Below, piece by piece: positions 1 to 64,000 of a stretch of 64,000 nucleotides of DNA; position 1 is the first letter of the stretch, and every line of letters begins with the position of its first letter. Source of the DNA: Coemansia sp. RSA 487 (taxonomy: Eukaryota > Kickxellomycota > Kickxellomycetes > Kickxellales > Kickxellaceae); the NCBI GenBank assembly GCA_027577595.1, contig JANBRJ010000023.1:1-64000 (forward strand), given 5' to 3'. The translations under genes were made by a program, and so were the position numbers. The notes under the pieces were generated by a model. It had not been told where the DNA came from and searched no databases. It saw only the letters and a program-made list of their open reading frames with translations.

Positions 1-545
1 CCGGACGCGCACAGCAGCAGCAGCAGCAACAGCAACAGCAACAACAACAACAACAACAACATAAACAGACGTACCCAACGGGGGAGTCGCTGCCCACAGG
101 AATACCGTTCCCGCAGGGGCGGTCGTACTCGATCGGCAGCGCCAGCGGCGAACCAGCTCCGCCAGGAAACGCATCGTCGCTGTCGTCTGCATTCTCGAGC
201 ATGGGCATCCTGCGGCGGCTCTCTGTGTCGAATGGCACACAGCAGCAGCAACAACAACAAGTCCCCAGAGCTCCTCCAGTTTCCCAGGATGCGCTATCGG
301 CAGCATCGGCAGGCAAGGAGAAAATGCCGCCTTCGGCTGCGGTGGGCCAAGCTGCCGGCGGACAGCAACGCGCTGAATGGCCAGAGTTCCAAAAGAACAG
401 TGGTCTGCACCAACAGCTTAGCGGTAGCCACCACCATCCGCTGCCAAAGGTACTGGACGACGTGCAGAGCAGCGAGTACGATCCTCCAAGCCGGCCAGAC
501 TCGCGTATGAGGAATCTAATGCTCTCTGGACAGTTTATAATTTAG
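1..545 (+). CDS. C-terminal end of an unrecognised polyglutamine protein (5' partial)
   Basis: An open frame enters from the left edge (first full codon at base 3) and ends at a TAG at 543-545, leaving about 180 residues. It begins with a polyglutamine run encoded by mixed CAG/CAA codons (about 9-60), followed by a Ser/Gly/Pro-rich stretch, a basic motif GILRRLSVS that resembles a basophilic kinase site (RRLS), a second short glutamine run and a His-rich patch. The last residues, RMRNLMLSGQFII, look like a conserved hydrophobic tail. The composition is that of a disordered regulatory protein. I do not recognise the family. The start codon and any upstream domain lie outside the window. An ATG at 201 is in frame but is internal, because the frame stays open and protein-like upstream of it. 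Confidence 0.6.
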   Translation, partial: GRAQQQQQQQQQQQQQQQQHKQTYPTGESLPTGIPFPQGRSYSIGSASGEPAPPGNASSLSSAFSSMGILRRLSVSNGTQQQQQQQVPRAPPVSQDALSAASAGKEKMPPSAAVGQAAGGQQRAEWPEFQKNSGLHQQLSGSHHHPLPKVLDDVQSSEYDPPSRPDSRMRNLMLSGQFII

Positions 546-1196
546 CCGTCAAAATCCGATCCTTTATCCTTTTTAAGTTTTTTTCCAGCTTCAAATCAAA
601 ACACACCAGTCACAGAACTATTTGTAAGAAATTGGCCGAGAGTATCAAGCACTTTGAAGTAATTTGTGCATGCGTTCTATTTCTTCAGCTTTCTTGAGGA
701 GATTGGAATTTCCGAGGCACGCGAGTTGTTGCTAACTAAAAAATATCATCGACATCGCCATTTAATAGGGCTAATAATGCCTCGTTTCTCGCTAGCGCAT
801 TTGGACAGGTTACAGAAAGAGAGGACGGAGTGGAAATCCAATACATGCTAGCTGACAAAATGCGCCTCCAGACCACAAACTCTGTGCTCAAGCAGAGGAG
901 TGGGGACCAGTAGCGAAAAAAATAGCCGCACATGGGTTCTGTACGATTAAGATAACGGGCGCAGTCAAATAAAAGGGCCGAATCAACGCTTTTAAAGGTG
1001 GGTAAAAAGCAAGAAGACTATAGTGCTTTGTAATCAGCACTATAAAATGCGATAAAGGTGTTGGGTATGGCATCAATGTAAACACATCCTCTTTTCTTCT
1101 TTTCTTTTCTCTTCATATAACTAGTATAATTGTATGCTTGCTCGTAGCCCTACACTTTCTATCTTGAATTCACTTGTCAAGCAGCAAATATCGAAA
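546..1196. other. Intergenic region, putative TRR1 promoter
   Basis: About 650 bp between the stop of the polyglutamine protein and the thioredoxin reductase start. It is AT-rich with short pyrimidine tracts near 1087-1113. Small ORFs on both strands have no protein-like composition. It presumably holds the 3' end of the first gene and the promoter of the second. I see no clear TATA box or repeat. Confidence 0.4.
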
Positions 1197-2360
1197 ATGC
1201 ATTCCAAAGTCGTAAGTATTGCGAAAACAGCTGGCAGCGCTTTATAGCTAGCTTTTTCTTCTTGTCTCTTCCGCTGTGGACGTGTTTTTTCTTCAAATCA
1301 ATCCTAGCCCGAGCTAACTTTGAAAACAATGTTCTTTGTTTGGTTTCCTGATGACTCTATGATCTGCTCTCCAACGAAATAGGCAATCATTGGATCCGGA
1401 CCGGCAGGACACACGGCAGCGATCTATGCCGCGCGCGCCAACATGGAGCCTACGCTTTTCGAGGGCATGATGGCCGGAGGCGTCGCACCAGGCGGACAGC
1501 TGACGACCACAAGCGAAGTAGAAAACTTCCCGGGGTTCCCCGAAAGCGTAACGGGTAGCGAGCTGACGGACAAGTTCCGCGAGCAGTCCGAGCGGTTCGG
1601 CACCAACATTGTGACTGAGACGATCACGCGGGTGGATCTGGCATCGCGGCCGTTCAAGCTGTGGCGCGAGGACGCCGACGGCGACAAGGACGAGCCAGAC
1701 ACGTGCGACGCGCTGATTATTGCCACCGGCGCGACAGCCAAGCGGCTGCACATCAAGGGCGAGGACAAGTACTGGCAGCGCGGCATGTCGGCATGTGCGG
1801 TGTGCGATGGCGCGGCGCCCATCTTCCGCAACAAGCCGCTGGTCGTCATCGGCGGCGGCGACAGCGCGTGCGAGGAGGCAACGTTCCTGACAAAGTACGC
1901 CAGCCACGTCTACATCGCCGTGCGCCGCGACGTGTTCCGCGCATCGCGCATCATGGCCAAGCGCGCGGCCAACCACCCCAAGATCACGGTGCTGTGGAAC
2001 ACGCACGTCACCGAGGCCAAGGGCAATGGCGAGGTGCTTACGCACGTGGAGCTGATGGACGCAAAAACCGGCGAGACACGCGATCTGGACGTGTCGGGCC
2101 TGTTCTATGCAATTGGCCACACGCCAAACACCAAGTTCCTGGGCGGCCAGCTGGAGACCGACGACACCGGGTATCTGATCGTCAAGCCTGGGACGTCGCT
2201 GACCAACATCAGGGGCGTCTTTGCCGCTGGCGACGTCCACGACAAGACCTACCGCCAGGCGATCACCGCTGCCGGCTCTGGGTGCATGTCGGCGCTTGAC
2301 GCTGAAAAGTACCTGGAGGATCTTGCCGACGAGGAGCAGGAGAAGGCCAGCAAGCTGTAA
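1197..2360 (+). CDS. TRR1: Thioredoxin reductase (NADPH), low-Mr type
   Basis: Cytosolic flavoenzyme that passes electrons from NADPH through FAD and a CXXC pair to thioredoxin. Two exons: 1197-1211 (MHSKV) and 1383-2360, joined in phase 0 by a GTAAGT...AG intron of 171 bp. Splicing restores the N-terminal FAD motif [13 protein letters not shown], which the long exon alone lacks. The product is 330 residues, close to yeast Trr1 (about 319). Visible motifs are the redox pair CAVC near residues 143-146, the NADP-binding [10 protein letters not shown] near 162, and the C-terminal FAD motif with [11 protein letters not shown]. All catalytic residues are present. A 355-codon antisense ORF across this exon is a codon-bias shadow. 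The mini-exon assignment is inferred from phase and motif but is strongly constrained. Confidence 0.95.
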
Positions 2361-3187
2361 GCGGCAGAACACCACACCCATAGACTTTGATCGTTTATTT
2401 TATTTAACCACCTAACGTTGAACAGCGATAATGTTGTATCCTTCTTGTTCAGAGCTCCTGGCATGCTAGAGAGCCGAGGCTGGGAGCCGTGCTCTGTGTT
2501 TGAGCAGAAGACGGAGCAGATCGGCCAGTGCTTAGTGCGCTGGATGCTTGCTATCTGTGGTTCAGCCCTCGCCTTCCACCAATTAGACACCGCTCGCGTC
2601 TTTAGGCAAGGAGCAACGGATCCCGAGCAGAGGACGCACTTCTGCTGCTGGCGGAAACTGACGGAACGGAAAAGATAACGATGCTGTCTGTGTTCCGTCT
2701 CCACTGTGCGTGACTGCTTTTACGCACGTGAAGCTTAGAGGTGCACTTCTGGCTGTGTCTCCAGAGCGTTCGCATCTCCCCCAGCGGGTCCAAGCTCTCC
2801 TCCATGCTAAAAAGCAAGCTGGCAAACAATGGCTCCAATGCTCTGCGCGGTTGCCAGTCAATTTCGCTTTTTGACAAAAAAAGCGTGGACAATAAATAAT
2901 GTGGTTTCCTCCCCCAACAAATCCGCCTGTTGGATCATCTCCAGCCAAAGGAGAAAATTTTTTCTGTCTCCTAAAGCCCATGGGACTTGTTTTCACCTGC
3001 GCCGCCTCCCCCCAATTTCCGTGTTGAGGACGGCTTTTTTTGTTGTTGTTGGAATATAAAAGTCCCGATATCTGTTATCAGCAGCCTCAAAAAGAGCCTT
3101 GCCTTTTTCTTTCTTCTCTTGACTTGTCCTTTATATATCTTTTTATACTTTTGTAAAGCTTTAAGGAAGTTTGCGGATAGACTAAAA
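2361..3187. other. Intergenic region, TRR1 3' end and AAC promoter
   Basis: About 830 bp between two + strand genes. Short ORFs (for example 2418-2678) show no recognisable protein character. The downstream half holds a C-rich patch, a T-rich/GTT stretch and a TATA box listed separately. The final 100 bp before the carrier ATG is strongly pyrimidine-rich, as is common ahead of highly expressed fungal genes. Confidence 0.45.
3055..3062 (+). promoter_or_regulatory. TATA box of the ADP/ATP carrier gene
   Basis: TATAAAAG lies about 130 bp upstream of the ATG at 3188 and just ahead of a long pyrimidine-rich leader. Position and sequence fit a core promoter for a highly expressed gene. Identified by sequence only. 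Confidence 0.5.
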
Positions 3188-4625
3188 ATGGCTGATACTA
3201 AGAGCGCACCCAACCAAATTATTGGCTTCGTCAGCGACCTGGCTGCTGGCGGTATCTCTGCCGGTGTTTCCAAGACCATTGTTGCTCCCATCGAGCGCGT
3301 CAAGCTTCTCCTGCAGGTCCAGGCTTCGTCCGACCAGATTGCCGCTGACAAGCGCTACAAGGGTATTGTCGATGCCTTCCGCCGCATCCCTGCCGAGCAG
3401 GGCATGTCCTCTTTCTGGTAAGTTCTTTTTTGCTGCTTCTGTTGCTGTTGCTGTTGCTGCTGCTGCTGCTGCTATTGCTGGGGGCTTTTCCAAGCGAGAT
3501 GATGAGGCTGCTGTGGGTCTTGCTGTTGCTTGACACCGTTTGGATGGAGCAAATCTGCGTTTTTTTCCTCTCTTGGTTCTCTTTTACCATCGTAGAATTT
3601 TGCACAGATGTGCGCGATTCTGGTTGGCTCTCAGGATCTTGAGGGCAAGCGAAAAAAGAGCGTCATCTTTTTTTGGGGTGACTGCTTTTCCTCCTCTTAT
3701 CGCACATGCATTCTCTTTCTTGCTCGTCTGGTCGGCCCGTCTTCCGCTGCTCTGTGTCTTTTTGGCTCGACCGCTGGAGCTCCTTTTCCAGCTGAGCTAC
3801 AGCCGGTCAATAAAGAACGGAACCGCGTCGGCGGCGTATCCCAACAATCAATCAACAGGCTCAGATACTAATGATCCCCCCTGTATTTATCTTTTGTGCT
3901 CCCATTTGCTACTCGGAAAATAACAACAATAATGTAGGCGTGGAAACATGTCCAATGTCATCCGCTACTTCCCCACCCAGGCCCTGAACTTTGCCTTCAA
4001 GGACAAATACAAGGCCATGTTCCCCAAGTACAGCCCCAAGACTGACTTCTGGAAGTTCTTTGGTGCCAACATGGCATCCGGTGGTCTTGCTGGTGCCACG
4101 TCGCTCATGTTCGTCTACCCTCTTGACTTTGCCCGTACCCGTATGGCTGTCGACATCGGTACCGGCGCCAACCGCCAGTTCACCGGTCTTGGCCAGTGCA
4201 TCTCATCCATCTACAAGAAGGACGGCCTTGGTGGTCTGTACCAGGGCTTCGGCATGTCTGTTGCTGGTATCATCGTTTACCGTGCTGCGTACTTTGGTGG
4301 CTACGACACCCTTAAGCAGGTTGTCTTTGGCGATAACAAGAACCCCGCCTTCCTTGCCTCGTGGCTCGTTGCCCAGACCGTCACCGTCGTTGCTGGTCTC
4401 ATCTCCTACCCGTTCGACACTGTCCGTCGTCGCCTCATGATGCAGTCTGGCCGTGCTGAGAAGCTCTACTCTGGTCCTTTCGACTGCTTCCGCAAGCTGT
4501 ACGCCGAGGCCGGTATGAAGGTCTTCTTCCATGGTGGCTTCTCCAACATCATCCGTGGTACCGGTGGTGCTCTGGTCCTTGTCTTCTACGACAAGCTCCA
4601 GGAGTTCATGGGCTTGAAGAAGTAA
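3188..4625 (+). CDS. AAC: Mitochondrial ADP/ATP carrier
   Basis: Inner-membrane antiporter that exchanges matrix ATP for cytosolic ADP. Exon 1 is 3188-3417 and exon 2 is 3938-4625; the intron (GTAAGT...TAG, 520 bp) splits a TGG codon and restores [16 protein letters not shown]. The protein is about 305 residues, the usual AAC length. The three mitochondrial-carrier signatures are visible in order: PIERVK, PLDFAR and PFDTVR. The nucleotide-carrier signature, normally RRRMMM, reads RRRLMM here. The intron contains a GCTGTT/GCTGCT-rich patch at about 3432-3480 that makes a spurious poly-Leu ORF. Codon use is biased to C-ending codons, as expected for high expression. Identity is secure; the one-residue signature variant is noted separately. 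Confidence 0.96.
3430..3482 (+). repeat. GCTGTT/GCTGCT low-complexity tract in AAC intron
   Basis: Imperfect trinucleotide tract (TGCTGTTGCTG repeated) inside the AAC intron. It would encode poly-Leu or poly-Ala in the wrong frames but lies between the splice sites, so it is not coding. Confidence 0.7.
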
Positions 4626-5013
4626 TAAAATTGTCTCTTTCTTTGGAAATTCCCGCACAGTCTTTGCTTTCTGTGCTTCTTTCTCGTTAAAGTCTGTTCT
4701 CTTTCTTTTTCAACACTGATCGAAAAATATAAGATCTTTTTTCTCTATGCTCTTTTCGATATGCGTTTGTGTGTATGACAGTAAGCTCCAAACATTTCCC
4801 TCTGTTTGACGCTAATCTAATGTGGATTGGGTGATGCCTGTGATCTACTAATATTTATTGAATTTAATCTTTTTATCAGGTACTAGTAACCGTTTTTCCC
4901 CTAGCAAAATAAATAAAAAGCCATATGCTATTATGGCAGCCAATTTTACTTGTAACACTAATGCAAAAAAGGACTTAAAAAATAACCATTAAACCTTGAA
5001 CGAGACAAAATAA

Positions 5014-5061
<48 letters not shown>

Positions 5062-5121
5062 CTGATGAATACGAGAGAAGATGCAATACGGGAAATGCCT
5101 TCAGATATCTAGCTTTTTTCA
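4626..5121. other. Convergent intergenic region with a CAGA microsatellite
   Basis: About 500 bp of AT-rich DNA between the carrier stop and the velvet gene stop, which face each other. It should hold both 3' UTRs. Apart from the CAGA tract at 5019-5061 I see nothing else structured in it. Confidence 0.5.
5019..5061. repeat. CAGA tetranucleotide microsatellite
   Basis: About ten perfect or near-perfect CAGA units directly downstream of the velvet gene's 3' end. A simple repeat, likely length-polymorphic between strains. Confidence 0.9.
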
Positions 5122-6258
5122 TTAAGACGACGAGCCATTTGTCCTTTCCGGCGACGAAGAGTCCGATATAAGCAAGCTGTGTACCGCCATCATCCGGCGC
5201 TGGGGTGCTGGCGACGGCGTTTCTCTTGCCAATGCTGCCTCTCTGCTTCCTTCTACACCGGAGGGACTACCTGCCAATTCCCGGTCCCTTACATGTATCG
5301 CGCCAAATGGAGGCAGGTTTAGTTTCTTTTCGGGAGACGGCGATTTTACAAACTGCGACTTTTGTAATCCATGTTGCTGCGAGTGCTGGCCAAACCGGGA
5401 GCCTCCGCTGCCACCTGCCTGGCTTTGTGAGATCGGAGGTAGTGTTGCCACCGTAGCTGAATCTGCTGGTGGCATCGAAGCGTACACCTGCTGCTGCTGG
5501 GCAGGATGCTTTTGGTACCGCTGCATGGGATCAGGAGAGATTTGATGAGCCACTGTCCTGGACACTACATGCGGTGGGTGTCTGAACGAATGCTGCTCAG
5601 GGGGGCTGGTTATGCCGCTCTCTGCTGAAGATGCCCCAACAAGGTTGTTGAGCCGCACACCAGACGACGACGACGATGAGGAGGCGTGTTGCCGCCCGTC
5701 TCGTGGCGTATCCACTTGGCGGTTGTAAGGGCTGTATCTAGTCTCGTTCGCAAATGCGTGGCCAGGATGTGTAGGGCTATAGTGGTGCTGTGCCCTGTGA
5801 TGAGGGCTCCACGGCCGATGCGGCGGATAGTAGTGGCGCTGTTGCTGTTGCTGCTGCTGCTGCTGCTGCTGCTGTTTCTGTTGTTGGCGGTATGGCGGCA
5901 GTGAGCGGTACATGTGGTGGTCTGGGTACTCGCCGTGCTCATGCACTGCATAAGCCTCAGCTGTGTAGCTGTGCTGTTGGTCCATTGCCCTCGCATCACC
6001 GTGGATCTGCTTTCCGCCGAATATATGGTGATGCTGCTGTGGAGCAATTCCGGATGTCTGAATAGGATGCAACTCAGGGCCAGAGGGCGTGGATCCGGGA
6101 GCGGTGGCCGATGACGACAGCGTGCTAGCCACCGGATGCGAGTAGCTAGCAATTGCCTGCTGGTGGCTGTGGTATTGTGAGTGGGAACCTGGAGAGGGGT
6201 TGTTGGTTGCTCTATGGTGCTGCATTTGATACTGACTGTGTTGCTGCTGTTGATGCTG

Positions 6259-6328
<70 letters not shown>

Positions 6329-8184
6329 TGCTGCTGCAGATGGTGACGGCTCTGCGGATAGGGGCGGTACGAGGTATATCCAGCAGCATCAGGATCCGGA
6401 TTAGCCTGTGCTTCTGCATGAACGGCATACTGGGAAACGGATTGCTGTGGCTGCTGATGTGGATGTGGCTGGGGCGAATGTGATAGCCCCGTCCTCCCGG
6501 CTGAGATGTTCGTTGGACGCGGTGGCTGCATGGCACCCCATGTATTGTTGTTTGAGGGGGTCAGCCTCGATGCTTGACCAGGATTGGAAGGGCCAATTGG
6601 CGGGGACACAACAGACATGGGCGTACCCGAGTACTGGGCCTGATTCTGAGAACGGTCTGTGTGGTGTGCAGCGCCTGAATAGCCAATGCTCCCAGCAGTC
6701 GCCGATCGATGGTGCTCGACTCCCCACGAAGACATGTGGTGGTGCTGCGCGTGCACAGGCGAGTTCCTACCAGAGTGATGCGCTGTGGCAATAGGGCGCG
6801 AACGAGCTCCCTTTGGGCGGGTCGACTTTTGCTCCTTGCGGACGCGGATTTTGAGGCCCTGTTCTGCAAACAGCTTTGTCAGCCGGGTGGACTCTTCCAT
6901 GCCAGGGAATTTTTTTGCCGAGTAAACTGTGAACATCTCGGACGTAATTGACTTACAGAAAAAGACCTGGTTGCCGACAATCTCAAACAACGAAAACTTT
7001 AGCTTGTAGACGCCCTCACATCTGACAGAAAGATCAGGGAACACAAAGAACGCGCCGTCGTTGCCATCAACATCCTTCAAGTGCGCCAGCGAAGCAACAA
7101 CAGAGCCTGTCATTGTACGAGCCTTTTTATCGTTTAGGGTGTTGAGCTCGCGCTCGCCTCGTTCGTCCATCAGCGTCGCATACATAAAATAATAGGGATT
7201 GTGAAGGTAAATCCTACATGTTGGGATTCTTTGCAAAAAAGAAGATAAATACAAGACCAATTACCATGGATGAGTTAGTTTGTATATAGTGCTAGCACAA
7301 TAGAAAGCTGTTTTTTTTTATTTTCTTGGTGCCAATACAGAAAGAGAAAACCCCATCATTCTGATAGAATAAGCGCCTAAAGAAGACATCATATATAATG
7401 CATGTTCAATACAAAGAGACCAGTTTTTTTTCCCTTGTAAGGCATCTTTGCAAAGCATAAAGGAAAAAACACAATATGAAATTAAATGCTTACCTATTAT
7501 TTGACGTTGTTGGATCGGTAACATGTAGCTGTATAATTGGGGGTGGATCCACTGGTCGACGGTCAGCTATAAACGCAATAAAAAGCCATGCAAATAAAAT
7601 AGATACCAAAGAAAACACGGAAAGGCGAGTTTGAGAAATGTACACAATAATGAATAAGGGTAGTAGCGAATGCGCATGAAAAGTAGAAGCAAAATAATAA
7701 ATAAAAGAGGGAGGGATTTGTCGGTTTTGTTGTCATGCAATAGCGCAAGAAAAATAAACCATAGAGAGCAGATAGAGAATGGTTCGATCGGTTCGGTGGC
7801 TGGCTGGCTGGCTATATAGGGAGAGAACCAAGAGGACAAGCACAAGCACAAGCCTAGAAAAGCAAAGAGGCGTGTTTGTGAGGGTACCGAGCAACGGTCA
7901 AGGAGGCTTACCTTTTTCGCCAATCCCGCACATTCGCGAGCGATTTGGCTCTTGCCGAAGAACCAAATTGTGTTCACTACATAACGCACAAAGCAGGCGC
8001 GCGCAAGAAAAAGTGCAAGACAAACAGCATACAAAAAAGACGGCGTGTAATTAGCAAGGAAAGTTTTGTAAAATGATTAGACGCGCGAAATAAAGGGAGT
8101 GGAATTTACGCCAACAGTCACGTACATTTGTCGTCTGTTGCTGACGGTCTGCTGAACCTGTCCGAAATTGACCGAGTGCTCCAT
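5122..8184 (-). CDS. Velvet-domain transcriptional regulator with long polyglutamine tail
   Basis: Velvet proteins are fungal DNA-binding factors with a Rel-like fold that control development and secondary metabolism. I resolve four exons: 8184-8126, 7976-7912, 7566-7494 and about 7213-5122 (an alternative last acceptor gives 7228). Phases 2, 1 and 2 match at each junction. Joined, the N-terminus reads ...EHNLVLRQEPNRSRMCGIG, then EKADRRPVDPPPIIQLHV and NPYYFMYATLMDE, the velvet-domain hallmarks, ending near residue 170. The product is about 762 residues. The remainder is disordered, rich in Gln, His, Ser and Pro, with a long (CAG)n tract and a second one nearer the C-terminus. Reading only the last exon would lose about a third of the domain. 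I cannot say which velvet subclass this is; the short insert-free domain suggests VosA/VelB rather than VeA. Confidence 0.88.
6240..6340 (-). repeat. (CAG)n polyglutamine tract in the velvet gene
   Basis: About 100 bp of CAG/CAA/CAT codons encoding more than 25 glutamines interrupted by histidines. A shorter pure tract lies at about 5838-5886. Both are in frame and probably length-variable. Confidence 0.85.
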
Positions 8185-9652
8185 GCGTAACAAGCCCGTG
8201 GCCAGAATAAATAATGTTTATGCGGACTGTGACGCGGACTTTGAAAAGAAACGAATTGTACGACGACAAATAAAAAAGTTTTTAAAAGAACAAAATGAGA
8301 CAGCAAAATTGACAGAGATGGGTGGGTTCAAACAACAGAAAAAGTAAAAAGAGGAAATTGTAATTTTGGGATCCGAGAAAAGCAGAACACATAGAAAAGA
8401 AAGAGGCCTTGTTGTGTGCAAGGGGGCAAAAAAGAAATAAAGGACGGGCAAAGAGAAACGCGTTTTTCGTCCAATACTGGGCAAACCCAGAAAATTTAAG
8501 CAGGAATTTGTGCCAGAGGCTGGGAGCCAGGTAAGGGGCACCCCCCACCTGCAGTGGCAAATACCCGGTCGCTGCTGCATCTCCGTTTGCGGCTGGGGGG
8601 AGGAGCGCAAGCCAGCTAGCCGGCTGAGCACCAATCGTCAGCGAAAGTACATCCTGTTCCTGCAGGTGCTTCGTTTTTTCTACCTTTGCCTTTTAATATC
8701 CGTACGTAGCTGCTGCTGCCATTTCCACAGTTCTGGTGGAGGGCAGGTGCTCAATATCTGGACCTGCGTGCTGTGCTTGTGACATTCACACATCACTCCC
8801 AAAGAATGGCACAGTTTTCTTTAAATGTATTACCGAGCTTCCCAAGCATTAGTGGCATTTTGTTTTTTTCCTTCTCGGCCAACACCTTCGTCGAGCTGTC
8901 GCCTATTGAGTTTGGTGGCACTGTGCTTCATTCACCAGACGCCTCGCCATTTCTTCTTTCTGGAGATGTAGCTTTATAGTGTCTATCTCTCCTCCCTTTC
9001 TTTGCATGCCGTAATGGCCCAGGTGTGACAAGAATCATACAAAGGAACCCCCATCTTGTGCAACATCCAAAGCGGGCAAAGAGCCAGGTCAATTGGTTGC
9101 ATCATCGCACAGGCTCATTATCAGGCGGATTCTTTGTCCCCTTTTTCACGCGCCAAATCTATTTCTGGCCACATTCCCTTATATCCAGGCAGCCGGAACT
9201 CTAGAAAGCAATTTCCCACTTGCAATAGAATGGAGCACTGCGAAATGCCGCCTCCTACACGCCACACCGCATACCCGTTGCCGCCACCGCCGCCTGTTTT
9301 GGTCAGCAGGAACATAGCCTCCCTCCCGCCAGCAGACAAATCCTAGCATAATTACTACATTTGAGAGAAGCGCAGTAGCTCTGTCTGACCGTTTCAAATA
9401 CCGATTTCTCTTGCTGCGAAGAGATTAGAAAGGAGCTTGCTTCTCGGTCAGCTATCGCAACAACAGCAACAACATTGTAGATTAAGTGGTGGTTTATATA
9501 AAAAAGTGAAAAAGACATGCGATAAAAAGAAGGATAGAAAGAGAAAAGAGCGCACAGATATTGTTCTGGTACTGATAGAGCCGGTCATTCGTAAAACAGC
9601 CAAGCGCAGATTGTACCAGGCACTTTGCTAGAGAAAAAACAACACATAGAGC
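8185..9652. other. Intergenic region without a supported gene
   Basis: About 1.5 kb between the start of the velvet gene and the stop of the CYRI gene, both on the minus strand. It should contain the velvet promoter and the CYRI 3' UTR. ORFs here (for example 8510-8782 and 9056-9346) are short and lack protein-like composition or splice support. No tRNA-like fold was found. Confidence 0.45.
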
Positions 9653-11610
9653 CTAGCGGATGGTTCTGCAGTTTGCACGCAAAACCTTGTCTGCTGGTGT
9701 GCTGTCGACAAGCGAGCGCTGGCTGATGAGGTCAAGAACCGCCTTTGCATTGATTGCAGACTGCGGGCTGCCGACTCCCGACGCAGATATCCAGTCGTAC
9801 AAGACGCAGCATGTTACGAGAACCAACACACACAGGCGTTCACTCTTGGCGCTGTCCGCCTTGCTCTGCTTTACTGTGGTATAGCTCCCACTCGCAAGCG
9901 CAGCAAGACAGTCAAGAACCAGCCTTTCGTTGTCAGACTCCTTGGCGTACTGACTAACCGAGTCGACCACCGCCTTGACCATTGGGTTGTGGTACGCATA
10001 GAAGAGCGACATCTTGTTCGAAACGTCATGCGAAATTGCAAACTTTGCAATATCAGCCTACAATGCATATCAAATAGCAAGCCCGGATGAAAGTAATGCA
10101 GTGTTTGCCCATCGTTGTAATTAGCGGTTTTCTATTTTGGCCATGCACCTTCTTAATACGCACATGCAGTCGTCATTTCCAAAGAGCTGCATCCATCGCG
10201 GCGTCTGCAACGATGTAGCTGTGCACAGAGGGGAGGGAAGGGAACACTGCATCTAAAAACAAGAGAATACACCGATCCTCAAAACGAAGCATTACAGCCT
10301 AGCCAATACTTACATTTTGCGACTTTGATATGCGCGAAAGCGTGCGACGGTAGTACGAGAAATCATTTTGGATTGCTGGGATCGACGCCTACAAAATGTC
10401 AAAAGAGCAATTCCCAACCACACAGAAAGTTTTCAAAGCGAGTAAAATTAGACGCAGAACCAAAAAACTTGATGTTTGTCGCTCGTTTTTCAGCGCACAA
10501 ACAAAAGGCAGATCGCCACTACCAACAAAAATAGGGATAGAACGCTTTGGCTTCTCTTTTCCCCTTACCTTCAGTGAATCAAATGCAAACGCGTTCTGCA
10601 TCAGGTCCGCCAGAAGCCGTGCAAGTCCCCGACTTCTGTCCGTTGCTGCATTATCCTCGTGGTCTACCTGGCTGCAAAGCTCGTCCAGAACTTCGGGAAT
10701 CATTCGCTCTACAACGCGTACAGTAGCCAGTAGCAAAGCTTCACACACAGAAAAGAAAAAAAGCAAGGTTTGGCTATGCTGTTTAGCCGAGACACTAATA
10801 AACTAGAAGCACTCCGAAAGCCCCGCTTGGAGTTGGCGCTTTTTTTTTCATAAACAGAGATATCCAAGTAGCTATGTGCAAGATACGTACCAACAGTCTG
10901 TGCATACTGGTAGCACTCAACAAGCAGCTGCACCGACGGGCCTATTTTCCGCCACGCTGCCTCCTCGTTGTCAGGCGTGGGGTCCGAAATGGCCGTTCTT
11001 ATCTCCTCAGTGCTATCCTGGTATCCGCTAATGCTCTGCAGAAGTACCTGGCCGACTTTTAACAACCTGTTGCCATCGGGGAAATTTTCTTCGACAAACT
11101 GTGCATTTCGCGTATCTACACAGCAGCAGTAAATGTTAAAATAGAACACAAATAACAGAGAAACGGGCAATGAGTTTAACGGTGATTGGGTCACGGTACG
11201 TGCAAAGCAGCGCTTGTACGGTCTCTACCGCGGTGCTGTATTCAGAGAGAAGGGAGGAAACGAGGGATAGTTCCCTAGCGCTCCTTGCCAAGAATAAACA
11301 CGTTTGCGTCCGGTATTGTTGTTACACGCACTCCCCCATTTTCCGTACTGCTGGTAGCTTTTACTGGACCACAAGGTTTTCTGGGAAATGGGAAGAAGGG
11401 GTGGATACTTTTTACTGGGATGCATGCAAATGAGGAATCAGACAGTTCAAGACACCTTGGTATATAGCTGCATTTACCTCCTAGATTGAATATGAATTCG
11501 TTGAATTGCTTGGAGAAGCGTATCGAGCCCTCCGTGTCCTTGGACGTTCTGGAAATTCCGGTTGAATTTCCGCTAGGACTGCCACGAAGTAGTGAAAGGA
11601 ATAACCCCAT
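9653..11610 (-). CDS. CYRI: CYRI / FAM49 homologue (Rac1-binding regulator of the SCAR/WAVE complex)
   Basis: CYRI proteins bind active Rac and restrain WAVE-driven Arp2/3 actin assembly at the membrane. Five exons join in phase: 11610-11478, 11115-10891, 10708-10569, 10388-10314 and 10057-9653. The sum is 978 nt, 325 residues, almost the length of human CYRIB (324). Family landmarks are visible: MGLF at the N-terminus (Gly2 available for myristoylation), STEEIRTAISDP near the start, AIQNDFSYYRRTLSR with the Arg pair known to contact Rac1 (residues 180-181 here), and NKMSLFYAYHNPM. Spacing between the YYRR and MSLFYA motifs equals the human spacing, which argues against an extra exon in the last intron. 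The catalytic-like exon 4 motif is the strongest evidence. Identity is from remembered family sequence, not a search. Confidence 0.9.
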
Positions 11611-12329
11611 GGTAAACTGAACGCCTCGCTGTTAGTATTTGCCTTTTGTTTGACGTTTGCTACTGGAATACTGCTTGCTTTGAACTCCGCGTCTGTATAA
11701 AATTACTCGCTACAAACTATCCCTTCCAAAAGAATAGGCAGTAAAACGGTCCACAAGCTTGGAAAGAGGGTAAAAAAAACTGACAAGAAAAGAAAGAAAA
11801 GAAAAAGAGCAATAACAAATCCACCCCGTGTTGTTTGGAACGCGTGGATTAACCGAAAGGGAAAGGTTTGTTTGGAAGAGCAAAAAAAGACAATTTCGAG
11901 ACGGTCTTGCTGCCTGCTACTGTTGGGTTGTATAAAAGAAAAGATCCTGTGTCTCAGTGGTTTGGTGTAAAGGAAGGAAGGAAGGAAGAAACCAAACAAC
12001 AAAAGCACTTGACACAAGTAGAACTTTACGCAAAAACACTAATAATAGGACAATAACTGGAGCTTAAAAAGATAAAAAAAGAAAGAACAGAAAACAGAAG
12101 CAAAAGCAAAATTGCAAATGCACGTGCATGCAAGCACAACAATAAGCCAGCCAAAAGCTGATCAGATTTCACTGCTGCCAAAAACCTGTTTATCCAAAAG
12201 ACCAGTCCAACCAGTCCCCCTTTCTCACGTGCACCAAGCAAAAGCGTGCTATCTTTAGATTTTTTTGCACAGCTGAGATCAGTCGTCACTCTTGACAGGC
12301 TTGCTTTTCTTTTTATATTTCGTCATGCT
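11611..12329. other. Intergenic region upstream of CYRI
   Basis: About 720 bp, AT- and purine-rich, between the CYRI start and the left end of the inverted-repeat element. It presumably holds the CYRI promoter. No supported ORF or RNA gene was seen. Confidence 0.4.
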
Positions 12330-12460
12330 GTGTTTTGCAAAACTAATTGAGACAAATAACAAGGATGTATGCGCGTCGAATCGTCAAAGGTTTGCGGTGG
12401 CGATAATTCATTTTGCGTTCCAAGAAAAAGTCGTCTGCGCAGATGTGGCAAGTTATTTGC
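12330..12460 (+). repeat. Left terminal inverted repeat of copy A
   Basis: Matches the reverse complement of 13215-13365, including ATTTTGCGTTCCAAGAAAA on the left against ATTTTGCATTCCAAGAAAA on the right. The first 19 bases agree exactly between the two ends. Confidence 0.75.
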
Positions 12461-12649
12461 ACTAGCCGGCGTTATATTTGCGCTTGGAGGCAAGAGGCGC
12501 AAACTGGGCTTTGTGGAGAAAGCTGTTCGCTACACGCCTATTTACTTCACACTAAAATGGATTGGCTTCTTGGTCTCGGTCTATGCTTTCAATGCGATTA
12601 GTTAACATTGATCTTAATAAAACCCAACAATCTGAAAAAACACCATTAC

Positions 12650-13049
12650 TACCTTGAACAAGAACCCAGCTGCGGGGCTGGTGCACATCAAGAAGGGCCT
12701 ATGTAAAGCATTCAACGGCCTGACTATAGCAGTATCAGCACTACACAGGCATTTGGTTGGAAAGTGCTGCCTATCAACGAGCGAAGATGAAAGAAGTGCT
12801 CTGCCACGGCCTCCTTGGGTGCACCAACGAGCCATGTATGGGCCCGTGGAAGTGAGTGGTATTCTGACTCCTCGTTCATGCATGTACAACCGAGATCTCG
12901 CAGTCGTTCTCAATTTCAGGCATATTTTCCATGGCCTTCGCGATCATAGCGAGACTCCAGAGCGCTTTTGTTGCAGTCAGTCTGCTGCTGTTGCTATCAT
13001 TGAACAGAAGTCCAAGAAGAAAAGGAAGACGGCAAGGACAAACAAATAA
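12650..13049 (+). pseudogene. Fanzor (eukaryotic TnpB-like nuclease) C-terminal remnant
   Basis: One frame ends with YNRDLAVVLNFRHIFHGLRD and a Lys/Arg-rich tail, closely matching the RuvC-III region WNRDLAAVLNFRHILHSLRQ of the intact Fanzor at 54657-56876. Just upstream but in another frame lies CHGLLGCTNEPC, matching CYGLLMCQNKKC of the Fanzor zinc finger, and before that GWKVLPINERR, matching GFKVYLLDEFR. The pieces are therefore a frameshifted, shortened C-terminal third of a Fanzor gene. DNA similarity to the intact gene across the RuvC-III block looks like roughly two thirds, so this is a different, older lineage rather than a recent copy. It is not functional as a protein. Confidence 0.75.
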
Positions 13050-13089
13050 CAACTACCACGAAATTCAGTCAAGGTTATAGCCGCGGCAA

Positions 13090-13120
13090 ATCCTAGTTCT
13101 AGGAATCCTAGCTCTAGGAT
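13090..13120 (+). other. Imperfect hairpin downstream of the Fanzor remnant (candidate guide-RNA scaffold element)
   Basis: A 31-nt inverted repeat: two 14-nt arms starting ATCCTAG and ending CTAGGAT around an AAT loop, with 12 of 14 positions pairing. The same hairpin occurs in copy B at 49569-49599 with one G-C changed to a G.T-type pair. It lies 41 nt 3' of the stop of the remnant. Whether it was ever transcribed is unknown. Confidence 0.5.
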
Positions 13121-13528
13121 AGGATGCAGTCCCTTTTGCAAGTAGATGTTCGAATGAGAGCTGAAGAGATAAACATCTGTGGCTGCTTCTAGACAGCAGT
13201 ACCAATCATGTGTTTTCCCGTTTTGCGCTGACGCATATGCCACGCCAGCAGACGCAAACGACTTTTTCTTGGAATGCAAAATGCATTATTGCCACCAAAA
13301 ACCTTTCTACCATTCGAAGCGTATACCATCCCTTCTTATTCAATGCAATTAGTTTTGCAAAACACTGAATCTAATGCTTGTTCAAGCTTCCGTCGTTTGT
13401 GCACATTTCCCACAAGAATCATGCACCCACGAATACTGATATTGCTGCACTTTTGAGAATAGTTTCTGCCTTTATGCTTTCACTTTGTGTCATCTGATCT
13501 TTCTTACTGTTTATAATCTAGTATTGCA

Positions 13529-15599
13529 ATGATCATAAGCCACCTCTACACGGACCAGCTATTCGAGCCGCACACAGTTGCTGAGTGGAAGCTAAACATG
13601 GCAGCCGTTTCCTCGAAAAGGTCGCTCTTGTTGGTGGCCAAGGCTCGAAACGTGCTTGTGTATAAAATCGACCATTACACGCGTCTCCCGATATATCGCA
13701 CACAAGTTGAATACCCGTGGCCGTTTCAGGTAAGAGATGTTTACATTGATTCGCTCTTTATTTGACTTTAAAACCTTACTATACTAGTGTACCTAGGTAT
13801 TCTTAGTTACAACCAAAGGTGAACATTTTAAACACATTGGACTATCCTTATTCTATAGATGGACGAAATCAACGCAATATCCTTGGGAAAGCTGCTTGGA
13901 GAAGAGGTGCTTATTGCTGTGTACGATAGCGGACGGAGCGCTGCTTGGAATTTAGCCGATGGCAGCTTTACTATCGTTTGGAAACGAAGGCAAGTGCAGC
14001 TTAGAGTGCATTTTATGGCTTTAATTTGTTTTACTTAAAGCACCCCATTTAATATTTGCTTTGTCAATATTTGCTCACTAATGTGCACTTGCTTCCTTGG
14101 ATTTTGCTATTATAGCACTGGCGTTTCTTCATGGGGATGCGCCATCCACGACTCTCAAAACATCGCTGCTATCAGCTCGAATTCGCATAATGTCGATGTG
14201 TTATACCCAGCAACACCCGAATCTGGAGCCGGTTCGCCAAAAGGTAAATTAGATGGCGACAAATAAAGTCAGCAGCAAATATCTTCATATGCTGCATTGC
14301 TGTTTAATGAATATTTCTGTCGTGTTTCTAAATCAGTATTTTTTGCAAGCCCAACCTATTCCAGCTCAACAATATTCATATAAAAAATTAGAATCGGGCG
14401 AGATATCCTCGGGTACAGACATACACGCGTTCAACGGTGAGGTTGTCACTTTGCAAGGACATGCTGGAAACATACCAAATGTTGCATTCTCTGCTGGTGG
14501 CAGCTATATTGCTTCTGCCAGCATAGATCAGACAGCTCGTATATGGTCACTCGAAAGCAAATCGCCTGTTTTCACATTTGTGTATCATCAGTGGTGCTGG
14601 TCCGTCTTATTTGTCTATCCCTTCTTCTTTATGCCGTCTCATATGGAGAAAGAACCGGCATATCACCCGGCTTGCTCACAAGCAGAAAAGCACGGATCAG
14701 GGGAGCAAGACATTGACGATTTAGAAGGAAGGCAGATAGGTGAAGGTAGCAGAGACCAAGAATTCGACCGAATAGAATATCACGAAGAAGCAGACGAAGG
14801 AAACGACCAACCTGATGATAGAGAGAGGTTAGGTGCTGCACTTTTATATGACGAGGCAACTATTACTGATAGCAGCATCGCCGATTCGGAGGAGCTGGAT
14901 ACCAACAGGCATAACGAAGTATCAGCAGAGCTAGCAATTGACCACACAACAGACATGCAAAACGGGCATTTGGGCACCGGGGTAAATACGTCTGCAAGAA
15001 GCGAAAACAGCGACAGTGGACAAAGTGCCACAGGCGTTGGGACTGGATTGGACAATTGTGACGATACAGCAGCAAGTGGCCCCAGATCATACGTTGGTAC
15101 CGAAGGTCGTTTTGTCCCGGAAAGCACGCATCCTAACCAATCTTCTCCGCTCCTGCTCTGTGGAACCAAAAGCGATCTACTGCTTCTAGATCCCTCGAAC
15201 AACGAATCGCCTGTTGTGGACAAAATCGAGTATGTGGTGTCGCGCACGCCCATGCCATCGCTGATGGAGATGTTAACGTTTGACAGGATAACTTTTCTGG
15301 AATGGGTACCTGAGCTTGCTATTGTTGTCGTGGGGTCGCTTACTGGCACTGTCACTATTGTTCGCCTTGAATGCACACATCATGATGATGAGCCACCTCG
15401 ATACAGGATGCGTGTGCTAGCATATATCCCCGTAAAATCGCATTCCTCCCCGCTCTACGGAGCGTCTGTCTACAGAAACCCTGTGGATTGCAGTCAGTTC
15501 TGTAGCGTCACGCTGTATCTGATATACGTTGATGGAGATCTGGCTGCACACGAGATGCGTCTTCCTTTGGATCTGGCTGGAACGGCACTTCACTTTTAA
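13529..15599 (+). CDS. CRT10: CRT10-like WD40 protein
   Basis: Yeast Crt10 is a WD40 protein linked to regulation of ribonucleotide reductase genes. Four exons join in phase: 13529-13729, 13859-13989, 14116-14243 and 14350-15599, giving about 569 residues. The third exon needs a GC-AG intron (donor AG/GCAAGT at 13990), which produces SIVWKRSTGVSSWGCAIHDS-like continuity. Family-like segments are INAISLGKLLGEEVLIAVYD, SSWGCAIH followed by AAISSNSHNVDVLYP, and a WD repeat VTLQGHAGNIPNVAF...ASIDQTARIWSL. An acidic low-complexity insert follows (about residues 245-370). The C-terminal part, with LLCGTKSDLLLLD and TFLEWVPELAIVVVGS, fits the second half of the family. The CRT10 assignment rests on remembered motif order; a generic WD40 protein is the alternative. 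Confidence 0.75.
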
Positions 15600-15874
15600 A
15601 TCGCCTAAAGATACGTAGAGCGACAGCCGTTCTTTCTCCCTCTCTAGTAAACTGTTTGTGAATGTGAAATATAAATGTTATTTGGTGTGTACCTATTGTG
15701 CTGTGCTGCTGCCGAGCCAGAGAAAATAATAAAAAAAACAAAAACGATAAATGTATAAAGAAAAGACAGGGTCGAAAATCAAAGAGATAAAAGCAGCAGC
15801 AATATCTAACAGCCGATCAACCCAATTACATAAAGTAGGGAATATTCTCCTCGGCCGCCAAAACGAGGCACTCT

Positions 15875-17170
15875 TCAGATCCCGCGCGGGTTAGAAATAT
15901 GCCTTGTAATCCAAGGATGATTCAGCACTTCTTCCAACGGGAGCCGTTTGGCACCATCGTACTGCAGCAGACCTTTGATGAGGTTCGCCGCCTCCGACGA
16001 TACGAACGCGGGAATATGCAGATCGACTTTCGCAATACGGCGGTACGTTGCCTTGTGGCTATCCATGACCTCAAAGGGCGGGACGCCGACCAGAAATTCG
16101 TACGCAAGCACGCCCAGGCTCCACAGATCAACCGATGCGCTGTGGTCACGCCCCTCGACCATCTCTGGCGGCAGGTAGTCAAGCGTGCCGCACAGCGTGC
16201 GTCTCCGCGAGTTTGGCGCATGCACAGACCACCCAAAGTCCGATATCTTCAGCTCGCCGTTCGCGTTAAGGAGCAGGTTTTCTGGCTTGATATCGCGATG
16301 AATGACGTGCTTCGAGTGCAGGTACTCGAGGGCGTTGGCGATCTGAGCAATGTACTTGGCAGCTTCGGGCTCCGAGAAGTAGCCCTGCTTCTGGAGAAGC
16401 TTGTAAACCTCGCCGCGCGCTGCGTACTCGAGAATAAGATAAACCCGCTTTTCGTCGTGGAAGTACCCATACAAGCGAAGGATGTGTGGATGGCGCAAGT
16501 GCGTCTGGATCTCAACCTCGCGCCTCAGCTGCTTTTCAATCTTGCTTTCCTGGAGCTCGGACTTGAACAGCACTTTGAGGGCGCATATAAAGTTTGTGTT
16601 CTTCTCGCGAGCAAGATAGGCGCGTCCAAATTTGCCCTTGCCAAGAACCCGCCCAATGTCAAAGTCGGACAAGCACCAGCGCCTGCTGCCATCGTTAGCG
16701 CCGTTTTTGCTGCCGGAATTTCCCGACGACAACGACGGCGGCGGCGGTGGATTGGGGCGTTGCGGCATAGGGCGGCCGCCATGCGGTTTCTGTCTAGTGT
16801 TGCCATTGGTCTGGTTCGCTGGACCGGGGCTGGCGTCATGGTATGTCTGGCCCGTCGAGTCGCTGCTTCTCTCGCGATGACGCTGGTTGTCTGAAGTCGG
16901 GCGTGACATGTGGCTGCTTTTCCCTGAAAGTGCGGCCCTCGCTGCTTTCTGTCCAGCAAGGTTTATTGTGCTTATGTCAGAGGTAAGCCGCTCGACTTCC
17001 CGCTACATTGATGTAAACAGCATAAATCACTTTGTGTGCTTAGCTTCTATTTCAGCAACCAAACAACAGCGCATATGTTTTGGTTACATTGAGCGTATGT
17101 GTGGGTCAGAGAAAAGCTTTGGACAAACAGCGCTCTTACTTACCGTCTTTACTGGCTCCAGCCTGTTCAT
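15875..17170 (-). CDS. IPL1: Aurora protein kinase (Ipl1/Ark1)
   Basis: Mitotic Ser/Thr kinase of the chromosomal passenger complex, correcting kinetochore attachments and controlling the spindle and cytokinesis. The catalytic exon is 16948-15875; a 27-nt first exon (17170-17144, MNRLEPVKT) joins it in phase 0 through a GTAAGT...CAG intron of 195 bp, giving 366 residues. The N-terminus (to about 98) is Pro/Gly/Gln-rich and disordered. The kinase domain shows GKGKFG (P-loop), CALKVLF (ATP Lys), [21 protein letters not shown] and the activation loop [16 protein letters not shown], whose Thr is the Aurora autophosphorylation site. DFGWSVHAP identifies Aurora rather than a related AGC kinase. An in-frame ATG at 16909 is a possible alternative start. 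It is convergent with the CRT10-like gene. Confidence 0.95.
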
Positions 17171-17452
17171 GCTCTGAATGGTAGTATGCTTCAAAAGACA
17201 AGAAACAAAATATATTTGGTTCCAAAAGAACAAGAGTAAATAAAAAGCAGAATCCAACAGGCGAATTGAAAAGAGAAAAAAATCAATTTAGAAAGAAAGT
17301 GTGCTCTCTTTTTGTCACTGCACAAGCTGCAGAATTCAAGAGCAATCTTGCCCTTGAAAGACGAGCAAGTAAAAAGAAAAGCGCCTGATTGGTTCGTATT
17401 GTTGTTGGTTAGCTCAGCTGTGGCGCTTCAGGCGATTGTTGTCAATAAAAAG

Positions 17453-18270
17453 TCAGCTTTTTAATTCAAGCGTGCAACCGTTATAAATCCCTTCATCAGG
17501 TCCAGAGTCTGTAACAAGCAGGCTATCGAAGGATTTGTTCGAGGGCAGTGCCTCGCTAGCCCCTGGCCTGTGCAGACGATACACTATGTTTGGCAGCATC
17601 GATAGGCGCATCTGCTTTGCGAGCTGTGCGGCGGCATTCCCAACGACCGATTTCTACAGCAGCCATGAGCAGTTTGTGTAAAAGTAGACAAACATCGCAA
17701 TTAGTTTCAGGCTCTGAAAGGACAATAGAACCAGCTTTTTTCATTTGTTTGGCTTGCCACAAAATAAGCCTTTTGCTTGGACAATAGAGACCATACCTTG
17801 TTGATAAAGACATTTATAGACTTTTCCTTGTGTTCCACACAAAAATAAACCCGATCGTTCATGTCTATGCTTGAATTTCCAGTAGCCTTGGCCTTGAGGC
17901 GCATGAGCTCAATCTTGGGCGACTTCCGTGGTGGCTGCTTCAGCCGTTTCGCAGCTGTCCTTTCACTTTGGTCGGAGTTTCTAAAATGTTCAAGAGCCTG
18001 TACTTGCTCCACACTCAGCTCCCTTTTCGTGTCCTTGTAGACATGTTCAATGCTGCCTCTGTCAGGGCGTGTGTAGTTTGTGATCGGTATATTTCCAGCA
18101 GTGGATACGGAGGTATCGCCGCCCTCGGGGACGCACGGGCACCTGTGGGTGACAATACTTCCGTGCTCTGCGCAGAATTGCTTCTGACAGTATTTGCACC
18201 TGACTGCCAAAAAGTCTAGCTGGCTACATCCGTCAAACGCACAATGATTCCCAATATCTGGAAGCTCCAT
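17453..18270 (-). CDS. CUZ1: AN1 zinc-finger and ubiquitin-like protein (Cuz1/ZFAND1 family)
   Basis: Cuz1/ZFAND1 binds Cdc48/p97 and the proteasome and helps clear arsenite-induced damaged proteins and stress granules. Two exons, 18270-17797 and 17653-17453, join in phase 0 across a 143-bp intron (donor GTATGG), giving 224 residues. The AN1 finger occupies about residues 9-45 with Cys/His spacing visible in HCAFDGC, RCKYCQKQFCAEH and HRCPC. The C-terminal half starts ELMRLKAKATGNSSI, followed by RVYFCVEH and, after splicing, KSVVGNAAAQLAKQMRL and DEGIYNGCTLEL, matching the divergent ubiquitin-like domain of the family. A Lys/Arg-rich linker lies between. Without the second exon the ubiquitin-like fold would be cut in half. 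Confidence 0.85.
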
Positions 18271-18483
18271 TTTTCCTGCCGAATGTTAGTTCCAAAAAGA
18301 ATAGAATAGTGTGACTGGATATCTAATGCACAAAATGTTGCACTCACTAAACAAACAAAAAATATTTTAGGAGCTTTCAAATAGGATTTTTAATAGCGAG
18401 ATACACTATGGTTTTTGTACTTGCTAGAAGGTAAAAAAAATAGTTCTACAAAATAAGACAGGCGTTGTCTACGGAACAATACT

Positions 18484-19892
18484 CTACAATGTGAATGAAA
18501 ATGTCTTTTGTATGCTGCTGTAAGAAATAAGAGGCCACGGGTGCTTGTGCGATGCATGGGATCCGGTGTGGCCCTCGCTGGCTGAATCATGCCCAGGTTC
18601 GACTGTTCTGTAACCCAAAACAACTTCTACAAGGTCGATGGGCTGAACAGTTGACTTTGCTCCATTTATGGTCTCGTCATTATATCTGGAATTAACAAAC
18701 TCAATATATGCGACCGTGTATCTCGGGTGGCACATACGTAGCGGAATATACAGGTAGTCGCGCGTTGCAATCTCGCTCGCATGCCAAAGACGATTCAGTC
18801 GCTTTAGATGCGATACCTACAACAGACAAGTAGTAAACAATGCAGTTTTTCAAGTTTTCGCATACACAAAAAAAAACAAGGGGTCATTTATCAACTTTGA
18901 TTAGCCAAATAAAAAGCAGTAGACAAAAAGAAGGGAATGTGCCCTTTTTTTTCACCCTATCGACAAGAGCCATTTAGATAAACCAAGGAATGAATTTCAG
19001 GGCTCCACAAAGCGCAACTTACCGATATTCCATAGTGCACAGACAGGCTCTCGAGTGAGTCAGGCGCTTGCACACTGTGACGTATCATCTTTATTGACCG
19101 CATCCGTGGCATATCCACTGACGGCTGTGCTGCGTTCAATGTAGGACTGGTGGTATCTGTCCCAGATATTGAATCCTCTACACAGCTACGGGACATCGCT
19201 ATGGCCCCTTCGCCTAGCTGCGTGGGTATTAGAATATTCGGCATTCTCTGTAACAACGGATGGCTGCTGCTGATAGGTATAGACCTGTGTTTGTCGGTAG
19301 CGGAGATTGCAAGTCCACAGGAGAATTCTGTGGTAAGTTGGCCGTTTGCCGGGATGGTTGGGCTAGTGGCTGCCCTGTATCTCATGGAAGGGGCACCGGG
19401 CGTTCCGATATCGCTATCAGATTTGACGCTAACCATATGTGTCTCTGAGCGTGGGAGAGGCGAGGAGATTGCGTCGTCTATGCTCTCCAAAAGCCCGCTT
19501 TCGGCGCGGTGGGCCATGTTGCGCGCAAACAAGCTGACATCCGTTGCTGATGGCGTTAGAAGAGGGTCATTCTTGGCGCGGCGGCGTTGGACTACCCGTC
19601 GGAGAGCCCGGGCTCTGGGCATATCCGCGGCACCAGCTGATACAGGCGCCCATGGGTTGCTGTTCTGTTCCAAGGTAGCGTCGTCAAACACTTGTCTGTC
19701 GATGTAGTTGCCAAAGCTGGCGGAATTTGTGGTGGAGCTGGCTCTGTCGGCATACATGCTGTGCACATTATTGTCGAGAGCAAGGGCCGCAGAGTCCGTC
19801 GTCTCCGGTTGTCGCAGCGCTTTTTGTGCTCCAAGCGCAAATATCAAACGCTTCCTTCTTTTTGTTGGCACACTGGTGCTACCGCTATACAC
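18484..19892 (-). CDS. LysM-domain protein, intracellular type
   Basis: Two exons: up to 19023, then 18816-18484 (intron 19022-18817, GTAAGT...TAG, phase 0). The join creates one LysM domain: IRHSVQAPDSLESLSVHYGIS followed by VSHLKRLNRLW and YLYIPLRM, the pattern of LYSMD-type proteins. There is no signal peptide, so a secreted chitin-binding effector role is unlikely; LYSMD-like intracellular proteins have poorly known functions. The N-terminal 290 codons are Ser/Thr-rich with a basic patch LRRVVQRRRAK. The start is unresolved: the frame opens at a GTG at 19892, the first in-frame ATG is at 19757 (about 355 residues), and a TTTAG acceptor near 19905 could join an upstream exon that I could not identify. 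Confidence 0.75.
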
Positions 19893-20156
19893 AGAGTTTC
19901 TAAAGATTCCGGTTCAAATTAAGAAAAGGAAAATAACATAAAGAGTAAAGGGTATGGAAAAAAAGAACGACAAAGAAGAGTACAAGAATTTGCTAATAGC
20001 AAAAGGGCCTTTGAGAGATATTTCGAAAGGGTGAGCAAGCAGTTCCAGACAGGAGCGGCAAAAGGAGAACACACAGTTTGGAGGGGAGTCCACACACGTC
20101 ATATGCTTTTAAAATTGATTTGGCCCCCACCTTGGATTCAGGCGGTGCAAAAGGGT

Positions 20157-20708
20157 TCAGATCCTGAGGCTATTTTTCTTCTTCTCTTCCTCCAGCTCCA
20201 CAAGAACACCGCCGCAGTCTTTTGGGTGCAGAAATACCACCGGCAGGCCATGGGCGCCGATCTTCGGCTCCTCGTTAAGCGCCCGGACACCTCGGGGCCG
20301 CAGAGTGTCGAGGGCAGCCCTAATGTCTGATACGTTTATGCAGATGTGGTGGATGCCGCCGCTCTTGTTCTTTGCAAGGAATGCAGCAATGGGGCTCTTA
20401 TCGCCATATGGGTGGAGGAGCTCGATCTTTGTGTTCCCGAGCTCGACAAACACTGTGGACACGCCGTGCTCGGGCATCGCGACGCTGGCGCTGACCTTGT
20501 CGGCCTGCATCACGTCTCTCCAAAAGGCGCTAGCCTGGTCCATGTCGGGCACTGCGATTGCGACGTGGTTCAGGTGCCCCAGCTTCCACGCTGCTGACCC
20601 CTTCACCGCCTGCGACACGAGTCCCCGCTGGAGCGATCTGCCTCGTAACGCTGCTGGCAGCACAGTGCGACGCACAAGTCGCCCAGATAGCAATGCAAGG
20701 CCGTTCAT
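20157..20708 (-). CDS. MCEE: Methylmalonyl-CoA epimerase, mitochondrial
   Basis: Converts (S)- to (R)-methylmalonyl-CoA, linking propionyl-CoA carboxylase to the vitamin-B12-dependent methylmalonyl-CoA mutase. A single exon encodes 183 residues (human MCEE 176). The first 43 residues are Arg-rich without acidic residues, an evident mitochondrial presequence. Glyoxalase/VOC motifs follow: LNHVAIAVPDMDQASAFWRD (metal ligand His48), KIELLHPYGDKSPIAAFL, GGIHHICINVSD (His120/121) and VLVELEE (Glu171). All expected metal ligands are present, so the enzyme should be active. The remaining pathway genes are not in this window. Confidence 0.95.
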   Translation of the reverse strand: MNGLALLSGRLVRRTVLPAALRGRSLQRGLVSQAVKGSAAWKLGHLNHVAIAVPDMDQASAFWRDVMQADKVSASVAMPEHGVSTVFVELGNTKIELLHPYGDKSPIAAFLAKNKSGGIHHICINVSDIRAALDTLRPRGVRALNEEPKIGAHGLPVVFLHPKDCGGVLVELEEEKKKNSLRI

Positions 20709-20869
20709 CGAAAGTAGAGTAATGAGCAGGCAATAGTACGGAAAAAAAAGCTCGACGGCTGCCTGTGGGATAGATAAAGCAGTATCTGCAAAAAGAAACT
20801 ATAAAGGCAAAAGTTACAACCGGGAAGAAGAAACGTCTGTCTGCATGCCGCCATTTCAAAGGGAGAGGA

Positions 20870-20882
20870 TATATATTTATAC
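20870..20882 (-). promoter_or_regulatory. TATA-like element upstream of MCEE
   Basis: On the minus strand TATAAATATATAT lies about 165 bp upstream of the MCEE ATG. A plausible core promoter element judged by position and sequence alone. Confidence 0.35.
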
Positions 20883-20976
20883 AAGGTACATCTTATCACC
20901 AAGCGTGGGAAAACACAAGATGCCCTTCCATAGCTTTTCCTTGGTTCCAAAATACAAAAGGCTCTGGGTAATTGGC

Positions 20977-23739
20977 TCACCGTCCGCTGCGCCGCAGTGA
21001 GCTTGTGTCTGGCACATTGACGTCCTTGTCGAACGCATGGTACAGGGGGATGTACCGCTTGAGCTCCTCGTTCTCCTGGCGGAGACGCTCCACCTCCTCC
21101 CTCAGCAACTGCGACTCACTGCACTCGGTGCGCAGCGCCTGCACTTGTTCCTGGTAGACAAAGCATTGGCGGATCATATCGAGATGCAGGTTGCGTATTT
21201 GGCTGCTGAACTGCTCGCGGAGCGGCACAAGCGCATCCGAGAGCATGTTTTGCAAGACGTTGCTGCTGACAGACCCCAGCCCCATCGCCGACATAGTGGC
21301 TCCCTGAAGTGGTGCGTCTGGTGGTGGCTGTCCAGTAGAGGCTGGAGGCTCCTTTGTCTGGTCTGCTGTCTTGTGTAAAGGAGGTCTGATGGGATCGAGA
21401 TCAGTCTTGGTGCTGGCCGACGACCCAGCAGACAGTGCTGAAAGCGGGGCGTCAGCAGCAACAGAGCGATTCCGAGACATTGGCGGCAGCGGCGGTGGTG
21501 GCATCGCAGAAGAGCTCTTGTGTCCTGTGACTGGATCCATTCGGAACGAGAAGCCGTTTCTCGTGTCTCTCGTCTCCTTTCGCGTCAAACTATCAACAGT
21601 TGGGCGAGGCTTTTCAGGGGACTTTTGCTTTCCATTGGCGCTGGCAGGAGGACTATCGTCCAGAATGTTCTCATATTGTGCAGACTCTGCTTTATCTCCG
21701 CTATCCTTCTCGTTCTGCTTGTTAAGCAACTGCGCAACAAGCGTCTGTGCCAGTCCGCCACCGGAACCGGCTCCCTGGTTGGGTTCGTGTGCGTTGTGGC
21801 CAGGCTTCTTCGCTATGTCTCTCTTCTTACGCTCAGGCGTAAACATCTCCATCATCGAGTCGCCGACATCGTGGCGTCGCTGGGGGTCCTGCGCACGACC
21901 TCCCGCGCATGGCCGGGCCAGTGGCGATGCTCCGAATTCGTCGGTGAAGTCATCGCTGTCGTAGTCGTAGTGCCTCTTTGACCGTGTCGACAGCGTCTGC
22001 CGGTGCTGCTGTTGTTGTGGCTGCGGTTCTGGCTCCTTTTCCTTTTCCTTTTCATCCTCAATTGGGTTACGGTTACTGCGGGCCAGCATTGCAAAAATGT
22101 CGTTAGTTCCACCATTTGGAGCTGGTGCGGTGTTTCTAATGGGGCTTGGTACTTGCTTGGGTTTTGCCGGCGACAAAAGCTCCATGTATGAGCGGTCTTT
22201 GGCGAGGATGGCCATGTTGTCCAAATGCTCCTCCTCGGCCTCCATGTCAACATCGTCACCCCCAGGCGTGGGCTCAGAGACCTTTGGAGAGGAGGCAAGC
22301 GTTGGCTTTGGCTGCGACTTTGCAGTTGCTGCACTACGGCGGAGCTCGCTGAGAGTTGTACGGAACCTGTGGATGCTCGGGTGCTGCGGCGGTCGGTGGT
22401 CTGCTCCGGCGGACGCAGAAGCGACAGGCGGTCTGCCATCGTGGGTGGCGGAGCTCGGGCCAGACGCTAGGGCTCCTCTGAGCCGCCTCCGCTCGCTGAG
22501 AAGAGTAGATACAGGGCTGTCGTCCGAGCTGTTGTGCCCGCTGCGCGCAGACACACGTCCAGCCACACGCGACCCGCCTTCGTGCTGGCTCGCCATGGCG
22601 CTTGCCGAGCGATGCAGTGCCGACGTCTTTGATGGCACGTGGTCGTCGGCGGCAGCAGAGTCGTCGGCGGCTTGCTGCACAAGCTGCACGGAAACAACGG
22701 CCTTGCGCGTGCCAACAGACGCCTTCCATACGGGCGCAGATGGCGCGCGGATGTCATAGATCAGCACGTCTCCGTCAATCGAACCTGCCGCCACAACAGA
22801 GGCATCGGCGAAGCCTGTGGCCAGGCACGTGAGCGGCGCCCCCGCAGCCATGGCCACGGAATCCCTGTTCGAGAAGGCGCGCGGGTCGGTCACCACGATG
22901 CGACTGTCAAGACCGACGCTGGTGATGGTGCTGGCGGAATCGCGGCTGAAGGTCAGTCCGCGGATGGGCGCCGCATGCACAAGGGGGAATGTCTTTGTGG
23001 GCGATGTGTCGCTGCGCGTGGCATCGAAGAGCTGCAAAAGCCCGTCCTCGCTGCCCACCGCCACCTGCGAGCGGTGGAGCCCCGACGAGATGTCGATGCA
23101 CGTCAGCGCGCGCTGCGTCGCCGACCGCAGATCGGTGCGTGTGTTGTACAGCAGGTTGAACAGGGAAATCTCGCCGCCCTGCGCAGTGGCCGACGCAATA
23201 AGCCGCCTCTTAGCGCTCACCGCAAGACACGAGATGTCGTGCTCGTGCGTCTGGCACACCGCAGTGTACTCACGCTTGACCATGTCCCACCGCCGCACCT
23301 GCCGCGTCGTGTTGTTGGCTACAAACAGACACTCGGGCGTCGCTGCGCCGCCGTAGTGTTGGACCGCCGCAATGTCTGTTGCCACTGGCCGCTCCACCCG
23401 CCCAGCGAGCCGGATGTCTTGCAGCGCCTCGCCTGCTCGGCTGTACTGCCGCATACACGTGCCCTTGCCGCCCACCACGAACGTTGCTCCGTCCGCTGCC
23501 CACGAAACCGCTGTGATTCTGTCGATTGCACCTGCTGAGCTCTTCGCTGCGATCTGTGCCTCTTCTGATACACGAACCGGCTGCTGCCCGGTGCTGTGGT
23601 CGGCCGAGCCGCTCGAAGATCCACGTCGCCTGCCCAGATAGAGCCCCTGGTACGACGACTGTCTCGAAGTGCTGCTGTGCACACTGAGGTCCCAGAGTCG
23701 AATCGTGTCATTTGTCGCTGCAACTACTGAATGTGCCAT
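20977..23739 (-). CDS. NEDD1: NEDD1/GCP-WD-like gamma-tubulin complex targeting factor
   Basis: NEDD1 recruits the gamma-tubulin ring complex to spindle poles and microtubules through an N-terminal WD40 propeller and a C-terminal helical region. This single exon encodes 920 residues. WD-like repeats run from IRLWDLSVHSS through about residue 340 (ITAVSWAADGATFVVGG, QVRRWDM, SCLAVSAKRRLIASA, SQVAVGSEDGLLQLFD, SVVAAGSIDGDVLIYD). A long disordered Ser/Pro-rich middle follows. The last 90 residues include LQNMLSDALVPLREQF and NLHLDMIRQCFVYQEQVQ followed by a Leu/Glu-rich coiled coil, matching the NEDD1 gamma-tubulin-binding helix. WD40 plus this C-terminal helix is specific to NEDD1. It shares a short divergent promoter with MGS1. 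Confidence 0.88.
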   Translation of the reverse strand: MAHSVVAATNDTIRLWDLSVHSSTSRQSSYQGLYLGRRRGSSSGSADHSTGQQPVRVSEEAQIAAKSSAGAIDRITAVSWAADGATFVVGGKGTCMRQYSRAGEALQDIRLAGRVERPVATDIAAVQHYGGAATPECLFVANNTTRQVRRWDMVKREYTAVCQTHEHDISCLAVSAKRRLIASATAQGGEISLFNLLYNTRTDLRSATQRALTCIDISSGLHRSQVAVGSEDGLLQLFDATRSDTSPTKTFPLVHAAPIRGLTFSRDSASTITSVGLDSRIVVTDPRAFSNRDSVAMAAGAPLTCLATGFADASVVAAGSIDGDVLIYDIRAPSAPVWKASVGTRKAVVSVQLVQQAADDSAAADDHVPSKTSALHRSASAMASQHEGGSRVAGRVSARSGHNSSDDSPVSTLLSERRRLRGALASGPSSATHDGRPPVASASAGADHRPPQHPSIHRFRTTLSELRRSAATAKSQPKPTLASSPKVSEPTPGGDDVDMEAEEEHLDNMAILAKDRSYMELLSPAKPKQVPSPIRNTAPAPNGGTNDIFAMLARSNRNPIEDEKEKEKEPEPQPQQQQHRQTLSTRSKRHYDYDSDDFTDEFGASPLARPCAGGRAQDPQRRHDVGDSMMEMFTPERKKRDIAKKPGHNAHEPNQGAGSGGGLAQTLVAQLLNKQNEKDSGDKAESAQYENILDDSPPASANGKQKSPEKPRPTVDSLTRKETRDTRNGFSFRMDPVTGHKSSSAMPPPPLPPMSRNRSVAADAPLSALSAGSSASTKTDLDPIRPPLHKTADQTKEPPASTGQPPPDAPLQGATMSAMGLGSVSSNVLQNMLSDALVPLREQFSSQIRNLHLDMIRQCFVYQEQVQALRTECSESQLLREEVERLRQENEELKRYIPLYHAFDKDVNVPDTSSLRRSGR

Positions 23740-24197
23740 TACTCAAGCTCCCAACTTACCCAAGGAGAGAAACCACCTGCTAAGTATATATTTGCTGTCT
23801 GTTGTTGCTAGTGCAATTGAATTGGATAAAATAAGAATGCAAAAAAGAGAAATAAATAGCAGGAATTTCGTTCAATAAAACTTTGTACATGAAAGCCGTG
23901 CAATTGCTTGTTTCCCTTTACAAATTGAGGAAAAAGGAGGGAGGTTTGTTCCAAACCCCGTTTAATTTAAAGTAAACAAAGCATCTTTCAAGGGTGGCTT
24001 TCAAATGCGAAATGGCTTGAGTTGATTTGATGCGCCACAAATTTGCAAATCTGAGATGGCAAGTGATATTGACTCTGGCGAAATAATCACTTTCCTTTGC
24101 CCTATACTTTTTCTTCTGTTTGTTCCAAAGTTGCCAATATCTTTGTTCTACTACTTTTCCGTTCTTCAAAACAAAAAAGTAGGTTGCACTAAACACC
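23740..24197. promoter_or_regulatory. Bidirectional promoter between NEDD1 and MGS1
   Basis: 458 bp between two divergent starts. TATA-like sequence (AAGTATATATTTG, about 23780-23792) lies roughly 45 bp upstream of the NEDD1 ATG. The MGS1 side is AT-rich with pyrimidine tracts. No coding potential is apparent. Confidence 0.5.
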
Positions 24198-25844
24198 ATG
24201 TCTAGCCTTGTTAGTTGTCCTATGTGCGACAAAAAAGTTCCAGAGTGGTACGTAAGCGACCACCTGGATCGCGACTGCTCTGGCATGCAGATTGTATCTC
24301 AGGAAGATACTGCTGATGCCGGCACTGACTGCGGCAACAAAAACAACAACACCAATGCTTCTAAAAGGACACCATCCAAGAGAACCTCAACAATGTTCCT
24401 CTCCAGCCCAATACGCCAGCAACAACCGCACGAGGCGCTGACTAAAAAGGTACGCCATGGCTCCACAACAAGCGCAATTGCTGTTGGCAGCAGTCCGCCA
24501 TATCCTGCATCATTATCACAGTCTGCGATGGCACAGCCACCGTCGGAATCACAGGCCCATGTTGAAAGGCTAGATACTCAAGAGGCGGAGAAGCGGCAGC
24601 GGAATAAGAAGCTTCCGCTGGCCGAGCGGCTCCGACCCCTGACGCTCGACTCGTTTGTGGGGCAGCATGAATTAGTTGGCCCTCAAGAAGGAGAAAGTGT
24701 GGGTCTGCTGCGGTCGCTGATCGACCAGGACCAAATAACATCGATGGTTTTCTGGGGCAGCCCGGGTCTGGGCAAAACAACATTGGCGCGCATCATCGCC
24801 CGCCGCACACGTGCCGCCTTCAAGGAGATGAGCGCCGTCACCCAGAACATCGCTGATGTGAGGAAGGTCATCGAGGAAGCTGGAAACCTGGTCCGCTTGT
24901 CAGGCAGGCGTACCATTCTGTTTCTTGACGAAATACACAGGTTCAACAAGGCCCAGCAGGACATCTTTCTTCCGTATATAGAGCGCGGGCAGATCATACT
25001 TATTGGCGCCACCACTGAGAATCCGTCATTCAAACTCAACAGCGCCTTGCTTAGCCGCTGCAGAGTCCTTCGGCTCGAACCACTGAGTGCCTCGGACATC
25101 TCGCTGATCGCTGTTCGCGCCGCAAAGCTGAAGCAGGAGGACCGTGGCGTGGAGCCAACTGGGCTCGATCAGAAAATTGCTTCTTACGTCGCGAGCGTAA
25201 GCAATGGCGATGCCCGAGTAGCAATAAACGTCATAGACATAGCGATGAATGCACTCCCCGATGGCAAGGACCTGGACCTGGACTGCGTCAAGCAGGCGCT
25301 CCAGCGCACCCATGTTGTCTATGGCGAGGAGGAGCACTACGATCTTATCTCTGCACTGCACAAAAGCGTGCGCGGGAGCGACGACAACGCCGCGTTGTAC
25401 TGGCTTGGAAGGATGCTCCAAGGCGGCGACGACCCCCTGTTTATTGCTAGGAGGCTTATCAGAATGGCGTCGGAGGATATTGGGCTTGCAGACAACAGCG
25501 CTCTGGGGCTGGCAGTATCGACATTCCACGCATGCCAGGCGATTGGAATGCCCGAGTGCGACACCATCCTTGCACACTGTGTCGCATACATGGCAAGAGC
25601 GCCCAAAAGCATCGAGACCTACAAGGCGTTCAACAAGGTCAAAGCTCTGATGGAGACGGAGCATCCGTGGCCTGTGCCTCTTCATCTGCGCAACGCACCC
25701 ACGCGGCTGATGAAGGACATGGACTATGGCAAGGGGTACAAGTACAACCCAGACTATGACGGCCCTGTTGACCAGGACTACTTGCCAGGCGAGGTGAAAC
25801 ACCACAACTTTTTCGACAGAGCTCCAAAGAGCCACGAACAATAA
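24198..25844 (+). CDS. MGS1: Mgs1/WRNIP1 family AAA+ ATPase (RarA/MgsA homologue)
   Basis: DNA-dependent AAA+ ATPase that acts at stalled forks and post-replication repair, binding ubiquitinated PCNA in eukaryotes. A single exon encodes 548 residues. The N-terminus has a UBZ4-type ubiquitin-binding finger, CPMC...H...C (Cys7, Cys10, His22, Cys27), followed by a disordered linker with basic patches. The AAA+ module shows WGSPGLGKTT (Walker A, about 186-195), ILFLDEIHRF (Walker B), GATTENPSF (sensor 1) and LLSRCRV (arginine finger region). The C-terminal tetramerisation domain includes EEHYDLISALHKSVRGSDDNAALYWLGRML and a conserved PVPLHLRNAPTRLMK. Full-length and apparently active. It ends 94 bp from the stop of the convergent downstream gene. 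Confidence 0.95.
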   Translation: MSSLVSCPMCDKKVPEWYVSDHLDRDCSGMQIVSQEDTADAGTDCGNKNNNTNASKRTPSKRTSTMFLSSPIRQQQPHEALTKKVRHGSTTSAIAVGSSPPYPASLSQSAMAQPPSESQAHVERLDTQEAEKRQRNKKLPLAERLRPLTLDSFVGQHELVGPQEGESVGLLRSLIDQDQITSMVFWGSPGLGKTTLARIIARRTRAAFKEMSAVTQNIADVRKVIEEAGNLVRLSGRRTILFLDEIHRFNKAQQDIFLPYIERGQIILIGATTENPSFKLNSALLSRCRVLRLEPLSASDISLIAVRAAKLKQEDRGVEPTGLDQKIASYVASVSNGDARVAINVIDIAMNALPDGKDLDLDCVKQALQRTHVVYGEEEHYDLISALHKSVRGSDDNAALYWLGRMLQGGDDPLFIARRLIRMASEDIGLADNSALGLAVSTFHACQAIGMPECDTILAHCVAYMARAPKSIETYKAFNKVKALMETEHPWPVPLHLRNAPTRLMKDMDYGKGYKYNPDYDGPVDQDYLPGEVKHHNFFDRAPKSHEQ

Positions 25845-25866
25845 TATATATATATATATATATATT
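25845..25866. repeat. AT dinucleotide microsatellite
   Basis: A run of alternating A and T (about 11 units) just after the MGS1 stop, in the short convergent 3' region. Possibly part of overlapping poly(A) signals. Confidence 0.8.
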
Positions 25867-25938
25867 TTTGTAATAAATCAAAACGAAGAACTAAAAACAC
25901 AAAATCAAACATACAGCTTCATAGACGGAAGACACATT

Positions 25939-27330
25939 TCAGGATAGCGCAAGGCTGGGTCTGCTTGTGCGCGAAAGCTGAGGCATCCGCTCAAGCTGCT
26001 CCAAAAAGTCTTGCACATCCTCGCGGTATGCCTCGTTGGGATCAACGACTTCGTCAACAATAAGTGAAAAGAGACGAGAGTCAATGTCCTCTGAACTATA
26101 TGAATCGATACTGCTGCTGGTGGTCCTGGCAGCAGTCCTTGCACCCGTTGTGTCCTTGTTTGTTACAGGTTGCTCAGGGTTTCTGACTGTAGCTGCAAAT
26201 AAAGACAGATCGAATCCCCAGTCACAAAGAAGAGCCTCGCAAGCGCCAGCTGTGGTAATGCCGGTTGACGGTGGAAGTCCAATCTGCAGCGATATCACGG
26301 GCTGATCGATCTGCTTGTACTGGACATTCCAAGCAGAAGCTGAAAGGCGTTCGACAAGCCTTGAGAGCAGAAGGTCATGCCGTTGTTGAGCCTGTTGTAA
26401 CCCAGCCAATGCCTTGAACACTTCCTCTGACGAAGGATCCTGTGCACCAGCAAGAACGCCAGGCGCGGGAAGCGTATACGGGACAGTGATTGTCACACAG
26501 CGCTCCATTGGAACAGATGCCTTTTGCACAGCCACTGCAACAGGGTGAAGGTCTTGGTTAGTAGTCACAGTGTTATCTGCATCAGCAACTGATAGCATCT
26601 GCTCTCTCGAATTACTGCGGCGATTTGCGAGTCGCTCTGCAGCTGTGGCTGTGGTGGTAGTGGCTGACTTGGCGCTGGTGCCATCCACTCCAGCAAGGAT
26701 TCTGACACGCGTATCGCCAAAGGCTGGCGATAAAGTCGACAAGTCTCTGCGTTCTTGTGTAACAGTGCAAACAATAGCTTGGCGCTGAATCTGCGCAAAA
26801 ATAGCTCGCGCAGACGTTGCACTGCTTTTTGCAGAGATCCCTCGCAAGCTACTGACAAACTGCTTCATGTATGGCGACCACTTCCCTCCACCGCCGAACG
26901 CAAAGCGTCCTGCATTGGGGCTTTGGCCAACAAATCTTGCCACGTTCGGCCACCCAAGAAACTGCTTCGACAGTCTTTGGGCCAACGAGCGGACGTACGG
27001 GCTTTTGATAGGCCTTGGTGCAAAACGTGTCAGCCGAGAGAACCACGCAGGGCCGCGCGGCATCGCTGCGTGAAGTCTGCCAGCAGCAGTCTTTGAAAAG
27101 ATACGTCCTGTAGATGCGGTGGTTCCCAACGAAGCGCTACCAACGACTCTACTAATTCCACTACGCAGATAGTCAAGGAGCCGCGAAACCCATTTTCCTC
27201 GGCCATGCAATTGCCTCCCGTGTGAAGAATGCGTTTGGTATGTCGCTCTACCAATTTGGCTCACTGCTTGGAGCTTTGGCATTCCTGCAGCGCCAGGATG
27301 AAGGTGCTTGGCAGCAATAACAGCGAGCAT
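25939..27330 (-). CDS. Uncharacterised protein with likely mitochondrial presequence
   Basis: A single exon from the ATG at 27330 encodes 463 residues; the frame is open 6 codons further but only a TTG lies there. The first 160 residues are strongly basic (many Arg, Lys and His, almost no acid), beginning MLAVIAAKHLHPGAAG, which suggests mitochondrial import. The middle is Ser/Thr/Ala-rich. A better-structured C-terminal block runs from MERCVTITVPYTLPAPGVL through a helical HDLLLSRLVERLSA to VISLQIGLPPSTGITTAGACEALLCDWGFD; this layout, a PY-x-P-AP segment followed by a helix and a short beta unit, resembles uncharacterised fungal proteins I remember only vaguely. No catalytic motif or membrane segment is clear. 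Function unknown. Confidence 0.65.
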   Translation of the reverse strand: MLAVIAAKHLHPGAAGMPKLQAVSQIGRATYQTHSSHGRQLHGRGKWVSRLLDYLRSGISRVVGSASLGTTASTGRIFSKTAAGRLHAAMPRGPAWFSRLTRFAPRPIKSPYVRSLAQRLSKQFLGWPNVARFVGQSPNAGRFAFGGGGKWSPYMKQFVSSLRGISAKSSATSARAIFAQIQRQAIVCTVTQERRDLSTLSPAFGDTRVRILAGVDGTSAKSATTTTATAAERLANRRSNSREQMLSVADADNTVTTNQDLHPVAVAVQKASVPMERCVTITVPYTLPAPGVLAGAQDPSSEEVFKALAGLQQAQQRHDLLLSRLVERLSASAWNVQYKQIDQPVISLQIGLPPSTGITTAGACEALLCDWGFDLSLFAATVRNPEQPVTNKDTTGARTAARTTSSSIDSYSSEDIDSRLFSLIVDEVVDPNEAYREDVQDFLEQLERMPQLSRTSRPSLALS

Positions 27331-27348
27331 CGTTTCCTTGGTAGACAA

Positions 27349-27733
27349 GCAAACAAGTTTTGAGAATTCCAGTAAGCAAATAAATCGTAGATTATAAAGG
27401 CGAATGTGTGCGAAAGAGAAATAAAGTACGCTTTTTTTTGGCCTCTCTTTCCAATGAATGAAGGTTTTATTCGGCTACAGCAGCCAGAAACCACCTTGCA
27501 AATCGAATACGGGAGTTATAGTTAAAGGTCATTCAATAAAGAAGAGAAAAAGCATCAAATTAAAAAGTGAAAAGTAAAAGAAAAAAATGATGACTGAGAA
27601 GGTAGAAAAGAAATTTCATAAAAGAAATCCCGCTTGTGGTCAGTGATACCCAGAGGCTCTGAGTGGACAAAAGCAGTCCTTGTAAACATCACAGGAGGCA
27701 AGACCATCTGATTGTTAGCCAATCAGCCCCAGC
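27349..27733. other. Intergenic region, TRA1 3' end and promoter of the unknown protein
   Basis: About 385 bp between two minus-strand genes, AT-rich, with A-rich tracts near 27540-27590 that may hold the TRA1 poly(A) signal on the other strand. No gene seen. Confidence 0.4.
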
Positions 27734-30700
27734 CTACAGCCACGGCATCCAGATAAAGTCCATCTTGGCAAGATTCGACGGAGCAACAGCTTGCATCAGT
27801 AACTGCATCAGCGGCTGCATAGGGGACAGCTCTTTGTCTTGGACCTCCTTGGCTGGAAGCGTTTCGACCATCTGCTTGGCTCTGTGGGTGATGAGCTGCA
27901 CGTTGCGCTCGCACATCTCGGCAAGGGCCTTCGGGTTGGCCGACGCAAGCGCCTTGACGTTAGGCATGTGAAGCAGTTCGTCGCGAACAAACAGGTCAAG
28001 GAAGTCGCGCAGCAGATACTCCTTGCCTGCAATGCGCTGTACAACCTTATGTATGGCAAACGGAACAATGCCCTCGAGCCCAAGCTCGGTGACAAACTCC
28101 TGGATGTTGGGCGTTAGCCGGAAGGGCACCGGCTCCTTGCTGTGGATCAGGCCAGGTGTGGCCTGTGTCGGGACGAGATCGCTGAGGCAGATGTTGGCGG
28201 ATGTGCGCGAGACAACAAGCTTTGCAGGCGTGCGCTGTGCGCTCGCAATGATGTACGACAGCGCAATGCTCACGGAGAACTGGAACGAAAAGCTCTCGCG
28301 GTACAGCCAGTAGTCCATGGAAGACGCCGAGTGGAGGCGCACATCATCCGCCAGCAGCGTCGATGGCACAAGCTGCTGGCAGATCTGCTCAAACAGCGCT
28401 AGGTTTGCCTCCTCGATACTCGGCATCTGCGTGGCCAGCGCGCGCATTCCGCTGGCAAACTGCAGAGCCGGCGCAATCTCCGCCGTCTTGTTGCGTGCAC
28501 AGGCACTGTCGTACACGTCTTGCAGTGTGAACGAATCGGGGTCCTCTTGCACAAGTCGGATATGCGGCGCCAGCAGGACTATGGTCGGCAGATGAAGCTC
28601 CAGTCGGTGCTTCTCCCATGTATCGCACTCCTGCTCGCTGGCCACATCCAGGTTCCGGTAGAGCTGCACCCAGCGCTCCTCCTGATGGTTGTGGCGCGAG
28701 GTAAAGTGTTGCACGGAAAAGTGGAAGGCGCTGCCATCCGTCCCTCGGATTGCAAGGCAGCGCGAGACGTTGCTGCTGCGTAGCGAGATCGACAGCTCCG
28801 GGATAAAGCGCTCGATGCGCACAAACTCGTCGTTGTTGTCGGTTAGCCTCAGATACTGCCCGGGAACCTCGACGTCCTCAAACTTTTGCTGCTCAAACTC
28901 GACCAAGAAGGGGCTGAACAAGCTGAGCATGAGCTTGCGCGGTCTGCTCCGGATTGCGCGACGCAGCATCTGTTGCCACTGGTACAGCTTGGTCACATAC
29001 TCGCACACGTCCATCTCGCGCACCTTGCCAAAATCGTGCTCGAAACGTGTTTTTATCATCCCTGAGGGTAGATTCAGGCCAACACGGCATGTGTTGGAGA
29101 CTATTGTGTCGACAAGGGCAAGGTCGAACTTTCCCTGCGAGACATTTGCGTGCAGCAGCTGCAAACCGTCCGAAAGCAACGCGTGGACCAGACGGTAGAT
29201 GTCCTCTTCTGGGCACGGCTTGAGCCTGTGCACGATCTGGTCGATCATCGTCTCCATCGACAGCGCAAGAAGCGGGTGTGCCGTCTTAAGCTTGGGCATC
29301 AGCTCGTCGATGGCAGATACTGATGGTCCAGCTTGCTGCCCAGTCGCAGAAGCCAAAGCAGCAGCTTGCGATGGAAGATCAGCACTGAGCGAGCCATCGG
29401 CGGAAGACGTTCCCGGAGCAGCTCCGCTAGTTGATGTCTCTGTCTTCTGTGCGGGGCCCTGGCTAGTGCTCGCCGTTTGTCTGCGACGGGCAATGAGGCT
29501 TTCCTCACGCGCCGTGCGCAGAGCATAGTACAGCGCCTGCGGATAGTGCTTTGCAATCCGCAACAGGATCTGCTGTGCCTGTCCCTGGTACGGCGCGTCC
29601 AGACCAGCAAGCAGCTGCGGGACAAAGGCAATCCAGTACCAGGTGGGCATCTCGCTCTTGTACGCGTCAAACGCTGCACAGACGTTGCCACTGGCATCGT
29701 CTTGGGTAAGCAGCCACAGTGTGCGTGCAAGGTAGCGTCGCACGCGCGGACGCTTGGAAAGGCCAGCCGCCTGCATGTAGCAGCTGATGGCATTGACCGC
29801 GCCGGTTGTGTCAGGCATGTTCTTGCAGAATCGTTCGTCATTGTAGCGGCCCCACGCCGCCCAGGCCTTGGGAGAACCCAGGTCATGCTGGATTCCCGTT
29901 GCAAACGCGTGGTTCGCCTCATCCAGCTTGCCCAGCTTCGCCAGGAACTGGCCCTTGAGCGTATAGAACTCTGCCTTCTGGTCTGAGGCAAAGTATATCA
30001 GGTTTGTGTTGCTGATAACATCAAGCCCGCTCTGTAGCTCTTGCGGGCGGTCGTAATAGCACTTTGCCTGCTCGCGCAGCTTCAAGAACGCCTCTTGTAT
30101 TTCAATGTTGGGCAGGGTATATATGCGCGTCAGCGAGCTGATACACACATCCACAAGGTTGTGCAGGCGAGCAACATGCGCAAAGCGGTTGATGATCCAT
30201 GCCATCTCGTGGTAGCCACGGTATGCGTACGATGTCAGAACGGAATTCTTTGCGCCGTTGCTGCCACCCGCTCCCGAAGCGCCAGATTTTGAATTGTCTC
30301 CATCTGCCTTTGAGCCGTTGGATCCGTCGTTGGCGGCAGCAGCAGACTTGCGGCTGTTTTTGTTGTCTGATCCCTTGGTACCCCCCTTGTTCTTTGTGGA
30401 CTTTACAGCCCCATCGCCACCCAGATCGCTGCCGCCATTTTCGTCCGCGTCGTTGGCCGACTGTTGAGTGATAAATGGAACATATACGTCGTTGATCGCC
30501 TTGAAGACATGTTGCCGCCAAGCGATTAGATCGCTCCAGATGTTGATCGGATCGCTGTTGTTAGGTAAGCGCTCGCGCCATGTCTGCAGAACCGATTTTA
30601 GATCGCCCGACTTGCTTTCGAGGTTCTCCGTTTTTGTCGTTGCCAGGCTCGCATAGATGCTGCTTGCATCACCAAGCTCGACCATCAGCTGGAACATATG

Positions 30701-33700
30701 CAGCACGTTGATATGTGCTGGGGTGCCGACTGGTGGAAGGTCGTTCCACTGCTGAAGGCACGCCTTTATTCCTTCCTTACACATGCGCTGGAAGTCCGAG
30801 GCCTTTGTGCGTTCTGTTACGCCCTTGATCAGCGTCAGATACGTCTCGTAGAATCTGGCACGCGAACTGACAGCAAACTCGGAGGGCGTCGCCTTGATCA
30901 GCTGCCGCACCTGTCCCTGTCGCTCATTCCAGTCCCATGTACGCCAGCCAGCCTCAAGCTCAATTTCGGGCAAGGACTCATGCAGGCCAAGATCCAGCAA
31001 CATGTCCCAGTTCTGAAGGCGCTTGGTTGTCTCGACCCAACGGGACTCCCACAAGCAGTATTCGGACTCGGAAAATGGAAGCACTCCGGCACGCGCCTTG
31101 GTCTGTGCGCGCTCATATGCAGCCTGTGCGCTGGACCAATCCTCCAGCTGCTCGTATGCCAAGGCAATGTGGGACTCTTTGTACTGGCAGTGCCGCTTCC
31201 ATACGCCATAGAAGTAGTGGCTGGCCGATAGCGACGTGTAGAGCTCTGCCACTGCATCGAATGCACCAAGCTCCACACCCATTGCACGATCAAATATAGC
31301 AGACTCTATCTCACGCTTGTCAAGGATCTTCTGCTCCAGCAAAGTCAAGGCCGAGTGCCATGCCCCATACGACCGACCCAGGTAACGGAGTAGCTGCGGT
31401 GGCAAACGGGGCGTAGGGTCGCACGCACAAAATGCCTCCAATATCGCCTGCACGACATTCGGTCGCATCGCCGTTTGCGACTGGTGGTACGGTTTTGCAA
31501 GCAGCCGTATCATCCCGCTGGTCAGATCGTGGCGGTCTTTGTTGCCCAGGCTGTGCCATAGCAAGGGGAACATATCAACCCAAACATTGTACGCAAACTG
31601 TGTGTCTAAAAGAACTAGCTTGGACAAAGGACTGACAATGTCGCCAACAGTAATATCAGCTGAAAGTTCGCTTCGGGACTTGGAAGCCATGTATTCAACC
31701 CGACTGCCATTTCCAGCATTTCCGTTCGGCTTTTGATCTGTATCCGAATTTGGACCAGCATCCACATCCATTGCGCCTTCGTCACGAGTATTAGTATCAG
31801 AAACGTCAAGAGAATCTGGTCCTATTTTGTGTTGCTGATTCGACTTGGCATAGCGCCCAAAGCGACGCGAAATATACGAGCAAAGGCTCGCGTGCTGATG
31901 GGTGGATGCTAGTATAAGTGGCAGGCACTGCTGAAGCCAAAACGTCGTCGACACACTATCCCAGTTTTGGGTCTCCAGCAAATAGTTGAGCCTGACAGGC
32001 AGGGATGGTGGCATATTGGCATCAAATGTGTCCAGGAAGCGCTCGCGCATTTCGCAGTCTTCGCTCTGCATGCCTGACAAGAAGACCTGCTCAAGACGCA
32101 TGGTCATCTCCGATCGTGTGAAGCGAGGGTCGTTGTATACTTCAAGCACCAAGGTGAGATAGCGACGCTCAAGCAGAGAGAATGGATCGCGGAAATCTGC
32201 ATCTGCCGCGCTAGATCCCGATCCAGAGGCCCTTATCACATTGCCTCCTGAGACAGATGCACCCGCAGTATTCGACGGAATAGCCGATGAGCCGACAGAA
32301 ACGCTGGCACGGATATTTGCCCGGGTTGTGTTGTCACTGGCAGATACAGTGCCGTGAACAAAGCCCATCATCGACGACATTAGCATGGCCTTTTCTTTGA
32401 TGGTCGGGAACGCTTCCTGGGGGTCAAGAACCCATTCGCGAACTATCGCCAGAATGACGTGCAAAAGCGCCGGGTCACTCGAACGATCGATAAGATGGAT
32501 GATATATGTGAGGAAGCTGCGGCGTTGGTCGCCAAGGCGTGCAATGTGGTTGCGAAGCAGCAGAACCAACATCAGCAGAATATCAAGCGGCGTTTCGCCT
32601 TTGATTATAGAGTCGACATCCAGCGGAATGGGGCTGTTCTCCGCAACAAGCCCGAGGATATACGCGTTGGTACTGGTCGCCCTGCTGGCTACACTACCCG
32701 AGTTGTCTCCAGCCATGCCAGGCACAGACATGCTCGATACAGATGGTTGTAATGTCGGCGGTCCCTGAGTGGCGCTAGAATGGGTGCTTAGTGACGCTGT
32801 CGCTGCGGTGGCCGACTGCGAGTTGTGCTCCTTTGTGTACTTTTGAACATACTTCATCAGAAGCGGGATATACGAGTGAAACTGCTCGCCTGTATAGTCG
32901 CCAATTGCGTGCAGCATCAGTAGTGTTCCGTAGATGTTGAGTCCTTCCTGTAGATTCTTGCTTAAGAGCGCCTCGTTATGTGCCTTTAGGTCAGAAACGA
33001 TCGTCGAGCTAGAAAGCCGCTCGTTGTCGGCTGCCTGCTCATAGAGTTGCTTGAGCAGCGTAGATACGATCTTTTGAACCTGCCCATTATCGACAGCTAC
33101 GCACTTTCTAACCAGCCCAGCCAGGATCCCATAGTACTCTTCAAACCAAATCGGCTGCATCTGCGCAGTGACTGTCGAAAGAACGGTCATGATATGAAGT
33201 ACAAGCTGCTGGTTCATTCCCTGCGCTTCAATCTGCTGGATCGACCGCTCAAAGAAAGTCAGACGCAGATGCATAGGCGGCCATTTCGAAATATCTAGGT
33301 AACGAGACAAAATATCAAGTGCCCGTGGTCCAAGGTTCGACTTTAGGGCAAAATCGAATACCAGACAGAGCATCCGCAATAACAGACCAATTATTGTTTC
33401 TCTGCGTGCTTCGGACATCAGCAAATCGGACCCAGGCACAGCGTTCCCGTTAGTGGGGTTTGGTGTGCCGTCACCACTGCTAGCCACATTACCATCGGTG
33501 CCATTGTTGTTATTGTTGTTACTGCTACTGCTTCCGTTACTAGCAGCATCATGGCTGGATTGCGTAGAGACACTCTGGAAAGACTCCCCGGCCCCAATAA
33601 GGCTGCCGGTCGCACTACAGCTGTTCCCTAGCATATCGTGCCACTTAAGGAACAGCTCCATTATGTCAAGAGCCAGCGTCCGGGTTTCTGATGTGGCACT

Positions 33701-36700
33701 GTGTGTCAAGCACATCCTTTGCAGGACTCCAACCAAGTTCGATGCAAATTGCATGCGGTACGGGAAGAATATCGACGGGTGGCCAGCAATGAGCTGGTAC
33801 ACATGTGTTGTGTGTGCCAACGAAGCGCTGTGGTCAATCAAAACCCGCTTTGCCAGCAACACCCAAGCGGGTAAACTGGCGGTGCCTGAGCTGCCATTTG
33901 CCAAATCTGCTGAGGGTTGCTGTGCTGCACCAGCAGAGTGTCCAAGTCTGACCGGAAGCACTGGGAGCAGTATATCCAACGCCTGCCTAACAAGGAACCG
34001 GCTTTCAACATGGTGCGCCTTCAGCAGCGAGCTATATGCCTGGAGAATGATCTTTGGCGGGGTGTCAAAGGCAGCAATAAACTGGGCGACAAGAACGTAC
34101 GACGCGTTTTTTATCATAATATCGTCGTTATTGCGGATAAACAGCCAGCCAAACTTGATTATATCCTTGCGCAGGTCAGCAATCGCATTTGTGGCATGGC
34201 GGATAAGAATGGACGAGAGCTGAACCAGCTCCAGCTTCACAGCCGCCTTAGTAGCTGCCGATATCTGTGCGCCGGTCGACATGTGGGCTATCCAGACACG
34301 CTGATGGATAAGCGACATGATCTGACCACGAAGCAGCTCTACCCCACGTTGTTCAGAAGAAAGAGCGCTATCATGAGCGTTCGCCTTTTCAGCGTGATCT
34401 GGCCCTGCACCATTACCAAGGCCATCACTATTATTGCCAGGAGTTTCCAAAGAACTGCTTGAAGCTTTGATGTCTGGTAGAGTGAACACAGTAGCGACCA
34501 TTGGGTTGATAAGGTGCTTGAGCAAGATCGCATTCGACTCGTCCGTGTATTTGCTGTCTGTAAGCCGAACCAAAAACGCCGACAGCATCTCACGACGCTT
34601 AGAAATGGGCCACTTTACGATAAGCTCGTTCCAGACGTGCTGAAACACAAACGAAACATCAGTGGCCTCGGAGCTAAGTCCAGCAATCTCGAGCAGCTGG
34701 AAAAGAATGCCCGGAGGCCACTTCATTGCTCTTGTAGCCAGCAAAAGACAATGCACCAGATTCTCGATCAGAGCGGGCTTTGTAAAACGCGAAGAGTCGC
34801 AGGACGCAGCATCAATCTTCGTTGCGGCTGCCCAGGTAGTAAGCATTGCCTGCAAAAGCTCGCTGCATTCTTCAAGCCATAGCGGCTTGTATTCGAGACA
34901 TGCGCGCACCAGCACAAGCGCCGACATTGCATTGTACAGCCGCCTGTGCGAATTCCTGGTATTTCGAACGCTAACAGGCGCTGTATCTGCTGCAGAATCG
35001 TTGTCACCACCCTCAGAGTCGACACTCATCTTTGCATCCTCGTTGGTTGGCGAAGCAAATTCCTTGAACAGATTAACAAGCAGAGGCGCCTTGTTTACCA
35101 GCGCTTCGCGCAAAGGCCCACACTCTGGGGAGCTAATTGCATGTGCAAAGATGCGTACGTAATGTGTGCTGTCGATGCGTTCGATGAAATACAGAACCGA
35201 TTCGCTGGGATAGCGGTTTAAGAACCGGAAAAGTGGCTCCCGGAACGGACTTGAGTGGCGGCGACATAGATGGACTTCTAGATTTACAACTGAACTAACA
35301 AGATCATCCAAGAGCACAACTGCAGTCGGCGGAAGCAAATGGAACACCTGTAGTATAGCAACAAGTATCTTGATCTCATGCAGATCCTCAATCGGCTTGT
35401 CTGATGCAGCTTGCAGGAACTGCGGGTTGGCCCACTGTTGCATATGGTCCAAGAGCTTGCGCCCAACCTCAACCTTAAAGTAGTTTGTCAGAAGCTGAAG
35501 AAGCCGCGCAAGGCCGTCCAAGCTCGCCACTGTTAATCGCTTGTAGTCAGACAAGTTGAACAAAATTGGGCGTAGACCAGTGTAGAGCAGGTCTCTAGGC
35601 AGCTTTTGCTGCTGAAGGAGAACTTGCTTTAGCCCGTCGTTGGCCACATCAACCACTTCTTTGGATTTGTGGTACAACGACTTGAAAAACACAGAAATAA
35701 TGCGTGCGCGGGTAGGTGTGTTCTTCGGATCGGAAAACTCTGGACGGACCATGGCAGCAGTAAGCATTCGGATGCATACGTGTCGCAGATGCGTCAGCGA
35801 AACAGTGTTGCTCCGAACCTGAGCTGGATGGTTGACGAGGGCTTGGTCCTCGGCATCTGCAAGTGCAAGTGCTTCAGATAACAACCGGAGAAGCTCATCA
35901 TTGATCTCGAGGAATGGCGGGTTCAGAGACAGACAGTAGGTGATGGCATCAATGTTGCCTATCTGCATGTTATGAGGCAGTGCTCGAAGGGGCTTGCCAA
36001 AGATAGGTACCAAAAGGCGATCACGCGAAGGCAGAAGAAGCACAGTGACGCTGCAACCAGTGACATTCACAAGGATATCTAGGCATTTCTTTGCAGCCTC
36101 CCTGACCTCGGTGCTCGGGTTGGAAAGCTCCTTGGCAACAAGAACCAGAAAGGCCTTTAGCAATCTGTTGTTGTCAGGTGATAGACGCGAAGACAGCCTT
36201 TGGAACTCTAAAAGCGCCTTCTTAGTGCTTGCATGGAAATCGGGCAACGTTTGAACCTTTGGCATTTCCAAAGAATTACCGTCGTCGCCTTCTGAGGTGG
36301 TATTAGCAGCATCATCACTTACACTAACCAACGCATTGACTTCTTTTGACGAAATCGACTGTGTGCTATTTTCACCGCCTTCTGGGGCATCAGGTTCTGT
36401 CATCTTCTTGTCCGTGTCGGTGTCCATGCTTGGCCCGCTCTCGCCATCAGTCTTAGCCGAAGAATCATTGGCACCAGCTATGGATGCCAGATCTGATGGC
36501 TTAAGTTCGGTTTTCGTCTTTGGCGACCCAGGCGGTGGTGCACCATCGGTGGCAGTGCTTACATTTGGATTTTCGCTAGCCGTAAACGAGGAAGATACTT
36601 TGTGCTCATCCTCAACAGACACCTTTTCTGGGCCACTAGGCTCTTCGACACATTCCGCTTTATCAGCAGATACAGTGAGAGCGTCCTTATCCGCATCGCC

Positions 36701-39700
36701 CTTACCTGGTTCGGTGTCAGCCATCTGCTCATCGCGGCTGGCTTCTTCCTCAACATCCATTGCCTCGGAATCGTCCTCAGTATGCGTGGGCGCAAAGATA
36801 GACTCCGGGAAAGCCTTCCTAACGATCTCTAACAATGTAGCGCTAGAATCCGTCGGCGCCGCGCCCTGGATACTGCTGGAATGGTTGTCTTTGAGCGTGA
36901 AAAGAAGGGCTTTGCTTAGCTCAAGCAGGTTTTCAGTCAGCCATGTATGGCCAAAATCAAGTTCCCGAACAATAAACGCAATTCCGGTGCATCCGCTGCA
37001 CTTTGTCTCCGCATCTGGATCATAGCACGCTGCACAAAGATCTGAAACAATGCTGCGCATAGCGGGAAGCTGTCCGACCAGGACACTGTTATTCTGCAAC
37101 GTCTCATTCAGCGAAGTGTAGTACAAGCGAAGCATCAGCAGGCCGGTCGAGCGCAAGGTATCGGACTTTGAAACAAGGACACGCGATATTGCCTCGGGTA
37201 CTGCATCTGCAAGGGCGGTTGCATGGAACACAGTGCTGTCGTTGCTCTCTGACTCGGCCCGAATCGCCTCAACACACTGAACAACATGCTGCTTTGCTCC
37301 AATAGTAATTATTGTGTTTAGCATGTTTTGTGCCATGTCGCTTTGGGTACTGGCCAAGCTGAGCGCCCAGATAATACACATCAAGCCACCATGACTAATT
37401 GGCAAGCCGTTTTCTGGATCCGGGGCGCTATACGGCATATCTGCCAAAGATGTGCCTGAATCGGTGGTCGCAGTCGATATCGCCGCAATCGCAGAGGACC
37501 CGTTGGCCAGCAGAGTCTTAGCATCGCAGCTATCTCCTATAGAAGGACTTGTTCCTAGAATCTGCTCAAGAAGCTGGCTGCCTTGGGAGCTTGGCGATGA
37601 TATATTCGCAAGGCGCTTCATGGATTGTGGGTTAGCAACCAGATCCACAAGCAAGCGCCCGTAACCAAGCTCTTGGTTCTTTGGATCGTCCAGCGTACCA
37701 TTCGCAACAAATGGAAGGGCCAATGCGTGACGCGCACAAGCAGTGATAAAGCTCACAGCATCTTTACACGCACGCTCTGTCTGCTTTGCTGCAACGCGTC
37801 TTTCCAGCACCTTGATAGAGAAGATAACGGCGTTCATAAGCGGCATATGGACGGTTCCGGGAAGTCCTTCAAAGGTAACAGGCACTGTGTACTTGTCTTC
37901 GCTCAGATCGATTTGGTCCTCGCTGACTGATGGGAAGCGGGTCAGAAGCATGTGCCGATTACGGCCACCAAGCTTTCCAAGAATACGCGCTGCAACAGAA
38001 GCATGTGCAGATGTGCCTGAAGGAGGCCGCAGCTGAAGCCATAGCGCAGACATGATTTCGTCCATGACAGGAGCCAGGATAGGATCCAGGAACCCGCGGG
38101 TTAAGTTGTCAATGAACAGCTCAAGCATCCGTAGTCCCTGATTAACAAGCTCGGGTCCAGACTCTAAAGCAAAACTAAGCGGCTTCATCAGCTGAGACAG
38201 GTATGGTAAGAGAACGCTGAGCCGCACAGGCACCGTTAGACAGATTTCGACGAAAAGCTCTTGCATCGGCGACGCTCGCTTCGTGAACCCCAAAGCGGCA
38301 TTTAGCATATCCAGAAGGTTTTGGAGAAGAGGGATGACCTCCTTGTACAAGGACTCGTAGCGGCCACCACCAATGCTCCGGAAGAGAGCTCGCAGCAGCA
38401 AAAAGTAGTTCTCAGGCCTTTTCGCGTTCTTACTGCTTGAGAGAGCAGAGTTTATGATCGGTTGTATGTACGGCTGAAGAACCGGCTCGTTTGTTTCTGG
38501 GAAGATTGCCAGCGTTAGAAAGGCAATCTTGAACAGATGCAGCATTGTGCTAGTAAGAGGTTCGTCCTCCGTCCCTAGCAGATCAAGACGGTCGCACAAG
38601 TAGCGGAGCAAGATCGAGATAAATGCAGGCGACATCGATTCGCTAGTAACAAGCACCTGCGCACAGGATATCGCAGCACAGTTTTCAACCATCGCATGGA
38701 AGGCATAATCGAATTGCGATGTAAACAGCTCGTGGAAAACAGCGGGGTTGAGGCTGACAAAAAGATTGGCAAAGAGATCGAATTGGTCTTTGCCCTCGCG
38801 GTCGATTAGCTTGATCTGGGCCTCGCGGGAGAGCGAAGCAGTACTACCAGGTGCCGGTGCGTCTTCATTGCCACAGGCCCCACAATCTTCGCTCGTGCCA
38901 GCCGCATGTTTAGCTTTAATACGCTCAATGTCGTGGATCCTGCAAGCACGCAATCCTTCCCTGAAAAGCGATGTGATAATGTCGAGCTCGAAAGCAGCCA
39001 TTTCTGCCTCCTGGTTGGCAACAATGGACGTGCTCACATTATTGCCCGAGCCATTTGACCCAGACCCGGATGTGGACACTGCATCTGGCGCCAATGCCTC
39101 TTTCGCACCTGCTGCATCTCTCTCGCTTGTAGGTGTTGCGTGTCGGGGAGCCAACCCCAGCGCGTATATCGAGTTACACTTCCGCAGAGCATGTATGACG
39201 TTCCTGCAGCCGGTAACTAGGCTGCGAAGCAGAAGGCGGAGTTCCTTGATCTTGTCGCCTTGCTCAAATGCATTGGTGCGTATAAGCTCGCTGGTGCTAT
39301 AGATCTTTTCCTCAGCATGCACATTGCCCGACTCTATATTGGTAATCGACGTAGCCGCATGATTACCAATGGCAGCAAACGACGAAACAAACGTTTTGAG
39401 GATCGAGAGAAGTAGCACGCGCCCGTGCTTTCTGTCTGGGATGTTCATGATGCACTCTGTTATGTTGTGAAGAAGCTTTGCGCACATTGTGTGGACTCCA
39501 GAGCTCAGCGACTGGTCATGCATGCAGCCAGCATAGAAATCGACCATTCTTGTGAGCTGGCTGGGCGACAGCTCCGAGCGAATGTGATGCATCAGGTCGG
39601 CAAGCATGCTGAATGCAAATGGCTTCAGGATACATTGGCTTGCAAGGCCTGCTCCAACAAGGACGTTCATGTCCAAAAACTTGTCTGCCAAGGGGACGAA

Positions 39701-40900
39701 CGCTTTGCGAATTTCGGTTGACACAATGCGGCGAGTTGCAATCAGCATCTCTTTCCTGGTAGCCGTAGCTTCGGACGGACACAAGCACAGAAGCTGCAGC
39801 GTTAGGCATGCAATGCGGTCCTGCCAAGGAAGAAGCAGCGCAGTGAACCCCAGGGCAAAGAATCCCAGGAACGACAGAGTCTTGGACTGAGCCGTAATCA
39901 GGTCGGCGTGAATGCTCCTCCAGTGATGGTGCGCTGTATCGCTATGCAGCAGGCTGCTCTTTGGGTTTAGCTCAAGCATGTGCAGAATAAGCGGTACAAT
40001 GTTGTTGACAAATGGATCGGCGTGACGGCGGTTTGCCTGGATGATCGAGACGACGATTATTGGGATCTCCGTTAGCACCTTGAACGAAGATGTTGCCTTT
40101 GGTAGATTCTTTGCAGCCGAATCACCCGAGTCCGGTCCAGGCGACATGGCGCTCGGCGACAGCAGGTTTACGTTTGGTGTAGACAGCGAAGCTGGCGTCT
40201 CTGCACTGTCCATGGCTCGGAGCATCTGGTCTGCATTGCGGTATATATCTGTTGCAAGGCCAAGGAAGGACAGAGAAATGCTTTCGAGCATCTGGCGGTA
40301 CATCCGGTGCAGCTCGTAGATAATCTTGAGGCAGACCACCGCGTTCTCCTCGTTCTCGATCTTCACCAGAGATATTAGTGTGGTAACAACTTCCAGTACG
40401 ATTGGTCTGAAAACTTCGCTATGTGGGATGCGCTGGATGATCTCAAGCAGAGTGGAGCGAAGCTTCTATAGGAATAACACGGTATTGATACAAAAGCACA
40501 AAGATAAAGGCCAGGCTGCAGCGATTAGCTTGTATACAATACATTTCAAAATACCTATACAGCAAGGGATGATGGGCATATAGTCCATGTTGTAGTGTAT
40601 GTGGCAATGCACTCAAAACAAATAAAACACTTGCTCCATCCTATGATGGCTCTATCATGTCGCTTGTCACTGTCTTGCAATCATTACCTGTTCAGGAGCA
40701 GAGCTGACAAAAACCGGCGGTGTCTTGATCAATAGGTCTCGGATTACAGGCCACAGGATCGCGACGAAACGTGAGTAGTCCTGAAGCTGGATATACTCGA
40801 GCGATTCGCAAAGCTCGTGTGCAATCGTCTGCTTGAGCTTGACATCCAAGTTCTCGTCGCGCAGGCGTGTCGCGTAGACCTCAAAGTTTGTGATAGCCAT
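27734..40900 (-). CDS. TRA1: Tra1/TRRAP, pseudokinase scaffold of SAGA and NuA4
   Basis: Giant scaffold that binds transcription activators and brings SAGA and NuA4 histone acetyltransferases to promoters. Exon 1 is 40900-40688 (MAITNFEVYATRLRDENL to SSAPEQ), then a 222-bp intron (GTAATG...TAG) and one 12,732-nt exon 40465-27734, phase 0, for about 4314 residues (yeast Tra1 is about 3740). The N-terminus matches the family: PEQKLRSTLLEIIQRIPHSEVF. HEAT repeats fill roughly residues 1-3000, with an acidic Ser/Glu/Asp insert near 1300-1480. FAT begins near 3050 (LRYLGRSYGAWHSALTLLE). The PI3K-like domain (about 3940-4280) lacks the HRD and DFG-type catalytic residues, as is normal for Tra1, and the FATC tail ends MDFIWMPWL. 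A TTG 12 bases upstream only extends the open frame; ATG 40900 is the first methionine. Confidence 0.97.
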
Positions 40901-41525
40901 TGTGAGCAGCAAGCAGGTTGGCTGTGCACTTGTTTTAATTTTTTATTTTTGTTGCTAACAGCGGCACCACGTTCCACGCGCGCTAAAGGCGATAAGGGCT
41001 GTAGCTGCAAATAAAGCTGAAAACGCGCTAGTGTTCGAATAAATAAAGTACTGCAAAATGGAAACAAAGATAATAAAGCAAAGATAATAAAGCGAATTGG
41101 AGCAGGAAAGAGAAGTAAAAAAAATATGATGCTGGATACCTCTGTTTCTGCCCAAGTTTAGCGATCAGACCAGCTTCAGAGCAACAACAAAAGAACAGAG
41201 CTGGAATTTTTTTTTTTGAAGAAAGTGGGCGCGCCACGTTCACCCCTACAATTGGCACATCCCATAACTCGCTTGCAGTGCACGTGCAAAGCGTGTGAGC
41301 AGGCATCATGCTCATACAGGCAAAAATAAAAAGCTATGTGCTGACCTTCCCTTTCTCTCGCTTCTTTTCGTTTTCAAATCTCTTCGTTATATATTTCCAT
41401 CAGAAAAACGGTGCTGCATTGCCGCTTCTATTTCTTCCTGTTTTATGTGCACTTTGTTTGCTTTGGTCGGCAAGCCTGTGGATAAGCGTGCAGATCCAAC
41501 TTCATTACTACTATAAGAAAAGCGA
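40901..41525. promoter_or_regulatory. Bidirectional promoter between TRA1 and PAN3
   Basis: 625 bp between divergent starts. It has A/T-rich tracts, including a T10-type run near 41210, and the CCCATAACTCGCTTGCAGTG region near 41260-41280. The short ORFs on both strands look like chance. No RNA gene seen. Confidence 0.45.
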
Positions 41526-43402
41526 ATGTCTAATAGCAGCTCAGCTGGGCAGCAGCAGTGGCGGGCCAGAAGCAGTGATCCTGCAGCGCTGGCCGTGGCT
41601 GCAAATGTAAGTACCTGTTTGCAGTGGGCGAATTAGCTGCAGCTAATTTAGCTTTGCCTAATGCAGAAAAACTGACTTTACCATAGTTGCTTCCATTCTG
41701 AATTCTATCAGCTAATAAACGCCCTTTGAAGGCCTCCTTCTTATTGTGTATACCTTTCATGTGCTGTGAATAAAGTTAGAAGCAGAAGTTGTTGGCGGAT
41801 AGGGCCCAGAGCTCTGCGAAGCTGCGTGCATCTTCGCCCGCGTTTCAGCCATCACTATCAAAACCCCGACAAAACCCAACGGCAGTAGTAGAAATCGTAT
41901 CAGCAAGCACCACTGTTGACAAACCACCAACAGTTGTTTACACTCACCGGAATGATAGCAGCAGCCAGAAAACTGGACAAGGAGCATACTTTGCTAAGCC
42001 CACCAAAGAGAGTAGCTTGAAGCAGCTACAATCCAGGCTTGAAAAGACAGAGATTAGTCGACCAACACCACCTACGAGTCCCCAGACGCAAAACACCTCC
42101 AACAGCGATGATTTTTTCCTCATGGAGCCGGTACCTGGAAACCATAAGGAATACATGAAGCCAGTAGGGCACTTTGCAATTGATGAGGGACTGCGGCGTG
42201 CTTTAGTCGAGGAGATCCGTGTGGCGGACTATGTTGTCGAGTCCGACCTGCCATTCCAAGTTCACAACTACCACTCGCTCAGCCCACTGGAGACAGTTAG
42301 AATCAACTACGACCTGTCTGGAAGCGTCACACAATACGAGATCAAGGCACAGTCCATTGCGGATGGTTGCCATTACAGCCTGCATCGCATCCCGAGTTTG
42401 GATCCTACGAAAAGCCCGAACTTGGGCGCGCTTGACAGGTGGCGGATGGTAAGTTCTCCCAACATTGCACGGGTACACGAGGCATTCACGACCCGCGCGT
42501 TTGGGGACAACTCGCTTGTGGTTGTGTACGACTACAAGCCCATGGCTTCAAGCTTAAAGCACACGCTTCTAGACAGCCGTGCGCCTGTCACCGAGTCGCT
42601 CCTTTGGAGCATAGTCATGCAGGTCGTCTCGGCTCTCAGAGTCATCCATGCTTCGGGATTAGCCGTGCAGACGCTGGACTTGGCAACCGTGGCAATGTCC
42701 CCTGCTGGGCGGGTGTATATAAACTCGTGCGGGCTTGCGGATGTTATGGGAGTCTACGCTGGCTACACCGTAGAGGCAGCGTTGCAGAACGACCTGCACG
42801 CAGTTGGAAAGATGCTTGCAGCGATACTGGCGATGAGTCGGGAGAACGTGGTGATGGTGCAAGGGCAGTCGCCGGTAGTGATACCCGGACCCGGATATTC
42901 GACAGACTTTAAGGAGCTGTTCGGGTACCTAAACCGGCGGCTAACGCCGGTGATTGCCATAGACGACATCCTACGCCTTGCCGGGTCGCGCGTGTTCCTG
43001 GAGCTCGATGCCGCCCGCCGCGAGACCGATTTACTTAGCAAAAACCTCAAGCTCGAGATGGCAAACGGACGGCTGACAAGACTGATCTGCAAGATCAACT
43101 TTATAACCGAGCGCGCAGACAGTACCATGGATCCAGAATGGTCGGAGACGGGAGACCGGTACCTGATCAAGCTCTTCCGCGACTATGTGTTCCACCTGGC
43201 CAGCGAGGATGGCAGGCCGATTGTGGACATGGCACATGTCGTTGGGAACCTGAACAAGCTGGATTCTGGGTCGCATGAAAAGGTCATGCTCATGTCCCGC
43301 GACGAAAAGTCGTGTCTTGTTGTTTCGTATAACGAGCTAAAGCGATGCATCGATGCCGCGTACCAGGAGCTCATGACGTCCCCGCCCAAGCCATGGAGAT
43401 AG
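41526..43402 (+). CDS. PAN3: PAN3, regulatory subunit of the PAN2-PAN3 deadenylase
   Basis: Pan3 dimers recruit Pan2 to poly(A)-binding protein for the first step of mRNA deadenylation. Exon 1 is 41526-41606 (27 codons, MSNSSSAGQQQWRARSS...), exon 2 is 41780-43402, phase 0 across a GTAAGT...TAG intron; the product is about 567 residues. The large exon itself has no suitable ATG, so the first exon is needed. A disordered N-terminus (to about 115) is followed by the Pan3 pseudokinase: NYHSLSPLETVRINYD, YEIKAQSIADGCHYSLHRI, ARVHEAFTTRAFGDNSLVVVYDYKP and the degenerate catalytic region, then a helical C-terminal part (DDILRLAGSRVF, LIKLFRDYVFH). I see no CCCH zinc finger at the N-terminus, unlike many Pan3 proteins. 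Confidence 0.93.
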
Positions 43403-43948
43403 GATCACATTTAGCACACCTGTCTTTTTTTTTTTTGAATTGTCAGTAAACATGGTTTTGAAAAGTGCAGCAGAACGAGTGTTGTGCTTAGTGAAGGCTG
43501 TAGCGCTGAAAAGACCATGATGTCTTATTTACAAATGCTGCGCACCTTCTTGGCTTGAAAAGAGCGAAACCTGTGCTTCGTGTCTTGCATGTGCAACAAG
43601 AGCGACTTTTCACTTTCAGCTTTCGCACCAGCTTTCTAACTGTCAGCTTCGGTTTTCCAGGACCTCTTGCTCTTCCTTGAGTCATGCCACAAAGTCGTTT
43701 TTTTTCTTCGCTTTTCTTTTCTTTTTGTTATTTTGCTATTTAATCTTTGCAAAATAAAAAACACATTCGCTAACATAAACCTCCAAGGACTGCGTTTTCG
43801 GACTTTCTTTTCTATTCACCTTTCCCCTCACTCTTCTCTGCTATTATTTTTTTGTTTTGCTGCATTAATCGCATTGGCAACCGCTGCGAGAATAAAAATT
43901 CAACAAGGGCGTTTTCTCTACTTTACACAGTCCGCATTCATTTGAAAA
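43403..43948. other. Intergenic region, PAN3 3' end and KAP95 promoter
   Basis: About 545 bp between two + strand genes, with a T10 run near 43426 and T-rich pyrimidine tracts from 43690 to 43870 that resemble a fungal core promoter and leader. No gene supported. Confidence 0.4.
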
Positions 43949-46900
43949 ATGAGCTTTGCTGAGATTCTTGGCGGTACGATCTCGTTCGATAACAAAATTC
44001 GCGAGCAGGCTACCCGTGCGCTCGAAAATGCCGAGAACGAGAATTTTGTAAGTACTAATGCCCTACAAATTCTGCTAGCGTGTGCATTTCGCTTGCATTC
44101 GTTGAATCTTGTTTGCATTTACATTTGTTTTTTTTTTTTTCATTTACTGCGATGCTAACCTTCTGTATTTTCTTTTTTATTTGGTACTGGCTCATATTTA
44201 CATTTTAGTCGCAATACATTCTTTCTCTGGCACAAGAGCTTGCGAACGAAAACGGACAGGAGCTTGTGCGTTCGGCTGCTGGTCTGGCCTTGAAGAACAC
44301 TCTCTCTGCAAGGGTAAGCAAACTACGCTACACATGAAAATGAAACTGTGCACACCATTCAATGGCTTGCAACCGTCTTTTTGTCTCTGGTGATACTAGA
44401 TTCCATTGCTATTGTACTTTTTTGCCACAAGCTTGATATGACTCTTGTTGCCACAGTCCGAAAGTTAATTATATGGATACAAACAACGTATATGGGCGCT
44501 GGGCTGCTCTTGCTATTGTCAGCTAGTTGGCTTTCTTTTTCTTTTCTCTTTGTGAGCAGCACTTCCGCCATATAGCTTAAAAACACTCGCTTTGAAGGCT
44601 TTGTGTTGGATTGTGCCTGTGGTCTGCTTGCTGTGCCCAAATGACTTCATTTCACAGGTAAACTAACAAGCACAAATAAAACATTGTTGCCCTTTGTATC
44701 TTTATATGGCATAAATGTATTGTAGGACGAGTCGCGCCAGACTCAATACTCACAAAGATGGATTCAGGTTGACGAAGGCGTGCGCAGCCAGATCAAGCAA
44801 AGCGTTCTTGCAACTCTTGGCTCCGAAAGCCGCCTTGCAACCACCCCCGCTGCCCAGACAATTGCCGCAATAACCGCAATCGAGCTTCCCCAGGGGCAAT
44901 GGGCTGATGTCATTGCCACACTGCTGCAGAATGTCTCTTCAACCAGCACCAGCCTCAAGATTGCCAGCCTGCAGACCATCGGATTCATCTGCGAGTCAAT
45001 CGACCCCGAGATCCTGGCAACGCAAAGCAACACTATATTGACTGCGGTTATACAGGGTGCCAATTCGGAGGAGCCCAGCCAGGATGTCCGCTTTGCCGCC
45101 ATCACTGCTCTCTACAACTCGCTGGAGTTTGTGCGCATCAACTTTGAAAACGATGGCGAACGTAACGTTATTATGCAGACAGTCTGCGAGGCCACGCAAA
45201 GCCCCAGCACAAACGTCCAGGTTGCTGCATTTGAGTGCCTTGTCCGTATCATGCAGCTGTACTACGACAAGATGGGCTTCTACATGGAGAAGGCCCTCTA
45301 CGGGCTTACTGTCATCGGGATGAAGCATGAGGAAGAAAAGATCTCCTTGCAAGCAATCGAGTTCTGGTCCACCGTGTGTGACGAAGAGATCGAGCTGCAG
45401 ATTGAGGAGGATGAAGCCAACGAATTTGAACGACCATTTGAGCGCCACAACTATCGGTTTGCCAAAACCGCCTTGCCTCAGGTCCTTCCAACTCTGCTCT
45501 TCCTGCTTACTAAGCAAGACGAGGATGCTGATGAGGACGAGTGGAATGTGTCGATGGCTGCTGCAACCTGCCTGTCGTTGCTTGCACAGACCATCGGTAA
45601 CGATATCGTTGCGCCGGTGATTCCTTTCGTCGAGCAGAACATCCGCAATCCCGATTGGCACTACCGCGAGGCCGCGGTCATGTCCTTTGGCTCGATCCTT
45701 GAGGGGCCCGATTCAGCGGTGCTGACTCCCCTTGTTTCGCAGGCCCTTCCTGTGCTTATCGAGATGGTCAAGGATAACGAAATACAGGTCAAAGACTCGG
45801 CTGCGTGGACCATTGGCCGTGTCTGTGACCTGCTGGTCGAATGCATCCAGATGGATGTTCACTTGCACAACCTTGTCAGCGCCCTGGTTTCTGGGCTGGA
45901 GGACAGCCCGCGCATTGTGGCGAACTGCTGCTGGGCGATCATGAACTTGGCAGAGCAGATTGGTGGCGCCGATGCCGAGACGTACGCTCTGTCGCCATAC
46001 TTTGAGGGCATTGTCACAACGCTTATGCGCATCACCGAGACAAACGTCAACGAGAACAACTCGCGCACATCTGCCTACGAAACCATGGCAACGCTTGCAA
46101 ACACCGGCCCCAAGGACACGCACCCCACCATTGCCAAGCTTGGCGTAGCGATCCTGGACAGGCTAGACACCACTATTGCCAGCACCAATCAAACGGTCGG
46201 CTCCGAAGACCGCCTGGTCCTTGGTGAGCTGCAATCAAGCCTTTTAAACGTGCTTTCCAACGTTGCCCGGACTCTTGGAAGACAGATATCCGAAATATCT
46301 GACCGCATAATGACATGTGTGCTGCAGCTGCTCAATTCTGGCAACAAGCAATCTGTTGTCGCTGAGGATGCCTTCCTTTTGGTTGGAGCACTGATCACTG
46401 CTCTTGAAGGCGATTTTGCACGCTATCTTGAGTCGTTTTCGCCGTTCCTCTACAACGCCTTGCAGAACCATGAGGAATACCAGCTGTGCTCGATCGCGGT
46501 CGGGCTTATTGGCGACATCTGTCGCGCTCTTGGCCAGGGTGCCTCGCCGTACTGCGACCAGTTTATGTCAATCCTGCTGCAAAATCTCGAATCGGACGTG
46601 CTTCAGCGTGATGTCAAGCCCGGTATTCTGTCCTGCTTTGGCGATATTGCTCTTGCGATTGGTGGTCGCTTTGAGACCTACGTTGATGTTTCGTTCGGTG
46701 TGCTTATGGCGGCGTGCAATCTCAGCGCCAACACCCAGGCCATAGACTACGACACCATCGACTACAATAACGCGCTGCGCCTTGGCATCTTTGAGGCTTT
46801 TGTCGGCATCACACAAGGGCTCAAGTCTGACGGTAAGGCCCAGCTTGTGCTTCCTCGCATCCAGGACATCTTTGTTTTCATGAGCGTGGTGTTTGCAGAC

Positions 46901-47110
46901 CAGAACAGGTCGGAGGAAGTCACAAAGACCATGATTGCGCTCATTGGCGATCTGGCCTCTTCATTCACCAACGGCGAACTGCGTGAGCCTCTGCAGTACG
47001 AATGGATCCAGGCTCTTATCAAAGAAGGCCGTGCCAACCCACGTGGCTCCTACATTCGCGATATTGCCCGCTGGGCTCGCGATATGGTCAAGCAGGCAAC
47101 AGGAGCCTAA
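43949..47110 (+). CDS. KAP95: Importin subunit beta-1 (karyopherin-95)
   Basis: Nuclear import receptor that carries importin-alpha/cargo through the pore and releases it on Ran-GTP binding. Three exons: 43949-44047, 44209-44313 and 44726-47110, all phase 0, giving 862 residues (yeast Kap95 861). The N-terminal exon MSFAEILGGTISFDNKIREQAT and the second exon QYILSLAQELANENGQELVRSAAGLALKN form the first HEAT repeats; the third starts DESRQTQYSQRWIQVDEGVR. About 19 HEAT repeats are expected and the pattern of paired helices continues to the end. An acidic loop QIEEDEANEFERPFERHNY matches the conserved region near HEAT 8. Full-length; the first two introns flank the importin-beta N-terminal domain coding segments. 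Confidence 0.97.
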
Positions 47111-47301
47111 GCTTACTCTTTTTTAACATCTTTTGGAACAGCCCATTCTTTTCCACGGATCCATCGGTTCATGGTGCATGGTGCATGGGTTTTTTTTTAT
47201 CAGATCTATTTACATCACTTTTCCTCAAATAAACTTCTTTGACTTAGCACTTACATCTTATTAAGGTTTAGTTGTGTTTTCATGAAGCCAAAAAAAAAAA
47301 A

Positions 47302-48654
47302 CTACCCCTTTTTTGAGTACTCGTCGCCAACCTGCTGTGTATGCGTGTCATTGCTGGCATTTTGAGCTTGGCTGTCGTATGGCGGAGGAGTGGATAATAT
47401 TTCTCCAAGATCAAGCTCTACTGCAGCCCTCTGCAGCTCCAAGTTTTCGCTAATCGGGTCCCAGGCTTTGTCCTGGCGTTTGGCCTTCCACGTGTTGTAA
47501 ATAAGGATGGAGCCAACTAATATGAGAACAAAAGCAAAGGGAATAGTAATGCCAATTGCAATCTTTTGACCCTTTGTTAGTCCATCACGGGCTTCTGTGT
47601 TGTTGTTATTCGGCTGTGTTTCATCACTAATGCTGCTGCTGTCGCTGCTCTCCAACAGCGATAACGCAGAGTCCATAGATTCATCGCCTGAACTTATGGA
47701 ATCTGTGTCAGATGTGGTGCCTTCGACACTGAATGTGCCATCAGCCATATCCTTTTGCACCACGTAAAGGTCTCCGCCAACGGTTACAATACCGGACAAA
47801 TCGATTCCACTAGGTGCATTCATCGAGTTTATTGTAGTGTCGTCTATATTCAATGATTCGCCATTTCCGTACTCTGGGACTGTCAGTCGAGTAACCTCAA
47901 TGTAAAATGGCACAAATGGCCAAAGGTTTGTGTAGTAGTTTAGCATTTTGGCCTTTCCATCGCACATGCTGCCCCCGTAGACAACAGAGTGACTGTAAAT
48001 ACTGGATAGCACAATTGAATTGTTTGATTCCTGGCCATAAATCAGCCCGTAAGGTATTGCACAGCTGCTGCTGTTAGCCGATGTTGTTGTAGTGCTTGTG
48101 CAGGAAAGCCATCCGTTGTTAGATGCATACAGACCAGATGCTGCTGCACAATCGCTGCTGTCTGCCGCCTGGTTGCTGATATCCGGTGTGTTCCACGCGC
48201 CAGCGGAGTCTATTGTGCGACGTATGTAGACGTCCAGTTGTCTCGGAAAGGTATTGGCCGCTACGTATGTAAAGTAGGAGTTTGTCGTGTTCTGGTTAAA
48301 CTGGAGGACGGCAATGTTGTTTTCCAGAGTTGACGGGTTGTAATTTGGATGTACAACAATCTGGGACGGGTCAATTGATGCTGATATTTCTGGATTATCG
48401 TCGAGGGAGCTTGTGCGCACATCGTATGTAGCCGAAGTGTTGATGGTCTTGCCGCTGGTGTAATCAAGGCAGTTTGCTGCTACAAGAGCGGTTTTCATTG
48501 TTAGTAGCCCCACCATGCATGAAGTCTGTGCACCGTTTTTATATAGGATGGCCATGACAAAGCCTTCCATCCGCTCAGAGTCAGCACACCGCACCAGAGC
48601 AGCTATCCCCAAGAGAAGGGCATAAAGAGCTAGATGCATCTTTGAAAGATCCAT
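47302..48654 (-). CDS. Membrane-anchored trypsin-fold pseudoprotease
   Basis: 450 residues in one exon. A signal peptide (MDLSKMHLALYALLLGIAALVRC) precedes an S1 (chymotrypsin) fold domain: GFVMAILYKNGAQTSCMVG, then TALVAANCLDY where active trypsins have TAAHC, and NNIAVLQF where they have the catalytic NDIALL. A GDSGGP motif is absent. The first two triad residues therefore appear replaced (His to Asn, Asp to Asn) and the serine motif is gone. A Ser/Thr/Asn/Asp-rich stalk with many N-glycosylation sequons leads to one transmembrane helix (IAIGITIPFAFVLILVGSILIY) and a cytoplasmic tail of about 65 residues with a PPPYD motif. Likely a cell-surface binding or sensor protein rather than a protease. 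It is convergent with KAP95. Fold assignment is from motif layout only. Confidence 0.7.
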   Translation of the reverse strand: MDLSKMHLALYALLLGIAALVRCADSERMEGFVMAILYKNGAQTSCMVGLLTMKTALVAANCLDYTSGKTINTSATYDVRTSSLDDNPEISASIDPSQIVVHPNYNPSTLENNIAVLQFNQNTTNSYFTYVAANTFPRQLDVYIRRTIDSAGAWNTPDISNQAADSSDCAAASGLYASNNGWLSCTSTTTTSANSSSCAIPYGLIYGQESNNSIVLSSIYSHSVVYGGSMCDGKAKMLNYYTNLWPFVPFYIEVTRLTVPEYGNGESLNIDDTTINSMNAPSGIDLSGIVTVGGDLYVVQKDMADGTFSVEGTTSDTDSISSGDESMDSALSLLESSDSSSISDETQPNNNNTEARDGLTKGQKIAIGITIPFAFVLILVGSILIYNTWKAKRQDKAWDPISENLELQRAAVELDLGEILSTPPPYDSQAQNASNDTHTQQVGDEYSKKG

Positions 48655-49377
48655 AAACTGTACAATATGAAGAGAGAGGGAAAGGTAAAGTGTAACAAGC
48701 TAAAGATAGAAGGTTGAAAAAACAAAACAAAACAGCGATGCTTTAGTTTTGGCAGATTCGCAACCTTTTAATACACATCAAAACAGGGTCTTTTTGCTAT
48801 CCAAAACAACTACATGTCATGCAAAGTTTGACATGTTTCATCTTGCATTTCCGCTTACCTTTGGATTTCAATCCAAGGATGTTCGAAAGGGACTCTATTG
48901 ATTTATCTTTTTAGTAGCTGGGCGTGTTTGCTTTGTTTTCCATTTCCGCAAAGAAAACCACGTGCTGCATGCCTCGATAGTGTATATATTTTTGGATACA
49001 AAATCCTAAAAAATTATAAAAAATACATTTATAATGAACTCTAAAGCAGGCGCGCACAATTACAATACCTGTTTTTGCAAACTAAAAACTGCTGCTTACT
49101 GGTGCTGTCCCAATTATGTAAACATTGGAAATTTGCAAATGGATTTACGCAAAAAAGACGCGCTAGTTTAGCATAGTTTCACTTTTTCCCTCAAAGTTGC
49201 AGGTTGTTTTGCAGACGCCGATCGCATCCGTAACATATAGATGCAGGATTTTCTTGCAGCTTGTCAAATTTTCAGAGACAGCGTCCAAAGAAACCAATCT
49301 TGTTCCTTTTATCCCTGTTTCAGAACCCTCGGAAAGTTCAAGATTCCTAAAAGCCTGATTTGGAAGAATATAAATAT
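48655..49377. other. Intergenic region upstream of the pseudoprotease
   Basis: About 720 bp, AT-rich, between the pseudoprotease start and the left end of element copy B. It presumably holds the promoter. A minus-strand frame at 49163-49480 is open for 105 codons but runs into the element and has no recognisable domain. Confidence 0.4.
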
Positions 49378-49858
49378 TGTGCTGTACAAAACTAATTCTG
49401 TCGAATAAAGATGTATACACGTCTAATGGCCAAAGGTTTGTGGTGGTGATGATGTAGTTGGTTAACGTTGATCTTAACAAAACCTAACAATCTGAAGAAC
49501 AACTAAGTCATGCACTCTTTGCCAGATGTAGATATGCTGGGAGACTGTCATTCTTATAGTCGCAGCAAATCCTAGTTCTAGGAATTCTAGTTCTAGGATA
49601 GGATACAGTCCCTTTTGCAGGTAGAGGTGCTCAAATGAGAGCTGAAGAGATAAATATCTGTGACTGCTTTTTGACAATGGTACTAATAATTTGTATTTTC
49701 TATTGTGTATTTTCCTGCTTTGCACTGACGCATACGCCACGCCTGCGCAAGCAACTTTTTCTTGGAACGCAAAATGCATTATTGCCACTACAAATCTTTC
49801 ATCATTCGACGCGTATATATCTTTCCTATTTGACACAATTAGTTCTGCACAGCACAGC
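49378..49858. mobile_element. Miniature inverted-repeat element without nuclease (copy B)
   Basis: About 480 bp whose ends are inverted and match those of copy A at 12330-13365: left TGTGCTGTACAAAACTAATT, right the complement of a near-identical sequence, followed by GATGTATACACGTC and CAAAGGTTTGTGGTGG (left) matched by the right end. The right-hand internal segment 49555-49858 aligns with 13075-13365 of copy A at about 80% by eye, including the 31-nt hairpin. The segment TTAACGTTGATCTTAACAAA also matches copy A at 12602-12621. Between those two blocks copy B lacks the Fanzor remnant and most of the left internal DNA. It ends about 90 bp from the CLASP stop. No coding capacity. Confidence 0.72.
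49569..49599 (+). other. Conserved imperfect hairpin in copy B
   Basis: The 31-nt inverted repeat of copy A (13090-13120) recurs with the same arm length, AAT loop and two-base internal mismatch. One pair differs but still allows a G.U pair. Conservation in a copy without any nuclease suggests the segment matters to the element. Confidence 0.5.
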
Positions 49859-49945
49859 ATTGGTTGAAATCGACTACAGATGGGTTCATCAACTAAAAAA
49901 ATATAAACTATATCGAGGCTGGCAAAATTTTTTTGCCTACATTTT

Positions 49946-52900
49946 TTATGCACTCTTCTGAGATAGATAAAACGTCCAAGCAAGGCGCCGGAGCTCTGGC
50001 CGATGCAAGCTACTGACATACTTTGCCAGCGGATTGGTAGACGATGCTAGCTCCTCAGGGCGTGCGTGCAGCAATACTGTTTCAAGTTCAGTATCCGGCA
50101 GTCCAAGCTTTTCATGCACTGCAATTAGCGGAGCCAGTGCAGCCTTGCGCACCTGGGTACGCGGATGAATAAAGCATGCCATCGAGAATGGCATGAAGCG
50201 GTCTAGTTCCTGCTCAGTGATGATAGATGATGGTGGCAACCTCCTCACAACCTCAGCAGAAAACTCGAGCATCCCCGCCAGTGCATTGTCCATCTTATAA
50301 ACACCCATCGGATCCATCTCGGCTGGAGTAGGAATCAAAGGCTCCAGACGCGCCACATATCCAGATTTCTGGGTCGCTAGCTCTTGGGTTGGTGGCAGAG
50401 GCGCACGCATAAAAAAGTCCTCGGCAAGCTCAAAGCACAGGTCGATATCAAGATGTGTCGTAATATCGTAGAATACATCTTCTGCAGAGCCGCTTAAAAT
50501 GGTTGATTCAAAGAACCTGTTGCGTAAAACTTCGAGAAGAAGGATGCGCGAGTTTTCCAGATTAAAGTATTGCGACTTTCGACGTACAAGAACACGCAGC
50601 ACGTCAAAGCAGCTGTCCTTTGTAAAAACAGTATCCCGGTTTTCCACGGGATTTTGGAGCCACTGCAGACAGGCTTTTAATATCCGTCCCAAGTATCCGC
50701 GTCCGCCATTATCTTCATCGGGCCATACGCCGCTAGACTCCTCCTTTGCAAACCGAGCCAGGCTACGGAAGAGAGATTCGTCTACATCGTGGTTGGCCTC
50801 CAGGCGCGACAAATAGACTCCAATCTTGGTTAGTCGCTGAGGCGTATCAGCTGGCATTGGCGATTCAATAACCGGCTGGCGGTTTAAGGCACCCATCATC
50901 GCAGGCTCCATTGGTCCATGCCAGTAGCGCGCGGCTTGCGTGCGAGGGGTGACCATTTGCTGGTAAGCATTTTGCGTGGCAGAGCTATTTGTGTACATCA
51001 TGTTTCCGGATCTTGGTTGCATCTGAGGCGACATTCCGGGAGAGTGCTCCGGCGTGATTGTCTGAGTCTTTGCTGGTAAGCATCTAGCACTCATTTGATC
51101 CAGGGATGGCTCGCCCTTGGTAGTATGGCTTGGGGGCTCATCAATGCTCATGTCGCTGCCGTCTTTGTGGTCGGCTTGCAGCGGAAGAGATGACATCTGC
51201 GACGCAATTTCGTCCACCACCGGATCTGCTGTCACCACAGTGGCTTGGCTTTCCCCATAGGCATCATTCACAATACCGTGGCTGTTCATGGTATCTACTA
51301 CTGGCTCCTCTTTGGGGTTTCTGGCTTGCTGTGGGATCTCTCCAGTCGGAACGCGTCTGGGCGGTGTGTTAATATCGGCGAGCGAAGTGTCCACATCCAT
51401 CTGACTAAAGTCGATAAGTCCAAGCGACATACGCGCCTTTACAGGCGTTTCCAGCCCTCTGATGTGACCATGGGGAAGATGGGGCTTGGTGGGCTCAGCA
51501 AATATAATCGACTCGTCTTCTTCAACATTCACTTCATCAAGCGTGCTCGTGGTGAACATTGGCTCTGTTTCATCGCGTTCGTCCAGATTGTCAGGCTCCA
51601 TAGAAGACATTGCCTGTTGTGTGTTGATTGGGGTGGAATGTGTACTCGTCAGCCGGTCGCTCGAGACAGATCTCTGTGGGCTGCCTCCAGAAACCACGCT
51701 CATTAAGCTCGGAGCAATGGACTCGCGACTGCTACTAAAGCTCGGGCGCAACGGCGGCTGCCGACCATACGATCTCGACGCAGGACGAAGACCAGAGGCT
51801 TCCGACATCGGCTTTGAATCGCGCCTAGCTTGATGTGGCAGGCTGCCGCACTGGTCATTACGCACGTATCTGGCTTTGTCTCGATCCAATGCAGCATGCA
51901 CGCTATCGGGGAATCCAGCAAGGACCTTTTTAGCGTGGAGTGCAGAGGTCATGTGTAGCTCCCAGAACAATTCGCGAGATGCTTCTCTAACTGATGGCTG
52001 CGAATCTGATACTCCGCCTTTTACAATGACCCCAATCGCAGTAAGGATATCAGCACTGCGACGATCCGACGAGCCAAGCAGCGTCCTCTGACTGCATAAT
52101 ACTGCGCAGCAGGTGGAAACAATCGCTTGGCGAAGGGTGGCACTCTTATCGGACATGCGCTGCTTCAGGGTATCAATGCCCTTCAAACGCAACGGAAAGT
52201 GCTGGAACACAACTTCCAGCGACTTTGAAGCCCTCTGCGCGCCGATTTTCTTGGTCTGTGCACACTGTCGAAGTAATGCGTCGACAATAACGTCGAATAT
52301 TGTGCTGGCGTACGGACCAAGTCTAATAGCAATGTCTTCGCAGAGCCCCATCGCCTGAGACGACAGCGATGTGCGTAGACTCTCAACGCCCTTAAACAAA
52401 TCGTGGATATATTCTTTCAAAAGCGACGCCAACTCGTCGTAAAATTCGGTACCAGCGTTTCCCCAGACAATTCCTCGATACAAGCAGATTGCTTTTTCGC
52501 GCTGGATCCAGTTTTCCTCTGTTTCTCGCCCGGCAAAGCATCCGATAGTACGTGAAAACTCTATAGCCAAGCTGTTTCTACTAGGGACATTGTGTACCTT
52601 GACCCCGGCTGGAACATCCTTTCCTGGAGTAAATATATCTGCTATCCGCGTATTTGAAGGCTGCCTTTGAATTGTTCGACGAGCAGCCGGTATGTTTGAC
52701 GCGTGGCGGTTTGATAAAGACGATGTCATATTTGGCAGATGCATTGGTGGAGGGCCCAAATTTGCTGGCGACAAAGAGAGATCGCCATTGCTTGGTAGAG
52801 GAGGACCCGCAGAGTGCATGTGCAATGGTGAGGTATGGCTCTGAATTGCCCTGCTTGGTGAGAGAGGGCTTGAATACCCGCCTATGCGTGATCCAGGGCG

Positions 52901-54060
52901 GTATCCTTGTTGCGATATGCATCTGCTGCCACCGTGCATCCCGCCAGTACCTGGGATCTGTGGAAGAAACGATGGCTGCACAATACGCGAATCTGCACGA
53001 AACCCAGATATGCGCGAACCCGGTCGCATGCCCATTGCCGATCCAATACGGGAGCTGCTTCGCATGCCGCCATAGGGTGATGACGGCATCGAGGAAAACT
53101 CTCCCGGTGGGGCCGTGATGGCGGATAGCAATGCTGGTCTATGAGGCGTGATTGCTTGAGCTTTGGCGATAATATCCTCCTGGAGCTCTGTGTGCGCATG
53201 GTATATCGTGTTCAACGCGCGCTTTGCAGCAAACCTAACAGCATCTTGATTATCGTCAAGATGCGCAAATATGTTTCCGATATAGCGTATGGCAGGGAAA
53301 TCGGGATACTGCTGAACACACGTTATCAGCCACTCAAGCACCATCTCACGGACCCTCCATGTCTTATGGCCAAACCCGCGCGTTTGTATATCGCGCTCTA
53401 ACAAGCTTGCCGAATTCCAGTTCGACGCTGAAGGTGAAATTGGTGCAGTTGGTCTAGTAGCACGCGACCAGAGTGGCGTCCCAGCCCGAGGTATGGAGCT
53501 TCCAATCCCGCTTTGCCTGTTTGGTGCTTTGATTCGTGTTGGCGACTGCGACGCTACTAGGGGCTGTCCCGTGTTCTGTATTCTGTTAAGCGACGCCCAC
53601 ATTGTTGCAAGCGTGCTTAACGCGAGCTCTCTCACTGCCATACGGCCATCGCCAAGACGGTCAAGCAGCTGTGGGGGGATAAAGTGCATCAGCGCCTTTA
53701 TGATCTGAGCATTGGAATCCCGGGCAATGTAATCGACGAGCGGCTGTATACAGCCAAGGGCTGCCTGGCAAGCAATTACTTGAGACGAACCAAGGATAGA
53801 GGCTAGCGTTGTTATTATACCCTCCAGCGCCTTTGCCTATGGACCTGTACAGCAAAATAAAGCAAAAAGCATTAGCATATCGACGACAACGTAGCTTTAT
53901 CAGTTGCATTTGGTAAAAGCTGGTGCTCACTTACAGAACCAGTAACATCGCCATGCTCGAGCGATTCCCGAAGTCTCTCTAGCACGCCGCTGCGTTTTTC
54001 GACGCCCAGTGACTGTGCACCTTGAAGCAAGCGCAGCAGCTGGTCTAGAGTTTCTGGCAT
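49946..54060 (-). CDS. STU1: CLASP family microtubule plus-end protein (Stu1/Cls1)
   Basis: CLASPs promote microtubule rescue and spindle midzone stability through TOG domains. Exon 1 is 54060-53935 (MPETLDQLLRLLQGAQSL...GDVTGS) and exon 2 is 53836-49946, phase 0 across a 98-bp intron, for 1338 residues. The N-terminal TOG/HEAT unit reads IKALMHFIPPQLLDRLGDGRMAVRELAL and RVREMVLEWLITCVQQYP. A basic Ser/Arg/Gly/Pro-rich linker (about 240-400) has several SRI and SxIP-like pieces (GSSIPRAG near the N-terminus) that may bind EB proteins. The CLASP N-terminal (TOG2) domain at about 460-680 includes EENWIQREKAICLYRGIVWG, LRTSLSSQAMGLCEDIA and LKQRMSDKSATLRQAI. A disordered Ser/Asp/Glu-rich region and a C-terminal helical domain follow. 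Full-length. Confidence 0.92.
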
Positions 54061-54656
54061 AAGGCAGACAGAAATTGATGCGTGCGCTGTTTAATTAACA
54101 CGCGTTATGATTGACAGGATACCACTCCGCTGGCTCGGCCGAAAGTAAACAAACAAGGAAAAGAAAAATATGTATCTGGAAGAGAAACACACAATAGATA
54201 GCTCGCGCTTAGTTTCTAGTTTATCCCGAATTTACGTTTGATTGGTTCTAACAATTCGTGACCTTCACAGTTCAGTCCGTCCACCACAAACTAAATCAGA
54301 CCACAGGCAGAAGGGAATTATTGACAATAGCTTGCAATACGCAAGTATACCAAATGCAGCAGTTGTTGCAGACGTGCGAGTAAAAGTATAAATTAAAGCA
54401 ATGCGAAAATGCCGAAAAGAAAACTATAAGAGTAAAATGCGCGTCACTATGAATAAAGAGCAAAGAGTAAAAGGCAAGGAAGCAGAAAAGGAGAAAAGGA
54501 GAAGATGGGAACATCCGCCATTATCCGGTGATGTCGATGACCTTCGATTACCACTAACGTGTGGCAACCGAAGCCTTGTATCTGGCATTAATTTCCGCCC
54601 AGAACGGTTCTGGACAGTTGGAGTGCTATAGCACCCAGGGAAAAGCATGGTTGATG
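54061..54656. other. Region between CLASP and Fanzor, 3' flank of the Fanzor gene
   Basis: About 600 bp. On the minus strand it is the 3' flank of the Fanzor gene; it also holds the CLASP promoter. Two perfect hairpins lie close to the Fanzor stop and are listed separately. No ORF is supported, and I found no copy of the inverted repeats seen in elements A and B. Confidence 0.5.
54599..54634 (-). other. Paired hairpins just 3' of the Fanzor stop (candidate omega-RNA segment)
   Basis: Two perfect inverted repeats lie 23-60 nt downstream of the Fanzor stop: CCAGAACGGTTCTGG (six-base stem, three-base loop) at 54599-54613 and the 12-nt palindrome GTGCTATAGCAC at 54623-54634. Guide RNAs of Fanzor proteins are known to derive from DNA next to the 3' end of the gene. 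Transcription has not been shown. Confidence 0.4.
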
Positions 54657-56876
54657 TTAAGACTGCTGCTGCGATGTCGCTGAGCGGGGCTTCTTGCTGG
54701 GCTGTGCAGAGCCACTGGCAGACCTCTTGGTGCCTCTCGCGGGTTTCTTGGTCTTTTTTGCTGGCGGAAGAATGGTGCCACGCTTAAAACGCTCAGGCCT
54801 CTTGTGTGTTTGACGCAGACTATGGAGGATATGCCTGAAATTCAATACAGCAGCAAGATCTCTGTTCCAAAACCGAGCAACAGGCTCTTTCCCGAGATAG
54901 TTAGCAGGTTTCATGCTATCTGCCACGTACTCCACACATTTTTTGTTTTGACACATTAGGAGTCCATAGCAAATAACATACTCACGCTTATTCTCTTTCG
55001 GGTAGGGCCTCGGATTTGGGACCAGCTCTTCAGGATGCACAAGCCTGTCTTCGCAGCAACCAGGACAGAAAGTCGAGGTACGGAATTCGTCCAACAGGTA
55101 CACTTTGAACCCATGCTTCCTCAACATCCTACGCATGCCTACACCCCGGATGGGCTCATGGTACTTGCACATGCCAGCAGACCAGTTTCCGAGAACCAGA
55201 ACAGGACCAGGACCAAACTGTTCACGGATAAGGTTGGCAAGGATATGGTCTGCCCTTTGGCTGTTAAGGTAGGCTGCCAGACGCAGCTGCCGATGAAGTG
55301 ATTTCTTGTTTGTTGTGCTGTTTGTCTGTGTGCAGGAATAGAACTTGTGCAGAAGGGGCCACACTTCAGCCTGGACCTCAACGAATCTCTTGAACTGATC
55401 AGGATCAACAGTGGTACATGAAACCTCAGCCAGACGCTGCTCTGCCTCAATGATGGCATTGTCAGGGTACATCTTCTTGGCTGCTTCAAGGATCTTGCGG
55501 AACTTGGTGGAGCGAGTCAGCTTGGCCTTATGATTGCGCGTAAACCGGAATAGCCATGGATTCCCAATGGAGCTGTACTCATGCATGCAGAACAGAAGGT
55601 CCCTCCTGCCTGGGTCAATCAGCACACAGTTTCCCTCCATTGCACATAGCTTGTCTTGGTCGATTGATTCAATGCACTCAAACTCGAATTCATCTTTGCC
55701 CTTGCCCCTCTTGGTCTTTGGCGTCTTGGTTGTGGCAGTACTGGCAGTGTCAAGTGTCTTGATGTTGCTGGTCTGGTCTGTGCTGTTGTTGGTTTTCTTC
55801 TTGGCCTTGCACTTCTTGAAAATCGAGATCGACACGCCATCTGTCTGAACTGAGCCCTCAAACACCTTGCCGCCCTGTTTGCTCTTGATTGCCCGGCAGT
55901 TTATGTCAAGGACCTCACCCCAAAGGTCATTCGTAAGCTTCTGTCCCTTCTTGATGCCACCAAGGAACCACTGACAGAGGACATACTTATCAATGTGGAC
56001 ATGGCATGGGATCCACTGTGTGCGAAGTGGCATGCACTGGAAGCTGCGGGACTTGTTTTGCTGGAAGAATCGAGCCAGAAGAAAGAAGGTTTTGACATGC
56101 TTGACAGGGTCACACTTGATGTCATAGTAGAGACCCTTTTCACTAGGTGCATCATTTTCATAGATGTAGAGTACTGATTGAAGATCTTTGAGCCGTTCGT
56201 AAATGTGTGCATCTAGCTCAGCTTCGACAATCTTGCCACGCTCAACACATTTCTTGGCCTTGTCTGCTGGCCCCCACACCTCGGCTCTTAGGGTATCTCG
56301 GATAGTATCAGCTGATGCGCCAGCAGCCTTGAGTTTGATCCGTTTAGCAAGTGCTTCAGTTTTAGACCTACAGAGCATGTTGACAGCTCTGCGTAGACGA
56401 TTTCCGAGGTTGTTTTTAACAGATACTAAGAATGCAGTGTGTATCTTTTGGGCTTCGTACCCAGCAACTTGAGCCATGTATGGCTGCTTTTGTTGCTTGA
56501 TATGCGACGCCTGTGCATATGTATCCCAATGTTTTGCTATGGGGGTTCGAAACTCTGCTGTGTCTGGCTGGTCACTTTCTGCTTCTGCTTTAGGTTCCTT
56601 TGTCTGCTTCCGCGCACTGCCAACAGCTGCAGTTTTTCCACCATTGACTTTCAAGATGACCTCCCTGAAAAAGGGAACACAGACATAGCGGTCGAGCTTG
56701 AAATCAATGTCCTCATGAAGCTCGTATATAAATATCCAGCGAGAAAAGTTATAAGAATGGCGAGTGTTGTAGTTTGTTGTTTTGACAAGCTTTTGAAGGG
56801 GCTGTTGGTACTTGCGGCGCCAGCTGACAGCCTGCAAAGGAACCTTGACAACACACACCTCGTCGTTGCGTGCCAT
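54657..56876 (-). CDS. Fanzor, RNA-guided DNA endonuclease related to TnpB
   Basis: Fanzors are eukaryotic relatives of TnpB/Cas12 that cut DNA guided by an omega-RNA. Starting at the ATG at 56876 the product is 739 residues (open frame continues 30 codons upstream without good protein character). N-terminal helical region, then GSVQTDGVSISIFKKC, typical of the family. RuvC-I is CVLIDPGRRDLLF (Asp421). At the usual RuvC-II strand the sequence is VLVLGNWSAGM, without the TnpB glutamate; an alternative acidic pair stands in LLDEFRTSTFCPGC (Glu597), as reported for Fanzor active sites. A zinc finger follows (Cys604, Cys607, Cys642, Cys647), then RuvC-III WNRDLAAVLNFRHIL (Asp673). The tail KKTKKPARGTKRSASG is a nuclear-import-like signal. 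No internal stop or frameshift. It lies in a 4-kb gap between CLASP and the TEA gene; flanking inverted repeats were not found. Confidence 0.88.
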   Translation of the reverse strand: MARNDEVCVVKVPLQAVSWRRKYQQPLQKLVKTTNYNTRHSYNFSRWIFIYELHEDIDFKLDRYVCVPFFREVILKVNGGKTAAVGSARKQTKEPKAEAESDQPDTAEFRTPIAKHWDTYAQASHIKQQKQPYMAQVAGYEAQKIHTAFLVSVKNNLGNRLRRAVNMLCRSKTEALAKRIKLKAAGASADTIRDTLRAEVWGPADKAKKCVERGKIVEAELDAHIYERLKDLQSVLYIYENDAPSEKGLYYDIKCDPVKHVKTFFLLARFFQQNKSRSFQCMPLRTQWIPCHVHIDKYVLCQWFLGGIKKGQKLTNDLWGEVLDINCRAIKSKQGGKVFEGSVQTDGVSISIFKKCKAKKKTNNSTDQTSNIKTLDTASTATTKTPKTKRGKGKDEFEFECIESIDQDKLCAMEGNCVLIDPGRRDLLFCMHEYSSIGNPWLFRFTRNHKAKLTRSTKFRKILEAAKKMYPDNAIIEAEQRLAEVSCTTVDPDQFKRFVEVQAEVWPLLHKFYSCTQTNSTTNKKSLHRQLRLAAYLNSQRADHILANLIREQFGPGPVLVLGNWSAGMCKYHEPIRGVGMRRMLRKHGFKVYLLDEFRTSTFCPGCCEDRLVHPEELVPNPRPYPKENKREYVICYGLLMCQNKKCVEYVADSMKPANYLGKEPVARFWNRDLAAVLNFRHILHSLRQTHKRPERFKRGTILPPAKKTKKPARGTKRSASGSAQPSKKPRSATSQQQS

Positions 56877-58155
56877 CGGAGGTGTGTGGAAACAAAAGGA
56901 AGAAATGAGGTTAAAATGAGATTTTGTAGGTTTGATAAATAATAAGAAAATATAGCTGCAATACAAGGAAAAGAACTTTTTCTCTACTCTTTGTAGTTAT
57001 TTCCTAGGGGAACATAGCTTTTTTATTCTTGCGATAGGAAGGCGAGCTCTTCTCTCCCATCCGTTTTTTTGTTTCTCGATTATTTTTTGCAGATATATCT
57101 CTTTCTTTTTATTAGATTGTATTTTTCTTTTACCAGATTGCATTTATTTTTGCGGCACATGTATCAAAGGGGAGCAGATGCAACATGGTGGGGCATGAAT
57201 GCCCTCAACAAACACACTTTCCTTTTCAACACCTCTTTCTCTTCCTTGTTTTTAACTGTTATCAACACTGTTCGTTTTTTCTCCTTTATTGTAATCATCT
57301 CCTATTCTCTCTTCAGACACTAGTGCTTCTATTTCTGCTAACTGATGTTTGCTTGCTCTCGCTTTTGTCATCATGTATGCATTCTTGTTTTTTGTCAGCT
57401 TTCTTTGATCTTTCCATGTCGTTTGTTTTGCAAATTAATAAATATAATCTACACCACACCTCAAGCAAAAGTTACGTTGGCAGCGTCTACACAGGACAAC
57501 TATACAAACACTACAACTGTGTTTGTTAAAAAGTATGATAAAGAAAGCAATATCTACAGCACACAACTGCTGAGCTAGCATCTAGTGATGGATGGTGTGC
57601 TGGCTAGAAAACTGGTGGGCTTTCCATATGAGCGGATAATATACTGTGTAGCCAATGTTTATTCTATTTGGCCTTTAAATATTAGTTCATTCTCTAATTC
57701 CATTTATTCTATAAAACAATAAAAGACAATGATGCATACTTGCTGTTTCTACAAACGTTACAAGTTCATAATATCTCGGTGTCATGTCATGGGTAAAAGA
57801 AACAAGCATTGTTATAAATAAAAATCTTGACAGAACTGAAGTTTCTCATTTATTTATTTGATAAAATATTGGCTCACCACTGTATTACCACAGGCTGTGG
57901 GGGAATCGGCAGGCGACTTTGACGCAAAGTTTCTTGGTCTTTGGCTTTACGCAATGACGCTTGCGCTGCTTCCCATTGTTTGCAACCACGCTGCTTGTTG
58001 CCTCTTCGCTGATCCACGATCGAAAACAACATTTGTGATGCTTATACGCCAATCGACCACTTTGGCCACTGTGTTGCGGGTTCAAACACGATTCATATAT
58101 TATACGCGGAAAAAAACATTTGCTCACTCCTGCATTAAAAGAGAGAAACGTTGGC
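56877..58155. other. Region between Fanzor and the TEA gene
   Basis: About 1.28 kb of AT- and T-rich DNA. It holds the Fanzor promoter (minus strand) and the 3' end of the TEA gene. A minus-strand frame at 57885-58127 (80 codons) is basic and Cys-containing and could be a last exon of the TEA gene, since its upstream stop overlaps a good donor CATG/GTGAGC at 58159-58154, but I cannot match an acceptor. Nothing else is recognised. Confidence 0.4.
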
Positions 58156-60413
58156 TCACCATGGTAGATAGTGCTCGAACATTGAATACCAGTCGCAGTT
58201 GCCGCTGCTCTGTGGGAGTGATGAAACTTCCGGATTCTCGTGTTCTCTGCGGCTGCTTATATCGGGGCAGCTGTAGGCGTGGGAGAGGCCCACGAGCTTG
58301 CTGACCCAATCAACTACCAAAGCACCCTCTGCACTATCAATACATCCCGCTGCTTCTCCCAGGTCTGTGGACTCGCTGGTGGGCAGCCCAGTGCTGTGGC
58401 CGTCTTTGGCTGCCAGTATTGGCGAGGAGCTGTCGTTAAGACAGCTACTGCCGCACGCAACCACCGTCATATCGCTTTCCTTGCTCGAGGAGCGCTTGCT
58501 TGGCGTGCACGCAGAATCCTTTGCCATGCTTTTTGAAGCGATTCCGCATTGGCCTCTGGAGACAGTTTTGTTGCGTGGGCGGGGCCGTGGGTTTTCCTTC
58601 CTGAAAGCGTCTGCACCCCTTTTTGGTTGCTGGCTAAGAATTGGGACATTTGCAGCACCACCAGCACAGATATCGTTTTGCGACTGCGCTGGCATCGCCA
58701 CCTCATTGGTTTGTGTATCGCACGGGCCATCCGCTAGACTCGCTGCTTCATTCTTGCTTTCCAACTCGTGCGATTTCAAGGAAACAGTTGCATTCACATC
58801 TTCTGCAGACGGTGAGATCTTGGTCAGGTCCAAATCCGCCATCTCCCTGTTGATCCCGTTGAATGCTGGTAGATCTTGAAACCAATTCCCTGTCACACCA
58901 GGCATACATGTTGCTTCCTGGGTGTACTGCGGCGTGTGCATCGACATTATGCTGTCAAAGCCGTTCTCCGCATAGTACCAGGAAAGAGCCTCGGCGAGAA
59001 GGTCAGTGTTGCAATTGGTGGGGATATCAGTTATTGCAGCCTGCTTCATCGGCGCGGTAGCGGCGATGGAGTCAGCTGTAGAAATATATGAATGTCCGAG
59101 GTTGTTGTGCACAAGCTCATTCGGAAAGCACGATGAGGCTCCTGAAGCAGTAGAAAATGCTGACACCGTGCCTGTCGGAGCTGGCGTTGCATGTTCGCTG
59201 CTGAGAGAGAGCGGGTTGATCTGCGAGCCAGCTTTGAATCCAGTGGTAGCCAAAAGATCAGCACAGGCTGCTTGTTCGGTACTGTGTGATGTATTGCCAT
59301 CTGCCAGGCCCTCGTATCCTCCGATTGCTGCAATTGTTGCCATCATAAAAACAGCCGCTGTCGAATCAGCACTGTCTTCGGCAGCTTCGGGCGCAATGTC
59401 GTATGTCTCAGAGGACAGCTGGCTAAAGGGCAGCTCACACGGCGGCACCATCATTGATGGCTGCTGGATCATCGACTCTTGAGACGCAAACGATGCGCTT
59501 TGCGACATAAGCGCATCCCCAAAAACTGAGTGGAGCGAGTCAAAGACAGGTTTCTCATTGTGACACCCAAGCAAGGCAATCTGTGAGTACTCGTCGCTAT
59601 TGGCATTTTCGCTGTCATTCATTAGCGTTGGAGATTCAATAGCATTTGGAGTCAGCAGCAGCCCAAGCGATGACCGAGGAAGCTCTGAAACGACTCTCCG
59701 GAACCGCTTTGCAGGATTGGGAAGCGACGAGGGCATGCTGTGCTTGCGCATGGCGCTAGGATCTTTGGCACTAGACATATCGGAACTGTCTTGGTATATG
59801 CCCAACGAATCGTACGAAGGAATGCTCTTATCAACATTTGGTCGGATGTTGCTTGACGAAACAGCACGGCGTGTCTTCTTTAGGTTGCCGAATCCTGTAT
59901 TTGGTCTGCTGTAGTGTAGCCGGAACACTGTTTGGATGTCCTGAAATGTCTCCATGTCCATGCTGTGGTTACTTGGCGGCTTTTTGCAGTGAACCCAAAC
60001 CTGGATGTGTGACGATACCTGCTTTCGTGCACGGAATTTGTTTGTTTTCATAAATATGTATCGCGATATGATGTCGTTCCTTCCAACAAGCTCAGTGCAA
60101 ACTCCATTGCCTTTTCTCTCTTCTATGTGGTACTTTCGCTGGCCCACTGGTGCAAACAAGCGAACAGCTATAAAAATTGAATTTCAAGATAATCGAAAAT
60201 AATAAACACATTTTTAGTAAACAAATCACAGCGTTTGAGCTGAAATAAATACAGCATTTGCAATAATACATGTAATTTTTACTTACCAGATAGAAATGCA
60301 TCCTCAACACCTATCGGCCACACTTCGTCCGTGATATCCTTTTGCAGCACAGCTCTGTGGTAGCCTATGGCATCAAATTCTGAAAGAATGGCACGCACCT
60401 CTTTGACATCCAT
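58156..60413 (-). CDS. TEA/ATTS-domain transcription factor (Tec1/AbaA/TEAD family)
   Basis: TEA factors bind CATTCC/CATTCY-type sites and control filamentation, conidiation or growth. Exon 1 is 60413-60287 (42 codons plus G) and exon 2 is 60167-58156, joined in phase 1 by a 119-bp intron inside the DNA-binding domain. The TEA domain spans about residues 29-108: DEVWPIGVEDAFLSAVRLFAP, then GQRKYHIEERKGNGV, LVGRNDIISRYIFMKTNKFR and ARKQVSSHIQVW, with the third recognition helix (KQVSSHIQVW) intact. The product is about 712 residues; the rest is Ser/Ala-rich and disordered with a basic patch PAKRFRRVV and another near PRPRNKT. The linker VCTE before LVGRN is a short insertion relative to KMYGRN of typical TEA domains. 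A donor overlapping the stop could extend the C-terminus. Confidence 0.9.
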
Positions 60414-62481
60414 TCCTAGGGAAGAGGTAGTTCTTTTTGATGCAGAAACTATAAACTGTGGCTAAACACTACGGGCGGCAAGTATTTTCTTGAAAAGTTA
60501 TATGGCAACGCAACCAGAGAACGAAATATTAAATAACTGGTATTATCAAAGATACTCTGGTATATGATAGCTTTGCGTAAAAGAAAGGTTAATACAGAAT
60601 TAAGTCGTTAAAATAGCAATATTGTTGTACGATAACATAAATTACGGGGTACTATATTAAGACTACAGACAACTCTGGACGCTAGGGCACGGAGAGTCGT
60701 GTTAATAACAAGAAGGGGAAAGGACAGCGAAACTACAGGGTATTTGATGGTACTAAGGAAAGCGTCATTAAGGAGAGAAGGACTCGAGATGGAAAGGGCG
60801 ATAGAAAAAGAAGAAAAGTACAATACGCTGCAAGATAACTGAAGAATAGAGCAACTGTAATGGCCGCTGAGCTGTCTATAAGTCTAGCCGTCGGATGGGA
60901 GCAAGAGGAAAGGTACACAAACTCATTAAATATATAAATTCTGATGGTGTTTCTCTCGCCAGACACGCAGCAAAAACAGGAATAAAAACGGGGAGTCTGC
61001 TACGTTTTCCAGCTCTGTTGTCTGTTGACTCTAGACGAGCACTTTTTAACATTTACTGCGTGGTCTGGTCTGCTTACGCTTCTCTTCCTGTCACTGCTTT
61101 GCCGTTTTTGGCTGGTATTTCCGGGTAAAAGAACATTTCCAGTTGGAAAACAGACGTTTTTGCGTGCGTAACGCAAGTAATTCTGTGGGAATAGACCAAA
61201 AAAATTACTACGAAATGCGCGACGGACGTGGTCCCTGAGATCTAGCAAAAAAAAGCAGAGAAGAAAACACATACGAACGCGGATGCTACTGCGACTGAAT
61301 TGCACGCGCTATAACCCAATCAATGAACTTGGCATGTTTATAACTCAGCCAAAATGCTTTATCGCAAGCAATCTCGAGAATGCTTTTGCATCCTTAGTGC
61401 CTAGTAACAGTTATAAACCTGGAGAATCAGGGACCAGGGACTCTTACTTTTTTTTTATGGAAAACGTTGTAGGAAACATCGTTTACCAAGCAAGGGTGGC
61501 ATATATTCCTTCTTTACTGACAAAACCTTAAAAGTGAGGGATGGAATGCTAGCAATTCATAATAATCAGTTCCAGGGAAATACCAAGACCCTTGAGTGCG
61601 TTGATGATGCGTTGCTGGAAATAGCTGACGTTGCAAAAGAAAACATTCCCGATTTTATGAACAAAAAAGATTACAATTCGCTATTTAGTGGGTTTGCATA
61701 AATATAAAACTCCATACTAATGCTTGATATCGTTTTCAAAAGAAAGTACTTTCAGATTGATCCAAGTAACCGATATCACGTATGCTCTGTTAAATTTGCT
61801 ATCATTCTTATGGCCATCAGTAGTAATGGAGTCAAGGTCTATGTAAATGTGTGAAAAACAAGGCGAGTTGCTTGCTCGGCTTTGCTTGTCTGGTTCGATA
61901 ACAATCAGTGCGTGTTTGATCTATCGATAGTGTGGTTATGCTATATTTTCTATGAAGAGGCATTCCTACAAACCATGTAAGCCCGTCATGCTTTGCAACA
62001 CCAGCATGGCCTAGCTCCCAAGGTATTCAAAGCAAAAACAATGGGCAGTTTTCTTAGTTTAAAGGCATGGAAAGAATGTAAAACGCAGTGTCAAGTGCTT
62101 ATAAGCTATACCATATATTGACAAAAACGTACAAAATGTCTGCTTGGACATCACTCGACACATACTTCAAAAGCTGAATATTTCATCCCAACCACATTAC
62201 ACGTTATGTAATTTACTGTACAGCCTGTGGGAAAGAGTGGTAGTGCATATTTTTTAAATCATCCAATGCTACTGCTACAACTTTTCATCTCTGCAAGTTC
62301 GTTCTACGTTCTGAATTTTCTAATCCTGTTTTCCTTTCCCTCCCTTCTGCAACCACTGACTGCATCGTTTTGTTTCTTTTTTTCTTTTGCAAATTCAAAT
62401 TCAAATTATTTCCTTTTCCAGTTGTAGTTCATTCTTGCTCTGATTTCCCTCATCCCTACACATCTTAAACACAGTTCAAAA
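60414..62481. other. Two-kb region with no supported gene, decayed reading frames
   Basis: AT-rich DNA between divergent TEA and SEC62 genes, too long for promoters alone. On + a frame 61283-61531 (NELGMFITQPKCFIASNLEN and DSYFFFMENVVGNIVYQA) is continued in another frame by SFFTDKTLKVRDGMLAIHNN and VDDALLEIADVAKENIPDF (about 61500-61700), and later by FKRKYFQIDPSNRYHVCS (61716-61850). These read like pieces of one protein interrupted by shifts and stops; I do not recognise the family. The last 150 bp before SEC62 is pyrimidine-rich and looks like its promoter and leader. Confidence 0.45.
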
Positions 62482-63177
62482 ATGTCGGCCGATGCAATCG
62501 CTGAACCTCCATCAAAGGAACTCTTAGAGTTTGCAGGCTATCTGTACAAACCAGCAAAGTCCGGTCTACGCGCACGCGAGGGCGTGCTCAACGGACGGCG
62601 TGTCCAATTTTTCAAGGGCAAAAGTGCACTAAACGCGCTGACCAAGGGTGAGGATGGAAAGTCTGCAAAGTTTGCTTCGCGGGAGGAAGCCATCGAGTGG
62701 CTCCAGGAGCTGCTTGATTTTCAGCTTGTCGTGCGCTGCGACAAGGAGGGCGAGGCGTCACGCCAGATGCGTATAAACCCAGTGCAAAGCTTCGAGGAGG
62801 AGGCATACTATGCGTGGCTCTACGAGGGCTCACAGCTGATGATCATCCTTGGCGGCATTGGTGTTGTTGCAGTTGTTTTGGCCGGTGTCATGTTCCCGCT
62901 TTGGCCAGCTATGCTCAGAAACGGAACATGGTATCTGTCGATGCTTGCGCTTGGGTTGCTCGGTCTGCTATTTGCTACAGCCATCGTCCGCCTGATTGTC
63001 TATGTCATTACGATCCTCGTTGCGCCACAGGGGCTCTGGATATTCCCTAATCTGTTTGAGGATGTTGGGTTCTTTGAGAGCTTTGTACCGTTCCATGAGT
63101 GGGAGCAGCCGAAAAGCGCAAAGCCTGTTGCCGCTGAGGATTCAGCAGCAGCCACAAGCGAAAAGAAAGTCAACTAA
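62482..63177 (+). CDS. SEC62: Sec62, ER post-translational translocation subunit
   Basis: Sec62 works with Sec63 and the Sec61 channel in post-translational protein import into the ER. A single exon encodes 231 residues (fungal Sec62 about 270-290). The cytosolic N-domain reads GVLNGRRVQFFKGKSALNAL, a family signature, then EEAIEWLQELLDFQLVVRCD and EEAYYAWLYEGSQ. Two membrane segments follow: about residues 118-140 (LMIILGGIGVVAVVLAGVMF) and 150-180 (LGLLGLLFATAIVRLIVYVI), with a short lumenal loop LWPAMLRNGTWYLS. A cytosolic tail IFPNLFEDVGFFESFVPFH ends in an acidic and Lys-rich stretch. Full-length. It converges on SAMHD1 with 133 bp between stops. Confidence 0.96.
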   Translation: MSADAIAEPPSKELLEFAGYLYKPAKSGLRAREGVLNGRRVQFFKGKSALNALTKGEDGKSAKFASREEAIEWLQELLDFQLVVRCDKEGEASRQMRINPVQSFEEEAYYAWLYEGSQLMIILGGIGVVAVVLAGVMFPLWPAMLRNGTWYLSMLALGLLGLLFATAIVRLIVYVITILVAPQGLWIFPNLFEDVGFFESFVPFHEWEQPKSAKPVAAEDSAAATSEKKVN

Positions 63178-63310
63178 TCGCTTTCGTTGTGGTGTAGCTC
63201 TTTTTTCCTTTTGTGTGGCTTGAAATTGTTTTTAAAAAGGCTCAGTTTTATTAAATTTTGCGGAGAAAAAAACGGAATTTAAAATAAACCGCTTGCTACA
63301 TGGATCTCGT

Positions 63311-64000
63311 TCAGCCAAACTCCAAGCGGCGCTTTTTAGCAATCACAAGCGAAACATCCTCAGGCAAAGTAAACCCGCGGTTGGGAGTGATGTTTGGAGG
63401 AGAGGACCCAGGAGAGCATGGGGCTGTTTTGGCATTCAGCTTTTCAATCATCTTGCGAGCAGCTCGCTGAATCTGGCCGCGCTTGCTTGCGGTTCGAGTG
63501 AATATGCGCACAATGCGCTCCTCGTACTTTTTCGGAACGCACATGCTGATAAACTCGCTTGCGATCGGAAACTTTTCACCAACATTGTACTTTGAATAAA
63601 AGTTGATGTGGTCCACCGGGTTGTCGTTGTGCATCCCGTAGTGGATGCAGCAAAACTCAACAAGCACATCCCGCTCGACAAAATCATCGTTTGTGGAGCG
63701 GTGGCCAACAACCTCCGCCTCATTTATAACACGGCTATTGGCAAGCGATGTGAGTTCTGGCGGCAAAATAAACTCGTCAACAAACTTGTATATATCGCGT
63801 GTGTGGATGCGCTTGATCAGCGAGCGCGCCTCGGCGAGCTCTGGCTCCGTGGACCGCTCAATGTCGCGCACAATATCGTCAGTGAGGAGCTGGTATTGGA
63901 CAGGATCCGACACTGCGTGCGAGAGATGCATAACTGGGTCAGCGATAAGCATAGCGTCAACAAACATGAATTCGATTGCTTTTGCGGCACGGTGTCTGTA
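63311..64000 (-). CDS. SAMHD1: SAMHD1-like dNTP triphosphohydrolase, C-terminal part (5' partial)
   Basis: SAMHD1 hydrolyses dNTPs to nucleosides and triphosphate, keeping dNTP pools low. The frame runs off the right edge; 229 residues are visible, from YRHRAAKAIEFMFVDAMLIAD to the TGA-side end RRLEFG. They match the region after the HD motif: SHAVSDPVQYQLLTDDIVRDI, ERSTEPELAEARSLIKRIHTRDIYKFVDE, FCCIHYGMHNDNPVDHINFY and a basic C-terminal tail (TASKRGQIQRAARKMIEKL). The catalytic HD residues and any SAM domain are outside the window. Whether introns interrupt the missing part is unknown. The ATG at 63967 is internal. Confidence 0.9.
   Translation of the reverse strand, partial: YRHRAAKAIEFMFVDAMLIADPVMHLSHAVSDPVQYQLLTDDIVRDIERSTEPELAEARSLIKRIHTRDIYKFVDEFILPPELTSLANSRVINEAEVVGHRSTNDDFVERDVLVEFCCIHYGMHNDNPVDHINFYSKYNVGEKFPIASEFISMCVPKKYEERIVRIFTRTASKRGQIQRAARKMIEKLNAKTAPCSPGSSPPNITPNRGFTLPEDVSLVIAKKRRLEFG

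What the first reader, a model, noticed from the sequence alone, without database searches (positions are those of the whole stretch)
54657..56876. Apparently intact Fanzor RNA-guided nuclease in an early-diverging fungus
The frame has no break over 739 codons and keeps the three acidic RuvC positions (Asp in IDPGRRD, Glu in LLDEFRTS, Asp in WNRDLAAV), the four-Cys zinc finger and a basic nuclear-import-like tail. The usual RuvC-II strand carries GNWS instead of a glutamate and the alternative glutamate lies in LLDEFRTS, which is the rearranged site described for Fanzors. It stands alone between two conserved genes, without a transposase and without the inverted repeats of the fossil copies, so it may be a recent insertion of an unknown carrier or a host-retained gene.
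Basis: partly seen in the sequence, partly recalled or inferred. Interest (0 to 1): 0.85.

Follow-up and report, generated by a model that had tools for sequence, protein, structure and literature searches.

The report
Intact Fanzor nuclease family in Coemansia
A small soil fungus carries several apparently intact copies of Fanzor, a eukaryotic relative of CRISPR enzymes, riding in a decayed jumping gene with a likely guide-RNA gene beside it; this is a new example of a known kind of system.

Summary
The ORF is real: 739 codons, minus strand (ATG 56876, stop 54657). It is a Fanzor1: closest solved relatives are PpFz1 (E 6.5e-99) and SpuFz1 (E 9.7e-39), and the triad D421/E597/D673, four zinc-finger Cys and TDG motif are present. 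The host is a Coemansia.

It is not alone, and its carrier is not unknown. Four further ATG-to-stop copies and many broken ones lie in the 17.8-Mb assembly, beside a second, ~40%-identical subfamily. Of 21 right ends, 12 have a Tc1/mariner-type left end upstream and 5 keep transposase remnants. The window element is about 57882-54532.

After the stop codon lies a ~122-nt non-coding block found at 21 places, folding better than shuffles in the six copies tested and ending at GGCA in 15 of 21 (GACA here). I read it as the omegaRNA scaffold, followed by the guide. Terminal-branch dN/dS of this copy is 0.23.

Against: no excess covariation, the 5' flank is equally conserved, the structure model failed, and no empty orthologous site or RNA data were available. 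New member of a known kind; the right end without an inverted repeat is unexplained.

The parts
54657..56876 (-). Fanzor1 ORF, 739 aa; RuvC triad D421, E597, D673; zinc-finger Cys 604, 607, 642, 647; TDG at 345-347
54532..54653 (-). conserved 3' non-coding block, candidate omegaRNA (reRNA) scaffold; ends GACA in this copy, GGCA in 15 of 21 places
54512..54531 (-). presumed guide: the flanking sequence directly after the right end (20 nt marked; true length unknown)
   Evidence: inference from the sharp right end and the published Fanzor layout
57644..57882 (-). remnant of the Tc1/mariner-type carrier: left end CAGTGGTGAGCCAAT preceded by TA (57884-57883), transposase deleted, inner right repeat CATTGGCTACACAG followed by TA
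56877..57641 (-). 5' non-coding region of the Fanzor unit, shared with other copies
58005..58164 (-). a second Tc1-type end fragment, just left of the element, preceded by TA; it supplies the last two codons and the stop of the neighbouring TEA-domain gene
58156..60159 (-). TEA-domain transcription-factor gene (partial frame), 3' end replaced by the Tc1-type end: EHYLPW* against Q[GR]A[SGD]* in five aligned relatives

Best explanation
This is one member of a multi-copy Fanzor1 family that spread in Coemansia inside a Tc1/mariner-type carrier. In this copy the carrier's transposase has been deleted, leaving its left end. The ORF encodes an RNA-guided DNA nuclease. The ~122-nt block directly after the stop codon is most likely the omegaRNA scaffold, and the host sequence right of the element is read as the guide, so each insertion makes a guide against its own site. 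Such a nuclease would cut the same site where it lacks the element, next to a short TAM (the left flank is usually TA), and repair from the occupied copy would restore or spread the element. Shown: family membership, intact active-site residues, copy family, purifying selection, shared left and right boundaries, transposase remnants, conserved 3' block with better-than-shuffled folding. Inferred: transcription and binding of the RNA, guide use, cleavage, TAM, and the copy-keeping role.
For: Homology to two biochemically active Fanzor1 enzymes with solved structures; triad spacing matches SpuFz1 D383/E541/D606 named in the papers (spacing counted by me on the printed alignment). Published Fanzor and Fanzor1 signatures met. 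Five ATG-to-stop copies at separate loci. Pairwise dN/dS 0.16-0.30 in 15 of 15 pairs of six copies; terminal-branch dN/dS 0.23 for the window copy, 23 synonymous and 19 nonsynonymous changes, binomial p 3.3e-6. Scaffold at 21 places, exact GGCA end in 15 of 21, right flanks without detectable likeness to any other in 15 of 21. Fold z-scores -2.5 to -5.4 in the six of 21 copies tested. Tc1-type left end upstream of 12 of 21 right ends, transposase remnants in 5 of 21, HTH_Tnp_Tc3_2 match E 6e-10; ORF-less copy C6 keeps left end plus scaffold. Layout agrees with SpuFz1, where a 3' ncRNA of scaffold plus 14-15 nt guide was sequenced (passage).
Against: No excess covariation in the proposed RNA structure (260 of 500 shuffles at least as high). 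The 245 nt before the ATG is as conserved as the scaffold (singleton rates 0.027 and 0.035 per site). The covariance model found no counterpart in the second subfamily or in L017. The structure model failed (mean pLDDT 44). The window copy carries GACA where 15 of 21 have GGCA, breaking one pair of the closing helix. The right end lacks the carrier's inverted repeat beyond CATTGG and is not followed by TA, so ordinary Tc1-type transposition of the whole unit is not shown. Left flank is TA in 7 of the 10 Fanzor-linked left ends that I read. No RNA-seq, no empty orthologous site.
Confidence: 0.75

Rival explanations
1. The copy is kept by the host for its own purpose (domesticated gene), independent of the mobile element.
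For: Terminal-branch dN/dS is 0.23 in the window copy and 0.23-0.48 in the five others, while no stop-free full match to the carrier's 165-aa transposase piece was found other than the query's own locus (64 pieces).
Against: Five intact and many broken dispersed copies, each with its own flank, look like a mobile family. Terminal branches may include time spent in mobile ancestors. No syntenic orthologue could be tested. Relatives known outside Coemansia in the searches are few.
Confidence: 0.12
2. A dead copy whose frame is intact by chance of age; the family no longer cuts or moves.
For: Transposase remnants all look broken in the pieces seen; this copy has a changed right-end motif; other copies show stops, frameshift or truncation (L013, L015, L016).
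Against: 739 codons without a break, all catalytic and zinc-finger residues kept, nonsynonymous changes far below the neutral expectation on its own branch.
Confidence: 0.13
3. The conserved 3' block is only a 3' UTR or terminal transposase-binding site and not a guide-RNA scaffold.
For: No covariation signal; similar conservation of the 5' flank.
Against: Position, length and three-stem fold agree with published Fanzor1 guide RNAs (passages); conserved through a sharp end at which flanks become unrelated; kept with the left end in an ORF-less copy.
Confidence: 0.15
4. It is a TnpB or an unrelated RuvC protein rather than a Fanzor.
For: No Pfam family passed in this copy's scan, and the PF07282 genome search did not list this locus.
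Against: Only Fanzor1 chains matched in the PDB sequence search up to E 1; DPG, alternative Glu and TDG present.
Confidence: 0.01

Closest known systems
PpFz1, Fanzor1 of Parasitella parasitica (PDB 9cf0-9cf3)
   Same: Best sequence match over almost the whole protein (E 6.5e-99), same triad and zinc finger.
   Different: The ~106-residue stretch of PpFz1 between the two aligned parts (chain 990-1095) is lacking here; it fits the cyclophilin-binding RuvC insertion (FRI) described in the paper (passages; that it is the FRI is my inference). TAM of this protein unknown; PpFz1 reads ATN.
SpuFz1 / SPu-1 element of Spizellomyces punctatus (PDB 8gkh)
   Same: Fanzor1, single ORF followed by a conserved 3' non-coding block, many copies and ORF-less 'ghost' copies in one chytrid genome (passages; E 9.7e-39).
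   Different: SPu-1 has 30-33-bp terminal inverted repeats at both ends; here the left end is Tc1-type and the right end shares only CATTGG with it.
Fanzor1-bearing Tc/mariner elements (Bao and Jurka 2013: PGv-1, PUl-1, PUl-4)
   Same: Fanzor1 with or without a mariner-type transposase, TA at the flank (section 7 read).
   Different: Those elements have matching inverted repeats and TA duplications; here the right end lacks both.
Second Fanzor subfamily in the same genome (L023, L025-L029, L031-L032 and others)
   Same: Fanzor1-like, ~36-45% identical, near Tc1-type (DDE_3) transposase matches at 15 loci by comparing.
   Different: Long inverted repeats at both ends and another 3' region; the scaffold model does not match it.

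Membership tests
Fanzor1 | Published Fanzor/TnpB motif D-X(125,275)-[TS][TS]XX-[C4 zinc finger]-X(5,50)-RD | tested here: met
   D421, T600-S601, C604/C607/C642/C647, R672-D673; motif as quoted in the abstract passage of PMC3627910
Fanzor1 | DPG at RuvC-I and the catalytic Glu six residues before the zinc finger (E-alt) | tested here: met
   D421-P-G; E597 with six residues before C604; definition from PMC10711439 passages
Fanzor1 | TDG motif in the WED domain | tested here: met
   T345-D346-G347; definition from PMC10711439 passage
Fanzor1 | Sequence homology to verified Fanzor1 enzymes | tested here: met
   PpFz1 6.5e-99, SpuFz1 9.7e-39; no other chain up to E 1
Fanzor1 | Triad meets in one RuvC site in a structure of this protein | tested here: inconclusive
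   AlphaFold2 model too poor (pLDDT 44); only by alignment to SpuFz1
Fanzor1 | omegaRNA from the 3' end: scaffold plus host-derived guide | tested here: inconclusive
   Conserved block, sharp end, fold z -2.5 to -5.4; no covariation excess; no RNA data
Fanzor1 | RNA-guided, TAM-dependent DNA cleavage | not testable with these tools
   needs biochemistry
Tc1/mariner transposon | Tc1-type transposase in the element | tested here: met
   remnants in 5 of 21 loci, HTH_Tnp_Tc3_2 E 6e-10; absent from the window copy itself
Tc1/mariner transposon | Matching terminal inverted repeats at both ends of the Fanzor-bearing unit | tested here: not met
   right end shares only CATTGG with the left end; the stand-alone carrier copy L064 does have both repeats
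Tc1/mariner transposon | TA duplication at both flanks | tested here: not met
   TA at left in 7 of 10 read; right flank variable after GGCA

The most novel reading that the evidence does not exclude
The unit spreads with unequal ends: a Tc1-type left end after TA, and a right end defined by the guide-RNA scaffold instead of an inverted repeat. The nuclease itself would then open the target (TAM plus guide match) and the element would be copied in by repair, a homing-like spread no longer needing its own transposase, which looks dead genome-wide while the nuclease stays under selection.
Probability: 0.13. Interest if true: 0.7.

Novelty: new member of a known kind. Interest (0 to 1): 0.4.

Why it matters
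It gives a lineage (Kickxellomycotina) with several intact, selected Fanzor1 copies, a candidate guide RNA and matched broken and ORF-less copies in one small genome. That makes a good natural test of what Fanzors do for their carriers: nuclease kept while the linked transposase decays. If the unequal-ended unit really moves, it would bear directly on whether the nuclease itself drives spread.

Tried and rejected
Structure prediction from ten aligned sequences gave pLDDT 44 and pTM 0.29 and was not used; no fold search was run on it. Pfam gave no passing family for this protein. The covariance model R1 found the known copies and nothing convincing in the second subfamily or L017. Covariation counts did not exceed shuffles. 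I looked for a Tc1-type right repeat in the 1.5 kb right of all 21 right ends: none with up to 3 mismatches. I considered a longer true right end, because 5 of 21 right flanks share a unit of about 200 nt that also occurs at two places without the scaffold; not settled. I looked for the lost TEA-gene codons right of the element by pattern and found only an unrelated match at 54024. A guide-directed targeting test by genome search for each guide was not done. Rfam was not searched. Fanzor with Coemansia and with Kickxell: no paper (the held PMC library only).

Full report
Observation. The frame 56876-54657 lies on the minus strand and has 739 codons from ATG to stop. In the PDB sequence search only two distinct sequences matched up to E 1: Parasitella parasitica Fanzor1 (E 6.5e-99; query 7-521 and 528-699) and Spizellomyces punctatus Fanzor1 (E 9.7e-39). 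The protein meets the published motif of Bao and Jurka (PMC3627910, abstract passage), the DPG and alternative-Glu signature and the Fanzor1 TDG motif of PMC10711439 (passages): D421, E597, D673, C604, C607, C642, C647, T345-D346-G347. The SpuFz1 triad named in PMC10432273 and PMC11423790 (passages) has the same spacing as the aligned residues, by my count on the alignment. A structure model was attempted and failed (mean pLDDT 44), so the three-dimensional claim rests on homology. The stretch of PpFz1 that I take for its FRI domain (about 106 residues) is absent here.

Host. Protein relatives at 87-91% identity are from Coemansia sp. RSA 1813, 1843 and 1646, and the neighbouring TEA-domain protein is 100% identical to one of Coemansia sp. 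RSA 1646. The window is thus from that strain or a close one (Kickxellomycotina). Outside Coemansia the two searches (7995 candidates scored in each) listed a Gilbertella protein and two unnamed ones.

Copies. The assembly (17,787,467 bases, 184 contigs) has 70 matching pieces, a lower bound since 61 of 204 candidates were scored. Seven near-full-length or nearly so copies are 84-91% identical (L010-L016). Of these L010, L011, L012 and L014 run from an ATG at the usual place to the stop; L013 is open but its usual ATG is out of frame; L015 has one TAG; L016's first part is separate. All intact ones keep the triad; L012 reads LLEEFHTS and L010 LLDEFRSS, with the Glu kept. A second subfamily at about 36-45% identity has many copies.

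Selection. Six copies (window, L010-L014) give pairwise dN/dS of 0.16-0.30 in 15 of 15 pairs, dS 0.18-0.39 (L013 pairs over 606 codons). Counting changes unique to one copy over 730 codons gives dN/dS 0.23 for the window copy (23 synonymous, 19 nonsynonymous), and 0.45, 0.48, 0.43, 0.23, 0.25 for the others. Binomial tests against neutral site numbers give p 3.3e-6, 0.012, 0.025, 0.004, 1.5e-6 and 1.4e-11, uncorrected and without a mutation-bias model. These branches may include time before the present insertions.

Right end. A block of about 122 nt after the stop codon recurs at 21 places (22 rows, one being a 21-nt self-match of a hairpin). It ends in GGCA exactly at 15 of 21; L043 (window) and L054 have GACA, L048 GGTA, L050 GGCC, L053 a shifted GGCT, and L057 is degenerate (some ends are extrapolated from the alignment). 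Fifteen of 21 right flanks have no likeness to any other at E 1e-4; the other six are L045, L046, L048, L051, L055 and L056. In the window the block is 54653-54532. In six of the 21 copies the minimum free energy is below dinucleotide shuffles with z -4.6, -2.5, -5.4, -4.2, -3.1 and -2.6 (0, 5, 0, 0, 1, 4 of 200 shuffles as good). The fold has two hairpins, a long third stem and a closing TGCC/GGCA helix. In the 19 copies aligned (L057 and L059 left out), 95.2% of cells pair, against 32-44% when partners are slid, but covariation is not above shuffles (260 of 500). Mean divergence of the block over L009-L013 is 0.077, but unique changes per site are 0.035 in the block, 0.027 in the 245 nt before the ATG, 0.064 at synonymous and 0.019 at nonsynonymous sites and 0.076 in the carrier remnant among L009-L012, so the block is constrained but not more than the 5' flank.

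Left end and carrier. In the window the element begins at 57882, CAGTGGTGAGCCAAT after TA, and runs through a 239-nt remnant to an inner CATTGGCTACACAG at 57644. Locus L061 (C54) has in this position a Tc1-type transposase remnant (HTH_Tnp_Tc3_2, E 6e-10), followed by ATTGGCTAACCACTGTA and the Fanzor 5' region. Stand-alone carrier copies exist: L064 has CAGTGGTGAGCCGATG and CATTGGCACACCACTG at its ends. L065 has the carrier followed by the Fanzor 5' region. A left end stands upstream of 12 of 21 right ends: C23, C101, C66, C113, C140 and C20, C77, C71, C37, C162, C4, C6. Transposase remnants lie in 5 of 21 (C20, C71, C4, C37, C54). C6 (L059) keeps left end and scaffold with no Fanzor frame. 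Of the ten Fanzor-linked left ends that I read, seven follow TA (window, L010, L047, L052, L057, L058, L059) and three do not (L011, L012, L045). In the 64 transposase pieces only the query's own locus covers all 165 residues without a stop; introns are not excluded.

Neighbour. The TEA-domain protein ends EHYLPW, where five aligned relatives (of 34 found) end in Q[GR]A[SGD]. The PW and the stop come from a second Tc1-type end fragment at 58164-58005, after a TA. So the mobile-element cluster entered the end of a conserved regulator's gene. I found no trace of the lost codons right of the element.

Fossils. By comparing, DDE_3 matches lie upstream on the same strand within about 4 kb at 15 second-subfamily loci; at C19 both frames are open (transposase frame 298 aa, Fanzor frame 762 aa).

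Mechanism. In SpuFz1 the 3' ncRNA has a scaffold and 14-15 nt of flank as guide (passage), and Fanzor1 scaffolds can take in the right repeat and the target duplication (passage). By analogy the GGCA-ending block is the scaffold here and the flank from 54531 the guide. The likely role is to cut unfilled sites beside a TAM and so keep or spread the element. That is inference. What does not fit a plain Tc1 element is the right end: no repeat beyond CATTGG and no TA after it. Five right flanks share one unit that also stands without scaffold at C57 and C69 after TATA or TATAT. This could be a target shared through the guide or a longer old right end; divergence did not decide.

Verdict. A real, intact-looking Fanzor1, a new member of a known kind. 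Fanzor1 in Tc/mariner carriers was described in 2013 (section 7 of PMC3627910), and PMC10432273 calls Fz1 widely spread in fungi incertae sedis (passage). No held paper names Fanzor with Coemansia or Kickxell.

Noticed in passing
window 12330-13367: Internally deleted copy of the second Fanzor subfamily with inverted repeats of about 110 nt and a remnant of the Fanzor C-terminus.
   Followed up: partly
window 49379-49855: Short ORF-less relative of the second subfamily (inverted ends plus 3' region), next to the end of the CLASP-like gene.
   Followed up: partly
window 58156-60159 and 58005-58164: TEA-domain gene whose last codons are replaced by a Tc1-type end fragment; the same EHYLPW end is in Coemansia sp. 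RSA 1646.
   Followed up: yes
G000:C19:210617-215916 (L025): Second-subfamily Fanzor with an open 762-aa frame and, upstream on the same strand, an open 298-aa frame with a DDE_3 match: candidate self-sufficient carrier.
   Followed up: no
L045, L046, L048, L051, L055 right flanks; C57:66364; C69:884: A unit of about 200 nt follows five right ends and occurs twice without the scaffold, starting after TATA or TATAT.
   Followed up: partly
L045 and L056 right flanks: Two insertions lie beside paralogous genes (about 52% identical over 314 residues), at different distances.
   Followed up: no
L017 (C57:63653-65875): A Fanzor of intermediate identity (53%) with one TAG, possibly a third subfamily; its 3' region is not matched by the scaffold model.
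   Followed up: no
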